Shown: positions 1-57,377 of the stretch, one piece after another
Layout of the letters: each line of letters opens with the position of its first letter
How positions within the stretch are numbered: the first letter of the stretch is position 1
Assembly: GCA_021802645.1 (NCBI GenBank)
Contig: JAJZRO010000012.1
Span: forward strand, 18,395-75,771
DNA length: 57,377 nt
Direction: 5' to 3'
DNA from: Deltaproteobacteria bacterium
GTDB lineage: Bacteria > Desulfobacterota > Desulfobulbia > Desulfobulbales > Desulfurivibrionaceae
Translations under genes and position numbers: made by a program
Notes under the pieces: model-generated
Told to the model about the DNA's origin: nothing
Databases searched by the model: none
The model's input: only the letters and a program-made list of their open reading frames with translations

Positions 1-1531
<1,531 letters not shown>

Positions 1532-1535
<4 letters not shown>

Positions 1536-3556
1536 GGGCGTTGCCTTTGGGGTTCGGGGTTGCGCCGTTTGAGCGGCAGATCGACCATCATGGCGGTAAA
1601 GCGGCCCGGTTCGCTTTCCACATGGAGCCGGCCGCCCATGTCGCGGACCAGGCTATGGCTGATGGAAAGGCCGAGCCCGGTGCCGTCGCCCGGCTTCTTG
1701 GAGGAGAAGAAGGGGTCGAAGATATGGCCGACGATCTCCGGCGGAATACCGGTGCCGTAGTCCTTGATGGTGGTGCGAAGGTACGGCTGGTCGCCGATGG
1801 TGACTACGGCGGTGAGGATTTCCACCTTCTTGCCGGGCGCCTTGCTCTTGTACCGCTGGTTCAGGGCATAGCGGGCGTTGCTGAACAGATTCAGAAAGAC
1901 CTGCTGGAGTTGCTGCGGGTTCACCAGCACCGGCGGCAGCTCGGCCGGCAGCTCCGGATGGGGCGCGGTGAGGCACTGGCCGGCAGCGATGTTCGCCAGC
2001 GCCGACGGCAATTTCCCCGGCGGATTGAAGACGATGCTGATGCCGTCCTTCAGCATCTGGTGGCGGATCAGGGCCAGGGCGTCGTCGATGACCGCGGCGA
2101 CGGCCACCTCCTCCACCCCCTTGTCGCGCTGGCGGGCAAAGGCGAGGAGATTCTTGACGATGCCGGCGATGCGCTCGCCTTCCTTGATGATGCGCTGGAG
2201 CACCTCCAGCAGGACCTTGTGCTCGCCGGTCAGATCGAGATGGATTTGCGTCGATTCGTCGAGCAGCACCTGGGCGTAATTGATGATGCCGTTGATGGGA
2301 TTGTTGATCTCGTGGGCCACCCCGGCCGCCAGCTCGCCGATGGAGGCGAGTTGGCCGGCCCGCATGGTTTCGGCCTGCAGGGCCTTCTCCTCGGTGATGT
2401 CCCGCAGCAGGATGAGCGCCTTGGTCTGGCCGTCCACGTCCATGAACGGCGCGTAACTCTGCTCGTAGAAGCGACCGTTGGCCATGAGCTCCTCGGTGCG
2501 CTGGATGGCGCCGCTCTCGATGGCGGCATGCATGCGGCAGACCTCGCAGGGCACTTCCCGCCCCTTGTAGACCCGGTAGCATTTCTCGCCCAGCTTGTCG
2601 CCGAACTGGGTGCGCAACACCTCGTTCTGGTATTCGATCTCGAAATTGCGGTTGAGGATGTGCATCCCCTGCCCCAAGGCGGCGAGCATGCCGCGGAACT
2701 TGTCGCGTTCCGTGCGCATCACCTCCTCGATGCGCTTCTGCTCGGTGATATCCTCGAAGCTGCCGATGCAGCCGATGATTTCACCCCGGTCATCACGCAA
2801 GGCCGCACTGTTGAACCGCGCTACCCGATGCTCGCCAGCCTTGGTGCGAATCAACCGCTCCTGGCCCTGCACCCGGCCATCCGCCGCGGAAACGAATTGA
2901 CAACACGCGGTCGAGGCGTCCTCCCCCGCCATGACCAGATGGCAGCTCTGGCCGAGCATCTCGCGTTCCCGATAGCCGGTAATCTCCCTGGCTTTGTCAT
3001 TCCAACTGGTCACTCGCCCTTTCTGGTCCACGGTAAAGATGGCACTGGGACTGACCCGATAAAGCAACTCCGCCTGCTCCTTGGCCTGGACCAATTCGGC
3101 CGTCCGCCGCCGGACTCGTTCTTCCAGCCGCTCCTGGTCGCTGCGCAGCAGCTCGGCCGCCTCCTTGCGCTCGGTCACGTCGCGCATCGACTCGACCATG
3201 CCGAGCAGTTCCCCCTCCTCGCTCAACAGCGGCGAGGCGCTGATCTCGAAGGTGCGGACCAGGCCGTCGCCCGCTGGGTATTCGTGCTCGACCCGCACCT
3301 GGGCGCCCTGCGCCCGCACCATCAGGAGCGGACAGGGGCGGCCGACGTGGTCGCAGGTCTCGGCCAGGCCGAAGATGAGCTGATGGCAGCGGGGCAGGTC
3401 GTCGATGGGGCGGTCGCCGCAGCGGGAATAGTCGCGGGCGGCCCGATTCATCAGGTTTACCCGGAAGTCGGTGCCGACGACGATGATCGGATCGGCCATG
3501 CCGTCGATGGCCGCCTGCAGGAAGCGATACTTGTCACCCAGATACTTTCTCAGCAA
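1532..3556 (-). CDS. Soluble PAS-PAS-PAS sensor histidine kinase
   Basis: This 674-residue kinase has no membrane segment, so it should sense a cytoplasmic signal. Three PAS modules occupy roughly 10-130, 160-280 and 285-400. The third carries a Cys pair in EVPCEVCRM that could bind a metal or respond to redox state. A HisKA domain follows with the H-box AAGVAHEINNP near residue 410, then an HATPase domain with N-box NLFSNARYAL, G1 DYGTGIPP and G2 GTGLGLSI. The start is a TTG preceded by GAGGTG at good spacing; no upstream ATG is in frame. It overlaps the downstream sigma-54 regulator by 4 nt, its likely phosphotransfer partner. The signal is unknown. Confidence 0.93.
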
Positions 3557-3654
3557 TGGCCCACCTCGATCGGACCGGGCTCATCCGGCGCTCTTGCGCC
3601 GCCCGCCCCTGCCGGAGATGAATGCAATTTCGTTGCCAATCGCTTCGTCTTTTT

Positions 3655-4473
3655 TCAGAGCAGCCGATCCAGTTCCTTGGCCAGATAGCCGAGGTGCTGC
3701 TTCTCCTCGTCGGCCATGGAAAGGAAGAAGCCGCGGGTATCGGCGGCAACGCTCTTCTGGGCCATGCGGCTGTAAAGGTCGAGCGCCTGGGTTTCAAGCG
3801 CCATGGCCAGCTCCAGGATGTCGTGCGGGGTGCGGAGGTGCGCCTTGGCCCGGTCGAAGAATTCCGCCACCCGCTGCCCGCCCTCCATGATCCCGAGATC
3901 CTGGGCCGTGAATGCCGCGCCGCCGTGGTGCGTGCGGTACTCCTCGACGAGCCGCGCCTTGTGTTTCTCCTCAAAGTGCGCAAGCTGCTCGTAGAGTCGC
4001 TGCTGCTCGGGGCCGGCCGCCTGGGCCTCCAACTGCCGATAGAAGCCCTGGAGGCCGTCCTCCATGGCATAGGCCAGGGCCGCGGCATCGCCGTATTCCA
4101 AATCGCCGGTGAAGAGTTCGAGCCCCGCCGCCTCGGGGCCGGTGGCCTGGCCCCCTTCCCACGCCTTGATGCCGCCGCTCAGGTTGTAGACCTCGCGGAA
4201 CTCCTGGCCGGCCAAGAGCTGCGCCGCCGCCTTGCTCCGCCCACCCACCGCGCAGTAGACGAGGAGCGGCTGCTCCTTGTTGAGCTCGGCCAGCCGGTCG
4301 GGCAACTCGCGGATGGGGATGAGCTTGGCGCCCGCCAGATGGCCGGCCTCGTACTCCTTGGGCTGACGCACGTCGAGCAGCTGGTACTCCGTGCTGCCAT
4401 GGCCCTCGATATACGCCTTGGCCTCGGCCGGGGTCATGTCCCGCACCGGGGTGAAGAGATTCTTCCAGTTCAT
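3655..4473 (-). CDS. Rhodanese domain fused to a ferritin-like (rubrerythrin-type) domain
   Basis: The 272-residue protein begins at an ATG behind GGAGGAG. Residues about 9-105 form a single rhodanese domain; the active-site loop is YCAVGGRS with Cys near residue 74, so it can carry a persulfide. Residues about 125-272 are a four-helix ferritin-like domain with ExxH-type pairs (EEKHK and EEKQH) and further helical Glu residues that could bind a di-iron site, as in rubrerythrin. No C-terminal rubredoxin-type CxxC knuckle is present. The combination suggests a role in sulfane sulfur or peroxide handling in an anaerobe; this is inferred from domains only. It lies upstream of the kinase pair on the same strand, separated by about 100 nt. 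Confidence 0.88.
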   Translation of the reverse strand: MNWKNLFTPVRDMTPAEAKAYIEGHGSTEYQLLDVRQPKEYEAGHLAGAKLIPIRELPDRLAELNKEQPLLVYCAVGGRSKAAAQLLAGQEFREVYNLSGGIKAWEGGQATGPEAAGLELFTGDLEYGDAAALAYAMEDGLQGFYRQLEAQAAGPEQQRLYEQLAHFEEKHKARLVEEYRTHHGGAAFTAQDLGIMEGGQRVAEFFDRAKAHLRTPHDILELAMALETQALDLYSRMAQKSVAADTRGFFLSMADEEKQHLGYLAKELDRLL

Positions 4474-4666
4474 TGCAGCTCCTCCTGCGCAGGATTTGGC
4501 GGCATTCCTCGCGCATCGTCCGGCAGGCGACGGAGTCCCGTCTCCCACCGATCATCACCTTGTTTCACTTCGGAATGCCGTGGCTGGTCTGTCGTCTATT
4601 TAACCCCTCGGCGCGCAAAGGAGCAAGCCAACCATCCCCTCCTCCCGGCCCGGCGGAATTTTTCTT

Positions 4667-4694
4667 TTCAACTTATCGTGAAACTTTTTACAAT
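4667..4694 (+). promoter_or_regulatory. Possible sigma-70 promoter for the CheW-CZB gene
   Basis: In an AT-rich stretch of the 265-nt divergent intergenic region, TTCAAC (4667-4672) and TACAAT (4689-4694) are separated by 16 nt and lie about 45 nt before the start codon of the CheW-like gene. Pattern match only. Confidence 0.35.
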
Positions 4695-4738
4695 ACGATA
4701 AACAAGAAACGCACACATCCCTTCGGGAGAAGAGCACC

Positions 4739-5596
4739 ATGACCATAGCCACTAGGGCCGATTCGCAGGCCATCTATACCCAGGACATCGAATATCTGGT
4801 CTTCCAGGCCGGGAACCAACTCTTCGCCGTGCCCTACCTCTATCTCGTCTCCATCCTCGATTCGCCCGCCATCACGCCGGTGCCGAACATGGCGCCCCAC
4901 GTGCGCGGGATCATCGACTTCCACGGCACCACCGTGCCGCTCTACGACCTGCGGATCAAGATGGGGCTTCCGTCGCTGCCGGAGGAAACCAAAGAGATCG
5001 TCGCCACCCTCACGATCCGCAAGCAGGACCACCTGAACTGGCTCGACAAGCTGAAACGGGAGGTGGCGCAAGGCGGCCCCATCACGGTGGAGACCGATCC
5101 CCACTGCTGCGCCTTTGGCCGCTGGTACGACTCCTACCAGCCGGATTCCTTCGCGCTCCAGTCCTACATGACCCAGTTCGACGCGCCCCACCGGAAGATC
5201 CACCGGATCGCCCTGGAGGCGCAGCAGTACCTCAAAAACCATGAGCCGGCCAGCGCCCACGACCTCATCGCCAAGACCGAGGCAACGGAACTCAGACGGC
5301 TCCTGCGCCTCTTCGACGAAGCGGCGGACAAGATCAAGACCCTCTCCTTTGAATACGCCATCGTCATCGACCTGCCGGGCCGCGACCGCTTTGCCCTCGG
5401 CGCCGACGGCCTCAAGCACTTCGACCGCTTCGCCGAGGTGATCTACCCCCTGCCCCACGTCTTTACCCAGGAACGGCTCAACTTCGTCGATGCCATCGGC
5501 CGGCAACAGGGCAGCGAGGAAAATCGGGAGGTGCTCATCCTGAACCTTCCTCTCGTCCTCAGTCCGGACCTGCCCCCGGCCCGAACCGCCGCCTGA
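4739..5596 (+). CDS. CheW-like protein with an internal chemoreceptor zinc-binding (CZB) domain
   Basis: The 285-residue soluble protein opens with a CheW-like half (residues about 16-80, including HVRGIIDFHGTTVPLYDLR). The central part (about 95-200) reads as a CZB domain: H98 in DHLNW, C124 in CAFGRWY, and H151/H155 in HRKIH supply the 3His-1Cys zinc site typical of the family. The last third (about 205-275; RFALGADGL, VDAIGRQQG, EVLILNL) resembles the C-terminal CheW strands, so the CZB appears inserted within or after the CheW fold. CheW couples chemoreceptors to CheA, and CZB domains respond to zinc or oxidants in receptors and diguanylate cyclases. No cheA or receptor gene is adjacent. 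A GGGAGAAG sequence precedes the ATG. Confidence 0.85.
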   Translation: MTIATRADSQAIYTQDIEYLVFQAGNQLFAVPYLYLVSILDSPAITPVPNMAPHVRGIIDFHGTTVPLYDLRIKMGLPSLPEETKEIVATLTIRKQDHLNWLDKLKREVAQGGPITVETDPHCCAFGRWYDSYQPDSFALQSYMTQFDAPHRKIHRIALEAQQYLKNHEPASAHDLIAKTEATELRRLLRLFDEAADKIKTLSFEYAIVIDLPGRDRFALGADGLKHFDRFAEVIYPLPHVFTQERLNFVDAIGRQQGSEENREVLILNLPLVLSPDLPPARTAA

Positions 5597-5612
5597 GCCC
5601 CCAGGTTGACGC

Positions 5613-8075
5613 TTAGCCGGCGGCCGGCCCGCGCTGGCGGGCGAGGATCGCCACCTTGAGCGGGTCGTTGACCGCCAGCGAGCAGACCAGGGCGGCACCG
5701 ACGACAAAGACGATCTGACGCCACGGCAGCGGCGCCATCTCGCCCAACCCGTAAGCCCCGATGAGCACCCCCACGCCACCGTCCGCCGCCATGGCCAGGG
5801 TCAGCACCGTGCTCGGCCGCGACGCCCAGAACATCCGGCGCTCCCGGATCGAAACCAGCGAAAAGAGTGCGAAGAAGAGCAGGAGCAGGAAGGCGAAGGT
5901 CGGCAGCCGGTTGTCGCCGGCAGCGCCGAGCCCGAACCAGTGCCAGCCCAGGGCGAGCAGCCCGAGCGACTCGGCCAGCATCAGCACCCCGAGGATGACG
6001 GCGAGCCGGACCAACGGGCGGATATTCCAGGTCTCCGGGGACGACGACGGCCGCACGCGGTCGGTGGCCAAGGCGATCTTGACGAAATCGGTCATGAAGA
6101 TGAGCAGGACCATGGCCAGCGCGGAGATCACGAATCTGCCGGTGACGAGGAACGGCAGCACCACGAAGCCGGTCTTGAGGATGGTGCGGCTCACCTTGTT
6201 GATGACCCAGGTCAGCACCCGCTGGTAGACGGCGCGGCCGTTCTTGACCAGATCGACGATGCAGGCCAGCCCTTCCTGGGTCAAGACCACGCTGGCCGCG
6301 CCCTTGGCCACGTCGGTGGCGCCGCTCACCGCGATGCCGACCTCGGCCTGGCGCAAGGCCGGGGCGTCGTTGACGCCGTCGCCGGTCATGCCGACGATAT
6401 GGCCGGCCGCCTGCAACCGCTTGACCACCAGGAACTTGTCCTCCGGAAAGACCTCGGCGACCCCGCCGACCCCGTCGATCCGCTCCACCGTGCGGCCCGG
6501 CGCCGCCACTTCGGCGGCGCGCAGCTCCGGCGCCCGGATCACCTCGCCAAGCCCCAGTTGCCGGGCGATTTCGCTGGCGACCGGCAAGCCATCGCCGGTC
6601 AGCATCTTGACCGCAACGCCGAGGGAACGCAGCTCCTCCAGCAGCCGGCGCGAATCGGCGCGCAGCGGGTCGGCAAGCAGCACCACGCCGACGAAACGCC
6701 ACGGCCCCTGGCCTTCCGCCCGCCCTACCCCCAGGGTGCGGAAACCAGTGCGGGCCGCCGCGCTCGCCTCCGCCTCCAGCGCGGCAAGCAGCGGCTCTTC
6801 CAGGTTGGCGGCCGCTGCCACCGTCCGCAGGGCGCCCTTCATCACCCGGTACGTCCGGCCGCCGACCTCGACCATTGCCTCGGTCCGCCGCGTCTTCGGC
6901 GAAAAGGGCACGAACGACTGGGGCGGGCCGATCCCCTCGAGCAGCCGCCGCTCGCGGGCCGCGCGCAAAAAGGCCAGATCGATGGGGTCCTGGTCGGCCT
7001 CGTGGCTGGCCAGCGCCCCGGCACGGATCACGTCGTCGTCGGTGAAGCCGGGCTGCGGCGTTACCCCGGTCAGCCCCAGCCGGTTCATGGTGAGGGTGCC
7101 GGTCTTGTCGGCACAGACCACGTCCATATTGGCGGCATCCTCGGCCGCGCTGAGCCTGGTAATCAGCACGCCGAGCCGCGCCAGCTCCCGGGCCCCCACC
7201 GCCATGCTCACCGTGAACATCACCGGCAGCGCCACCGGAATCGCCCCCATCAGCACCACCAGCGCCAGCGGTAGAATCTCCACCAGCGGCAGCCCCTTGA
7301 GCAGTGCGCCAACGAACGCCACCGCCACCTGCACCCCGACGATGACGAACAGCCACTTCACCACCCGGCTGACCACCTCCTCGACGTGCAGCTTCGGCCG
7401 GGCGCTGGCCACCAGTTGGGTGGTGCGGCCGAAGTAGGTCCGCACCCCGGTCGCCACCACCACCGCGGTGGCCTCGCCCTGCCGCACCACTGCCCCGGAA
7501 TAGAGGAGATCGTCGACTCCTCTGGCAAGTTCCCGCGATTCGCCGGTGAGGGCGGATTGATCCACCCGCACATCGCCGTCGACCACCTGCACGTCGGCGG
7601 GGATGAAGTCGCCGGTACGGATTCGCACCACGTCGCCGGCCACCAGTTCAGGGGCCGGCAGCGGCTGCCAGTTCCCGTCTCGCAGCACCCGGCTCATCAC
7701 CTGCAAGCGGTGACGCAAGGCCGCCACTGCCGCCGAGGCGCGCTGCTCCTGGAAGAAACTGACCACCGCGTTCACCACCAGGAGGCCCAGCACCACCCCG
7801 AGGTCGGTGTACTTGTGGAGGAGAAAGGAAAGGGCGGCGATGAGTTCGAGCATCCACGCCGACAGCCCCCAGAACTTGCTGGCAAAGAGTAGAACCGGGT
7901 GGGGGTGCTTTTCGGGCACGTCGTTCGGCCCCTCTTGCGCCAGCCGGGCCTTAGCCGCGGCGACACTCAGGCCGGTCTGGCGATTCGAGCCAAAGGCGGC
8001 CAGCGCCTCGGCGGCCGTCCTGGCCGGGGCGGTCTGGCGCTCGCGGGAATCCGTTGGGGTGGTCGGAATGGTCAT
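5613..8075 (-). CDS. P-type (P3A-like) proton-transporting ATPase
   Basis: This 820-residue membrane pump has the full P-type ATPase set: actuator motif TGES (177-180), phosphorylation motif DKTGTLT with Asp323, and the hinge TGDGVNDAPAL. The N-terminal cation-ATPase segment and the membrane motif GAIPVALPVMF match the plasma-membrane H+-ATPase family (P3A) rather than Ca2+ or heavy-metal pumps; no CPx motif or metal-binding N-terminal domain is present. It should use ATP to export protons or set membrane potential. The neighbours (a methyltransferase gene upstream on the same strand, the CheW gene convergent) give no functional clue. Ion specificity is inferred from family resemblance. Confidence 0.9.
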   Translation of the reverse strand: MTIPTTPTDSRERQTAPARTAAEALAAFGSNRQTGLSVAAAKARLAQEGPNDVPEKHPHPVLLFASKFWGLSAWMLELIAALSFLLHKYTDLGVVLGLLVVNAVVSFFQEQRASAAVAALRHRLQVMSRVLRDGNWQPLPAPELVAGDVVRIRTGDFIPADVQVVDGDVRVDQSALTGESRELARGVDDLLYSGAVVRQGEATAVVVATGVRTYFGRTTQLVASARPKLHVEEVVSRVVKWLFVIVGVQVAVAFVGALLKGLPLVEILPLALVVLMGAIPVALPVMFTVSMAVGARELARLGVLITRLSAAEDAANMDVVCADKTGTLTMNRLGLTGVTPQPGFTDDDVIRAGALASHEADQDPIDLAFLRAARERRLLEGIGPPQSFVPFSPKTRRTEAMVEVGGRTYRVMKGALRTVAAAANLEEPLLAALEAEASAAARTGFRTLGVGRAEGQGPWRFVGVVLLADPLRADSRRLLEELRSLGVAVKMLTGDGLPVASEIARQLGLGEVIRAPELRAAEVAAPGRTVERIDGVGGVAEVFPEDKFLVVKRLQAAGHIVGMTGDGVNDAPALRQAEVGIAVSGATDVAKGAASVVLTQEGLACIVDLVKNGRAVYQRVLTWVINKVSRTILKTGFVVLPFLVTGRFVISALAMVLLIFMTDFVKIALATDRVRPSSSPETWNIRPLVRLAVILGVLMLAESLGLLALGWHWFGLGAAGDNRLPTFAFLLLLFFALFSLVSIRERRMFWASRPSTVLTLAMAADGGVGVLIGAYGLGEMAPLPWRQIVFVVGAALVCSLAVNDPLKVAILARQRGPAAG

Positions 8076-8268
8076 GGCTGCGCCTCAAACAACCGGATCG
8101 AAACCCAGGCCAAACCCGCAGCCGGGGCGGGAACGGAAGCAGTGACCGGCGGCGGGAAGATTTGCGCCCGCCTCTCTCTTTCGATGGTACGTTGGGCCGC
8201 AAGGGAAGTAAATCGAAATCTCGGGCACGGCGCCGGCCGCAGGGCGCAGACTGGGTTGGTCTGCTGCC

Positions 8269-8964
8269 TCACCCCGGGCGGCCGGCCAGCCGGACCACCA
8301 GCATCTCGTTGCCGCCCCGCTGGAACTCGTAAGCCACACGTCGGACCTCGCTCCGGCAGCCCCGTTGGGCCAGGGACGTCTGCACCCAGGCCAGATGCGG
8401 CGAAGGCGCCCCAGCCAGGGTGAGCAGGGGGAAGAGCCGCACCTCGCGGGCCACCCGCAGCATCTCCAGCAGGGCGGCCAGGTGGAAGTCGGCGGAGAGG
8501 TGGTCGCTGTAGAGGAAAAGGAGGTGGGAGGAGAGCGCCAGGTCGAAGCTGCCGCTCGCCAGAGGCAACGCGGGCAGAGCGCCGGTGAGGTAACGGCCGG
8601 CCAAGCGGCCCTGTTCGTAGTCGGCAAGGAAGGCATCCATCGCCGCCAGGCGGAGGCGGCCCAGTTCCTCCACCGAGGGGATCGTCTCCCACACATAAGC
8701 CTCCTGGTTGGCGCGCAACTGCGCCAACACCGTTCCATGGGTGGCCGCAATCCGCGCCCGAATGGCAGCCGCGGCGAAGCGATAGAGCGGATCGACCGAG
8801 ACCACGCAACCGCCCCGCCTGGTCAAGGTCGCGTTGAAGGCCGCGGGCCCGTCGCCGCAGCCGAGGATGCGGCCCTGCAAATCCGCTGGCGTGAGGCCGA
8901 ACATGGCCACGTACTCGTCGTAGGAACGGCCCCAGGGGACGATCTCTTCCAGGGTAAAGCCCAT
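8269..8964 (-). CDS. SAM-dependent methyltransferase-like protein
   Basis: The 231-residue protein has a methyltransferase-like motif I (ILGCGDGPAAFN near residue 33), an acidic motif II region (VVSVDPLYRF) and FDLALSSHLLFLYS as the post-I/IV segment, followed by LLEMLRVAREVRLFPL. These fit a class I SAM methyltransferase fold. The substrate is unknown. The reading frame begins at an ATG (MGFTLEEIVPWGRS) and lies 193 nt upstream of the P-ATPase on the same strand. Confidence 0.75.
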   Translation of the reverse strand: MGFTLEEIVPWGRSYDEYVAMFGLTPADLQGRILGCGDGPAAFNATLTRRGGCVVSVDPLYRFAAAAIRARIAATHGTVLAQLRANQEAYVWETIPSVEELGRLRLAAMDAFLADYEQGRLAGRYLTGALPALPLASGSFDLALSSHLLFLYSDHLSADFHLAALLEMLRVAREVRLFPLLTLAGAPSPHLAWVQTSLAQRGCRSEVRRVAYEFQRGGNEMLVVRLAGRPG

Positions 8965-9038
8965 GAGAAGTCAGTCGGTCAGGGATGACAAGAGCGACCA
9001 GGGGCTGGTGCAGGGATGCCCGACCAACTCCCGGCGCC

Positions 9039-9587
9039 TCACAGGCCGGCGCATATCGCCTCCACGGAAAGCACCTCGGCAAAGAGGCCGTGCAGGGCGG
9101 CGAGGAAGGCCGCCTGCACCGCAGCCGCCGCCACGGTCACCTCGCCGAAGGAGAGGTCTCTGGTGGCGCAGGCGTCGTGAGCCAGCACGCAACGGAAGCC
9201 GAGGTCAGCGGCAGCGCGGGTGGTGGAGTCGATGCACATGTGGGTCATCATGCCGGCGATGACCAGCGTGTCGATGTGGTGGTCGCGCAGATGGGCCAGC
9301 AGCGGGGTTTCCCGGAAGCTGTTGGGATAGTGCTTCTGGATCACCATTTCGTCAACGAATGGGGTGACGCTAGAGTGGAAACGCACGCCGGCGGTATCAG
9401 GCAGGAAGAAGGTCGCCTCCGGCCGGCTGGCGACATGCTGGATATGCACGACGGGCAGCCCTTTGTGCCGGAAGGCGTGCAGCAGCACAGCCGCCATGGC
9501 CGCCGCCTGCGGCGAGCCCACCAGCTCCATGGCGCCGCCGGGGAAGTAATCGTTCTGGATGTCGATCAGCAGCAGTGCCTCGGTCAT
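9039..9587 (-). CDS. Isochorismatase-family cysteine hydrolase
   Basis: The 182-residue protein starts at MTEALLLIDIQNDYF, directly behind GAGGAGG. The catalytic triad of the family is visible: Asp in DIQNDYF, Lys in IQKHYPNSF and Cys in GMMTHMCIDS, with the preceding cis-peptide region intact. Family members hydrolyse amides or esters such as nicotinamide or isochorismate; specificity cannot be assigned here. The gene sits 10 nt downstream of the cupin gene on the same strand, so the two are likely co-transcribed. Confidence 0.92.
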   Translation of the reverse strand: MTEALLLIDIQNDYFPGGAMELVGSPQAAAMAAVLLHAFRHKGLPVVHIQHVASRPEATFFLPDTAGVRFHSSVTPFVDEMVIQKHYPNSFRETPLLAHLRDHHIDTLVIAGMMTHMCIDSTTRAAADLGFRCVLAHDACATRDLSFGEVTVAAAAVQAAFLAALHGLFAEVLSVEAICAGL

Positions 9588-9597
9588 TGGCTCCTCC

Positions 9598-9975
9598 TCA
9601 CTCCACAATGCGATAGCCGGCCGATTGCAAAGAGGGCCGGGTATAGACGAAGATCATCTCCACCGGTTCATCGAAGGGGTTGTAGAACCAGTGCACCGCG
9701 CCGCGCGGCACGAACATGGTATCGCCCTTGGCCATCTCCACCTCGGTGTCGCCCAGCCCGCTGATCCCCTTGCCGGAGAGGATGTAGATCACCTCCTCCG
9801 CCTCTTGGTGGACGTGCTTCTTGTGGGTGGCGGTCTTGGCCTCGAAGCGGCAGTAGGCAAAGGTGATATCCTCCGCGCCCACGGTCTCCTTGTCCACCAG
9901 GACCACCCGCTTGGCATTGTCCAGATTCTTGATCGGCTCGTTCCTGCCGTCTTCAAGCCCGAGAAGGTATTTCAT
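9598..9975 (-). CDS. Small single-domain cupin protein
   Basis: The 125-residue protein is one cupin barrel. Motif 1 reads HKKHVHQEAEEVIYILSG, with His and Glu residues that would bind a metal, and motif 2 reads GDTMFVPRGAVHWFYN. It starts at ATG behind GGGAG. Cupins of this size include isomerases, dioxygenases and ligand sensors, so no reaction is claimed. It is the first gene of a probable pair with the cysteine hydrolase. Confidence 0.88.
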   Translation of the reverse strand: MKYLLGLEDGRNEPIKNLDNAKRVVLVDKETVGAEDITFAYCRFEAKTATHKKHVHQEAEEVIYILSGKGISGLGDTEVEMAKGDTMFVPRGAVHWFYNPFDEPVEMIFVYTRPSLQSAGYRIVE

Positions 9976-10075
9976 CTGCGACTCCCTTGAGCGATAAACC
10001 GCACGAATCCCTTCATGTCTCTTTCTGTCTCCACCGCCACCAGGGGACGCCGCTCTCCTGAAAAAAAAGTGGCCA

Positions 10076-10873
10076 TCATGGCTTCCGGGCCAGCAAGTAA
10101 ATGCGAAAGAACAACAGTTCCACCTGACCGTCAGCGCCGGCCTGAGATTGAAAATTGCGGGCGATCACCTCCCGTGCATCGGCGAGATAGCCAGGCGGAA
10201 GCGGCAGGTCATAACAGTCGGGGTTCAGGTACCCTGCTGCAGCTCCGGACTCGAACATCTCGAAGACCTTGGCAGGGGAACAGCGTTGCCTTACGGATTC
10301 GATCTCCGCCGTTTGCACTGTAAACCCGGCGCGGGCAAAAAGCCCCGCATAATCCTGCGCGGTTTCGAGGAACAACCACGGAGAGCGAAAGCGGCTATAC
10401 TCGTTCCTGGTTCTGCAATCCTCTTTGAGGGAGTCGACAGCCAGAATAAAGTTCGGGCAGTAGTCTTTGCGGGCCGGTGCCTGGATGACCATGCGCCCAC
10501 CAGGACGAAGGGCGGCATGGCAATTCGCAATGGCGCGCTCTGGCTCGCGGAACCACTGGAAGGCCGAATTGCAGAAGATGGCGTCAAATTGCAAAGGCAT
10601 ATCGAGTGCCTCTGCGGAGCCGACATGGAATTCGATCTCCTTGCCGTGGTTGCGCATGGCCTCGGCAATCATGCCCTCGGAGGGATCGACCCCGACAACG
10701 GTACCATCGGTTTGCGCGCGGATGGCCTGAGTAAGGTGACCTGTTCCGCAGCCGAGGTCCAACACATTGTCGGTTCGGGAGATCTGCAACAGAGCATGCA
10801 GGCGTTCGCTTGCTGACTTCTGGAGCGTTGCCGTCTGCCGGTAGTTTGGAGCGATGGTGGTGAAATTACTCAC
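10076..10873 (-). CDS. Class I SAM-dependent methyltransferase (UbiE/trans-aconitate methyltransferase-like)
   Basis: Motif I is NVLDLGCGTGHLTQAI, followed by GVDPSEGMI, a QFDAIFCNSAFQWF post-motif typical of trans-aconitate and biotin-precursor (BioC) methyltransferases, and LRPGGRMVIQ. The start is uncertain. A GTG at 10873 (MSNFTTIAPNYRQ) gives a normal-length protein of about 265 residues; in-frame starts at 10927 (ATG) or 10948 (GTG) would add an unusual Cys- and Arg-rich leader. None has a convincing ribosome-binding site. The substrate is unknown. Confidence 0.85.
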   Translation of the reverse strand: MSNFTTIAPNYRQTATLQKSASERLHALLQISRTDNVLDLGCGTGHLTQAIRAQTDGTVVGVDPSEGMIAEAMRNHGKEIEFHVGSAEALDMPLQFDAIFCNSAFQWFREPERAIANCHAALRPGGRMVIQAPARKDYCPNFILAVDSLKEDCRTRNEYSRFRSPWLFLETAQDYAGLFARAGFTVQTAEIESVRQRCSPAKVFEMFESGAAAGYLNPDCYDLPLPPGYLADAREVIARNFQSQAGADGQVELLFFRIYLLARKP

Positions 10874-11009
10874 GGCAAGGATCTCTGTGATGTCCAACGT
10901 GAAGATTAAGCAGCGGCGCGGAAACATCATCGAGCATGAAAACGACACAACTGACTTTCATATGCCCACGGACTCCGCCATCTGCTTGGATCTTTGGTTA
11001 GCTTCGACT

Positions 11010-11627
11010 TCACTTGGCCTGTCTTGCTAACCACCACCTGGCGAATCGGGTGAGTGCTACCTTCAGATTGAGGCTAATGCCCATGAATCCAGGCTTGACT
11101 TCCACCATGTCCGCTGGGGCCGTCGAGTCAATCTTCTCTCGTGAAGTCTCAGGTGGGCGACTTATCAGTTGGGAGTACACTGGGCATTTCAGGTAGTGTA
11201 GTGGCGTGATGGATGCCCATTGCCAACGCCAGTCATTGGGGTAGGCCTCCTTTTCCAGGCGCTTGTGCGCTACATCGATGTCGATTTCATCGGCGTATCG
11301 GTGCAAGTGATCCGCGAACAACCCGAATACATCAAACGAAATCTCGGGGCAGAAATTTAAAAATCCGGTCTTCTTGTCATCATAGCCCGATATGTCCGTG
11401 TCGTGTTCCGCGACTATAGGAAGAACATCTGTTTTCTCCCAAAATGCATCCAACTCTTTCATCTTCTCGGGTTTCATCTTTGTAGTGATGCCGGAATTTC
11501 CCATGAGATAGAGGCTGCAGTAATATCTTGGGCATCTATGAACGTTGGCATAAGGACAACGTGGAGGAACGTTCTCTGCTTTGCTTATGCCCGTATACCA
11601 ATCTAGATCAGGGTATACGAAAGTCAT
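11010..11627 (-). CDS. Hypothetical protein with Cys-rich N-terminus
   Basis: The 205-residue protein is not recognised. Four cysteines cluster near residues 24-37 (RCPYANVHRCPRYYC) and could bind metal. The middle is acidic and aromatic (HDTDISGYDDKK, WRWQWASITPLHYLKCP), and the C-terminus is basic (RFARWWLARQAK). It starts at ATG behind GAGGAGA. Base composition is lower in GC than the flanking core genes, and it neighbours a DUF3800 gene, suggesting an acquired segment. Confidence 0.7.
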   Translation of the reverse strand: MTFVYPDLDWYTGISKAENVPPRCPYANVHRCPRYYCSLYLMGNSGITTKMKPEKMKELDAFWEKTDVLPIVAEHDTDISGYDDKKTGFLNFCPEISFDVFGLFADHLHRYADEIDIDVAHKRLEKEAYPNDWRWQWASITPLHYLKCPVYSQLISRPPETSREKIDSTAPADMVEVKPGFMGISLNLKVALTRFARWWLARQAK

Positions 11628-11703
11628 TCTACGATCTCCTCACTGGAAGCTAACGCTGGGGACCGGCATGCAACCACGCCCGGACTTTAAACCGTCTGCT
11701 GTT

Positions 11704-12555
11704 CTAGTTGAGCCCGTAACGGCGACGCCACTGCCCCACTGGCTCACAACGAATGGAGGCCAGATAGGTGTTTAGATGCTCCATACCTCTTCCTCCCCGC
11801 TTGACCAATTGTTTTTTGGCTATCCTCTCGTGCATCTTCGCATAGCATTCGGCATAGAAACGCTTCACTTCCCCCGGCCAGCTATCACGGTATCCGTGCT
11901 CTACTTCCATGAAACGTCGAGTACACAGCACGATCAGATCGGAGAGTTGGATCATTGGATTCTTGCGAGAATCAATCGGGTAGCTGAACTCAACAACCCA
12001 TTTGACTCTATGAGCGGCAGCGCCTTCATAACGTCTATGATACGTAATACGTTCTATCTCATCGTGAAATTGCTCTTTTTTATCCATGAGTACCATGCCA
12101 CGAGCGCTTCTTCCAAGTTTGTTTCGAACATGATCGTTGATGTACGTAATGAGGTAGTCGAAGGCGCAAAGATAGGGTGTGCGAGGCTCGTATGGAAGAA
12201 CGGCACGGCAATCGGTTTCTGCCATTGATGCCTTCTTGATGGCGAAAAGATGAACGCTGTGGCTCCGGTCCTCGAGCAGGTCAAATATCCGACGAGCGAG
12301 GTCGAGTCGCTTTTCTATGGGATCATTTTCAAATGGCCCCTCCCCGTTCGGAGAGAGGAGTTGACTTCCATGTAGCTCAAAGCCGTTTGGAATGTGGCCA
12401 TTGAAATACTCTGAAATGGTCTCACTAAATCTTGCCTGAGTTTCATTCCAGCCTTCGTCCCTGATACTCACGCCACCCATTACGAAAATTGGCTGTTCTG
12501 CATTACACAAATCATTGCCTGTACATCCCGCCTCGTCGACATAGAAGAAATGCAC
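11704..12555 (-). CDS. DUF3800 domain protein
   Basis: The 283-residue protein opens with FFYVDEAGCTG, the hallmark acidic start of DUF3800, then ELHGSQL, the Asp-containing MVLMDKKEQ and the closing IQLSDLIVL. The spaced Asp/Glu residues suggest an RNase H-like metal site, which is how this family is usually regarded; activity is unproven. DUF3800 genes are frequent in mobile and defence-type regions. This one lies in a lower-GC patch with two small unrecognised genes upstream and a Cys-rich one downstream, all on the same strand. Confidence 0.85.
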   Translation of the reverse strand: MHFFYVDEAGCTGNDLCNAEQPIFVMGGVSIRDEGWNETQARFSETISEYFNGHIPNGFELHGSQLLSPNGEGPFENDPIEKRLDLARRIFDLLEDRSHSVHLFAIKKASMAETDCRAVLPYEPRTPYLCAFDYLITYINDHVRNKLGRSARGMVLMDKKEQFHDEIERITYHRRYEGAAAHRVKWVVEFSYPIDSRKNPMIQLSDLIVLCTRRFMEVEHGYRDSWPGEVKRFYAECYAKMHERIAKKQLVKRGGRGMEHLNTYLASIRCEPVGQWRRRYGLN

Positions 12556-12689
12556 TTCCCCCTCCTTCCATCCTTGCCTTCAGTCGATACCGCTAGCGGC
12601 TATGGTCAGCAGGATGCGCCAAAAGATTGCGCACACAGCGCCGCCTACAAGTAACGCCGTCTGCTGCACCTGATTGTTCGGACTTCCTG

Positions 12690-12884
12690 TCATTGGTTGT
12701 GCCCGATTATTGAGATGATTTCGACACGCTGGTTCCGTTTCGGCTTATTGCTTTTCTTCTGCCTTCTCCAGAGGGTGAAGGCGGCACGCATTTCATATTC
12801 CGTGACTTTTCGGTAGGCACGAACCGCAAACGTGAAATTCAGCTCCGGGTCTCTCTGCTCAGTGATGACATTCGGTAATTCCAT
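12690..12884 (-). CDS. Small basic hypothetical protein
   Basis: A 64-residue frame starts at ATG 12884, preceded by GGAGGAG about 9 nt upstream, and ends TAA-proximal with a basic tail (RRQKKSNKPKRNQR). The start MELPNVITEQRDPEL is preferred over an upstream in-frame methionine that would overlap the neighbouring gene by more than 130 nt. No family is recognised. It follows the 103-residue gene by 37 nt and precedes the DUF3800 gene, so the three may be one transcript. Confidence 0.5.
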   Translation of the reverse strand: MELPNVITEQRDPELNFTFAVRAYRKVTEYEMRAAFTLWRRQKKSNKPKRNQRVEIISIIGHNQ

Positions 12885-12921
12885 CAATTCGATCTCCTCC
12901 GATCCTCTTGTTCTCTCTATC

Positions 12922-13233
12922 TTATCCCCAAACGTGATAGGCGATCTTCCTGTTCTTCTTGAAAATCGACTTAGCGATATTCTGAACCCCGAGGACGACA
13001 TCTTCCGGGGAGCTGTCGAGGATTTCGCTGATATATGAAGGCTGGATGGAGGTCCCATTGGGTGCCTTCCGTCCAGCGTTCCGTGCTCCTTTGGCTACCT
13101 CCACAGTTCGTTCCAGCAAAATATATTTCAGGAAAACAAACTGTGCGAGTGACAAGGCCTCATCAGGCTGGTCCATCAGCTCAAGGACTGCTTGATGTGC
13201 ACGCACAGCCGATTGGATTTCTTCCCGTGTCAT
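12922..13233 (-). CDS. Hypothetical protein (103 aa)
   Basis: The protein is mainly helical by composition (MTREEIQSAVRAHQAVLELM at the start, SYISEILDSSPEDVVLGVQNIAKS later), with no membrane segment and no recognised family. The start is well supported by AGGAGGAG directly before the ATG. It is the first gene of the lower-GC minus-strand group that ends with DUF3800 and the Cys-rich gene. Confidence 0.65.
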   Translation of the reverse strand: MTREEIQSAVRAHQAVLELMDQPDEALSLAQFVFLKYILLERTVEVAKGARNAGRKAPNGTSIQPSYISEILDSSPEDVVLGVQNIAKSIFKKNRKIAYHVWG

Positions 13234-13534
13234 AGCTCCTCCTATGCTGACCGAACAGTGTAATAAGTGAAACGTTGTCCGTCATATCACCCTATAGAGG
13301 GACGGATTTTCCTCATTGCCTTGCCGGCGGTTGGTGCCCGCCTATCAGGAGAGTAGCACCGAAGGGGGGAAAGTCAAAGGGAAAAGGGCGGCGTTCCGGG
13401 AGAGTGCCTTGCAAGGCGAAACGCGGACAAAGCGGGAGGAATCGCCCATCCCTGCCAGTTCGGCAGGGTGGGGTCAATAACGAGGGGAAATTGCAGGTCG
13501 GCGGCCGGGTCAGGAAAACGCGGCCAAGGGTGAG
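13234..13534. other. Non-coding interval between the accessory patch and the protease gene
   Basis: About 300 nt separate the small hypothetical gene from the stop of the HtrA-like gene. A short open frame on the plus strand here is basic, low-complexity (GKSKGKGRR) and lacks a ribosome-binding site, so it is not called. No hairpin terminator is evident. The interval marks the switch from lower-GC to GC-rich sequence. Confidence 0.5.
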
Positions 13535-14743
13535 TTAACGCCGCGGGCTAACGTCGTCGCCCCGCACCAGCAGGACACTCTGGGCCGATCCCGACAGGTC
13601 GCCCGGCAGCAGCGGCCGTTCGACAATATCGAAGTCAACCGCCACGGTCTTCCCCTTGCGGAACACCTTGAGGTGCGCCCGCTTGCCGATGGCGATGGTC
13701 TTCAGCGCGCGCTGCATGCTTTCTCCATCCCGCACCTCGATGCCGTTGATCGCCACGATGATGTCCCCGCCCAGCACCAGGGAACGGCCGCCGACCTTGA
13801 CCGGCAGCGTGCCCCCCACGATGCCGGCAACCGCCGCCGGGCTGCCCTGCTCGACCGCCTCGACCAGAAAGCCGTCAACGAGCGGCAGGGTGAAGATCTT
13901 GCGCAGTTCATGGTCGATGAGGCTGCCGTCGATGCCGAACCACGGGCGGCTCAGCTTGCCCTTTTCCACCAGCGGCAGGACCACGGCGCGCGCCAGGTTG
14001 GAAGGGATCGCAAAGCCGATGTTTTGGGCGTCGCCGAGAATCTCGCTGGTGATGCCGATCACCTCGCCGCAGCGGTTGAGCAGCGGCCCCCCGGAGTTGC
14101 CGGGATTGATCGGCGCATCCGTCTGGATCATGGGCCGGGCAAGGAGCCGCGGCCGCTCGGGCAAGACGCGGTTGAGGCCGCTGACGATGCCGCTGGTGAC
14201 GGTCTGGTCGAGCCCCATGGGGTTGCCGATGGCGATGACCTGGTCGCCGGGCCGCACGCTATCCGAATCGCCGAAGGTCAGCACCGGCAGCTTGCCCCGA
14301 TCCGGCTTGGGAATCTCGATGAGGGCGAGATCGAAGATCGGGTCGGCCCCGAGCAGCTTGGCCGGAAGGATTACGCCGTCGTCGAGGGTCACGGTGAGCA
14401 TCTGGGCGCCGAACACCACATGCGAGTTGGTCATCACCAAGCCATGTTCGTCGATGATGAACCCCGAGCCGAGCCCGCGCCGGATGCGGTCGTCCTCCCG
14501 ATAGGGATTGACGGTGAGCGTGGTGATGCTCACCACGGCCGGCGACTTGCCGGCGTAGAGCTCGCTGATCGACTCGTTGCACTCCGCTGCGGCGAAGGTC
14601 GCCAGCATCAGGCTCAGGAGCAACGCCGCGAATACCACCTTGAGCCGCAGAAGCGGCCGACCCGTCCGCCGCCAGGTGACCCTGCTCATCCTCCCGCCAT
14701 CCATCACCGCGGCCTTGCCGCCCCTGCCCCTCTCGTGTGCCAT
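13535..14743 (-). CDS. HtrA/DegP-like periplasmic serine protease with one PDZ domain
   Basis: The 402-residue protein starts at ATG (MAHERGRGG) behind AGGAGG. A hydrophobic segment near residues 33-55 (VVFAALLLSLMLATFAAA) acts as signal or anchor. The trypsin-like domain shows the triad His in MTNSHVV, Asp in IFDLALIEI and Ser in NPGNSGGPLL. A single C-terminal PDZ domain (GGDIIVAINGIEVRDGESM) follows. One PDZ rather than two resembles DegS-type organisation. It probably degrades or senses misfolded envelope proteins. It is the last gene of the minus-strand surface block, 82 nt after the ABC permease gene. Confidence 0.92.
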   Translation of the reverse strand: MAHERGRGGKAAVMDGGRMSRVTWRRTGRPLLRLKVVFAALLLSLMLATFAAAECNESISELYAGKSPAVVSITTLTVNPYREDDRIRRGLGSGFIIDEHGLVMTNSHVVFGAQMLTVTLDDGVILPAKLLGADPIFDLALIEIPKPDRGKLPVLTFGDSDSVRPGDQVIAIGNPMGLDQTVTSGIVSGLNRVLPERPRLLARPMIQTDAPINPGNSGGPLLNRCGEVIGITSEILGDAQNIGFAIPSNLARAVVLPLVEKGKLSRPWFGIDGSLIDHELRKIFTLPLVDGFLVEAVEQGSPAAVAGIVGGTLPVKVGGRSLVLGGDIIVAINGIEVRDGESMQRALKTIAIGKRAHLKVFRKGKTVAVDFDIVERPLLPGDLSGSAQSVLLVRGDDVSPRR

Positions 14744-14825
14744 GGCTTCCTCCTGAGTCACGTTGTATATCCTTTTTCCCTCTCCCCTCGGCGCTCCTGC
14801 CCTAACCGCCCGGATTTCGCTACGC

Positions 14826-15596
14826 TCATTCCACCAGGGTGGGATAGAGCCGCACGGCAACGAGCAGGAACACCACAAAGATCGCCAACAGGATCGCAAA
14901 GTCTACCCCCAGGCCATGCATGCTCACCCCGCCCACGATCATCAGGCCGCGCAGGACATCGACCAGGTAGGTGAGCGGATTGAGCCGGGCGACGATGCGC
15001 AGCCAGCCAGGCATGAGTTCCAGGGGATAGATCGCGCTGCTGGCGAAGAACAGCGGCATGGTCAGGACCTGGCCGATCCCCATGAAGCGTTCGCGCGTCT
15101 TCACGATGCAGGCGATGATGAGCGAAAAGGTGGAAAAGAGCCCGGAGCCCAGCAGCACCGCGGCCAGGACCCCGAGGATGGCCTGCGGCTCCAGGCGAAG
15201 GGTGATGTGCATCGCCAGGGCGATGCCATAGATGACCACCGCCTGGACCAAGCCGCGAAAGCCGGCCGAGATCGCCTTGCCGAAGACCAGCGAATTGCGC
15301 AGGGCGGGACTCACCAGCAGCTTGTGCACCACGCCGAGGTCGCGCTCCCAGATCACCGCGATGCCGTAAAAGATCGCGCTGAACAGGACGCTCTGGGCGA
15401 GGATGCCTGGGGTGATGAAGGCCAGATAGCCGATCTCGCCGGTGTAGATGCCGTGGACATGGGCGAGAACCTGGCCAAAGACCGTCAACCAGAGTACCGG
15501 CTGGACGGCGCGCGAGAACATCTCGGTGGGATCGCGGACGAGCTTGAGCAGTTCCACCTGGGCGATGGCCGTGCTTTCCCGCAGAAATCTGAGCAT
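14826..15596 (-). CDS. ABC-2 type transporter permease
   Basis: The 256-residue protein starts at MLRFLRES with GGAGGT upstream and contains about six membrane segments (VQPVLWLTVFGQV, LAAVLLGSGLFSTFSLIIA, FAILLAIFVVFLLVAV). The cytoplasmic motif ERDLGVVHKLLVSP and the loop NPLTYLVDVLRG are typical of ABC-2 (DrrB/NodJ-like) permeases. The ATPase gene ends 10 nt upstream, so the two form a two-gene exporter. The substrate is unknown; location beside polysaccharide genes makes glycan or lipid export possible. Confidence 0.93.
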   Translation of the reverse strand: MLRFLRESTAIAQVELLKLVRDPTEMFSRAVQPVLWLTVFGQVLAHVHGIYTGEIGYLAFITPGILAQSVLFSAIFYGIAVIWERDLGVVHKLLVSPALRNSLVFGKAISAGFRGLVQAVVIYGIALAMHITLRLEPQAILGVLAAVLLGSGLFSTFSLIIACIVKTRERFMGIGQVLTMPLFFASSAIYPLELMPGWLRIVARLNPLTYLVDVLRGLMIVGGVSMHGLGVDFAILLAIFVVFLLVAVRLYPTLVE

Positions 15597-15606
15597 GGCA
15601 ACCTCC

Positions 15607-16446
15607 TCAGCCAAGGCGCCGGGCGGTCCGGCGGGTCCGCACCGCCCCGCTGAAATCCCCGCCGTCGCTGATGCCGCCGCCGGCATAATGGGCGAAGACG
15701 TCGTTCAGGCTGGCCGTGGGGCCAAGGCCGGTCCGCAGCTCCAGCGGCTTCCCGATGACGGCGATCCGCCCCCCGTGCATGATCGCGAGTTCGCCGCAGA
15801 GGGTCTCGGCCTCCTCCATGTCGTGGGTGGTGATGAGCACCGTCATGCCGTAGCTGCTGCGCAGTTCCCGCAGCCGCTCCCAGACCACATGGCGCGCCAC
15901 GGGATCGAGCCCGATGGTCGGTTCGTCGAGAAAAAGGATCGCCGGCCGGTGCAGCATGGCCTGCGCCAGTTCCAGCCGGCGGATCATGCCGCCCGAATAG
16001 GTCTTGGCGAGCCGCTTGGCCGAGTCGGCAAGCCCCATGAAGTCCAGAGCCTCCTCGATGCGGTCGTGCCGCTCTTCACGGGGCAGGCCATAGAGCTTGG
16101 CCGAGAGGAGGAGATTCTCGTAGCCGGTCAGGGCGCCGTCGGCCGAGAGGAGTTGCGGCACATAGCCGATACGCCCCCTGACCAGGGCGGGAGCGCCGAC
16201 AATGTCGAAGCCGCCGACCTGGGCATGGCCGGAGGTCGGCGGCAGCAGGGTGGTAAGCATCTTGATCAGGGTGGACTTGCCGGCGCCGTTGGCGCCCAGC
16301 AATCCGAAAATCTCGCCATAGGGGATGACCAGATCGACATGATCCACGGCAGCGAGCGACCCGAAAAGGCGAGTCAGCCCGATGGTCCTCACTGCGGCCT
16401 CCCCGGTGCCCCGCTCGCCTGCCGCTTTCACCGCCTGCTCCTTCAT
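15607..16446 (-). CDS. ABC transporter ATP-binding protein (DrrA/NodI-like)
   Basis: The 279-residue ATPase has Walker A GANGAGKST, Q-loop GYVPQ, signature YSGGM, Walker B ILFLDEPTIGLDP and switch His in TTHDMEEAE. This DrrA-type arrangement goes with an ABC-2 permease, which follows immediately. It starts at ATG (MKEQAVKAAGE), about 60 nt after the GH26-like gene on the same strand, so it may be co-transcribed with the polysaccharide genes upstream. Confidence 0.95.
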   Translation of the reverse strand: MKEQAVKAAGERGTGEAAVRTIGLTRLFGSLAAVDHVDLVIPYGEIFGLLGANGAGKSTLIKMLTTLLPPTSGHAQVGGFDIVGAPALVRGRIGYVPQLLSADGALTGYENLLLSAKLYGLPREERHDRIEEALDFMGLADSAKRLAKTYSGGMIRRLELAQAMLHRPAILFLDEPTIGLDPVARHVVWERLRELRSSYGMTVLITTHDMEEAETLCGELAIMHGGRIAVIGKPLELRTGLGPTASLNDVFAHYAGGGISDGGDFSGAVRTRRTARRLG

Positions 16447-16507
16447 ACCCTCATGGTCCTTGCTCCGGTGGGGCGTTCCTGCCGAGGCTTCCCGCTGCGT
16501 CGGACGC

Positions 16508-17632
16508 TCAGCGCGGTTTGTAGATCGGCTGGTCGAGCCAGTAGGGCGAGGCGATGGCGTCGCGGTACGCCTGCAGGGCCTCGGGCGACGAGTTGATCCG
16601 CAGGTTGCTGTAGCTCTTGTCGGCGTTCTGCCAGCGCTCGTGCCAGTAAACCGCGGCCTTGAAGCGCGGGTAGCGGTGCTGGATGAAGTTGAAGGCCAGC
16701 TTGAGCCACTCCGCCTTGTTGCCGTTGTTCGGGAACTCGCCCACCCCCCATTCGGCTATCACCATGGGTTTGGTGAGGTCCACCGCCGCCAGGTCCTTGT
16801 AGGCGGTCTCGGTCACGTCGGGGAACTGGCACCAGCCCTGCTTGTTGGTCTGCATGCCGTAGATGCTGATACCGAGCCAATCGACGTATTTCGGGCCGGG
16901 GTAATAGAGCGCCATCTTGTTCCAGGGGGTGACCGGATAGGTGGTGTGGTTGACGTGGAAGCCCCAGAGGATGTTGGTCGCCCCCCGGGCCCGCACCCGA
17001 TCCACCACATGCTTGTAGGCGCGCTTGTAGAGCTCCGGCCCCTCGTAGCGCGGCGGGCTGCTGCCGGGCACGACGTTGCCGGCCCCGTAGTAGTAGCCCG
17101 ACCAGGGGAACCAGTTGCCGTTCATCTCCAGCCCCCAGGAGACCAGCATGGGTTTGCCGTAGGCCTTGGCGCTGTCGGCCCAGCGGTCGATGTAGCGGTC
17201 CCACTTGCCGGCGAGGATGGCGTGCAGATTGAAGCGGTCCGGCGGCCGGTGCTCATCGTAGGGTTTATCCCACGGCGACCAGAAGACCAGCGGCAGGGAG
17301 CCGTGGCGGCTCAGCATCTCCAGCTTCTTCATGGGAAAGCTCTGCTCGCCCCAGAAGCTCGAAAAGGCGATGATCGCCTGATGCTTGCCCACCATCTTCT
17401 CGAATTGCTCGATGGCCTCCAGGGTCACCTTGTCTTCCGCCTCGCCGAAATCGACGTAGGCGCCGGTGTAGGCCTTGCCCTCCGGCCACACCACGGTCTG
17501 CGGCCCGCCCGGCGGCGGCGCCACCTTCCGCCGCTCCGCCTGCCGGCAACCGGCCATGACCAGCAGCAGGCAGCAGCCCAGCAGGGCCACGGCCAACGAC
17601 CGCCTCTGAACACCGCTTCTTCCCGCCATCAT
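16508..17632 (-). CDS. GH26-like glycoside hydrolase lipoprotein
   Basis: The 374-residue protein has a lipoprotein signal (hydrophobic stretch ending LVMAGC), so it should be anchored to a membrane facing the periplasm or surface. The remainder fits a (beta/alpha)8 family 26-type hydrolase: the acid/base Glu in SWGLEMNGNWFPW and the nucleophile Glu in MVIAEWGVGEFPN are at the expected positions, with FWSPWDKP and VYWHERW as further barrel strands. Family 26 enzymes act on beta-mannans or related beta-glycans. It begins 16 nt after the tri-domain synthase/deacetylase gene, suggesting it trims the polysaccharide that protein makes. Confidence 0.85.
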   Translation of the reverse strand: MMAGRSGVQRRSLAVALLGCCLLLVMAGCRQAERRKVAPPPGGPQTVVWPEGKAYTGAYVDFGEAEDKVTLEAIEQFEKMVGKHQAIIAFSSFWGEQSFPMKKLEMLSRHGSLPLVFWSPWDKPYDEHRPPDRFNLHAILAGKWDRYIDRWADSAKAYGKPMLVSWGLEMNGNWFPWSGYYYGAGNVVPGSSPPRYEGPELYKRAYKHVVDRVRARGATNILWGFHVNHTTYPVTPWNKMALYYPGPKYVDWLGISIYGMQTNKQGWCQFPDVTETAYKDLAAVDLTKPMVIAEWGVGEFPNNGNKAEWLKLAFNFIQHRYPRFKAAVYWHERWQNADKSYSNLRINSSPEALQAYRDAIASPYWLDQPIYKPR

Positions 17633-17648
17633 ACCTTGCCGCTCGCTT

Positions 17649-20600
17649 TCATGGTTTCCTGGAGGCGGGCATCGTCACCGAGCCGCTCCGTTCCTGTTTG
17701 CCCCAGCCGACCCAGGCGCCCTTGCCGGCCTTGACCAACGATTTCCACACCACCCAGCTCAGGAGCGGCCGGTAGACGAAGCGCATGGGCACGATCCGCC
17801 AGGCATTGCGCATCGGCTCCGGCTCCATCCGGCAGGCCAGGGCGGCCAGCAGCAGGTCCATGCCGAGGAAGACGCCGACGAAGAGCGCGATCCGCAGGCC
17901 GCCGCCCATGAAGAGCGCCGCCACCAGAAAGGCGTCCACCAGCGGCCCCACCGCCACCAGCAGGATCTGGAAGACCCACAGGCTCGGCAGGCTGAACCAG
18001 CCCAGCGCCCGGTTGCGGCTGGAGAAGACGAGATCGCGGTGCTTCCACAGGCACTGGAGGGTGCCGAAGGCCCAGCGGAAGCGCTGTTTGGCCAGGGCGC
18101 CGAAATGTTCCGGCGCCTCGGTCCAGGCCACCGCCTCCGGCGCATAGGCGATCCGGTAGCCCAGGCGGTGCAGGGTAAGGGTGAGGTCGGTATCCTCGGC
18201 CAGGGTGTCGGTGCTGATGCCGCCCGCCGCCTGCACCGCACTCAGGCGCAGGGCGCTCACCGCGCCCGGCACCACGGTGATGCAGTTCAGATGGTGGTAG
18301 GCGCGGCGGTCCAGATTGAAGCCGCAGGTGTATTCGAGGTCCTGGCAGCGGGCCAGGAAGGTCCGGCGGTTGCCGACCTTGGCATGGCCCGAGACCGCGC
18401 CCACGGCGGGGTCGGCTAACGGCGCCACCAGATGACGCACGGTGTCGGGTTGGAACTGGGTGTCGGCGTCGAGGGTGACCACGATTTCATGGCGGGCGGC
18501 GGCCAGTCCCGCCCGCAGCGCCCGGGCCTTGCCGAGATTTTGCTGGCGAATGAGCCGGACCCGCGGGTCGCGGCGGCTCACCGCCTCGATCTCCTCGGCG
18601 GTGCGATCGGCGGAGCCGTCGTCCACCACCAGAATCTCCATCTCCCCCGCATAGTCCGAATGGAGCAGGGCGACCAGCGTCCCGGCGATGACCTTTTCCT
18701 CGCTGTAGGCGGCGATCACCACGCTGACCGGCGGCGCGTAAGGAGCGGCCGCCACTTCCCGGCGGTGATGGCGCATGGCCAGCCAAATCACCGCCAGGGT
18801 CCGCAGGGCGACCAGGGCGGTGGCCACGATCATGAAGGCCCAGAGAAACTCCTCCAGCGAATGGAGGAGATCGAAGCCCCGGTCGCTGATGAGGCGGGAG
18901 AGCGGCGACCGATAGGCCGGCACCGGCATCAGGGCGGCAGGGGAGAGGCCGACGAGGTCGCCAAGCGGCACGATGCGGTCGCCGCGGGTTTCGAGGTAGT
19001 CGATGATCTGCGGCAGGGCCTCCACCGTCTGGCTCCGGTTGCCGCCGCCGTCGTGCAGCAGGATCACCCGGCCGTAGGCGCGGCCGGACTTGACCCGCTC
19101 GACGATCTCATCGCTCCCCGGCCTTTCCCAGTCCTGCGGGTCGATGCTGTGGCCCACCGTGAGGTAGCCCAGGGCCTGGGCGATCTCCACCGGAATGATG
19201 CCCTCGGCGTCGGCGGGCTGGCTGTCGGCATTGTAGGGCGGCCGGAAGAGCAGGGTCGAGTGGCCGGTGATCTTCTCGATCAGCCGCCGGGTGGCGTTGA
19301 ACTCCAGCCGCGCCCGCTCGGGCGAAATCTTGGCGAGATCGGGATGGGTATAGGTATGGATGCCGATCTCATGCCCCTCGGCCAGAACCTGCCGCACCAG
19401 ATCGGGATTGTCCTCGATGCGGTTGCCGATCATGAAAAAGGCGGCCTTGATCCCCCGTTCCTTGAGAATGGCGAGGATCTGCGGGGTCCACTTGGGGTCC
19501 GGGCCGTCGTCGAAGGTGATGGCCACCTCATCGTTTCGCCCGCCACCCTGATGGCTCACCGTGAGGTAGGAGGGGAAGCGGACGTAGCGGCTGGCGATGA
19601 AGCCGTCGGCGCCGAGGGTGATGTCCCTGCTGCCGTCGTTGCGGGGCTCCTCCACCCGGATGAAGTCGCCCTGGCCGAGGCTGGCGATGGGGCCGCCGAC
19701 CGCCGGCATGGTCCGCAAAAAGGCGAGCTGGCGGCGGTCCGTGACGCTGGCCGGCAACTCCAGGGCTCGCCAGATGGCCGGGTCCTCGGTGCCGAGCTGA
19801 GAGATGGCGATGCCGCCGACGCCCAGGCGGCGGGCCGTGAGCATCTGGTTGGTGAAGGTGACGCCGTCCAGGAACCACACCGTATGGCGCCGGTTCTCTT
19901 CGATATAGGAGAAGGAGGGGTTGCCATCGGGCGGCGCCGTGCCGCAGTTCACGCCGGCGCGACCGGCGCGGGCCATGACGTCGGCAAAGCTGATGAAATC
20001 GGCCTTGTCGCCGTGCTCGGCCCAGTCGTACCCATAGGTGCCGAGGCTGATCACCCACTGACTCGGCTTGCCATAGCTGGTCACCACCTTGAGCCAGCCG
20101 TCGAACCAGGGCTGGGAGGCGATGGGACCGGGCTCGTCGTTCTCGGAATTCTCGTCGTGCAGCATGCCGACGAAGCGATCCACCACCGGCGCCAGCGCCG
20201 CCAGATCAAAGGCCCGCAGCTCGTCACCCATCGGCACCCCGAGCCAGAGCTCCATGTCGCGGGCGTGCAGGGCGGTGGCCAGTTGTCGCAGCAGGAGCGT
20301 CACCTGCGGCTGGTAGGTGGGGTCGATCTGGGCCCAATCGATGATGACCCCGCCGGCCTCGGCCTCCTCCAGGCGGGCCACCACCTGGCGGATGAACTTC
20401 TCGCGGCGGGCGGGCGGGCCGTTCAACACGCCTTCCACCGCCTCCGGCACCCAGGTGTCGTCCTGTAGGTTGTCGAGCCGCGGCATGAAGATCAGGCCGG
20501 CGCTCTTGACCAGTTCCCGCAGATCATGGTCCGCCGCCACCTCCAGGTTGCCCTCGCCGTCCACCATGGTCAGCCATTTGGGGGAGAGATGGGTCAGCTC

Positions 20601-20963
20601 CCCGGCATGGCGCTTCAGGGAAACCAGGCTTGCCGGGTCCCAGCCCGCGTAAAAGCCCAGGCGGATCTCCTTGGCAGCGCCCGCCGTCTCCTTGGGGGCC
20701 ACCGTGGGAGAGGCTTGCAGCCAGATGGGCTTTGAGGCGCGGTGTTTGGCCGCCTCCTTCGCCTGCATGGCCTTGAGGCGGCTCTGCATCTGCTGGAGCG
20801 AGCGGGGCGGCTGCAACGTGGGCATGGTCAGGAGCGACTGGACAAAGAGCACCGAGCCGACAAAGAGGAGCACCCCGGCGAGCAGGACCACCAGGCGCAG
20901 CCGTGGCCAGCGTTTACCGCGCCGATCCTCGAAGACAAAACCATCTCGTTCGCGTTCAGCCAT
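17649..20963 (-). CDS. Tri-domain GH18-like / NodB deacetylase / GT2 polysaccharide synthase
   Basis: This 1104-residue protein has one N-terminal membrane segment (about 24-46). A GH18-like barrel follows (about 98-440), but the family's DxxDxDxE motif reads GGVIIDWAQ (205-212): the catalytic Glu is replaced. A NodB deacetylase domain spans about 475-670 (TFDDGPD 483-489; metal His in HTYTH 536-540; RPPY). A GT2 synthase comes last (DDGS at 781, DAD at 832, ED at 923, QRFRW at 960), flanked by further membrane helices. GT2 and NodB domains suggest synthesis and deacetylation of a beta-linked aminosugar polymer such as poly-N-acetylglucosamine. It leads a minus-strand group with the GH26-like lipoprotein. 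Confidence 0.93.
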   Translation of the reverse strand: MAERERDGFVFEDRRGKRWPRLRLVVLLAGVLLFVGSVLFVQSLLTMPTLQPPRSLQQMQSRLKAMQAKEAAKHRASKPIWLQASPTVAPKETAGAAKEIRLGFYAGWDPASLVSLKRHAGELTHLSPKWLTMVDGEGNLEVAADHDLRELVKSAGLIFMPRLDNLQDDTWVPEAVEGVLNGPPARREKFIRQVVARLEEAEAGGVIIDWAQIDPTYQPQVTLLLRQLATALHARDMELWLGVPMGDELRAFDLAALAPVVDRFVGMLHDENSENDEPGPIASQPWFDGWLKVVTSYGKPSQWVISLGTYGYDWAEHGDKADFISFADVMARAGRAGVNCGTAPPDGNPSFSYIEENRRHTVWFLDGVTFTNQMLTARRLGVGGIAISQLGTEDPAIWRALELPASVTDRRQLAFLRTMPAVGGPIASLGQGDFIRVEEPRNDGSRDITLGADGFIASRYVRFPSYLTVSHQGGGRNDEVAITFDDGPDPKWTPQILAILKERGIKAAFFMIGNRIEDNPDLVRQVLAEGHEIGIHTYTHPDLAKISPERARLEFNATRRLIEKITGHSTLLFRPPYNADSQPADAEGIIPVEIAQALGYLTVGHSIDPQDWERPGSDEIVERVKSGRAYGRVILLHDGGGNRSQTVEALPQIIDYLETRGDRIVPLGDLVGLSPAALMPVPAYRSPLSRLISDRGFDLLHSLEEFLWAFMIVATALVALRTLAVIWLAMRHHRREVAAAPYAPPVSVVIAAYSEEKVIAGTLVALLHSDYAGEMEILVVDDGSADRTAEEIEAVSRRDPRVRLIRQQNLGKARALRAGLAAARHEIVVTLDADTQFQPDTVRHLVAPLADPAVGAVSGHAKVGNRRTFLARCQDLEYTCGFNLDRRAYHHLNCITVVPGAVSALRLSAVQAAGGISTDTLAEDTDLTLTLHRLGYRIAYAPEAVAWTEAPEHFGALAKQRFRWAFGTLQCLWKHRDLVFSSRNRALGWFSLPSLWVFQILLVAVGPLVDAFLVAALFMGGGLRIALFVGVFLGMDLLLAALACRMEPEPMRNAWRIVPMRFVYRPLLSWVVWKSLVKAGKGAWVGWGKQERSGSVTMPASRKP

Positions 20964-21175
20964 ACACTACCCCCGGCAGGGGACTCTGTGGGATGGGGTG
21001 TTCAATGCAATCAGGATACAGCAGGAGGGGAGAGATCGTTACCCAAAAATCGACAACGACACACCACGATCATAGAGGCTGGACGACCACATTGATTTTT
21101 TTGCCGCCGAATAAAACGCATGAAGGCCAAACCTGCGCGGCTTGGCCCCAATTCTTCGGCATTCATCGTTCTGTG

Positions 21176-21252
21176 TGGTGAGCGGAGCGGGATTCGAACC
21201 CACGACCTTTAGCTCCGGAGGCTAACGCTCTATCCAGCTGAGCTACCCGCCC
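21176..21252 (-). tRNA. tRNA-Arg (anticodon CCG)
   Basis: The minus strand folds into a full cloverleaf: acceptor GGGCGGG pairing (with two G-U pairs) to TCCGCTC, D arm GCTC/GAGC, anticodon arm TTAGC/GCTAA with loop CTCCGGA, and T arm GTGGG/CCCGC with TTCGAAT loop. Anticodon CCG reads the Arg codon CGG. The 3' CCA is encoded (21176-21178). It stands alone between the polysaccharide synthase gene and tilS. Confidence 0.97.
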
Positions 21253-21310
21253 AAATACCTTAATTTTGCTGGCCCTTCAATACCATGAATCGCCCCATCC
21301 GTAAAGAGAT

Positions 21311-22714
21311 TTATCGGGGCTGCAAGGTCAGGCGCACCAGTGCCGCGGTTGTTTCGGTCACCCTGACGGCCTCGTCGATGCGCAGGCCGGCCAGGGCGAT
21401 GATCCTGCCGTCGGCCGCCTCCACCACCGGCACCCGCCACCGCTCTGGCGCCGGAATCTTGCGGTCGGTGAGAAAATCGGAGAGCTTGCGGCGGCCCGGT
21501 GCCCCCAAGGGATGGAAGCGGTCGCCCGGCCGCGGGCTGCGCACCAGCAGGGGAAAGGCCACCGCAGCCGCATCGAGCCACAGGACGCCTGGTTCGGGAG
21601 CCACCGATGCCGGAGATTCCAGCCGCTCCACCGACAAGAGCGCCCCGATCGCCGGCAGCTCGTAGCGGCCTGGCGCCGGGACCGCCACCTGGAAAGGAGC
21701 CGGTGGCGCCAGCAGATCGCCGCGCCGACGGACCCGGCCCTGGGGGTGGGCAAAGCAGAGCACCCTGCCCTGCCGCCAGACCCGCAGTCCGTGGGCCAGA
21801 TGCAGCCGGCCTGGTTCGGCGGCCGCAGCCAGCCGCAGCAGTTGTTCGATCAGCCGGAAGCTGGGGATGCTGCCGCAGCGGACCACCGCCTGCTCCAGCA
21901 GCCGGCGCTGGATCGCCTTGGGCTGGGCGAGCAGCGCGGCACAGGAAAACCGCAGTTCCGCCTGCTCTGCCGCCGCCACCTTCTCCCACGCCGCCGCAGT
22001 CAGCGTTTCGAGCAAGACCTCCTCGTCCGCCAGCACCGTGGCGGTCTGGCGCAGGGTCTGGCGAATGCTGGGATTGCAGTGGGCCTCCAGCCAGGGCAGG
22101 AGGTCGAGCCGCACCCGGTTGCGGAGATAGCGGCGGTCGAGATTGGAGCTGTCCTGGCAGCAGGCGAGGTGGCGCTCTTGCAGATAGGCGAGCACCTCCG
22201 CCTTGGGGATGGTCAGCAAGGGCCGGATGATCTCGCCACTCCGCGCGGCCATGCCACCCAACCCCTTGCGGCCGGTACCGCGGACCAGGCGCAGCAGCAG
22301 TTCCTCGGCCTGATCGTCGGCAGTGTGGCCCACCGCGATGCGGCTGGCGCCGTGGCGGGCCGCCACTTCCCGCAGGAAACGGTAGCGCAGCTCGCGGCCC
22401 GCGTGTTCGAGCGACAGCCCGGCGGCCTTGGCGTGCTGCCGCACCGGCAGTTTGCCGATCTCGCAGGCCAGGCCCGCCGCAGTCGCGGTCTCGCGGACCA
22501 ATTGCGCTTCGGCCTCGGTCTCGGTCGGCCGCAGGCCGTGGTCGGCATAGGCGGCGATCAGGGTGAGCCGCAGCCTGGCGGCCAGGGCCAGGAGCAGGTA
22601 CCACAAGGCCAGGGAATCCGGGCCGGCCGAAAGGCCGACCACCACCGTCTCTCCTGTGGCCAGCAATTTCTCGGCCGCGATGAGCTTTTCGATCTTTTTT
22701 TCTAGCGGATGCAT
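21311..22714 (-). CDS. tilS: tRNA(Ile)-lysidine synthase TilS
   Basis: The product (467 residues from the ATG at MHPLEKKIEKL) has the PP-loop GLSAGPDSLA, the downstream HTADDQAEELLLRLVRG and RPLLTIPKAEV segments of the TilS family, and a C-terminal substrate-binding part with DRFHPLGAPGRRKLSDFL. It lysidinylates C34 of the AUA-reading tRNA-Ile using ATP. The PP-loop has Ala where many members have Gly (SGGxDS). An in-frame ATG six codons upstream (22732) is an alternative start; neither has a strong ribosome-binding site. It is divergent from galU across about 100 nt. Confidence 0.95.
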   Translation of the reverse strand: MHPLEKKIEKLIAAEKLLATGETVVVGLSAGPDSLALWYLLLALAARLRLTLIAAYADHGLRPTETEAEAQLVRETATAAGLACEIGKLPVRQHAKAAGLSLEHAGRELRYRFLREVAARHGASRIAVGHTADDQAEELLLRLVRGTGRKGLGGMAARSGEIIRPLLTIPKAEVLAYLQERHLACCQDSSNLDRRYLRNRVRLDLLPWLEAHCNPSIRQTLRQTATVLADEEVLLETLTAAAWEKVAAAEQAELRFSCAALLAQPKAIQRRLLEQAVVRCGSIPSFRLIEQLLRLAAAAEPGRLHLAHGLRVWRQGRVLCFAHPQGRVRRRGDLLAPPAPFQVAVPAPGRYELPAIGALLSVERLESPASVAPEPGVLWLDAAAVAFPLLVRSPRPGDRFHPLGAPGRRKLSDFLTDRKIPAPERWRVPVVEAADGRIIALAGLRIDEAVRVTETTAALVRLTLQPR

Positions 22715-22814
22715 GGTAAAATAGCTCGCCATTCGCAGGTTGTGGTTTTACGAAGATACTATACCGGAAACGCGGTGCTTTTCCCGCACAAATGCCAGGC
22801 CGAGGTGTTCCTCC

Positions 22815-23684
22815 ATGAAAGTACGCAAGGCTGTCATCCCGGTTGCCGGTCTCGGCACCCGCTTCCTGCCGGCCAGCAAGGCGATCCCCAAGGAGATGCT
22901 CACCATCGTCGACCGCCCCACCATCCAGTACATCGTCGAGGAGGTGGTGGCCTCGGGCATCGAGGTGATCGTCTTCATCACCAGCCAGGGCAAATCGGCC
23001 ATCGAGAACCACTTCGACTACGACTTCCAGCTCGACACCCTGCTGCGCCAGAAGAACAAGATCGAACTCTGCGAGGAGATCTGCCACATCTCCAACCTGA
23101 TCGACATCATCTCGGTCCGCCAGAAAAAGCCGCTGGGGCTGGGCCACGCCATCTGGAGCGCCCGCAACGTCATCGGCAACGAGCCCTTCCTGGTGCTGTT
23201 GGGCGACGACCTGGTCCTCTCCGACACCCCCTGCTGCCAGCAGATGCTCGACCTCTACGACGAGTTCCAGGAGTCGATCATCGCCATCCAGCAGGTACCC
23301 GACGTGGAGACCCACCTCTACGGCATCATCGAGGGCGAGAGCGTCCGCGCCGGCATCCACCGGGTGGAGCGGCTGATGGAGAAACCGGCCCCCGGCACCA
23401 CCGACTCCAACCGCGCCATCATCGGCCGCTACCTGCTCCACCCCGACATCTTCGACCTGCTGGAGCAGACCACGCCGGGCCACGGCGGCGAAATTCAGCT
23501 CACCGACGCGCTCCAGGCCCTGGCCAAGAAGCGGGCCATGTACGCCTACGAGTTCCAGGGCACCCGCTTCGATGCCGGCGACAAGCTCGGCTACCTCAAG
23601 GCGATCGTCGCCTTTGCCCTGCGCCACCCAACGCTCTCGGGCGACTTCAAGCAGCACCTCAAGAAGGTCTGCGCCACGCTGTAA
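22815..23684 (+). CDS. galU: UTP--glucose-1-phosphate uridylyltransferase
   Basis: The 289-residue protein starts MKVRKAVIPVAGLGTRFLPA, the nucleotidyltransferase signature with the Gly-rich UTP loop and Lys/Arg contacts, and continues with PKEML, DRPTIQYIVEE, GLGHAIW and LLGDDLV. These are the standard GalU motifs, and the length is typical. It makes UDP-glucose for surface glycans. The start is set by GAGGTG upstream. No operon partner is evident on either side. Confidence 0.96.
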   Translation: MKVRKAVIPVAGLGTRFLPASKAIPKEMLTIVDRPTIQYIVEEVVASGIEVIVFITSQGKSAIENHFDYDFQLDTLLRQKNKIELCEEICHISNLIDIISVRQKKPLGLGHAIWSARNVIGNEPFLVLLGDDLVLSDTPCCQQMLDLYDEFQESIIAIQQVPDVETHLYGIIEGESVRAGIHRVERLMEKPAPGTTDSNRAIIGRYLLHPDIFDLLEQTTPGHGGEIQLTDALQALAKKRAMYAYEFQGTRFDAGDKLGYLKAIVAFALRHPTLSGDFKQHLKKVCATL

Positions 23685-23854
23685 CCAATGCCACGACGCT
23701 GCGTTCTTTTCCCATTTCACGCCGCCGAGCACCGCAGGGCAGGCCGGATCAAGCGCGAGAGGTAAGCGGAGCCGCATAGTGGCGGAGACTCCGACTGTCT
23801 GAGGGCGCCAGCCCGAGTTCCGCAGCGCCCGGCCTGATCGAGGAGCACAGGGTA

Positions 23855-23871
23855 TCCCGCCTTCGGCGGGA
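23855..23871. repeat. Perfect short hairpin TCCCGCC/GGCGGGA
   Basis: A 7-bp perfect stem (TCCCGCC at 23855-23861, GGCGGGA at 23865-23871) closes over TTC. There is no following U-run, so a simple terminator is unlikely; it is probably part of an extragenic repeat. Confidence 0.6.
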
Positions 23872-23897
23872 CAAGTGATCGGGTGCCCTTTCTTTTG

Positions 23898-23948
23898 GTT
23901 CGTTTTCTTTGCACCCTGCGGGCATAAAGGCACGCAAAGAAAATGAAC
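23898..23948. repeat. Inverted repeat with 15-nt arms upstream of priA
   Basis: GTTCGTTTTCTTTGC (23898-23912) is complementary, apart from one G-T position, to GCAAAGAAAATGAAC (23934-23948), with a 21-nt loop. The arms are unusually AT-rich for this region. It may be an extragenic mobile repeat or mRNA stem; no copy was seen elsewhere in the window. Confidence 0.6.
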
Positions 23949-24021
23949 AAAAACATGTCATCCTAAAAAATCCACAGACACTTTCTACGGGGTACGGCAC
24001 CAGAAAAGGCGCAACATCATC

Positions 24022-26472
24022 ATGCCTCCCTCTCCCACCACATACCTCGAAGTGGCGGTGGCCGCCCCCATCCACCAGACCCTCACCTATGCCCCGCCGC
24101 CGGACACCCCGCCGCTCAGCCCAGGCCAGCGGCTGCTGGTGCCGCTCGGCAACCGCCAGGTCACCGGCTATCTGTTGGGCTTTGTCGATTCACTGCCTGA
24201 TGGCATGACCGCCAAGCCGGCCCGCGCGGTGCTCGACCCGGCCCCGCTCTTCCCGGCCACCATGATCCCCTTCTTCCGCTGGATCAGCCGCTACTACCAC
24301 CACCCGCTGGGGGAGGTGATCAAGACCGCCCTGCCCGGCGGCCTCACCCAACAGAGCAAACGCCAGCTCGTTCTCTCCGCCGAAGGCCGCACTCCGCTGG
24401 CCGCATATCGCGCCGAACATGGCGGACCGGAATGGCTTAACGACCTGCTCGCCAGCGGCAGCCTCACCCCGGCGGCCACCGCCAAGGCGCTGACGGGCGG
24501 TGACAAAAAAAATCTCGGCCTGTGGCAGCGCGAGGGCTGGCTCACCCTGGACACCATCCTCTCCGAGGACCGCAGCCGGGCCAAGAGCGAGATGGTGGTC
24601 AGCCTGCTGCCGGCCGCCGGCAATCCGGCGGCCACCCTCAAACCCTCGGAGCAGAAGACCCTCGACCTGCTCAACTCCTTGGCCGGCGAGGAGCAACGCC
24701 CCGTCCCGCGGCGCGAGCTGACCAGGGAGTATGCCGGCGCCGGCGCGGCCCTCAAGGGGCTGGCCGAAAAGGGGTTGGTGGCGCTTACAGAACGCCGGGT
24801 CTTCCGCGACCCCTTTGGCGAGCCGCCCCCCTTCTTCCCACCGCCCGCCCAGCTCACGGAAGAACAGCAGACTGCGCTGGCCGCCATCCAGCCCGAGATC
24901 GAGGCCCACCGCTTTGCCCCCTTCCTGCTCCACGGGGTGACCGGCAGCGGCAAGACCGAGGTCTATCTCCGCGCCGCCGCCGCCACCCTGGCCCAGGGCC
25001 GCCAGGTGCTGGTGCTGGTGCCGGAGATCGCCCTGGCCACCCAGTTGGAGGCCCATTTCTATTCGCGCTTCGGCGACCAGGTGGCCCTGATCCACAGCGG
25101 CCTCAAGAGCGGCGAGCGTTTCGATCAGTGGAGCCGCATCGCCAACGACGAGGCGAAGGTGGTGATCGGCGCCCGCTCCGCGATCTTCGCCCCGCTGCCC
25201 GATCCGGGGCTCCTCATCGTCGACGAGGAGCACGACTCCGCCTACAAGCAGGAGGATGGCCTGCGCTACCACGGCCGCGACCTGGCCCTGCTGCGCGGCA
25301 GCATGCAACAGGCGGTGGTGCTACTCGGCTCCGCCACCCCGGCCATCACCACCTTTCATCAGGCGCAGAGCGGCAAATTCCGGCTGCTCACCCTGGCCAA
25401 GCGGGTGGAGGAGCGCTCCCTGCCCGAGGTTTCGATCGTCGACCTCCAGGCGATCAAAACCGTCTCCGGCCGGCCGCCGCTCTTCTCGCCGCAGCTCACC
25501 CAGGCCCTGCGCCAAAACTTCGCCGCCGGCCAGCAATCCCTTCTCTTTCTCAATCGCCGCGGCTTTGCCAACCTGATGCTCTGCCAGGAGTGCGGCCAGA
25601 CCATGCAGTGCCGCCACTGCCAGGTGAGCCTCACCTACCACAAGGGGCGGCGGGAGCTGCTCTGCCATTACTGCGGCTTTGCCTCGCGGGCCGACATCGT
25701 CTGCCCCAACTGCCGCTCGGGCGCGCTGGTGCCGGTCGGATTCGGCACCGAGCGGATCGAGGCGGAGCTGGCAAACCTGCTGCCCAAGGCGCGAATCGCC
25801 CGGCTCGACCGCGATGCCACCCAGAACCGCCACGACTACCTGACGATCCTCAAGGGGGTGCATGAGGGCGCCATCGACATCCTGGTCGGCACCCAGATGA
25901 TCACCAAGGGCCACCACTTCCCGCGGGTCACCCTGGTGGGCATCGTCTGGGCCGACGCCGGCCTGGGCATCCCCGATTTCCGTTCCGGCGAGCGCACCTT
26001 CCAGCTGCTGGCCCAGGTCACCGGCCGCGCCGGCCGCGGGGAGCAGCCGGGGCGCGTCATCGTCCAGACCCACCAGCCGCAGCACTACAGCGTGGCCCTG
26101 GCCCAGGCCCACGACTACCAAAGCCTCTACGCCAAGGAAATCAGCCTCCGGCAGCGGCTGGGCTACCCGCCCTTTTCGCGGCTCATCAACCTGCGGCTCG
26201 AAGGCGAGGCCGAGGAGCAGGTGCGGGCCGTGGCGGCAGAACTCGGCAAGGCCGCCAGAAAAAAGGCGGCCGGCAAGGTCGAGGTGCTGGGGCCGGTACC
26301 GGCGCCGCTGGCCAAGCTCCGCAACCACTACCGCTGGCAGTTGCTGCTCAAAGCCGCCACGATCGAGGCCCTGCACAGCCTCTGCCAGCAGCTCGTCGAG
26401 CACTATCCGCAGCTTGGCGGCAGCGCGGCGGTCAAATTGTCGCTGGACGTTGATCCGGAAAATATGTTATAG
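24022..26472 (+). CDS. priA: Primosomal replication restart helicase PriA
   Basis: The 816-residue protein has an N-terminal DNA 3'-end-binding region, a helicase core with Walker A GVTGSGKTEVY and DEEH box VDEEHDSAYKQ, and the PriA zinc region with four CxxC-type pairs (CQECGQTMQCRHC, LCHYCG, IVCPNC). The motif RDATQNRHD and the GRAGRG arginine-finger motif follow. It reloads the replisome at stalled forks. It is longer than the about 730 residues of E. coli PriA, mostly in the N-terminal half. It is followed by def after 54 nt on the same strand; priA-def-fmt is a common bacterial gene order. Confidence 0.96.
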   Translation: MPPSPTTYLEVAVAAPIHQTLTYAPPPDTPPLSPGQRLLVPLGNRQVTGYLLGFVDSLPDGMTAKPARAVLDPAPLFPATMIPFFRWISRYYHHPLGEVIKTALPGGLTQQSKRQLVLSAEGRTPLAAYRAEHGGPEWLNDLLASGSLTPAATAKALTGGDKKNLGLWQREGWLTLDTILSEDRSRAKSEMVVSLLPAAGNPAATLKPSEQKTLDLLNSLAGEEQRPVPRRELTREYAGAGAALKGLAEKGLVALTERRVFRDPFGEPPPFFPPPAQLTEEQQTALAAIQPEIEAHRFAPFLLHGVTGSGKTEVYLRAAAATLAQGRQVLVLVPEIALATQLEAHFYSRFGDQVALIHSGLKSGERFDQWSRIANDEAKVVIGARSAIFAPLPDPGLLIVDEEHDSAYKQEDGLRYHGRDLALLRGSMQQAVVLLGSATPAITTFHQAQSGKFRLLTLAKRVEERSLPEVSIVDLQAIKTVSGRPPLFSPQLTQALRQNFAAGQQSLLFLNRRGFANLMLCQECGQTMQCRHCQVSLTYHKGRRELLCHYCGFASRADIVCPNCRSGALVPVGFGTERIEAELANLLPKARIARLDRDATQNRHDYLTILKGVHEGAIDILVGTQMITKGHHFPRVTLVGIVWADAGLGIPDFRSGERTFQLLAQVTGRAGRGEQPGRVIVQTHQPQHYSVALAQAHDYQSLYAKEISLRQRLGYPPFSRLINLRLEGEAEEQVRAVAAELGKAARKKAAGKVEVLGPVPAPLAKLRNHYRWQLLLKAATIEALHSLCQQLVEHYPQLGGSAAVKLSLDVDPENML

Positions 26473-26526
26473 ATTCGATATCATTCATGATCTTTCCCTG
26501 CCAACCCCAACGCTTCGCATAACGCC

Positions 26527-27057
26527 ATGGCCATCCGTCCCATTGTCAAATACCCCGTCATGAGCCTCAAGGAGGTGGCCAAGCCGGTCACCGACTTCGG
26601 CCCCGACCTCGAAGCCCTGGTGGCCGACATGGCCGAAACCATGTACGCCGCGCCCGGCGTGGGCCTGGCCGCCCCCCAGATCGCGGTGCCGCTCCAGCTC
26701 TGCGTCATCGACATCAGCCCCAAGGATCAGCCGCGCGACCTCATCGTGCTCGCCAACCCCCAGATCGTCAAGGGTGAGGGCGCGGAGGTGGATGAGGAGG
26801 GCTGTCTCAGCGTGCGGGAGTATTCCGCCGACGTCAAGCGCTTCGAGCGCGTCTGGGTCACGGCCCAGGATATCAAGGGCCAGCCCATGGAATTCATGGC
26901 CGAGGGTTTCTACGCCCGGGTGATCCAGCACGAACTCGACCACCTGCAAGGCACCCTCTTCATCGACCGCTTGAGCTCCCTCAAACGCTCGCTCTACAAG
27001 AAAAAGCTCAAGAAGATCCTGCAGGAGGAAGAGCGGCGGGCGCAGGAAAAGGATTAG
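26527..27057 (+). CDS. def: Peptide deformylase
   Basis: The 176-residue protein carries all three family motifs: GVGLAAPQI, EGCLSV (metal-binding Cys) and QHELDHLQG (HExxH metal site and catalytic Glu). It removes the formyl group from nascent N-terminal methionine. The next gene, fmt, begins 3 nt after its stop, so formylation and deformylation genes are coupled. Confidence 0.97.
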   Translation: MAIRPIVKYPVMSLKEVAKPVTDFGPDLEALVADMAETMYAAPGVGLAAPQIAVPLQLCVIDISPKDQPRDLIVLANPQIVKGEGAEVDEEGCLSVREYSADVKRFERVWVTAQDIKGQPMEFMAEGFYARVIQHELDHLQGTLFIDRLSSLKRSLYKKKLKKILQEEERRAQEKD

Positions 27058-27060
27058 GAG

Positions 27061-28005
27061 ATGAGCGTTCCCTACCGCATCGTCTTCATGGGCACCCCGG
27101 AGTTCGCGGTGCCGTCGCTCCAGGCGCTCATCGACCACGGCGAAAACGTGGTGGCGGTGGTGAGCCAGCCGGACCGCCCCAAAGGCCGCGGCCGCAAGCT
27201 CGCCCCCACCCCGGTGAAGGAGGTGGCCCTGGCCCACGGTATCCCGGTCTTGCAGCCCACCAAGATCAGGACCCCTGAGTTTCTCGAAGAGATGCGGGCC
27301 TTCAATGCCGACCTCTTCGTGGTCACCGCCTACGGCCGCATCCTGCCGGGGCCGCTTCTGAACCTGCCGCCTTTGGGCACCATCAACGTCCACGGCTCGC
27401 TGCTGCCCAAGTACCGGGGAGCGGCGCCGGTACAGTGGGCGATCCTCCGCGGCGAGTCGGAGACCGGCATCACCATCATGCAGATGGACGAGGGCATGGA
27501 TACCGGCGACATCCTGCTGCCCCGTAGCATGGCGATCACTCCGGAGGACACCGCCGCCACCCTGGCGGTCAAGATGGCGGCCCTGGGCGGCCAGGCGCTG
27601 GTCGAGGCCCTGGAGCTGCTCAAGGCAGGCACGCTGCCCCGCCAGCAGCAGGACGATAGCAAGGCCACCGATGCGCCGTTGCTCACCAAGGAGATGGGCG
27701 CCATCGACTGGTCCAAGTCGGCGCAGGAATTGAGCTGCCAGCTCCGCGGTCTCGACCCGTGGCCCACGGCCCATGGCTCGCTCAACAACGAGATTATCCG
27801 GCTCTTTGCGCCGGTGGTGGTGGAGGCGACGGTGGCCGAACCACCCGGCACCGTGATCCGCGCCGACAAGGCCGGCCTCTTGGTCGCCACCGGCAAGGGC
27901 CTGCTGCAGGTGGGCGAACTCCAGCGCGAAGGGGGCAAACGGTTGCCGGCTGCCGACTTTCTGCGCGGCCATCCCCTCACCCCCGGCAGCCGCTTCACGC
28001 CATGA
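27061..28005 (+). CDS. fmt: Methionyl-tRNA formyltransferase
   Basis: The 314-residue protein has the formyltransferase core VFMGTPEFAVPSL, the catalytic Asn-His region INVHGSLLPKYRGAAP, and ITIMQMDEGMDTGDIL, with a C-terminal tRNA-binding OB-like part. Length matches E. coli Fmt. It formylates initiator Met-tRNA. Its TGA overlaps the ATG of the next gene. Confidence 0.97.
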   Translation: MSVPYRIVFMGTPEFAVPSLQALIDHGENVVAVVSQPDRPKGRGRKLAPTPVKEVALAHGIPVLQPTKIRTPEFLEEMRAFNADLFVVTAYGRILPGPLLNLPPLGTINVHGSLLPKYRGAAPVQWAILRGESETGITIMQMDEGMDTGDILLPRSMAITPEDTAATLAVKMAALGGQALVEALELLKAGTLPRQQQDDSKATDAPLLTKEMGAIDWSKSAQELSCQLRGLDPWPTAHGSLNNEIIRLFAPVVVEATVAEPPGTVIRADKAGLLVATGKGLLQVGELQREGGKRLPAADFLRGHPLTPGSRFTP

Positions 28006-28754
28006 CCCGCTTTCTCAAACACCATCTCTTCTGGCTGCTGCTGATCCTGGCCGTGATCGGCATCCCCATCGGCCTGGTCGTCTGGCAGAAGGGGCTGCTC
28101 TACGACACCCTCTTCCACCTCGAGAACGCGCGCCAGCAGGGCGAAGTGCTCCGGGCCGCCATCCGCGACCACCGCCTCCTCGCTCCGCTCCTCTTCATCA
28201 CTCTCCAGGTTCTCCAGGTGGTCATCGCCCCCATTCCTGGCGAAGCCAGCGGGGTGCTGGGCGGCTATCTCTTCGGCGGCTGGGTCAGCTTTGCCTATTC
28301 CACCATCGGCCTCACCCTCGGTTCGTGGCTTGCCTTTGCCATCGGCCGCCTCCTGAGCGATATGGTGCGCCGCCGCCTGGAGCAGGCGAAGATCTACCAG
28401 CAGTTCAACCATCTGGTCGCCAAAGGCGATTTCGTCATCCCCTTTGTCCTCTTCCTGCTGCCCGGTTTTCCCAAGGATGCCCTTTCCTACCTCCTGGGGT
28501 TGAGCCACATGCCGCTGCCGGTCTTTCTCTTCATCACCGCCATCGGCCGCATGCCTGGCACCCTGCTCCTCTCCTTCCAGGGGGCGGAGTTGCAGAGCGG
28601 CAATTACCTGCGTCTGGCCATCCTGCTGCTCATTACGGCCGCCATCGCGGTGCCCAGCTACCTCTACCGCCACCGGATTCTGCGCCGCATCAGCAAATCC
28701 CCGGCCAAGGGCGGCGACGGCGCGGATTTCTGCCAGGTGAACCAGGATGAGTGA
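28002..28754 (+). CDS. VTT-domain (TVP38/DedA-type) membrane protein
   Basis: The 250-residue protein has an N-terminal membrane helix (FLKHHLFWLLLILAVIGIP) and the VTT core: APIPGEASGVLGGYLFG, a re-entrant half, then FVLFLLPGFPKDALSYLLG, a family hallmark, and two further helices. VTT proteins act in lipid or small-molecule movement across membranes; the substrate is not known here. It overlaps fmt by 4 nt and larC by 8 nt, so it is translated within the same operon. Confidence 0.9.
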   Translation: MTRFLKHHLFWLLLILAVIGIPIGLVVWQKGLLYDTLFHLENARQQGEVLRAAIRDHRLLAPLLFITLQVLQVVIAPIPGEASGVLGGYLFGGWVSFAYSTIGLTLGSWLAFAIGRLLSDMVRRRLEQAKIYQQFNHLVAKGDFVIPFVLFLLPGFPKDALSYLLGLSHMPLPVFLFITAIGRMPGTLLLSFQGAELQSGNYLRLAILLLITAAIAVPSYLYRHRILRRISKSPAKGGDGADFCQVNQDE

Positions 28755-29958
28755 CCACGGCGCCGCAACCATCGCCTATCTCGACTGCTTCTCCGGTATT
28801 GCCGGCGACATGCTGCTCGGCGCGCTCCTCGATGCCGGCCTGCCGGCGGAGGTGCTCACCGACCAGCTTGCCCTCTTGCCGCTCACCGGCTATGCGCTGC
28901 GGGTGGAAGAGCGAAAGAATGGCGCCATCCGGGCAAAACAGCTCACGGTGGAGGTAACGGCAGACCAGCCCCACCGCACCTGGCCGCAGATTCGGGCGAT
29001 GATCGCGGAGAGCGCCCTGGTGGCCGGAGTGAAAGAAAAGGCGCTGGCGGTCTTTGGGGTGCTTGCCGAGGCGGAAGGCAGGGTGCACGGCGTCAGCCCG
29101 GAGGCGGTCCACTTCCACGAGGTGGGGGCGGCGGATGCCATCGTCGATATCGTCGGCGCGGCCATCGGCCTCGAATATCTCCACATCACCACCCTTCTCG
29201 CCTCGCCGCTGCCCATGGGGCGCGGCTGGGTGGAGTGCGCCCACGGCCGGCTGCCGCTCCCCGCACCCGCCGTGGTGGAGCTGCTCAAGGGCGTGCCGAC
29301 CTACGGCGTGGAACTCGCGCAGGAACTGGTCACCCCGACCGGCGCGGCCATGGCCAAAGCACTCTGCCAGGGCTACGGCCCCATGCCCCCTATGACCATC
29401 GCTACGGTGGGCTACGGCAGCGGCACGCAACAGCTTGCCAACGGCCAGCCCAACCTCTTGCGGCTGATCCTCGGCCAGAGCCGGGAGGTGCAGGAAGCAC
29501 AAACAGTGGAGGTCATCGAGACCCACCTCGACGACTGGGCGCCCGAGGGCTTCCCCTATCTCTGCGAACAGCTCTTTGGCCTCCAGGCCCTCGACGTGGC
29601 CTTGGCGCCCATCCAGATGAAAAAAGGCCGGCCCGGCTTTCTGCTCACCGTGCTTGCTGATCCGGCCCACGCGCTGGCGATCAAGCAGTGCATTCTGAGC
29701 GAGACCACGGCCATTGGCCTGCGCTACCACACCGCCCAACGGTTCACCCTGCCGCGCCAGCTCGGCAGTGTGGCCACGCCGTGGGGCGCCATCACCGTCA
29801 AACGGGTGGAGACCCCCACCGGGGTGGTGCTCTACCCGGAATACGAATCCTGCCGGGCAGCCGCCATCGCGCATGGGGTGCCGCTCAAGGCGATCTACGC
29901 CCACATCAGCGGCCCGACCGCCGATGCCTTCATCCCCAAGGAACACTCCCATGGATAA
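28747..29958 (+). CDS. larC: Nickel-pincer cofactor (NPN) biosynthesis protein LarC
   Basis: The 403-residue protein starts IAYLDCFSGIAGDMLLGAL, the LarC N-terminal signature, with VHFHEVGAADAIVDI and PTGAAMAKAL, and a C-terminal half beginning ETHLDDWAPEGF. LarC inserts nickel into the pincer cofactor, CTP-dependently. In Lactobacillus plantarum the two halves are joined by programmed frameshifting; here they are one uninterrupted frame. larB, larE and a LarA-type client are not in the window. It overlaps the VTT gene upstream and pgpA downstream. Confidence 0.93.
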   Translation: MSDHGAATIAYLDCFSGIAGDMLLGALLDAGLPAEVLTDQLALLPLTGYALRVEERKNGAIRAKQLTVEVTADQPHRTWPQIRAMIAESALVAGVKEKALAVFGVLAEAEGRVHGVSPEAVHFHEVGAADAIVDIVGAAIGLEYLHITTLLASPLPMGRGWVECAHGRLPLPAPAVVELLKGVPTYGVELAQELVTPTGAAMAKALCQGYGPMPPMTIATVGYGSGTQQLANGQPNLLRLILGQSREVQEAQTVEVIETHLDDWAPEGFPYLCEQLFGLQALDVALAPIQMKKGRPGFLLTVLADPAHALAIKQCILSETTAIGLRYHTAQRFTLPRQLGSVATPWGAITVKRVETPTGVVLYPEYESCRAAAIAHGVPLKAIYAHISGPTADAFIPKEHSHG

Positions 29959-30421
29959 AGTGCTGATGCTCATCGCCAGCGGCCTGGGCCTCGGCTACCT
30001 GCCCATTGCCCCTGGCACCTGGGGCACGCTCCTCGCCTTTCCCATCCAGTTTCTCTTGCTCTATCTCGGCCTGGCCCCAATGCCTTACGCGCTGACCCTG
30101 ATTGGCCTCTTCTTCCTCGGCGTCGGCGCGGCCGGTTCGGCGGAAAAAATCCTCGACCGTGCCGATCCCGGCCTGGTGGTGATCGACGAGGTGGTGGGCA
30201 TGCTCATCGGCCTCATCAGCGTGCCCATGACCCTGCCGGCCTGGGGGCTCGCCTTCTTCGTCTTCCGCTTCTTCGACATCCTGAAACCCTACCCCATCCG
30301 CCTCATCGACCAACGCTGCCATGGCGGGGTCGGCATCATGCTCGACGACGTGCTGGCCGGCCTCTACACCCTCGCCATCATGCAGCTTGCAATTCGGCTC
30401 GTTCCGGCACTCACCAACTAA
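29951..30421 (+). CDS. pgpA: Phosphatidylglycerophosphatase A
   Basis: The 156-residue integral membrane enzyme has the PgpA motifs YLPIAPGTWGTL, VVIDEVVGMLI (metal-binding acidic pair), FFDILKPYPI and GIMLDDVLAGLY, with three to four membrane helices. It dephosphorylates phosphatidylglycerophosphate to phosphatidylglycerol. It overlaps larC by 8 nt and ends the plus-strand operon that begins near def. Confidence 0.96.
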   Translation: MDKVLMLIASGLGLGYLPIAPGTWGTLLAFPIQFLLLYLGLAPMPYALTLIGLFFLGVGAAGSAEKILDRADPGLVVIDEVVGMLIGLISVPMTLPAWGLAFFVFRFFDILKPYPIRLIDQRCHGGVGIMLDDVLAGLYTLAIMQLAIRLVPALTN

Positions 30422-30574
30422 TCCCCTTTTTTCTGTTTGGCGTCCTCGAAAAAATCTGCCACCATGGTGAGTAGATCCTTTCAGTCAGGCAAATACACGG
30501 ATTCTGTAGCGCACCGTATTAGCCCATTCTGTCTCATACGATATTAGAACTCGGACGAAGAAAGGAGCCGAATA

Positions 30575-31951
30575 ATGGGATTTCGTTTTAGACGCAGCAT
30601 TAGAATAGCTCCTGGGTTGAGAGTCAATGTCGGGAAACGCGGCGTTAGTCTTTCGGCGGGTGTCAGAGGCGCGTCGGTGACCGTTGGCCCTCGCGGAACC
30701 TATACTAACGTAGGCATACCGGGAACCGGTATTTCGTACAGGGAGAAAGTCGGCGGCGGCTCGGAACAACGACGTACCGCGAGAACCCAACAAAGACTCG
30801 AAAGAGAATACGAACGACTTGAAAGAGAACGAATACGACAGGAGGCATTATCGAAAATCAAACTGAGCCTCGATAAGGAAACGGGCGAATTGCAGATAGA
30901 AAACTCTTTTGGTGGTCCTCTGTCGAGACAAGATCTCAAGCTTGTTTGGGACCAGAAAAGAAGTGCCATTTTAGAATGGCTGCAACAACAAGCCGAGGAA
31001 ATCAACGGTGACGTTGAAATGCTCACGTCTATACACCATGATACGCCTTCTCCCAACTCAGAACCTGAATACGAAATAGTACCTTTTGATGAACCGTCCC
31101 CAGAACAACCGAAACAACCGGAGGCAACATCCAAACCGCAGCTCAGACTAATGCCGCCCTTGGGATTCTTTGCGAGACTCTTCAAAAACAAGAGGTCGAC
31201 ATACGAGAAGCAACAACAGCAACTCCGTGAAGAACATGAGAGGGCTCTACTCTTCTGGGAAGAGACGGAAAGGAAAAAGATTGAGGACTATCAAACTCGG
31301 CTCCAAGAACACGCGGATTTGAAAAAGGACTGGGAAAACCGTAGGAACGACTATGAGGCAAAGGAAGCTGATAAGAAAGCCTCATTCCACGAACTTCTGC
31401 GAACAAGTGAAGAGGTAATGAACAAAACCCTGGAGGATGCTCTCAATTCGCTGTCGTGGCCGCGAGAAACGCTTGTTTCTTATCAGATCACAAACCAGGG
31501 CCAGCGAGTATGGCTTGACGTTGATCTGCCTGAAATAGAAGACCTGCCGCAGAAGGTCGCATCCGTGGCATCTACAGGCAAGAAATTGAACGTAAAGACT
31601 AAGGCTGTAAAACAACTGCAACTGGAGTACGCCCAGCATGTTCATGGTATAGCTTTTCGCCTTTTGGGCACCGTTTTCGCTACGCTTCCCACTGCGGACA
31701 CGGTTGTAATATCGGGGTTTTCCCAGAGGCTCGACAGTTCCATTGGAAGGATACGTGACGACTACCTTTTCAGTGCAAAAACAAAAAGAGGGCAATACTC
31801 AAACATAGACTTCGATGCCTTGGACAAGGTCAATCCCGTGGATGCTTTGGGGGGATTCGAGATTAGGCGCAAACTCACAACTGCCGGCGTATTCAAAGCA
31901 ATTGATCCCTTTGAACCACAAGAGGGAGTGGGGTCGGGTCTTGAAATGTAA
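30575..31951 (+). CDS. DUF4236 domain protein with long coiled coil
   Basis: The 458-residue protein begins MGFRFRRSIRIAPGLRVN, then GKRGVSLSAGVRGASVTVG and GTYTNVGIPGTGISY, the DUF4236 signature (residues 1-55). A charged helical stretch follows (about 65-100), then a Pro/Glu-rich linker (about 160-185) and another coiled coil rich in Glu/Lys/Gln (about 205-280). The last 150 residues are mixed alpha/beta and unassigned. It starts at ATG behind AAGGAG. Base composition is clearly AT-richer than its neighbours, suggesting acquisition. Function unknown. Confidence 0.8.
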   Translation: MGFRFRRSIRIAPGLRVNVGKRGVSLSAGVRGASVTVGPRGTYTNVGIPGTGISYREKVGGGSEQRRTARTQQRLEREYERLERERIRQEALSKIKLSLDKETGELQIENSFGGPLSRQDLKLVWDQKRSAILEWLQQQAEEINGDVEMLTSIHHDTPSPNSEPEYEIVPFDEPSPEQPKQPEATSKPQLRLMPPLGFFARLFKNKRSTYEKQQQQLREEHERALLFWEETERKKIEDYQTRLQEHADLKKDWENRRNDYEAKEADKKASFHELLRTSEEVMNKTLEDALNSLSWPRETLVSYQITNQGQRVWLDVDLPEIEDLPQKVASVASTGKKLNVKTKAVKQLQLEYAQHVHGIAFRLLGTVFATLPTADTVVISGFSQRLDSSIGRIRDDYLFSAKTKRGQYSNIDFDALDKVNPVDALGGFEIRRKLTTAGVFKAIDPFEPQEGVGSGLEM

Positions 31952-31952
31952 G

Positions 31953-32033
31953 ATGGCAAAACGTGACTTCCCTCCCATCCATCCCGGCGAGATTCTGCTG
32001 GCGGAGTTCCTTGAGCCGCAAGGTCAGCCTTAA
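31953..32033 (+). pseudogene. Remnant of a HigA-type antitoxin gene
   Basis: The frame reads MAKRDFPPIHPGEILLAEF followed by LEPQGQP and stop. IHPGEILLAEFLEPQG is the characteristic N-terminus of HigA/VapI-type XRE antitoxins, which normally continues into a helix-turn-helix of about 70 residues. One base out of frame the following text reads SLKLAA, resembling the expected continuation, so a frameshift plus deletion has broken the gene. No toxin gene is adjacent. Confidence 0.7.
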
Positions 32034-32104
32034 ACTGGCAGCCTGACACAACTTGCCAGGGGTTCCAGACACCGCCCGGAACACGGCCGGGGGAGGAAGG
32101 CATC

Positions 32105-32410
32105 ATGGCGCCAAAATCCAAAGCAAGGCAGTCTGAACGGTGGTCGGCACGGGTGACGCGGGAAAGCAACGCCCTCGACCTGGAGGCGGGGGTCTTCACC
32201 TGGCCAGACCCCAGAAAGATCGCGCTGTCGCTCAAACGGTCGGCCGAGAGCAGCACCCGCCGCAAGGCTCCGCCCTTCCGCTCCGCCATGTCGATGCTGG
32301 TCTTCTACATCAACCGGGCGGGCAGGAACCTGAACCAGGATCAACTGGATGTTCTGGAACAGGCCAAGGAGGAACTGCGCCTCCTCTACGGCAAGGGCAG
32401 TAAGGGTTGA
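32105..32410 (+). CDS. DUF3175 domain protein
   Basis: The 101-residue protein matches DUF3175 along its length: RWSARVTRESNALDLE, GVFTWPDPRKIALSLKRSAE, RSAMSMLVFYINRAGRNL and LDVLEQAKEELRLLYG. The function of the family is unknown. Starts at ATG behind GGAGGAAGG. It is followed by an alkyltransferase gene after about 50 nt on the same strand. Confidence 0.88.
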   Translation: MAPKSKARQSERWSARVTRESNALDLEAGVFTWPDPRKIALSLKRSAESSTRRKAPPFRSAMSMLVFYINRAGRNLNQDQLDVLEQAKEELRLLYGKGSKG

Positions 32411-32458
32411 GGGTTCGTCGCGACCAGCTGTCGGTCTTCACGCGCAGGAGGATCAGGG

Positions 32459-33028
32459 ATGCACCACACCATCATCGAGACAACGCCGTTCGGGCCGGTG
32501 GTGCTGCTCTGGACGCGGCGCAACGACAGGCCCAAGATCGTCCGCGTGCTGCTCTCGGCCCCCGGCCTATCGGCAATCGCGCAGGCCGCCCGGCTCTACC
32601 CCGATGCCGTTGCCGCCTCCTGCCCGGAGCTCGATGCCATCGCCTCTGCCATCCAAAGGATGCTGGCCGGCGAGGCGGTCGAAATCCCGCTCACGATAAC
32701 GGATCTGGCGCAGTGTTCCCCCTTCCAACAGGCGGTGCTGCGGGCCGAATACCGGATTCCGCGGGGCGCGGTCAGCACCTACCGACTCATCGCGGCCCAC
32801 ATCGGGGTGCCGACCGGGGCGCGGGCAGTGGGCACCGCCCTGGCGCACAACCCCTTTCCGCTGATCGTGCCCTGCCATCGCGCCATCCGCTCGGACCGTC
32901 AGTTGGGCGGCTTCCAGGGCGGGGTCACCATGAAGCAGGCGCTTCTCACCCAGGAGGGTATCCCTTTTGATGCGGCCGGCCGGGTGGCCTGTGCGCACTT
33001 CCATTACGAGCAAAGGCAGCGCGGCTGA
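32459..33028 (+). CDS. Methylated-DNA--protein-cysteine methyltransferase
   Basis: The 189-residue protein ends in an Ogt/MGMT domain: SPFQQAVLRAEYRIPRGAVSTY, the DNA-binding RAVGTALAHNPFPL helix and the active site VPCHRAI, followed by LGGFQGG. The alkyl group of O6-alkylguanine is transferred irreversibly to the Cys of PCHR. The N-terminal about 80 residues are the less conserved Ogt cap. Starts at ATG behind GGAGGATC. Confidence 0.93.
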   Translation: MHHTIIETTPFGPVVLLWTRRNDRPKIVRVLLSAPGLSAIAQAARLYPDAVAASCPELDAIASAIQRMLAGEAVEIPLTITDLAQCSPFQQAVLRAEYRIPRGAVSTYRLIAAHIGVPTGARAVGTALAHNPFPLIVPCHRAIRSDRQLGGFQGGVTMKQALLTQEGIPFDAAGRVACAHFHYEQRQRG

Positions 33029-33040
33029 ACCCCGAATTGC

Positions 33041-33136
33041 TCAGCCGCTGGCCGACTGGATCGCCTCCAGCTCCTCCCAACGGGCATAGGCAGTAGCCAA
33101 CGCCGCCTCCACCTCCGCCACCTGCGCCTTGCGATC
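33041..33136 (-). pseudogene. Detached second copy of the uup 3' end
   Basis: The minus strand encodes about 31 residues ending AYARWEELEAIQSASG and stop, nearly the same as the C-terminus of the intact Uup protein (AYARWEELEAIQSAGG) 0.7 kb away. The 40 nt at 33051-33090 equal 33764-33803 with one mismatch; further upstream the two diverge in DNA but keep similar coiled-coil coding (VAEVEAALAT against VATLEQELAA). It has no start and no domain of its own. The toxin-antitoxin pair lies between the two copies. Confidence 0.75.
33051..33090. repeat. Direct repeat, copy 1 (uup 3' end)
   Basis: A 40-nt segment beginning GCCGACTGGATCGCC is repeated in the same orientation at 33764-33803 with a single mismatch. 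The two copies flank the toxin-antitoxin genes. Confidence 0.85.
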
Positions 33137-33171
33137 CGGCTTATTCCCGTGGCAATCAACTGAAATCCTTC

Positions 33172-33207
33172 TTGACATACCATTAAGAATATAGGCATTA
33201 TATGTCA
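33172..33207 (+). promoter_or_regulatory. Promoter and inverted-repeat operator of the toxin-antitoxin pair
   Basis: A consensus -35 TTGACA (33172-33177) is followed after 18 nt by CATTAT (33196-33201). Perfect 7-nt arms TGACATA (33173-33179) and TATGTCA (33201-33207) form an inverted repeat spanning the promoter and touching the toxin start codon. This fits autorepression by the antitoxin. The inferred transcript would begin at or next to the ATG, so the toxin mRNA may be leaderless. Confidence 0.6.
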
Positions 33208-33491
33208 TGTGGCGCATTGAGGAACATCGCCAGGTTGACAAGCAACTTTCCGGTTCCGTGCCGCTGGAAATTTTGAAACGCTACGAAAAATGGAAGGATA
33301 TCGCCATGATTTCAGGCCCGGCAGGATTGCGTGCCATCAAAGGCTTCCACGACGAGGCATTGACTGGCGAATGGAAGGGGCACCGCTCTTCCCGCCTGGG
33401 CCTGCAATGGCGGGTCATCTACCGCGTTGTTGCTGACGCATTCCTGGTTCAGGTGGTGCACGTCACCCCGCATGAGTATCGGAGGCGCTGA
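33207..33491 (+). CDS. RelE/HigB-family toxin
   Basis: The 94-residue basic protein matches the RelE/ParE fold: LKRYEKWKDIA, FHDEALTGEWKGHRSSRLGLQWRVIYR and the closing VVHVTPHEYRRR, where the last basic/His residues correspond to catalytic positions of RelE-type ribosome-dependent mRNA interferases. It precedes its antitoxin (toxin-first, as in higBA); the antitoxin ATG begins 1 nt after the stop. There is no good ribosome-binding site because the promoter runs up to the start. Confidence 0.85.
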   Translation: MWRIEEHRQVDKQLSGSVPLEILKRYEKWKDIAMISGPAGLRAIKGFHDEALTGEWKGHRSSRLGLQWRVIYRVVADAFLVQVVHVTPHEYRRR

Positions 33492-33492
33492 C

Positions 33493-33753
33493 ATGAAGGA
33501 ATTTCGTCCCGCCAAGAAACGGGTTGAGGTATCGGTAGGCGAATCGGTCCGTATCATCCGCGAATTGCAGGAACTGAGTCAGAACCAGCTCTCCGTGCTG
33601 ACCGGCATCCCGCAATCCACCCTCTCGGCCATTGAAAATGGTCGGGTGAATCTCGGCGTGGAACGGGCCAAGGTGCTGGCCCGCGCCCTCAAATGCCATC
33701 CGGCGGTACTGCTCTTCCCTGGCTGGGATACCTCGCTTGAGTCGGCGGCCTGA
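33493..33753 (+). CDS. XRE-family antitoxin (HigA-like)
   Basis: The 86-residue protein is a helix-turn-helix of the XRE type: VGESVRIIRELQELSQNQLSVLTG, then IPQSTLSAIENGRVNLGVERAKVLARAL. It should neutralise the upstream RelE-like toxin and bind the palindrome at the promoter. GGAGG lies 8 nt before the ATG, so the antitoxin is well translated. Its stop abuts the stop of the convergent uup gene. Confidence 0.9.
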   Translation: MKEFRPAKKRVEVSVGESVRIIRELQELSQNQLSVLTGIPQSTLSAIENGRVNLGVERAKVLARALKCHPAVLLFPGWDTSLESAA

Positions 33754-35652
33754 TTACCCGCCAGCCGACTGGATCGCCTCCAGCTCCTCCCAGCGGGCAT
33801 AGGCTGCGGCCAATTCCTGTTCCAGGGTTGCCACCCGTTCCTTGGCCTTGCTGATGACGCTGCTCTCCTGCTGATAGAAGGTCGGTTCGGCCATGTCGGC
33901 GTAGAGCTGCGCCTGCTCCGCCTCCAGGGCCTCGATCTTCCCTGGCAGTTCCTCCAGTTCCCGCGCCTCCTTGAAGGTCAACTTGCGCGGCCCGCTGGGC
34001 TTGGTCTTTTTCCTCTCCGCCTTGGGTACTGCCGCTGGCGGCTCGGCCGCCTTGGGCTGCGGCCGCTGGACAAGCCAGTCGTCGTAGCCGCCGGCATACT
34101 CCTGCACCCGGCCCCCCTCCTCGAAGACCAGGGTGGAGGTGACCACGTTGTTCAAAAAGGCGCGGTCGTGGCTCACCAGCAGCAGGGTGCCGGAGAAATC
34201 GAAGAGCAGCTCTTCGAGCAGTTCCAGGGTCTCGGCGTCGAGGTCGTTGGTGGGCTCGTCCATCACCAGGACGTTGGCCGGCTTGGCCAGGAGTTTCGCG
34301 AGCAGGAGGCGGTTACGTTCGCCGCCGGAAAGAACCTTGGCCGGGGTGCGGGCGCGCTCCGGGGTGAAGAGGAAATCCTGGAGATAGCCGATGATGTGGC
34401 GGGGCCGGCCGTTGATGACCACGGTGTCGTTGCCCTCGCCCACGTTGTCGAGCACGGTCTTCTCCTCGTCGATCACCGCCCGCTGCTGGTCGAAATAGGC
34501 GACCGCCAGGTTGGTGCCGAGCCGCACCGTACCCTGCTGGGGCGCAAGCTCCCCGAGGAGCAGGCGCAGCAGGGTGGTCTTGCCGGCGCCATTGGGGCCG
34601 ATAATGCCCACCTTGTCGCCGCGCAGGATGGTGGTGGTCAGCTCGCGGATGATGGTTTTCTCGCCATAGCCGCAGGAGACCCCTTTGACCTCGACGACCA
34701 GCTTGCCGGAGGACTCCGCCTCCTGGAGCTGGAGGCGCGCGGTGCCGGTGCGCTCCCGCCGCTGACGCCGCTCCTCACGCAACGCCTTCAAGGCCCGCAC
34801 CCTGCCCTCGTTTCTGGTGCGTCGCGCCTTGATGCCCTGGCGAATCCACACCTCCTCCTCGGCCAGCTTCTTGTCGAACTTCTTCTGCTGGCTCTCTTCG
34901 GCAGCCAGCTCCTCCTCGCGGCGGCGCAGGTAGTTGGCATAATCGCCGGGCCAGCTGGTGAGCCGGCCCCGGTCGAGGTTGACGATGCGGGTGGCGAGCT
35001 TTTGGAGGAGCATGCGGTCGTGGGTGACGAACATGAGGGCGCAACGGGCGCTGAGGAGGAACTCCTCCAGCCAGGTGATGGCGGCGATGTCGAGGTGGTT
35101 GGTGGGCTCGTCAAGCAGCAGCAGATCGGGCTCGCTCACCAGGGCTCGGCCCAGCAGCACCCGGCGCTTCAGGCCGCCGGAGAGGGTGGCGAAATCGAGA
35201 TCGGCATTGAGGCCAAGCCGGGAGATCACGCTCTCCACCCGCTGCTGCGCCTGCCAGCCGTGGGCGGCGTCGAGCCGGTGCTGGAGGGCGTCGAGTTCGG
35301 CGAGCAGGGCCTCGTCGTGGCGTGCCGCCAGCTCGTGCGCCACGCTATGATGGCGGATGAGCAGTTCCTGCAATTCGCCGAGGCCGGCGGCAATCACCTC
35401 GTAGATGGTGCCGGCAATCTTCGCCGGCACCTCCTGACTGAGGCGCGCCAGCTTGAGCCCCTGCTGGCGGACCATGGTGCCGCTGTCCGGCGTAAGCTCG
35501 CCGCTGATGCACTTCATGAGCGAGGACTTGCCCTCGCCGTTGCGGCCAATGAGGCAGACCCGCTCGCCCGGCTCGATCTGGAGATTGACGCCGTAGAGCA
35601 CCGGCAGACCGCCGAAACTCAGGGTGATGTCTTGCAGGGAAAGCAGTGGCAT
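33754..35652 (-). CDS. uup: ABC-F ATPase Uup
   Basis: The 632-residue soluble protein has two ABC domains: Walker A GRNGEGKSS with signature LSGGLKRR and LLLDEPTNHLD, then GPNGAGKTT with LSGGERNR and VMDEPTNDLD. Between them lies a Lys/Arg-rich linker. The C-terminal about 80 residues form the DNA-binding coiled coil typical of Uup (KLTFKEARELEELPGKIEALE, then YQQESSVISKAK). The length is close to E. coli Uup (635). The start is taken at MPLLSLQDITLSFG; a TTG 14 codons upstream is less likely. Uup binds branched DNA and ribosomes. The last codons are duplicated at 33041-33136. Confidence 0.95.
   Translation of the reverse strand: MPLLSLQDITLSFGGLPVLYGVNLQIEPGERVCLIGRNGEGKSSLMKCISGELTPDSGTMVRQQGLKLARLSQEVPAKIAGTIYEVIAAGLGELQELLIRHHSVAHELAARHDEALLAELDALQHRLDAAHGWQAQQRVESVISRLGLNADLDFATLSGGLKRRVLLGRALVSEPDLLLLDEPTNHLDIAAITWLEEFLLSARCALMFVTHDRMLLQKLATRIVNLDRGRLTSWPGDYANYLRRREEELAAEESQQKKFDKKLAEEEVWIRQGIKARRTRNEGRVRALKALREERRQRRERTGTARLQLQEAESSGKLVVEVKGVSCGYGEKTIIRELTTTILRGDKVGIIGPNGAGKTTLLRLLLGELAPQQGTVRLGTNLAVAYFDQQRAVIDEEKTVLDNVGEGNDTVVINGRPRHIIGYLQDFLFTPERARTPAKVLSGGERNRLLLAKLLAKPANVLVMDEPTNDLDAETLELLEELLFDFSGTLLLVSHDRAFLNNVVTSTLVFEEGGRVQEYAGGYDDWLVQRPQPKAAEPPAAVPKAERKKTKPSGPRKLTFKEARELEELPGKIEALEAEQAQLYADMAEPTFYQQESSVISKAKERVATLEQELAAAYARWEELEAIQSAGG
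33764..33803. repeat. Direct repeat, copy 2 (uup 3' end)
   Basis: This copy forms the last codons of the intact uup gene and matches 33051-33090 with one mismatch in 40 nt. Confidence 0.85.
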
Positions 35653-35726
35653 GGCAGGGGTTGTAAACCGTTCCCGCACCCTTGGCAAGGGCAAAGAGCG
35701 CTGGCATGAGGCGAAGGGAGAGGGGG

Positions 35727-37049
35727 CTAGGGGAAAGTCACGGTGACGCGCAGTCCCGTCCGGTGTTGCGCATCGGCATCATCGAGGCGAACGGTCGCCC
35801 CCAGGCGGTCGGCAATGGTCCGGACGATGGATAACCCGAGCCCGGAGCCCATGGTATCGTTGCCCAGGAGTCGGTAGAACGGATCAAACACCCGCTGGCG
35901 CTCGGCCGCCGGAATCCCCGGCCCGGTGTCCTCGATCTGCACGATGATACCTTCGCTGCCTGTCCGCACGGAGAGATCGATCCTGCCGCCGTCCGGGGTA
36001 TAGCGGATGGCGTTTTCCACCAAATTTTTAATCAGTATTTCCAGATCCGCGGCCGGGGCCATAATCGTGGGGTCCTCCGCGCCGGTCACGCCGATATCGA
36101 TGTTCTTGGCCTCGGCCAGCGGCAACAACCCCTCCAGAATCTGACGAAACACCTTCTGGATCGAGAGTCCTTCCGCGCGGGCCGGGGAAGTCTCCTGGAT
36201 GCGGGCCAGGGTAAGCAGTTGCTCGACCAGCCCCCGTGTCCGCTGGAGAGCCCTGTCTAAGGCGCGCAACTCTTCCCTGGCCGGCTCCGGCAGCGCCGCA
36301 GTACCCAACCGCTCTGCCTGGAGGGAAAGCGCGGTCAAGGGGGAACGCAATTCGTGCGCGGCATCCGCCACAAAACGGCGTTGCATCGCCACCGAACGGG
36401 CCACCAGCGAGAGCAGCCGGTTGATGGCCGCCACGAAGGGCTGGATTTCCGTGGGCACGCCGGCGGCGGCAATTTCACGCAGGTCGTTTTCGGAGCGTTG
36501 CCCCAGTTCCGACGCCATCCTCGTGAGGGGGCTGAACATCTTTTTGATCAGGTAGCCCACCAGCAGGAGCAGGATCGGGATGAGGATCAGGAAGGAGAGC
36601 ACGGTCTGCAAGGCGCTGTTGCGGGCGATTTCATCCCGCACGGCGACTTGCTGGCCCACGGCTATCCGCGCGCCGGACGCCAGCGTCTTGACGAAAACCC
36701 GCCAGGGAACCTGCTGCACCGTGACAGTCTGGATGCCGTCAGGCAGATTTACCGGCAGCCCGGGAAGCTCGCCGGCTGTTTTGGAGGATGCGGCAACGGG
36801 CGCGCGCAAGAGCTGGACCACAACCCGGGTTTCCGGGTCCGGATCCGCGACGTTCGGTGCCCCCTCGAAGTGGGTAACCTGCAAGCGCTGGCGATGGATG
36901 AGAGCGGCCATCTGCCGCAGCTGGTCGTCCTGAAGCTCGATCGCCTCCTGAAAGGCCGATACAAAGGAAAAGACACCGGTAGCCACCGCAACCGCCAGAA
37001 TGGCCAACGAGAGCCAGAGCGACAGGCGAAACTGCAACGACCGGCTCAT
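35727..37049 (-). CDS. Membrane sensor histidine kinase (QseC/TctE-like)
   Basis: The 440-residue kinase has two membrane helices (about 12-33 and 153-175) enclosing a periplasmic sensor region of about 115 residues, a HAMP-like linker, the H-box FVADAAHELRSPLTAL, N-box NLVENAIRYTPDGG, G1 EDTGPGIP and G2 GSGLGLSI. It starts at MSRSLQFRL, overlapping the response-regulator stop as ATGA. It should phosphorylate that regulator. The operon also encodes a PepSY protein and a COG4705 membrane protein, which suggests an envelope or metal-related signal; this is inferred from neighbours. Confidence 0.93.
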   Translation of the reverse strand: MSRSLQFRLSLWLSLAILAVAVATGVFSFVSAFQEAIELQDDQLRQMAALIHRQRLQVTHFEGAPNVADPDPETRVVVQLLRAPVAASSKTAGELPGLPVNLPDGIQTVTVQQVPWRVFVKTLASGARIAVGQQVAVRDEIARNSALQTVLSFLILIPILLLLVGYLIKKMFSPLTRMASELGQRSENDLREIAAAGVPTEIQPFVAAINRLLSLVARSVAMQRRFVADAAHELRSPLTALSLQAERLGTAALPEPAREELRALDRALQRTRGLVEQLLTLARIQETSPARAEGLSIQKVFRQILEGLLPLAEAKNIDIGVTGAEDPTIMAPAADLEILIKNLVENAIRYTPDGGRIDLSVRTGSEGIIVQIEDTGPGIPAAERQRVFDPFYRLLGNDTMGSGLGLSIVRTIADRLGATVRLDDADAQHRTGLRVTVTFP

Positions 37050-37708
37050 TGTTCTTTGGGAACCATCCATCCGACGCCTCGCACGTTCTTAATGGCCTCG
37101 CTGCCCAGCTTCTTGCGGAGCGAATGGATGAGAAACTCCACGGCGTTGCTCTCCACCTCTTCGCCCCAGCCATAAATGCGCTCCTCCAGCTCACTGCGGG
37201 AGAGAATGGCGCCGGGCCGGATCAACAGGGCCTGCAACAGGGAAAATTCCCGGCCGGACAGGCTGCTGGTGACCCCGGCGGCGGTGACCTCATGGGTGGC
37301 GGGATCGAGGGTCAGCACGCCGTTCGAGAGCACCGGCCCGGAGGAGCCACCCTTACGCCGGAGCACGGCCCGCATCCGCGCCAGCAATTCCGCCATGGCA
37401 AAGGGTTTCAACACATAGTCGTCAGCCCCGCCGTCCAAACCGCGCACCCGGTCTTCCAGGGCATCGCGGGCGGTGATGACCAAAACGGGGACCTGGTCGT
37501 GCCGCGAGCGGATGGCGCGCAGCACCTCGAAACCGTCTTTTTTGGGCAGTCCGAGGTCCAGCAACACCACATCGTAGCTCTGGCTTCCGATGGTCAGCAA
37601 GGCATCCTGGCCGTCCCGGACCCAATCGACCGCGTACGCCGCATCCTTCAGGACATGCCTGACAGCCTCGCCGATCATCCGGTCGTCTTCCACCAGCAAC
37701 ACCCGCAC
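37046..37708 (-). CDS. OmpR-family response regulator (QseB/TctD-like)
   Basis: The 220-residue protein has a receiver domain (LLVEDDRMIG, phospho-acceptor in VVLLDLGLPKKDG, Thr in VLVITARD, Lys in VLKPF) and a C-terminal winged helix (LSGREFSLLQALL, SRSELEERIYGW, NAVEFLIHSLRKKLG, VRGVGWMV). It is translationally coupled to the kinase by a 4-nt overlap and follows the COG4705 gene by 15 nt. Confidence 0.95.
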   Translation of the reverse strand: MRVLLVEDDRMIGEAVRHVLKDAAYAVDWVRDGQDALLTIGSQSYDVVLLDLGLPKKDGFEVLRAIRSRHDQVPVLVITARDALEDRVRGLDGGADDYVLKPFAMAELLARMRAVLRRKGGSSGPVLSNGVLTLDPATHEVTAAGVTSSLSGREFSLLQALLIRPGAILSRSELEERIYGWGEEVESNAVEFLIHSLRKKLGSEAIKNVRGVGWMVPKEQ

Positions 37709-37723
37709 CGCGCGGCACCTCCG

Positions 37724-38506
37724 CTACCTGCTTTCCCGGAAATTCGTGGCGGGCTCAACAGGGCTCACCTGCTGCCGCAACCCGCGATAGTGCTGCCAAG
37801 TAGTATAGGCTATACACCCGCCGAGGACCGCCAGCAACAGGATGGACGAATCGATCGTGCCCACCCCCAGCCCGCCACTGCCGAGCGGTTTGGTGAACAG
37901 GTCCCCGAAGGTGGCGCCAAAGGGACGGGTCAGCACAAAGGCCAGCCAGAACAGAAATACCCTGGGAATCCTGGTGAAATATGCAGCGAAGGCGGCCAGG
38001 AGCAATACTCCGCCGATCAGTTCCGCCCCACCGGCGTAACCGAGGCCGGAGGTGTCGGAAAAGAAGTCGCCCAGGGCGGTGCCCAGTGTATTCGAGGCCA
38101 GAATCGCGAGCCAGTAGAGCAACTCCGCCGGGAAGGACCTGATCTTTTCCACCGCCAGCGGTTGCCCGCTCAGACGCCAGACCGCGAAGATGGCCAGCAG
38201 AATGCTCAACAGAATGGCCGACCCTGCAAGATACCCGAGATGGAGGGTACGATCCATATAGTCGGAAATCGTGGTGCCGACCATCGTGGTGGAAAGGATT
38301 ACGCTCCAGTATATCATTGGATGGTACTTTTTGGCGACCAGTTGCGGAATGACGGTGAACAGAAAAAAGGCGAACAGGATGAGCGAACTGACGGCATAGC
38401 CCAGATTGAGGGTCATGGAGAGCAGATCGCCGGAGGTTTCCCCCAGGGTGGTGGCGGCTATCTTCATGATCCAGAAAAGAAAAGTCACTTCGGGTAATTT
38501 TTTCAT
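37724..38506 (-). CDS. COG4705-type multi-pass membrane protein with fourfold repeat
   Basis: The 260-residue protein has about eight membrane helices arranged as four similar units, each with a small-residue and acidic motif: TLGETSGDLLS, TMVGTTISDYMD, TLGTALGDFFSD and PFGATFGDLFTK, followed by a G-rich LGY or similar. The repeated acidic residues inside the membrane could bind cations. The family is uncharacterised. The start is the ATG (MKKLPEV) behind AGGAG rather than the TTG three codons upstream. It lies between the PepSY gene and the two-component genes. Confidence 0.88.
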   Translation of the reverse strand: MKKLPEVTFLFWIMKIAATTLGETSGDLLSMTLNLGYAVSSLILFAFFLFTVIPQLVAKKYHPMIYWSVILSTTMVGTTISDYMDRTLHLGYLAGSAILLSILLAIFAVWRLSGQPLAVEKIRSFPAELLYWLAILASNTLGTALGDFFSDTSGLGYAGGAELIGGVLLLAAFAAYFTRIPRVFLFWLAFVLTRPFGATFGDLFTKPLGSGGLGVGTIDSSILLLAVLGGCIAYTTWQHYRGLRQQVSPVEPATNFRESR

Positions 38507-38603
38507 GAGAGTCAACTCCTGTTAATTCACACAAGGCCAAACAGGCAACGAACCCGCGGGCCAGACCCCCTCCAGCAGAAGGCCTGGCTCGCCGTGGGAG
38601 AGA

Positions 38604-38912
38604 TCAATCCGGATTCGGTCCTTCTGCCGCATTTTCCAGGACCTTCCCGGTAGCGGCATCCACGCCGACCTCTTGCGTGACCTTGCCACGCCGGATATCG
38701 AAGGAATAACGCAGGCCGCTCCCGCCTTTTTCCTGTTCCAACTCTTCGGCAGTAATCCGGCCGGGCGAGGCCTTGAGAGCAATGGTCCGTGCCTGCTTCA
38801 GGCTGATTTTGGCCCTGCCGGCGAATTCCTGGCCGGCATAGGCGAAAGCAGAGGCTGCGGCAGCCAGCAACAGCCCCGGTACGAGCACCAGGTGTTTCTT
38901 CGTCATAAACAT
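38604..38912 (-). CDS. PepSY-domain periplasmic protein
   Basis: The 102-residue protein has a signal peptide (LVLVPGLLLAAAASAFAYA, cut near residue 25) and one PepSY domain: ISLKQARTIALKASPGRI, then YSFDIRRGKVTQEVGVDAATGKVL. AGGAG lies 7 nt before the ATG. Small PepSY proteins often sit beside two-component systems and may modulate or report envelope conditions; here it is the first gene of a PepSY / COG4705 / regulator / kinase operon. Confidence 0.9.
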   Translation of the reverse strand: MFMTKKHLVLVPGLLLAAAASAFAYAGQEFAGRAKISLKQARTIALKASPGRITAEELEQEKGGSGLRYSFDIRRGKVTQEVGVDAATGKVLENAAEGPNPD

Positions 38913-39191
38913 CACTATACTCCTTGCGAGGGTGATTGCGATCGGGAGGCAACCGCGCCTCCGTCATGACACCCACCATACCCCGCGAAACTTAGCCCAA
39001 TATTAGCAGGGAAAATTATTTTTGCCGGCCTCCATGCAAGAAGATTCAATCGCCGGATGGTTGACAAGCCTGCGGTGGCAGAGGAACGAAGGGAAAAAAA
39101 GGAGGCCGGATTTGCGGGCATCGGCAGGGCTGCCTCTGCGCGGTGAAGATGGGTGCCGCTTTTCGCCGGTGGCGAAACGGGAGAGAGTGTA

Positions 39192-39539
39192 TCAGCTGAT
39201 CGTCCCGCCCCCACGCCGCGGGCCTGGTTCTTTCCGGCGGCCGTCGAGCAGGTGGCCGAGGGCCAGGAGAGGATGGCGCAGCAGCATGCGGGGACCGGCG
39301 TAGCGCATCACCGCTCGGATCTTCTCCCGCATGCCGGGCTTGTAGCAGTGGACCGGGCAGTTGCCGCAGGTGGTCTTGTTTTCCTGGAAGGGGCAGCGGC
39401 TGAGCCGCAGGCGGGCATACTCGACCAGCTCGCGGCACGCATCGCAGAGTTCGCCATCGGTGTGATGGTGATCCCGGCAGAAGAGGGCGATCATCACCTC
39501 GACGGTCTTCCGCTCCCGCCGCATCCTGGGGTGTTCCAT
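39192..39539 (-). CDS. ygbA: YgbA-family (nitrous oxide-stimulated promoter family) protein
   Basis: The 115-residue protein has the family's Cys/His pattern: LFCRDHHH, ELCDACRELVEYARLRLSRCPF and TCGNCPVHCYKPGMREKI, followed by MRYAGPRMLLRHPLLAL. The cysteines probably bind a metal or cluster. Family members are induced by nitrosative conditions in enterobacteria. It begins 15 nt after the siroheme reductase gene and shares its FNR-type promoter. Confidence 0.9.
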   Translation of the reverse strand: MEHPRMRRERKTVEVMIALFCRDHHHTDGELCDACRELVEYARLRLSRCPFQENKTTCGNCPVHCYKPGMREKIRAVMRYAGPRMLLRHPLLALGHLLDGRRKEPGPRRGGGTIS

Positions 39540-39554
39540 CGCCCCCCTCCCCGG

Positions 39555-40199
39555 TCAGCCGGCCTGTTCCAGGTAATGTTGCAGTTCCGCCAGCGGCGTG
39601 CGCCGCATCAGCCGGCCGGTCCGCTCCAGTTTGCGAGCCCGCTCCCGGTAAAAGTCGAGACAGCGGCGCGCCAGGCGCAATACCTCCTCGTCGCTCAACC
39701 CCTCGCCGACCACATCGCCGATGCGGGGCGACCCGCCGCCGTTGCCGCCGAAGACCACGGTCCAGCCCTTGGTGGTGCCGAAAACGCCGAGATCGCGGAG
39801 ATACCCCTCGCAGCAGTTGAACTGGCAACCGGAGATGCCCACCTTGGTCTTGGCCGGCAGGGGCAGGTCGAGCAGCTCGCTCTCCAGCTTCTTGCCCAGG
39901 GCCAGGGAGTCCTGGCGGCCGAACTTGCACCACTGCCGGCCCGGACAGGCCTGGATGTAATGGATGCCCACCGGCTTTTTGGGCCCTTGGGGTTGCCCGA
40001 GTTCGCGCCAGATGGCGGCGGCGATCTCGGGGGAGTGGCCGGCAATGGCCAGCCGCTGGGCGCCGGTGATCTTCAGAAAGGGCACCCCGTGCCGTCGTGC
40101 GGCTGCGGCGATCTCTTCCAGATACTCGGGGGTAATGAGCCCCATGCGGGGGCCGGGCAAAACATTGTAGGTCTTATCGGGGGCAGTGTCTTGGGTCAT
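39555..40199 (-). CDS. Small single-subunit siroheme sulfite/nitrite reductase (assimilatory P590-like)
   Basis: The 214-residue protein starts MTQDTAPDKTYN behind AGAGG. The siroheme/[4Fe-4S] ligand pattern is complete: CPGRQWC (CX5C) and CQFNC (CX3C), with ITGAQRLAI before them and GVFGTTKGWTVVFGGNGG after. Size and motifs match the low-molecular-weight assimilatory-type sulfite reductases known from Desulfovibrio and methanogens, not the much larger dissimilatory enzymes. It could reduce sulfite, nitrite or another N-oxide by six electrons. Pairing with ygbA behind an FNR-type site favours a role in N-oxide handling; this is an inference. Confidence 0.87.
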   Translation of the reverse strand: MTQDTAPDKTYNVLPGPRMGLITPEYLEEIAAAARRHGVPFLKITGAQRLAIAGHSPEIAAAIWRELGQPQGPKKPVGIHYIQACPGRQWCKFGRQDSLALGKKLESELLDLPLPAKTKVGISGCQFNCCEGYLRDLGVFGTTKGWTVVFGGNGGGSPRIGDVVGEGLSDEEVLRLARRCLDFYRERARKLERTGRLMRRTPLAELQHYLEQAG

Positions 40200-40244
40200 G
40201 GCAGGCCTCTTTGCGAAAGGTGGATGGTCAGGTGATGCAGCTTG

Positions 40245-40286
40245 AACATACCCCGCCAACCGGAGCGGTTCCTTGACCTAGATCAA
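40245..40286 (-). promoter_or_regulatory. FNR/CRP-family activator site with class II promoter
   Basis: TTGACCTAGATCAA (40273-40286, plus strand) differs from the FNR consensus TTGAT-N4-ATCAA at one base. On the minus strand a -10-like TATGTT occupies 40250-40245, which places the transcription start near 40238 and the centre of the site at -41.5, the class II activator position. The start codon of the siroheme reductase lies about 40 nt further. FNR, DNR or HcpR-type regulators are candidates. Confidence 0.7.
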
Positions 40287-40390
40287 GTCCCGCCGCAAAA
40301 TTCCGGGCCGGGGCTCGGCGGAACAGATGGGAGGAAACAGCGCCGCGACGGCTGCGGCGAGACGCCGGGCCAGGAGAGGCCGTGCTCGCT

Positions 40391-41107
40391 TCACGCCTCA
40401 GGAGGGAAAACGTGCGCCATCTCCTGCTGCATGGCCTCGATCACCGCGATGGGGTCGGCCGCCTTGGCGATCGGCCGGCCCACCACCACATGGTCGGCGC
40501 CGGCGGCCAGGGCACGGCCGGCAGTCATGATCCGGGTCTGGTCGTCACCGCTGTCCATCACGTTGGCGCCGGGCCGGATGCCGGGGGTGACCAGCATGAG
40601 CTTCTCCCCCAAGTCCCCACGCAGGCGACCCGCTTCGAGGCCCGAGCAGACCACGCCGTCGCAGCCCAGCTCCAGGGCGCGCCTGGCCCGGAAATAGACG
40701 AGGTCCTCGATGGATTGGGTCATGCCCATGGCGCGCAGGTCCTCCTCGCCAAAGCTGGTGAGCACGGTGACGGCAAGGAGCTTCAGCTCGCCCCGCGCCT
40801 CCAGCGCCGCCTTGATGATGGCGTCGTTGCCGTGGATGGTGGCAAAGGTGATCTGATGGTCGTTAAGCCGCGCCACCGCCCGCTTCACGGTCTCGGGGAT
40901 ATCGAAGAATTTGAGGTCGAGCATCACCTTGTGGCCGCGCGCCACCAGCCAATCCACGGTCTCAAACCAGCTGGCCATGAAGAGTTCCAGCCCCACCTTG
41001 TAAAACCCCAGGTGCGACTCGGTGCGCAACACCAGCTCCTTGGCCTTCTCCGGGGTTTCCACGTCCAGGGCCAGGATGATGCGATCTTTCAGGGGAATAT
41101 TCTTCAT
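40391..41107 (-). CDS. pyrF: Orotidine 5'-phosphate decarboxylase
   Basis: The 238-residue TIM-barrel protein has the active-site series MLDLKFFDIPETVKRA (Asp-x-Lys-x-x-Asp), TVLTSFGEEDL, and the phosphate loop VTPGIRP followed by GADHVVVGRPI. It starts MKNIPLKDRIILALD behind GAAGGA. It makes UMP. pyrG, the CTP synthase gene, lies 2.3 kb away on the same strand, but the two are separated by LPS genes. Confidence 0.97.
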   Translation of the reverse strand: MKNIPLKDRIILALDVETPEKAKELVLRTESHLGFYKVGLELFMASWFETVDWLVARGHKVMLDLKFFDIPETVKRAVARLNDHQITFATIHGNDAIIKAALEARGELKLLAVTVLTSFGEEDLRAMGMTQSIEDLVYFRARRALELGCDGVVCSGLEAGRLRGDLGEKLMLVTPGIRPGANVMDSGDDQTRIMTAGRALAAGADHVVVGRPIAKAADPIAVIEAMQQEMAHVFPPEA

Positions 41108-41300
41108 GCCGTCCTTCTTCCTTGTTTCTCGTCGCCCATTCCGGCAGGCAGTCGAACCGAGACCGTGCAGCGAGCAGCGACGGCCTAATGTCGCGCGAGC
41201 CAGGGAGGGCGAAAGCACGACGGACGAGGCGGTACACCCAGGGACGACGAGGAGGGCGCAGCGCAGCCGGCAACGGGCTCGGTTTGACTGCGAACCGGAA

Positions 41301-41864
41301 TTACCAGCTCACGACCTGCACCCGCCCACCAACCTTGTAGGCACGGGTCTGCATGTTGTATTCGAGGCCGTTGCCGCGGACCTCCAGGTTCTTGCCGGTC
41401 ATGAGGATCGGAGAGCGACTGCTGATCCGCCGTTCCTTTTCGTGATACTCGAGTTCACCGGTGCGGATCACCTGACCGTCGGTCGTCAGCACTTCCACGT
41501 TATGCCGCAGGGTAAGCACCTCGGCCTTGGTATCATAGGTGCCGGCCGCCGCGCCCACCTGCATATTCTCGACGCCGTTGCGGAAAAGGGTACCCTTGAC
41601 CGCGGTCAGATCCATGACGTCGCTGTTGGCGGCCGTGGTGGCGAGCCGACTGGTGCGGATGCGCCAGTCGGCCTTGCCGTTGATCTCCTGCAGATAGAGG
41701 ACGTCGTCCATGACGAAGCGCTTGGTCGCCTCGCCTACCTGGCCGGCGGCGCCAAAATCGCCGCGCGGCGCCAGAAAACGGGAAAGCGCCGGCCCATACA
41801 CCGGCCAGCCGAGCAGCAGCGCGAGGGGAATGATCCAGAGGAGATTGCGGCTGCCGGTCATCAT
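41301..41864 (-). CDS. lptC: LPS export inner-membrane protein LptC
   Basis: The 187-residue protein has an N-terminal anchor (NLLWIIPLALLLGWPVYG) and a beta-jellyroll of the LptC/OstA type (DVMDLTAVKGTLF, GTYDTKAEVLTLRHNVEVLT, SRSPILMTGKNLEVRGNGLEYN). It bridges LptB2FG and LptA in LPS transport. It overlaps the kdsC gene as ATGA, the usual kdsC-lptC order. The expected lptA does not follow; pyrF comes next. Confidence 0.88.
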   Translation of the reverse strand: MMTGSRNLLWIIPLALLLGWPVYGPALSRFLAPRGDFGAAGQVGEATKRFVMDDVLYLQEINGKADWRIRTSRLATTAANSDVMDLTAVKGTLFRNGVENMQVGAAAGTYDTKAEVLTLRHNVEVLTTDGQVIRTGELEYHEKERRISSRSPILMTGKNLEVRGNGLEYNMQTRAYKVGGRVQVVSW

Positions 41865-42508
41865 CGACGGTATTTCTCCAAGAGGTCGCGTTCCTTGCCC
41901 TGGGCCGCGATGAGAAGATGGCATACCTCGCGCACCGCGCCATGACCGCCGGAAAGGCTCGTCACGTAGTGGGCCGCCGCCTGCACCTCGGCCACCGCGT
42001 CCGCCGGGGCAACGGCCAACCCCACCCGAATGAGGAGCGGCAGGTCGAGCCAGTCGTCGCCCATGTAGGCGACCTGGGCCGGGGTCAGTTGTTCCTTGGC
42101 CAGAATCTCTTCAAAAACCTCGATCTTGTTGCGGATGCCCTGATAGACGTGGGCAAGCTTCAGGTCCTCGGCCCGGCGCCGCACCGCCTCGGAGCTGCGG
42201 GCGGTGATCACCCCGACCGCCACCCCGCTCTCCTGGAGAATGCGGATGCCGAAGCCGTCCTTGGTGCTGAAACCCTTCATCTCGGTGCCGGAATGGGTGT
42301 AGACGATGGTGCCGTCGGTGAGGACGCCGTCCACATCGAGCAGCAGCAGCTTGACATTGGCGGCCTTGGCCATAGCCTGCTGCCAGGCGGGTCCACGCGC
42401 TGCAGCCTGCTGCGCCTCACGTTCACGGGAACGGGCCAGCAGCCCGTGGGTGATATCACAATCCGAGGGATAGCCGCCGGGGCCGATGGGGCAGCTGGAA
42501 TCGGTCAT
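41861..42508 (-). CDS. kdsC: KDO 8-phosphate phosphatase KdsC (HAD family)
   Basis: The 215-residue protein contains a capless HAD domain with LLLLDVDGVLTDGT (nucleophile and acid Asp), VITARSSEAVRRRAEDL, the Lys region IRNKIEVFEEIL and YMGDDWLDLPLL. It removes phosphate from KDO 8-phosphate made by KdsA. Compared with E. coli KdsC (188 residues) it carries an extra N-terminal stretch of about 45 residues (starting MTDSSCPIGPGGYPSD) of unknown role. ATG overlaps the kdsA stop. Confidence 0.92.
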   Translation of the reverse strand: MTDSSCPIGPGGYPSDCDITHGLLARSREREAQQAAARGPAWQQAMAKAANVKLLLLDVDGVLTDGTIVYTHSGTEMKGFSTKDGFGIRILQESGVAVGVITARSSEAVRRRAEDLKLAHVYQGIRNKIEVFEEILAKEQLTPAQVAYMGDDWLDLPLLIRVGLAVAPADAVAEVQAAAHYVTSLSGGHGAVREVCHLLIAAQGKERDLLEKYRR

Positions 42509-43353
42509 GGCTGCGCGTCCGTATTGAGAAAGGGGCTGACGGTGCGATGGATGGCGAGCAACTGCCGCAACAGGGCCTCCACCTGTCCGAGCGGCATGGA
42601 GTTGGGGCCGTCGCAGAGGGCCTTGGCCGGGTGCGGGTGCACCTCCATGAAGATGCCGTCGATACCGGCCGCCACCGCCGCCCGCGCCAAGGTCGGGATG
42701 AATTCCCGCTGCCCGGCGGAGCTGCCGCCGGCCCCACCCGGCAACTGCACGCTGTGGGTGGCGTCGAAGATCACCGGGCAGCCCATGGCGCGCAGAACCG
42801 GGAAGGAACGCATGTCCACCACCAGGTTGTTGTAACCGAAGGTGGCGCCGCGCTCGATGAGCATCAGCCGCTTTCCGCCGCCGGCAGCCCGGATCTTGCC
42901 CACCGCATGCTGCATGTCCCAGGGCGAGACGAATTGCCCCTTCTTGAGGCTCACCGGCTTGCCGCTCTGGGCGGCCGCGACCAACAGATCGGTCTGGCGG
43001 CAAAGGAAGGCGGGAATCTGCAGGAGATCGAGCACCTCGGCGGCCGGGGCGACCTGCGCCACCTCATGCACGTCGGAGGTGACCGCCACCCCGAATTTCT
43101 CCCTGATCGCGGCCAGGGTTTTGAGCCCCTGGACCAGGCCCGGACCGCGGTAGGAATCCAGCGAGGTGCGGTTGGCCTTATCGAAGGAGGCCTTGAAGAC
43201 ATAGGAGATGCCGAGCCGGTCGGCGACCTCGGCCAGGGTGCCTGCCACCTCTTCGGCGAGGGCCTGCGATTCGAGGACGCACGGCCCGCCGATGAACAAA
43301 AAAGGCCGGCCGGGACCGACCTCGAAATGACCTGGAATGGCAACGGTGGTCAC
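42505..43353 (-). CDS. kdsA: 3-deoxy-8-phosphooctulonate synthase KdsA
   Basis: The 282-residue TIM-barrel enzyme condenses PEP with arabinose 5-phosphate to KDO 8-phosphate. Motifs are FIGGPCVLES, KASFDKANRTS, QIPAFLCRQTDLL, ERGATFGYNNLVVDMR and GIFMEVHPHP. Cys25 in GGPC, where the non-metal enzymes have Asn, indicates the metal-dependent class. The start is a GTG preceded by GGAGGT; a TTG upstream would overlap pyrG. It is 26 nt downstream of pyrG, in the common pyrG-kdsA-kdsC-lptC order. Confidence 0.96.
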   Translation of the reverse strand: MTTVAIPGHFEVGPGRPFLFIGGPCVLESQALAEEVAGTLAEVADRLGISYVFKASFDKANRTSLDSYRGPGLVQGLKTLAAIREKFGVAVTSDVHEVAQVAPAAEVLDLLQIPAFLCRQTDLLVAAAQSGKPVSLKKGQFVSPWDMQHAVGKIRAAGGGKRLMLIERGATFGYNNLVVDMRSFPVLRAMGCPVIFDATHSVQLPGGAGGSSAGQREFIPTLARAAVAAGIDGIFMEVHPHPAKALCDGPNSMPLGQVEALLRQLLAIHRTVSPFLNTDAQP

Positions 43354-43379
43354 GGGATTACCTCCGTGCGCGGAGCTGA

Positions 43380-45035
43380 TCAATTACGGGCGTTGGCGAG
43401 CGCCGCCTTGATGAACTCGCGGAAGAGCGGATGCGGTTGCATCGGGCGCGACTTGAACTCGGGGTGGAACTGGCAGCCCAGGAACCACGGATGATCCGCC
43501 AGTTCGACGATCTCCACCAGTTTGTCGTCCGGCGAGGTGCCGCTGATGATGAGCCCCTTGGCCGCCAGTTGCTCCCGGTAGAGGTTGTTGAACTCATAGC
43601 GGTGACGATGGCGCTCGAAGATCTCGTCTTCCTGGTAGGCGGTATAGGCAAAGGTGCCCGGTTTCAGAGCACAGGGATAGGCCCCGAGGCGCAAGGTGCC
43701 GCCCATGCCGGAGTGCTCGTCGCGGATCTGCACCTGGCCGGTACGGTAGTCGTACCACTCCTTGATGAAGTAGATGACCGGGTGCGGGGTGAGCTGATCA
43801 AACTCGGTGCTGTTGGCTCCTTCGAGGCCCGCGATGTTCCGGGCGAACTCGATGGTGGCAAGCTGCATGCCGAGGCAGATCCCGAAGAAGGGCACCTTGT
43901 TCTCGCGGGCGTAGGTAACGGCGGCGATCTTGCCGGCCACCCCGCGATTGCCGAAGCCACCCGGCACCAGGATGCCGTGGCAATCCCGCAGCAGCGGCTC
44001 GGCGCCCTGCGCCTCGATATCCTCGGCGCTCACGTAGCGCAACTCGACCTTGGCGTCGTTGGCCACGCCGCCGTGCACCAGGGCCTCGTGCAGGCTCTTG
44101 TACGACTCCTTGAGATCCACGTACTTGCCGATGATGCCGATGAGCACGTGGCGGGAAGGATGCTTGATCCGCTCCACCAGCTCCTGCCACGGCTCCAGCC
44201 GCGGCGAGCCGGTCCAGATATTGAGCATCTGCAGGAGTTTGTCGTCGAGCCCCTCGTCATGGAAGCAGAGCGGCACCTCGTAGATGTTGTCCACGTCGCG
44301 GGCGGTGATGACCGCGTCCTTGTCCACGTTGCAGAAAAGGGCGATCTTGGCCTTGAGGTCGTCGGAGAGCTTGGTCTCGGTGCGGCAGAGCAAAATGTCC
44401 GGCTGGATGCCGATGGCGCGCAGCTCTTTGACGCTGTGCTGGGTCGGCTTGGTCTTCACCTCGCCGGCGGTCTTGATATAGGGCACCAGGGTGACGTGAA
44501 GGTAGAGGGTGTTCTCGCGGCCGAGATCGGTGCGCAACTGGCGGATCGCCTCCAGAAAGGGCAGGCTCTCGATGTCGCCGATGGTGCCGCCGATCTCGAT
44601 GATGGCCACGTCCACGTCGCCTTCGAGCTGGCGCACCGCCTTCTTGATCTCGTCGGTGACGTGCGGAATCACCTGCACGGTGCCGCCCAGGTACTCGCCG
44701 CGCCGCTCCTTGGTGATGACCGAGTAGTAGATGCGGCCGGAGGTGTAGTTGTTCTTCTGGCCCAGCACCGCCGAGGTGTAGCGCTCGTAATGGCCGAGAT
44801 CGAGATCGGTCTCCGCCCCGTCGTCGGTCACGAACACCTCGCCGTGCTGGAAGGGATTCATGGTGCCGGGATCGACGTTGATGTACGGGTCGAGCTTCTG
44901 GAAGGTGATGGTGAGTCCGCGGCTTTCGAGCAGGGCGCCGATGGAGGCGGCGGCAAGCCCCTTGCCCAGGGAGGAGAGAACGCCGCCGGTCACGAAGATG
45001 AACTTGGTCCGGTGGGATTGGTTTGATGGTTTCAT
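43380..45035 (-). CDS. pyrG: CTP synthase
   Basis: The 551-residue enzyme has the amidoligase half ([52 protein letters not shown]) and a class I glutaminase half (GGFGNRGV, nucleophile Cys in [11 protein letters not shown], and the His-Glu pair in QFHPEFKS). It converts UTP to CTP using glutamine. The start is the ATG at [11 protein letters not shown]; a TTG three codons earlier is less likely. It heads the LPS precursor genes on the minus strand. Confidence 0.97.
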
Positions 45036-45201
45036 GGAAACCAACTATAGCATCACCGATCTTCGAGGCCAAGCGAAAAGAGGCCAGGCAGCGCAAATGC
45101 GCAACCGGGCGCCACGCCTCACTTTTTTCAAGACTTTTTGGGCCAGGCTGACTAAAGTAAGGGGCAAACAACCGAGAAAAAAGCCGCCCCGACCTCTGCC
45201 C

Positions 45202-46689
45202 ATGCGCCCATCGTTTCGTAACCGCCACCTCCTGCCCACCCTGCTGCTGCTCGCCTTGGCGACCCTCAGCAGCGGCTGTCCGCAGAAGAAAAAGGCGCCC
45301 GTGGCCGCCACCACCGCCACTGCCACCACCTGCACCGGCTGCCACGACGATACCCTTGATCGCGCCCACGATCTGGGCTGCACCACCTGCCATGGCGGGG
45401 TGGAGCCGGCCGCCAGTCAGGAGGCGGCCCATGCCGGCCTCATTGCCCAACCAGCCCACCCCGACCGCATGGCCGCCACCTGCGGCCGTTGCCACGGGGA
45501 GCTGGAGCGCCATGCCGCCGGCGCGCCCCACTTCACCCTGGCCAAGGAGGTCAACATGGTGCGCCGCGCCTTTGGCGCCACCAAGCCCCTGGCCCGCCTC
45601 ACCGAGGTTCCGGTCCACACCAAGATCAACTCGCCTCTCGACCTGGCCGACGACCTGTTGCGCCGCCGCTGCCTCCGTTGCCATCTCTACTCAAAAGGCG
45701 ACGCCTACCCGGAGACCACGCGCGGCACCGGCTGCGCTGCCTGCCACCTCGAATACCACGAGGGCAAGCTGGTGAACCATCGGTTCCAGCGGCACCCGGC
45801 GGATCGCAGTTGCCTCCACTGCCATTACGGCAACTTCGCCGGCGCCGACTATTACGGCCGCTTCGAACACGATTTCGGCGCCGAATTCCGCACGCCCTAC
45901 ACCGCGAATGGCGGTTCCAAGCGGCCCTATGGCGTCGAGTACCACCAGTTGGTCCCCGATATCCATGCCAAGGCCGGCATGGGCTGTGTCGACTGCCACG
46001 GCAGCCGCGAGATCATGGGCGTACCGCATGGCCCCGGCCAAACCCTCTTTCGCATCAGCTGCGAGGACTGCCATGTGGCCGGAGCGGTACTGCCACCCGG
46101 CCTCAATCTGAAGCGCTCCGGCACCGCCCTCATCCTCACCACCAAGGCCGAGGGCAAACAACTCGTGGTGCCGCCGCTCTCCGACCCGGCCCATGCCACC
46201 TACGGCAAGAAGGTGACCTGCACGGTCTGCCACGCCCAGTGGGCCTACAATGACGAACACACCCAACTGCTCCGGCTCGACAGCCAGGATCTTAATCCCT
46301 GGAGCCTCTTCCCCGTCCAGGGCAGCTTCGAGGTGGAAACCGAATTCAACGCCGAACTCGCCGGCACCCGCGCAGAAGGGGCAGCGCCCACCATGCGGGA
46401 CGGAATCACCGACACCCCGGCCCCCGGCATCTGGCTCAAGGGCTATTACCTGCGGCGCTGGGACACGCCATACATCGGCCAGGACGCCGCCGGCCGTCTG
46501 GTGGTAACGCGGCCACTCCTTGATCTTTCCCTTTCCTATGTCGACAGTGAGAATCAGGTCCGCTTCGATGCGGTCCGGGCGGCAGGGCCGGCCGGCGGGC
46601 TCATAGCCTACACCCCGCACACCATCGGCAAGGCCGGCGCCTTCTTCCGTCAGCGCCTGCGTCAAATCAAGCCGGGTCAACAACCATGA
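45202..46689 (+). CDS. Nine-heme c-type cytochrome, probable lipoprotein
   Basis: The 495-residue protein has an N-terminal hydrophobic signal (LLPTLLLLALATLSSGC) ending in a possible lipidation Cys and nine CxxCH heme motifs: CTGCH, CTTCH, CGRCH, CLRCH, CAACH, CLHCH, CVDCH, CEDCH and CTVCH. Extra His residues could be distal ligands. The last about 160 residues lack hemes and form a separate domain (GSFEVETEFNAELAGT, DGITDTPAPGIWLKGYYLRRW). It should move electrons in the periplasm. No Shine-Dalgarno sequence is obvious before the ATG, and no in-frame start further up is better. It overlaps rlpA by 4 nt. Confidence 0.92.
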   Translation: MRPSFRNRHLLPTLLLLALATLSSGCPQKKKAPVAATTATATTCTGCHDDTLDRAHDLGCTTCHGGVEPAASQEAAHAGLIAQPAHPDRMAATCGRCHGELERHAAGAPHFTLAKEVNMVRRAFGATKPLARLTEVPVHTKINSPLDLADDLLRRRCLRCHLYSKGDAYPETTRGTGCAACHLEYHEGKLVNHRFQRHPADRSCLHCHYGNFAGADYYGRFEHDFGAEFRTPYTANGGSKRPYGVEYHQLVPDIHAKAGMGCVDCHGSREIMGVPHGPGQTLFRISCEDCHVAGAVLPPGLNLKRSGTALILTTKAEGKQLVVPPLSDPAHATYGKKVTCTVCHAQWAYNDEHTQLLRLDSQDLNPWSLFPVQGSFEVETEFNAELAGTRAEGAAPTMRDGITDTPAPGIWLKGYYLRRWDTPYIGQDAAGRLVVTRPLLDLSLSYVDSENQVRFDAVRAAGPAGGLIAYTPHTIGKAGAFFRQRLRQIKPGQQP

Positions 46690-47474
46690 GCCGCCGCTAT
46701 CCTTCGCTCGCCCTGGCCTTGGGCCTTGCCTTCCTCTGCACCGCCTGTGCCCCCAAGGTGCTACCGCCGACCTCCATCTCTCTGCCGCCGGCCGCGACGA
46801 GACCCAAAGGCGGCAGAGTGCCGGCCACCCAGCGGCCCTATGAGGTGGACGGCAGGATGTACTATCCGATCCCCTCGGCCCAGGGCTACGAAGAAACGGG
46901 TATCGCTTCCTGGTATGGGTACCCCTTCCATGGGCGCAAGACCTCCAACGGTGAGACCTACGACATGCACGAGCTCACCGCCGCCCACAAGATTCTGCCG
47001 ATGCACACCCCGCTGCTGGTCAAAAATCTCGAGAACGGCCGGGAGTTGGTCGTCCGGGTCAACGACCGCGGGCCCTTCGTCAAGGATCGGATCATCGACC
47101 TCTCCTTCCGCGCCGCCACCGAACTGGGCGTGGTGCGCACCGGCACCGCCCGGGTGCACATCGTCGCCCTTGGCGAGGCGATGAAGACGACGGAAGGCGG
47201 GGTGACCACCACCCGTTTTGTCGAGAATCAGAACCTCCAGACCGGCGACTTTTACGTCCAGGTCGGCTCCTTCAAGGTGATAGCCAATGCCGAACGGCTG
47301 CGTGACCGGTTGATCCGCGAGGGTCGCCAGGCGGTAGTCTTCGACTATGTCCGCGGCGACGAAGTCTTCCACCGGGTCCAGGTGAAGGGCGGCAACACCC
47401 TCACCGCCGCCAAACGGATGGAACGGGTGATGGTGGGAGCCGGCTTCCCGGGCGCTTACGTGGTGGCCCGCTAA
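46686..47474 (+). CDS. rlpA: RlpA-family septal lipoprotein with SPOR domain
   Basis: The 262-residue lipoprotein (signal ending FLCTAC) has the double-psi beta-barrel of RlpA (TGIASWYGYPFHGRKTSNGE, TAAHKILPMHTPLLV, VRVNDRGPFVKDRIIDLS) and a C-terminal SPOR domain (GDFYVQVGSFKVIANAERLRDRL). RlpA proteins bind or cleave denuded septal peptidoglycan. The ATG overlaps the cytochrome stop, so the two are co-translated. A strong terminator follows. Confidence 0.94.
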   Translation: MSRRYPSLALALGLAFLCTACAPKVLPPTSISLPPAATRPKGGRVPATQRPYEVDGRMYYPIPSAQGYEETGIASWYGYPFHGRKTSNGETYDMHELTAAHKILPMHTPLLVKNLENGRELVVRVNDRGPFVKDRIIDLSFRAATELGVVRTGTARVHIVALGEAMKTTEGGVTTTRFVENQNLQTGDFYVQVGSFKVIANAERLRDRLIREGRQAVVFDYVRGDEVFHRVQVKGGNTLTAAKRMERVMVGAGFPGAYVVAR

Positions 47475-47493
47475 CTCCCCTTCCCGCTTCGGC

Positions 47494-47523
47494 TTGACTT
47501 TTATCGGCTAAACGCGGTATCCC
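47494..47523 (+). promoter_or_regulatory. Possible promoter of the hydrogenase operon
   Basis: TTGACT (47494-47499) and TATCCC (47518-47523) are separated by 18 nt just before the terminator hairpin. The -10 is weak. If used, transcription would start inside the hairpin. Confidence 0.3.
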
Positions 47524-47558
47524 AAAACAAAGGGCGGTGCCTCACCGCCCTTTGTTTT
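47524..47558. terminator. Strong intrinsic terminator after rlpA
   Basis: AAAACAAAGGGCGGTG (47524-47539) pairs perfectly over 16 bp with CACCGCCCTTTGTTTT (47543-47558) across the loop CCT. A-tract and T-tract flanks make it able to end transcription from either side. It ends 13 nt before the hydB start codon. Confidence 0.92.
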
Positions 47559-47571
47559 CCGGGAGCAGGCC

Positions 47572-48612
47572 ATGATTTTTGCGACCTTCAGCAAAAAGGA
47601 ACTGCCGCGCCTCTTTGACCTCCTGGCCCCCAACACGGTGGTCGGGCCGGTGCAGAAAGGCTTGGATCGCGCCGGTCGGCCGCTCTACGACTTTGATGTA
47701 ATTTACCGCTTCCAGGACCTGCGCCTCGACTACCCCACCACCATCCACTCGGCCAAGCGTCACTTCCTGCCCCACCGCGAGTCCCTCTGCACCTTCACCC
47801 TCCAGGGCAACGACTGGGAAAAGCAGGTGGATTACAACGTCTACAAGCCCGTTGTCTTCTTCGGTCTCCATGCCTGCGACATCAACGCGCTCAACAAGCT
47901 CGACAAGGTGCTGAGCAGCCCGCCCTATCCCAACCCGTACTACACCGCCAAACGCCGGAATATGTTCATCATCGGCCAGGGCTGCCAGCCCCAACCCCAG
48001 TGTTTCTGCCGTTCCATGGGCACCGATACCGCCCTGCACGGCTTCGATCTCTTCCTCACCGACCTCGGAGACCGCTATTTCGCCGAGATTCTCTCGGCCA
48101 CCGCGTACCAATTCCTCCAGAAGATCATCACCCGGCCGCCGACCGCCAAGGACCACGACCGCTACAAGGAGGTGGTGACGGAACGCAACCAACAATTCCA
48201 AACCACGGTGGACACTACCGACCTCACCAAGCTGCTGGACCTGGAATTCGAATCGGCGGCCTGGCAGCAGTGGGGCGACAAATGCCTCTCCTGCGGCACC
48301 TGCGCCAACGTCTGCCCCACCTGCTATTGCTACGGGGTGGAGGAAACCGTGGACCTCGACCTCAGAGGAGCGGCCAAAACCAAGTACCTCTACTCCTGCA
48401 ACCTGATCGACTTCGCCGAGGTGGCCGGCGGCCACAACTTCCGGCCGCAAACCGCCACCCGCCTCAAATACCGTTACTACCACAAACACCGCGGCTTCGT
48501 GGAGGCCTACGAAGAATCGCTCTGCGTCGGCTGCGGCCGCTGCGGCGAGGCCTGTCTGGCGGGCATTACCGTGCCCGACGTCCTTGCCAGCGTCCGCGCC
48601 TTGGGGGGATGA
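47572..48612 (+). CDS. hydB: Group 3b-type NiFe hydrogenase, iron-sulfur beta subunit
   Basis: The 346-residue protein belongs to the HydB/AsrA-like iron-sulfur family: N-terminal VVFFGLHACDINALNKLD and GQGCQPQPQCFC, then two [4Fe-4S] sites, CLSCGTCANVCPTCYC (about 239-254) and CVGCGRCGEACLAG (about 322-335). It relays electrons between the flavin subunit and the hydrogenase dimer. It starts the operon hydB-hydG-hydD-hydA, the order of cytoplasmic NAD(P)-linked (sulf)hydrogenases such as that of Pyrococcus. GGGAGCAGG precedes the ATG. Confidence 0.9.
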   Translation: MIFATFSKKELPRLFDLLAPNTVVGPVQKGLDRAGRPLYDFDVIYRFQDLRLDYPTTIHSAKRHFLPHRESLCTFTLQGNDWEKQVDYNVYKPVVFFGLHACDINALNKLDKVLSSPPYPNPYYTAKRRNMFIIGQGCQPQPQCFCRSMGTDTALHGFDLFLTDLGDRYFAEILSATAYQFLQKIITRPPTAKDHDRYKEVVTERNQQFQTTVDTTDLTKLLDLEFESAAWQQWGDKCLSCGTCANVCPTCYCYGVEETVDLDLRGAAKTKYLYSCNLIDFAEVAGGHNFRPQTATRLKYRYYHKHRGFVEAYEESLCVGCGRCGEACLAGITVPDVLASVRALGG

Positions 48613-48613
48613 G

Positions 48614-49513
48614 ATGGCCCCCCAGCTGCCGTTCATCAACCTTCTCGCCCAACCTGGCGGCCGCCGGCGACAGGACCTCGGCAGCTTCGAATACAGCTAT
48701 CAGGCCGAGATCACCAACGTCTATCCGCTGACCAAGGCGGAAAAACTCTACCAGCTCCAGCTCATCGACCCGGAGGAACGGCGACGCTTCAGCTTCCTGC
48801 CCGGCCAGTTCGTGATGCTGGAGCTGCCCGGCATCGGCGAAGCGCCCTTCTCCATCTCCTCCTCGCCCTTGCACCACGGCGACCTCGAACTCTGCATCCG
48901 TGACGTGGGCAACCTCACCCACTTCCTGAGCCGGATGCAGCGTGGCGCCCGGGTCGGCATCAGCGGCCCCTTCGGCACCCACTTTCCGGTGGAGAATATG
49001 GTAGGCCAGGATGTGCTGCTCATCGGCGGCGGCCTCGGCATCGTCCCCCTGCGGGCGCCGCTCTTTGCCGTGCTGGAAAACCGCAGCCGCTACGGCCGGC
49101 TCGATGTCATGTACGGCGCCAAGAGCCCGGCCGACCTGCTCTTCACCTACCAGTACGACTCCTGGCGGCAATTCGACGTCAACCTGGCCATCACCGTGGA
49201 TCGCCCCAACCGCGGCTGGCGCGGCGCCACCGGCCTGATCACCGAACTGCTCAAGGAGCGGATCGCGAAGGCCGATTTCCAACCCGCCACCTCCTTCGCC
49301 ATTGTCTGCGGCCCGCCGGTGATGTTCCGCTTTGTCTGTGCCCTGCTGACCGAGGCGGGCCTGCCGATGCAGAAGATGTTCGTCTCGCTCGAACGCCGCA
49401 TGCACTGCGGGCGGGGCAAGTGCTGCCGATGCAACATCGGCGCCACTTACATCTGCCTCGACGGACCGGTCTTCGACTACTGGACGGTGATGAACCTCAA
49501 GGAGGCGATCTGA
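48614..49513 (+). CDS. hydG: Group 3b-type NiFe hydrogenase, FAD/NAD(P)-binding gamma subunit
   Basis: The 299-residue protein is a ferredoxin-reductase-type flavoprotein: FAD-binding FLPGQFVMLELPGIGEAPFSISS, NAD(P)-binding LIGGGLGIVPLRAPLFAV, IVCGPPVMFRF, and a C-terminal [2Fe-2S] site CGRGKCCRCNIGATYIC. It links H2 oxidation or evolution to NAD(P)H. It begins 1 nt after hydB and overlaps hydD (TGATG). Confidence 0.92.
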   Translation: MAPQLPFINLLAQPGGRRRQDLGSFEYSYQAEITNVYPLTKAEKLYQLQLIDPEERRRFSFLPGQFVMLELPGIGEAPFSISSSPLHHGDLELCIRDVGNLTHFLSRMQRGARVGISGPFGTHFPVENMVGQDVLLIGGGLGIVPLRAPLFAVLENRSRYGRLDVMYGAKSPADLLFTYQYDSWRQFDVNLAITVDRPNRGWRGATGLITELLKERIAKADFQPATSFAIVCGPPVMFRFVCALLTEAGLPMQKMFVSLERRMHCGRGKCCRCNIGATYICLDGPVFDYWTVMNLKEAI

Positions 49514-50337
49514 TGGCCGCGCCCCTCTCCTATCTTGGCGTGGGGCTCGACCGGCCGCGGGTCGGGGTCTTCGAGTTCACCTCCTGCGAGGGGTGTCAGC
49601 TTCAGCTTGTCAACAACGAGGCCACCCTGCTCGACTTCCTGAACCTCATCGAACTGGTCAACTTCCGGGAGGCGATGAGCGAACGGAGCGACGACTACGA
49701 CATCGCCCTGGTCGAGGGCAGCATCAGCCGGGCGGACGAAGTGGCGCGGCTCAAAGAGATCCGGACCAACGCCAGGCTTCTGGTGGCCCTCGGCTCCTGC
49801 GCCTGCTTCGGGGGAGTGAATCAGCTCAAGAACCGTTTTGGCGATCTCGACTGGGTGAAAAAGAAGGTCTACGGCGACTTTCCCATCGCCAGCCAGGAGG
49901 TGCGGCCACTCGCCGATTTTGTCGCCGTCGATCTCATGATCTACGGCTGCCCGCCCAAGAAGGAGGAGATCGAAAAGGTGGTCACCAACCTGGTGGTGGG
50001 CAAAAAGGTCGCCATGCCCAAATACCCGGTCTGCATGGAGTGCAAGGCCAACGAGAACATCTGCCTCTTTACCCTCGGCGAGCCCTGCCTGGGGCCGATC
50101 ACCCGCGCCGGCTGCGACGCCTGGTGCCCCAACCACCGCCGGGGCTGCTGGGGCTGCCGCGGCCCGGCCGAGGCGGCCAACGTCCGGGAACTCGAAGCGA
50201 TCATGGCCCGTCACGGCTTCTCGCGCGAGGCCATGCTCGACCGCCTCGAATGTTTCGGCGGCTTCAGCAGCCAGGTGGCAGCACTGCGTGGGCAACCGCG
50301 GCGCCCCCGGAAGGCAAGGAGCAGCAAACGGTCATGA
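49513..50337 (+). CDS. hydD: NiFe hydrogenase small (delta) subunit
   Basis: The 274-residue protein starts with the proximal-cluster motif FTSCEGCQLQL, then LGSCACFGG and GCPPKKEEI, and carries further cysteines in CMECKANENICLF and CDAWCPNHRRGCWGC for medial and distal clusters. There is no Tat signal, so it is cytoplasmic, as in group 3 hydrogenases. It passes electrons from the NiFe site to hydB. It overlaps hydA by 4 nt. Confidence 0.94.
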   Translation: MAAPLSYLGVGLDRPRVGVFEFTSCEGCQLQLVNNEATLLDFLNLIELVNFREAMSERSDDYDIALVEGSISRADEVARLKEIRTNARLLVALGSCACFGGVNQLKNRFGDLDWVKKKVYGDFPIASQEVRPLADFVAVDLMIYGCPPKKEEIEKVVTNLVVGKKVAMPKYPVCMECKANENICLFTLGEPCLGPITRAGCDAWCPNHRRGCWGCRGPAEAANVRELEAIMARHGFSREAMLDRLECFGGFSSQVAALRGQPRRPRKARSSKRS

Positions 50338-51608
50338 AGCGTTCCCGCACCATCCAGCTCAACCACCTGCCCCGGGTCGAGGGCCACGGCAACATCCACA
50401 TCCGGGTCCAGCAGGGCAAGGTGGTGGAGGCCCGCTGGGAGGTGGTGGAGACCCCGCGCTTCTTCGAGGCGATGCTCATTGGCAAGCTATGGGAGAATGC
50501 CCCCTACCTCTGCGGCCGCATCTGCGGCATCTGCTCCATCGGCCACACCCTGGCCAGCATCCGGGCGGTGGAGAACGCCTTCGGCATCGTCCCCTCGGAG
50601 CAGACCACGACCTTGCGGCTGCTGCTCAAGCACATGGAGACCCTACAGAGCCATATCCTGCACCTCTATTTCCTGGCCGCGCCGGACTTCCTCGGGGTTG
50701 GCAGCTTGCTAGCGCTGACCCAGAGCCATCCCACAGAGGTGCAGCGCGCCCTGCGCTTGAAATTGCTGGCCAACGACGCCTGCGACCTCATCGGCGGCCG
50801 CCGGCTCCATCCGACCCGCACCGTGGTCGGCGGCTTCACCATGCTGCCGGAAAAGGCCCAGCTCGAGCACCTGGCCCAGCGGCTGGCGGCTGCCCAGGAG
50901 GACCTCGCCGCCGCGGCCGATCTCTTTGGCGGCTTCACCATCCCCCATTTTGCCCGCGAAACGGAATTTGTCTCCCTCAAGGGCGACCACGACTATCCCT
51001 TCATCGGCGGAGAGTTGATCTCTTCCGATGGAGTGATTAAAAAAGAAGACGAATACCAAGCCATGACCAACGAATACTGTGCCGAAGGTTTTACCGCGAA
51101 ACTGAGCAGACTCTCCCGCGACTCCTATGCCGTGGGGGCATTGGCCCGGCTAAACAACAACTTCGGCCATCTCCATCCGGCAGCGCGCACCGTGGCGAAA
51201 CGCCTCGGCCTCGCCCCGGTGAACCACAACCCGTTCATGGCCAACCTCGCCCAGCTGGTGGAATGCGTCCACGTGGTCCACGACTCGCTCTCCCTCATCA
51301 AGAAACTGCTCAGGCGTAAACGGCAGGCCCCCCGCGTTGCGCTGAAACCGCGCAAGGGGTATGGCGTGGGCGCGGTGGAGGTGCCACGCGGCATCCTCTA
51401 CCACGCCTACGAATTCGACCAGGAGGGACGCATCGTCAAGGCGGATTGCGTGATCCCTACCAGCCAGAACCACGCCAATATCCAGCACGATTTACAGGCA
51501 CTCGCCCGTCAGTGGGCAGCCCAAGGCCAAGCTGACGCCGACATCGAACTCCTGGCGCAGATGCTGGTGCGGGCCTATGATCCCTGCATCTCCTGTTCGG
51601 TGCACTGA
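50334..51608 (+). CDS. hydA: NiFe hydrogenase large (alpha) subunit
   Basis: The 424-residue catalytic subunit has both NiFe-binding pairs: L1 CGRICGICSIGH and L2 DPCISCSVH. All four ligand cysteines are present; no selenocysteine codon replaces them. The protein ends exactly at the His of L2 (TGC-x-x-TGT-x-x-CAC-stop), with no C-terminal extension for a maturation protease to remove. Motif LNHLPRVEGHGN is present at the N-terminus. The operon order and lack of export signals indicate a soluble NAD(P)-linked enzyme. Maturation (hyp) genes are not in the window. Confidence 0.94.
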   Translation: MKRSRTIQLNHLPRVEGHGNIHIRVQQGKVVEARWEVVETPRFFEAMLIGKLWENAPYLCGRICGICSIGHTLASIRAVENAFGIVPSEQTTTLRLLLKHMETLQSHILHLYFLAAPDFLGVGSLLALTQSHPTEVQRALRLKLLANDACDLIGGRRLHPTRTVVGGFTMLPEKAQLEHLAQRLAAAQEDLAAAADLFGGFTIPHFARETEFVSLKGDHDYPFIGGELISSDGVIKKEDEYQAMTNEYCAEGFTAKLSRLSRDSYAVGALARLNNNFGHLHPAARTVAKRLGLAPVNHNPFMANLAQLVECVHVVHDSLSLIKKLLRRKRQAPRVALKPRKGYGVGAVEVPRGILYHAYEFDQEGRIVKADCVIPTSQNHANIQHDLQALARQWAAQGQADADIELLAQMLVRAYDPCISCSVH

Positions 51609-51609
51609 G

Positions 51610-53079
51610 ATGCGGCGGGAACGAGTCGCGCCAGTCTTTCTCCTCGCCTGCGTGGTGGCCCTGGCCTACCAGTTGCTCATCACCTACGTGATCAACCCCG
51701 CCTTCACCAAGGCGTTTATCGCCAAAAACGAGGATGAGGCCCAACTCGTCGCCCGCCACATCACCACCATCATGATGGCGAACCAGCAAACCCTGCCCGC
51801 CGCTGCTGCGATCGCCGCCGTCGTCCCTCCCTTGGCCAAGGAATTTCATCTGGTGAAACTCAAGGTCTTTGACCCCAATGGCGTCACCATCTATTCCTCC
51901 GCACCCAACGAGGTCGGCGCCAGGAACGTCAACGAATACTTCCGCACCATCGTTGCCCAGGGACACCCGTACACCGCCTTGGTCAAGGAAGGGGAAAAGA
52001 CGCTGGGGGGCCGGCTGGCCGGCCTTGATCTGGTGGAAGCCTACGTGCCGATCATGCGCAACGACCGCTTCATCGGGGCCCTGGCTATCCATTACGATGT
52101 GAGTGGTTACCTTGAACGCCATAACCATATCCTTTTCCTGGCCACCACTCTACCGTTGCTCCTGATGTTCGCCTTCCTGCTCAGCGTGATCGTGGTGCTC
52201 TTTCTCGGCGAGCGGCGGCAGCAGGGGACTATCGCGGACAGCGAACAGCCGCCATCGCCGCATTTTTCGCTCTTTTTCACCCTGATCTCCATTTTCCTGG
52301 TGGAACTCCTGGTCATGTTCCTGCTGCGGGAATGGCATCCCACCTCCGGATTTCTCACCGCCCTGACGGATGCCCTGCTGCTGGCCCTCTTTGTCACGCC
52401 GCTGCTCTACCTTTTCATCAACCGCCCGCTGCTCCGGCACATTGCCGAACGCCGCAAAATCGAAGAGGCCTTACGCGAAAGCCAGGAGCGCTTCCACGAC
52501 CTGTTCGAGAACACCACCGACCTGATTCAAAGCATCGCCCCGGACGGCCGTTTCCTCTATGTCAATCCGGCCTGGCGGCGCGCCCTCGGTTACGAGGAGG
52601 AGGAACTCAAAGAGCTGCACCTTGCCGATATTCTGGCACCGGAGGAGACCGCCCACTGCCAGGCCGCCTTTGCGGAGGTGCTGTCCGGCAAGCAGGTGGA
52701 CAAGGTCGAAACCGTCTTCATCGCCAAGGATGGCCGCCGGGTCTCGGTGGAGGGCAATGCCAGCGCCAAACTCACCGCGGGCAAACCGGAGTATACCCGC
52801 GCCATTTTCCACGACATCACCGCCCGCAAGCAGGCCGAGGCCGATATGGAACGGCTGATCGCCGAATTGCAGAAATCGCTGACCGAGGTCAAGACCTTAA
52901 GCGGTTTGTTGCCGATCTGCTCCTGGTGCAAAAAGATCAGGGATGACAAGGGCTACTGGAACCAGTTGGAGAGCTACATCAGCCAGCATTCGGGCGTGGA
53001 CTTCAGCCATGGCGTCTGCCCGGATTGCCTGCGCAAACACTATCCCGAACTGCTGGAAGAGGAAAAAAAGAAGGATTAG
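51610..53079 (+). CDS. Membrane PAS sensor protein without a known output domain
   Basis: The 489-residue protein has an N-terminal helix (VFLLACVVALAYQLLITYVI), a periplasmic region of about 140 residues, three further helices (about 175-270), one PAS domain (about 290-410; FHDLFENTTDLIQSIAPDGRF) and a C-terminal 70-residue module LPICSWCKKIRDDKGYWNQ through VCPDCLRKHYPE with two CxxC pairs. This tail recurs on PAS proteins of Deltaproteobacteria; its role is not established. There is no kinase, cyclase or receptor domain. It begins 1 nt after hydA, so it is probably co-transcribed with the hydrogenase. Its stop overlaps that of the convergent hgcB. Confidence 0.85.
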   Translation: MRRERVAPVFLLACVVALAYQLLITYVINPAFTKAFIAKNEDEAQLVARHITTIMMANQQTLPAAAAIAAVVPPLAKEFHLVKLKVFDPNGVTIYSSAPNEVGARNVNEYFRTIVAQGHPYTALVKEGEKTLGGRLAGLDLVEAYVPIMRNDRFIGALAIHYDVSGYLERHNHILFLATTLPLLLMFAFLLSVIVVLFLGERRQQGTIADSEQPPSPHFSLFFTLISIFLVELLVMFLLREWHPTSGFLTALTDALLLALFVTPLLYLFINRPLLRHIAERRKIEEALRESQERFHDLFENTTDLIQSIAPDGRFLYVNPAWRRALGYEEEELKELHLADILAPEETAHCQAAFAEVLSGKQVDKVETVFIAKDGRRVSVEGNASAKLTAGKPEYTRAIFHDITARKQAEADMERLIAELQKSLTEVKTLSGLLPICSWCKKIRDDKGYWNQLESYISQHSGVDFSHGVCPDCLRKHYPELLEEEKKKD

Positions 53080-53408
53080 CCGCAGGTGCCCCGGCCCCTG
53101 GCCGGCGGCTCCCCACGGCCCTCTGCCGGCGTCATGGTGCAGCACTGCTCACCGGTGCGGCCGAGCATGGTGTTGATTACCGCCTGGGCGCACCCCACCC
53201 CCCGTTCAACCGCGATGGCGTCTACCGGGCAGTTGCTCATGCAGGCGCCGCACTCCATGCAGGCATCCCGGTCGACGATCCGCGCCCGCTCCTCCGCCAT
53301 CGCCAGGACCGCACGCGGACAAACCGTCAGGCAGATGCCGCAACCGATGCATTGGCGCTGATCGAGGTTGAGTGTCACCACGTTCCGCAGATAGACGAAT
53401 TTCTCCAT
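53076..53408 (-). CDS. hgcB: HgcB, ferredoxin partner in mercury methylation
   Basis: The 110-residue protein carries two [4Fe-4S] motifs: CIGCGICLTVCP (20-31) and CMECGACMSNCP (50-61); CMECGA is the HgcB signature. A vicinal Cys pair (CC at 89-90) follows, as expected for the mercury-binding tail, here followed by about 20 more residues ending TCG. It supplies low-potential electrons to the HgcA corrinoid and may bind Hg(II). It begins 11 nt after the hgcA stop. MEKFVYLRNVVTLN matches the usual HgcB start. Confidence 0.93.
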   Translation of the reverse strand: MEKFVYLRNVVTLNLDQRQCIGCGICLTVCPRAVLAMAEERARIVDRDACMECGACMSNCPVDAIAVERGVGCAQAVINTMLGRTGEQCCTMTPAEGRGEPPARGRGTCG

Positions 53409-53419
53409 CGCGTCTCCTC

Positions 53420-54523
53420 CTACATGAACCGCCCGGCCAGCCACAACCCCGCGCCGATCAATCCCGCGCCGATCTGGCAGGGCAGCGCGATGCGCATCTC
53501 CTTTTTCACCCCGGAGAGCGAGGTGAAGGTGGAGGCGCCGGTAAATTCCAGGGCCAGAAAGGAGGCAAGCGCGGGAGTCAGGAAAAACCACGCCCAGTGG
53601 TCCAAACGCGGCAAAGGAGTGAGGGCGAGCAGCGCCGCGGCCACGAGGCCGGCCAGTAATCCCTTGACCGCAAAGGCGCGGCCCGGCAGCCAGGGCAGCA
53701 GCAGTGGCGTCGCCACCGAACCCGCAATTACCCCGGCCCATAAGCCGGCCACCGGCCAGAATTCCTGGCCTACCAGAGTAGGCCAGAAGCCGGCAGCCCC
53801 GGTCAATGCGCGCAAGGCCAGCAGCACCAGGGAGAGGGGGATGGCCCATTTGAGGGCGATCGTCAACTCCACCGGGACCAGCACGGCCCGCTCGGCCAAG
53901 GTGAAGGTCTTGAGGCGCATGGCCGGCGTGGCCTGCTGGTTGTTGGCCAGAAAGGCCGGCAGATCGCGGGCGTATACCGGGCCGTAGACCACCTTGAAAC
54001 CGCTCTGTTTTCTCACCGCATGGGCCGCGATGCCCGGCGCGCTGAGCTGGGGAAGGAGGAGCCTGCGATGCGTAATGATCTGGGCAAGATCGACCGCCTT
54101 GATCCGGCCAACCAGTTCGGCGGTGCTGAAGAGGCCCTTGCCTGCCGCGCACCAGACATTGATGCCGTGGGTGTCGAGAACCAGAATCCAGGCCGCCAGG
54201 TCTTGGAGATGGCGGCGCAGGTGGTCGAAGCTCAGCTTGTAGTTGGCCGTGACCAGCACCGGGGCATCGGGGCCGGGGTGGTTGATCGCGTAGAGCCCTG
54301 GCTCCACGCTATAGGACATCCGGCCGATGCCGAGCCGGACCAGCAAGGCGCCCCAGCGGTCACGGCCGCCAAGATGCCCCTTCACCAGCGGCACCTCGCC
54401 CTGCGGGGTGGCGAGCGAACCGACCACAAAGGGCTGCTGCCATGGCGAACGGTCCGGCCTGGACCGTGTCTTGGGGCCTCAGCAGCTTTGCTGACCAGCC
54501 GAGGAAGGTGGAATCTGCTGCAT
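53420..54523 (-). CDS. hgcA: HgcA corrinoid protein for mercury methylation, candidate selenoprotein (in-frame TGA, codon 15)
   Basis: The cap-helix motif GINVWCAAGKG (Cys near residue 125) is diagnostic for HgcA; VTANYKLSFDHLRR, WILVLDTHG and HRRLLLPQLSAPG also match, and about five membrane helices follow in the C-terminal half. The methyl-cobalamin cofactor transfers a methyl group to Hg(II). The frame opens at ATG 54523 (AAGGG 9 nt upstream), reads MQQIPPSSAGQQSC, then TGA at 54481-54479, then GPKTRSRPDRSPWQQPFVVG into the conserved protein. The next possible start, GTG 54427, would omit PWQQPFV. A SECIS-like hairpin follows the TGA, so Sec at residue 15 is proposed. Sequencing error or a real stop are the alternatives. 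hgcB follows directly; mscS ends 24 nt upstream. Confidence 0.85.
54449..54467 (-). promoter_or_regulatory. SECIS-like hairpin downstream of the hgcA TGA codon
   Basis: On the coding strand ACGGTCC and GGACCGT form a perfect 7-bp stem around the loop AGGCC. The stem begins 11 nt and the loop 18 nt after the TGA, and G is the second loop base. These values fit the described bacterial SECIS pattern (loop about 16-37 nt after UGA, G in the first two loop positions). Confidence 0.6.
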
Positions 54524-54547
54524 AGTTTTTGCCCTTTTCTTTCCTGC

Positions 54548-55384
54548 TCAGGGAGCGGAGGCTTCCCGCGCCATGGTGACCACCCGCTGTGGGAAGGGGA
54601 TGGAGATCCGCGCCTGACCCAAGGCCTGATACACCGCGAGATTCACCATGTGCATGGTTTCGATGTACCGCTGGGTCGGCACCCAATAGCGGAAGCCGAT
54701 ATTCACGGCGGAATCGCCAAAGGCCTCGATGCCGACCTGCGGCGCCGGCATCTGCGCCACCACCTCCCCGAAACGGGCCAGGGTCTCCCGGATGACCCCA
54801 ATCGCCTGCTCCGGCGCATCGCTGTAACTGATTCCCACCGTCCCCTCGACAATCCGATAGCCGCCCGAATTGTGGAGAATCTCGCCAACAATGTGCTTGT
54901 TGGGGATGGTGATCCTGACGCCGTCCTCGGTGACCAGGGTGGTATAGGCCAGCTTCACCTCCTCCACCACCCCGAAGACCCCGGCCACCTGCACCGTATC
55001 CCCCACCACGAAGGGCCGGCCGATGATGATCGCCAGTCCCGCGCCGTAATTGGAAAGCGGCCCCTGGATGGCGTAGGTGGCACCAAAGGCGGCGGCACCG
55101 ATGGCAGCGACAAAGGGGGCAATGGTGATACCGAATTTGCTGAGCGCGATGATCACGGCAAAGGCGATCACCAACGTCCTGCCGACCGAGGCCAGGAAAT
55201 GGCCGAGGGTGACGTCCAACCCCTCTTTCGCGCACAGCTTTTCAATGAAATTGGCAACCCATTTGCCCAAGATGGCGCCGGCCACCAGGACGATGAACGC
55301 CCCCACCACCTGGAAACTGTAATCGACACAAAATTCAACCACCCGGTTGATCACCGTCTGCACGGTGGCAATCTGCTTGTCCAT
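54548..55384 (-). CDS. MscS-family mechanosensitive channel
   Basis: The 278-residue protein has three N-terminal membrane helices, the pore helix AAIGAAAFGATYAIQGPLSN, and the cytoplasmic beta domain (IIGRPFVVGDTVQVAGVFGVVEEV, NKHIVGEILHN). The length is close to E. coli MscS (286). It releases solutes on hypo-osmotic shock. It lies 24 nt upstream of hgcA on the same strand, so hgcAB may be transcribed from its promoter. Confidence 0.95.
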   Translation of the reverse strand: MDKQIATVQTVINRVVEFCVDYSFQVVGAFIVLVAGAILGKWVANFIEKLCAKEGLDVTLGHFLASVGRTLVIAFAVIIALSKFGITIAPFVAAIGAAAFGATYAIQGPLSNYGAGLAIIIGRPFVVGDTVQVAGVFGVVEEVKLAYTTLVTEDGVRITIPNKHIVGEILHNSGGYRIVEGTVGISYSDAPEQAIGVIRETLARFGEVVAQMPAPQVGIEAFGDSAVNIGFRYWVPTQRYIETMHMVNLAVYQALGQARISIPFPQRVVTMAREASAP

Positions 55385-55535
55385 GGCCTGCCGTCCTCGC
55401 TGCTTCTTTCACTCCACCAGCATCCGTCTCCCCCGTTGCAGCCAACCTCCTGCCCCGGCGGTTCCCCTCATCCTAGCAACGCTCCGGCCCGAATTCAATC
55501 GATTTAGCCGCTAGAGCCGTCTCCACAAAAACTCT
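55385..55535. other. Non-coding region between mscS and the transporter promoter
   Basis: This is the upstream part of the divergent region between mscS and the KimA-like gene. No gene or hairpin stands out before the promoter at 55536. Confidence 0.5.
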
Positions 55536-55563
55536 TTGACATCCCAACGGAAAGGGGTAGGAT
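55536..55563 (+). promoter_or_regulatory. Promoter of the riboswitch-controlled transporter
   Basis: TTGACA (55536-55541) and TAGGAT (55558-55563) are separated by 16 nt. Transcription would start near 55570, directly before the aptamer. Confidence 0.6.
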
Positions 55564-55569
55564 CAGCAG

Positions 55570-55700
55570 CGAGATTGTAGCCGAGATCCGTTACCACGGA
55601 TGCGGGGGACCCACGATTTGGGGCGTATTCCTTCCTTAAGAGGATAGGGCACTTCCAAGCCCGAGCCCGTCAGCTAACCTCGTAGGCATTTGGGAGGGCA
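55570..55700 (+). promoter_or_regulatory. c-di-AMP (ydaO/yuaA-type) riboswitch
   Basis: The leader contains the conserved ydaO-type blocks in order: GCGGGGGACCCA (55602-55613), GGGGCGTATTCC, CTTAAGAGGATAGGGC, GAGCCCGTCAGC and TAACCTCGTAGGCAT (to 55689). These pair into the pseudo-symmetric c-di-AMP aptamer. A terminator follows about 18 nt later, and the downstream gene encodes a KimA-like transporter, a typical client. Binding of c-di-AMP would be expected to stop transcription. Confidence 0.88.
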
Positions 55701-55717
55701 ATGGTCAGCGCGCAAAC

Positions 55718-55755
55718 AAAGGAAGCCACTGGCTTAGGCCGGTGGCTTCCTTTTT
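55718..55755 (+). terminator. Intrinsic terminator, expression platform of the riboswitch
   Basis: AAAGGAAGCCAC (from 55718) pairs with GTGGCTTCCTTT (from 55742), followed by a T-run, between the aptamer and the start codon. Confidence 0.88.
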
Positions 55756-55796
55756 GGCCGTGCCCTTGATGGATGAACTTACATTGAGGAAGACCC

Positions 55797-57377
55797 ATGC
55801 AGACTGACCAGCCGTCGCCCAAGGAACCCCTGGGCCAGACCATCCGCCGTCTTCTTTTCGGCGCCCCCAAGTATATCAAGGACCCCCAGCTCTTCCACAA
55901 GATGTCGCTGATCCCGGTTCTCGCCTGGGTCGGCCTGGGCGCCGACGGCCTCTCCTCCTCGGCCTACGGCCCGGAAGAGGCCTTCCGTGCCCTAGGCAGC
56001 CATACCTACCTCGCGGTGTTGCTGGGACTCGCCACCGCTCTCACCGTCTTCACCATCTCCGCCGCCTACTCCCGCATCATCGAGCACTTTCCCAATGGCG
56101 GCGGCGGCTACATCGTATCCACTCACATGATAGGCAAAAAGGCCGGCGTCGTTTCGGGCAGCGCCCTCCTGGTCGACTACGTCCTCACCATCACCATCTC
56201 CGTGGCCTCCTGCACGGATGCGATCTTCAGCTATCTGCCGCTGCCGCTGCATCACCTGAAGATCCCCTTTACCGGCCTGCTGATCCTCACCCTGATCGTC
56301 CTCAACATCCGCGGGGTCAAGGAATCCATCGCGGTCATGGCCCCAATCTTCGTCTGCTTCGTGGCCACCCACCTCCTCCTGCTACTGGACGGAATCTTTA
56401 CCCATGCCGATCGTTTTGTTCCGCTGGCCCAGAATTTTCAGACTGGCTTACGCCATGATCTTGGAGCCATAGGGGTCTTCGGCGTTATCGCGCTCTTTCT
56501 CCGCGCCTACTCGTTGGGCGGCGGTACCTATACCGGGATCGAGGCGGTCTCGAACGGCCTGCAGATCATGCGAGAGCCCCGGGCCAAGACCGGCAAGCGT
56601 ACCATGGTCTACATGGCTACCTCGCTGGCCTTCACCGCCGGCATCCTCTTTCTCTGTTACGCCCTGGTCGGGGTAATGCCCGTGGCCGGCAAGACCCTCA
56701 ACGCCGTGCTCGCCAATGCCCAGTTCGCAGACTGGCCGATGGGGCAAGGGCTGGCGGTGGTCACCATCTTCTCCGAAGGCGCCCTGCTACTGGTGGCCGC
56801 CCAGACCGGCTTTGTCGACGGGCCACGGGTCATGGCCAACATGGCGGTGGACTCCTGGCTGCCCCACCGGTTCGCCGCCCTGTCGGAACGGCTCACCATG
56901 CGCAACGGCATCGTCCTCATGGGCGCAGCGGCCCTGGCGCTGCTGCTTTACACCCATGGTTCGGTCTCCGCCCTGGTGGTCATGTATTCCATCAACGTCT
57001 TCATCACCTTTGCCCTTTCGCAGTTGGGCATGACCCGTTTTTACATCAAACGCCGGCAATCGGACCGCCAGTGGCTCCGCCATCTGGGCATCCATCTGGT
57101 GGGTTTCCTGCTCTGCGCCACCATCCTGGTCATCACCACCTTCGAAAAATTCACCGAAGGCGGCTGGGTCACCTTCTGCATCACCGCGGTGGTCGTCATC
57201 GTCTGCGCGCTGATCCGCAACCATTATCTGGCGGTGCGCAAGGCCATGACCGACCTCGACGCAAGCCATCTGGCCTTCCCGACCCCTGGTCCCAGTAACA
57301 CCGCATCCCCCCGCCCGGAAGAGCGCACCGCCATTCAGCTGGTCTCGAGCTACAGCGGCTTTGGCATCTCGGCGCTG
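55797..57377 (+). CDS. KimA-like APC-superfamily transporter, C-terminus cut by window edge
   Basis: The 527 visible residues begin MQTDQPSPKEPLGQT behind GAGGAAG. After a cytoplasmic start (FGAPKYIKDPQLFHKM) come about twelve membrane helices, with the family motif GADGLSSSAYGPEEAF in the first. This matches KimA (YdaO), the c-di-AMP-controlled potassium importer of Bacillus; general amino-acid permeases are less similar in this motif. The gene is cut after the membrane part, in the expected cytoplasmic tail. Control by the upstream c-di-AMP riboswitch supports a potassium or osmolyte role. It is divergent from mscS, which also acts in osmotic balance. Confidence 0.9.
   Translation, partial: MQTDQPSPKEPLGQTIRRLLFGAPKYIKDPQLFHKMSLIPVLAWVGLGADGLSSSAYGPEEAFRALGSHTYLAVLLGLATALTVFTISAAYSRIIEHFPNGGGGYIVSTHMIGKKAGVVSGSALLVDYVLTITISVASCTDAIFSYLPLPLHHLKIPFTGLLILTLIVLNIRGVKESIAVMAPIFVCFVATHLLLLLDGIFTHADRFVPLAQNFQTGLRHDLGAIGVFGVIALFLRAYSLGGGTYTGIEAVSNGLQIMREPRAKTGKRTMVYMATSLAFTAGILFLCYALVGVMPVAGKTLNAVLANAQFADWPMGQGLAVVTIFSEGALLLVAAQTGFVDGPRVMANMAVDSWLPHRFAALSERLTMRNGIVLMGAAALALLLYTHGSVSALVVMYSINVFITFALSQLGMTRFYIKRRQSDRQWLRHLGIHLVGFLLCATILVITTFEKFTEGGWVTFCITAVVVIVCALIRNHYLAVRKAMTDLDASHLAFPTPGPSNTASPRPEERTAIQLVSSYSGFGISAL

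Follow-up and report, generated by a model that had tools for sequence, protein, structure and literature searches.

Selenoprotein forms of the mercury methylation proteins HgcA and HgcB have been proposed before. According to a 2024 PNAS paper, Haft & Gwadz (2023) proposed that some homologues of both proteins are selenoproteins (PMC11588087), and the listing in a 2026 review gives the motif CU for HgcA (NF040863) and GVGU for HgcB (PMC13188914). The biochemical part of the 2024 paper, on HgcAB of strain ND132, reports SAM as the methyl donor (PMC11588087). A modelling study proposes that the transfer of Hg2+ or CH3Hg+ between the corrinoid and Cys73 runs over flexible C-terminal cysteines of HgcB, and that an outside thiolate removes the product (PMC7305189).

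Here we analyzed an hgcA gene with an in-frame TGA, located in a stretch of 57,377 nucleotides (the window) of a Deltaproteobacteria bacterium (assembly GCA_021802645.1, contig JAJZRO010000012.1, positions 18,395 to 75,771). The original prediction knew of no described selenoprotein HgcA; the 2024 paper and the 2026 review show that Haft & Gwadz had reported it in 2023. Because Sec-HgcA was proposed in 2023 and its motif CU was listed in 2026, the HgcA of the window is a well-supported new member of an already known selenoprotein family. Judged from the sequence comparisons below, the gene almost certainly encodes a selenoprotein, in which the TGA would be read as selenocysteine (Sec) under the guidance of SelB and a hairpin.

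Reading frame of hgcA and its in-frame TGA

Starting from ATG 54523-54521 on the minus strand, the frame reads 14 codons ending in Ser-Cys and then reaches the TGA; 17 codons further it passes the GTG, after which it is open to 53420. The in-frame TGA after Ser-Cys was thus as predicted, and so was the count of 14 codons before it, while the 18 codons that had been counted up to the GTG are actually 17. The features are collected in Table 1.

Table 1. Features of the hgcA-hgcB locus, in positions of the window
Feature	Position	Strand	Details and basis
hgcA, TGA taken as Sec	53420..54523	-	367 aa, putative Sec at residue 15; NF040863 match, alignment, AlphaFold model
TGA codon 15, probable Sec codon (motif QQSC-U-GPK)	54479..54481	-	sequence; Sec/Cys column in relatives
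SECIS-like hairpin	54449..54467	-	fold; comparison of Sec and Cys forms
GTG, first in-frame start past the TGA, fallback start	54425..54427	-	residue 33; sequence
hgcB ferredoxin	53076..53408	-	NF040864, 122.6 bits, cut-off 99; gene next after hgcA

The read-through product matched the NCBIfam HgcA model NF040863 with 418.6 bits (cut-off 275), and its corrinoid-binding domain is followed by a predicted helical membrane domain. The cap-helix motif, NVWCAAGK, fits N(V/I)WCA(A/G)GK, with C125 invariant in the alignment. When the window was crudely scanned for further Cys/Sec-like TGAs, many chance frames came up.

At the GVGC position, the HgcB of the window has Cys rather than Sec. Its tail keeps an upstream QCC and ends in TCG, where several close relatives end in SCC or ECC.

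Sec, Cys and pair-less forms among relatives

When the class was surveyed with the HgcA model, 226 of 258 genomes gave some match and 137 were above the cut-off. The 5' ends were read in 109 class loci, counting that of the window, and in 20 loci from another collection. Among the class loci, 63 (the window and 62 others) had Cys-TGA at the same place, 24 had Cys-Cys, and 22 had neither; in the other collection, L021 and L030 were also Cys-TGA. One further locus, L041, was dropped as a Sec form, as its TGA lies before an ATG, and CC is present at the true N-terminus.

In the alignment, the column of the TGA is Cys in Cys-form orthologues, mostly followed by Gly-Pro, and the nearest relatives share the motif QQSC-U-GPK. 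The SCC-type N-terminus that the original prediction ascribed to many HgcA proteins is right for this clade, and the alignment of Cys with the TGA that it had proposed to check was observed. An in-frame start was present upstream of the TGA in all 64 evaluable Sec-form loci.

A quick tree of the HgcA core was constructed without bootstrap; the Sec column was omitted, and L041 still counted as a Sec form. On this tree the Sec forms required four label changes and fell mainly into two groups, that of the window and a second one, with 45 members, nested with Cys forms. The Cys/Sec pair is lacking in a well-supported clade of 19 HgcA in the window's part of the tree, so HgcA in general does not depend on it. 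Where the HgcB of this clade was readable, it had GEGC in place of GVGC, and a co-change of HgcA and HgcB is possible there. The loci combining a pair-less HgcA with an HgcB of the GEGC...CC type were L052, L053, L062, L069, L082, L087, L090, L092, L115, L116, L118, L121, L122, L126, L134, L137, L138 and L147.

Selection on the N-terminal codons and the site of initiation

If translation began at GTG 54427, the region upstream would be untranslated and the TGA would be the ordinary stop of a chance frame. From this GTG an uninterrupted frame of 335 aa spans the whole HgcA core profile, and the first strand of the AlphaFold model begins at about the same place. Upstream of the GTG, however, the sequence behaves as coding. 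Among seven close relatives, the nine codons preceding the TGA had a pN/pS of 0.23 and the 18 codons following it one of 0.16, while the core beyond them had 0.32; therefore this N-terminal stretch evolves as translated protein. By this measure, the codons upstream of the TGA and those from the TGA to the GTG are under purifying selection. Moreover, orthologues with CC read straight through the region, and inspection of the sequence before the GTG revealed no Shine-Dalgarno-like sequence. A start at the GTG is thus very unlikely, though it is the best of the alternatives, and conservation in orthologues upstream of the GTG agreed with the earlier proposal that translation starts before the TGA.

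SECIS-like hairpin following the TGA

In bacterial SECIS elements, one of the first loop bases is a G, about 16-37 nt after the UGA. The window hairpin fits this layout: a perfect 7-bp stem (ACGGUCC/GGACCGU, offsets 12-18 with 24-30 from the TGA) encloses the loop AGGCC, whose GG lies 20-21 nt past the TGA (54459-54458).

We compared this region between Sec and Cys forms by a per-sequence hairpin test, which was used in place of fixed-register covariation. As descriptive counts only, because the relatives are not independent, 62 of 65 Sec forms had GG at offsets 20-21, compared with 1 of 31 Cys forms, and a stem score of at least 5 around it was found in 54 of 66 Sec forms (L041 still in) and 5 of 31 Cys forms, with about 10% in shuffles. 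The Arg codon at the loop position ended in GG in 61 of 62 cases; within the HgcA core, 41% of the Arg codons do so. This specificity of hairpin and GG for the TGA forms also argues against initiation at the GTG.

The window hairpin alone had modest stability relative to shuffles (z -1.76), and the mean fold energy was alike in Sec (-14.8 kcal/mol) and Cys forms (-14.6 kcal/mol). Covariation of the stem in a fixed register over all Sec forms gave 66% paired vs 56% in shuffles, because the register of the stem shifts by 1-2 nt between lineages. The Rfam model SECIS_1 (RF00031) gave no match in the whole genome and likewise none in 14 control genomes, so this search was uninformative; at a loose threshold, Rfam gave only chance matches in 54380-54540 and no SECIS model.

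Selenocysteine machinery in the genome

All components that had been named for checking in the original prediction, selA, selB, selD and tRNA-Sec (selC), were present. The genome carries selA (C23, 636 bits), selB (C35, 346 bits), selD (C4, 379.5 bits) and a tRNA-Sec with the anticodon TCA (C25). The selD of this genome is itself a Sec gene (L010:1501-2424), with an in-frame TGA in AAG-U-AAK, extended as AAG-U-AAKLSPG. The presence of selB discriminates little because the gene is nearly universal in the class (218/258 genomes). Among the genomes with Sec forms, 53 of 63 were above the selB threshold, and each of the other ten has tRNA-Sec or selA.

These results bear on whether the TGA could be read as some other amino acid, by near-cognate readthrough, by Trp or Cys suppression or under a recoded genetic code. 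An in-frame TGA ahead of a conserved domain would look identical in that case. The full Sec machinery and the Sec codon in selD speak for Sec, as do the SECIS-like hairpin after the TGA and the homologous residue, which is Cys, the usual partner of Sec, and not Trp; we consider another amino acid even slightly less probable than a start at the GTG. A sequencing error or a decayed gene, conceivable for a single genome assembly, has a negligible probability, since independent genomes share Cys-TGA at the same place (62 other class genomes and two further loci), which excludes chance or a base-call error, and the remainder of the gene is undamaged and keeps its invariant residues.

We therefore retain Sec at the TGA as the preferred reading. 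Sequence evidence supports the coding of Sec by the TGA, the hairpin, the presence of the machinery, and the Cys that orthologues have at this position. Translation would start at ATG 54523, and the hairpin directly 3' of the UGA would guide SelB and its Sec-tRNA to insert Sec at residue 15. Ahead of its corrinoid domain, the product would carry a flexible N-terminal tail with the pair Cys14-Sec15.

Proposed role of the Cys-Sec pair

The AlphaFold model of the window HgcA had a pLDDT of 90.2 and several long helices after residue 216. Low confidence was mainly confined to residues 1-18, which hold the Cys-Sec pair and are predicted to form a disordered, flexible tail. The pair probably serves in the handling of Hg(II) or methylmercury on this tail: it might bind or hand on Hg(II)/CH3Hg+, or might reduce a partner such as the HgcB cysteines, and selenium may be favoured there for its high affinity to mercury. 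It is plausible that the pair is a partner in the mercury traffic modelled for HgcB. As with HgcA already known, methyl transfer itself would rely on the corrinoid and the Cys of the cap helix.

A more far-reaching proposal is that the pair acts together with the HgcB cysteines as a dedicated relay for Hg(II) or methylmercury, that selenium directly tunes methylation in the class, and that the pair-less clade, whose HgcB has GEGC and not GVGC or GCGC, uses a different relay. We put this forward tentatively and regard it as rather doubtful.

Of the class loci examined, more had Sec than any other form (63/109), and therefore the supply of selenium could influence how these bacteria methylate mercury, which could link selenium and mercury there. 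Where gene calling takes the TGA for a stop, the start of HgcA is set at the GTG and the Cys-Sec tail is cut off; therefore the pair is missed in surveys and in heterologous expression.

Comparison with known systems

The closest known system is the selenoprotein HgcA (NF040863; Haft & Gwadz 2023, J Bacteriol 205:e00259-22), of which the 2023 reference protein is WP_250697417.1. As compared through the review listing (PMC13188914), the window HgcA has the same family model and the same Cys-Sec motif.

Cys-form HgcA, with its CCGP N-terminus, resembles the window HgcA in domain layout, in the position of the pair and, in most cases, in the Gly-Pro after the pair, but has TGC or TGT for the TGA and no GG-loop hairpin after it.

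The selenoprotein HgcB (NF040864, motif GVGU) is the partner of HgcA and likewise has a Cys-to-Sec exchange at a Cys implicated in Hg methylation, whereas the HgcB of the window has Cys there. The published motif was seen in the HgcB of L151, where a TGA stands at the GVGC position and the adjoining HgcA is of the Cys form.
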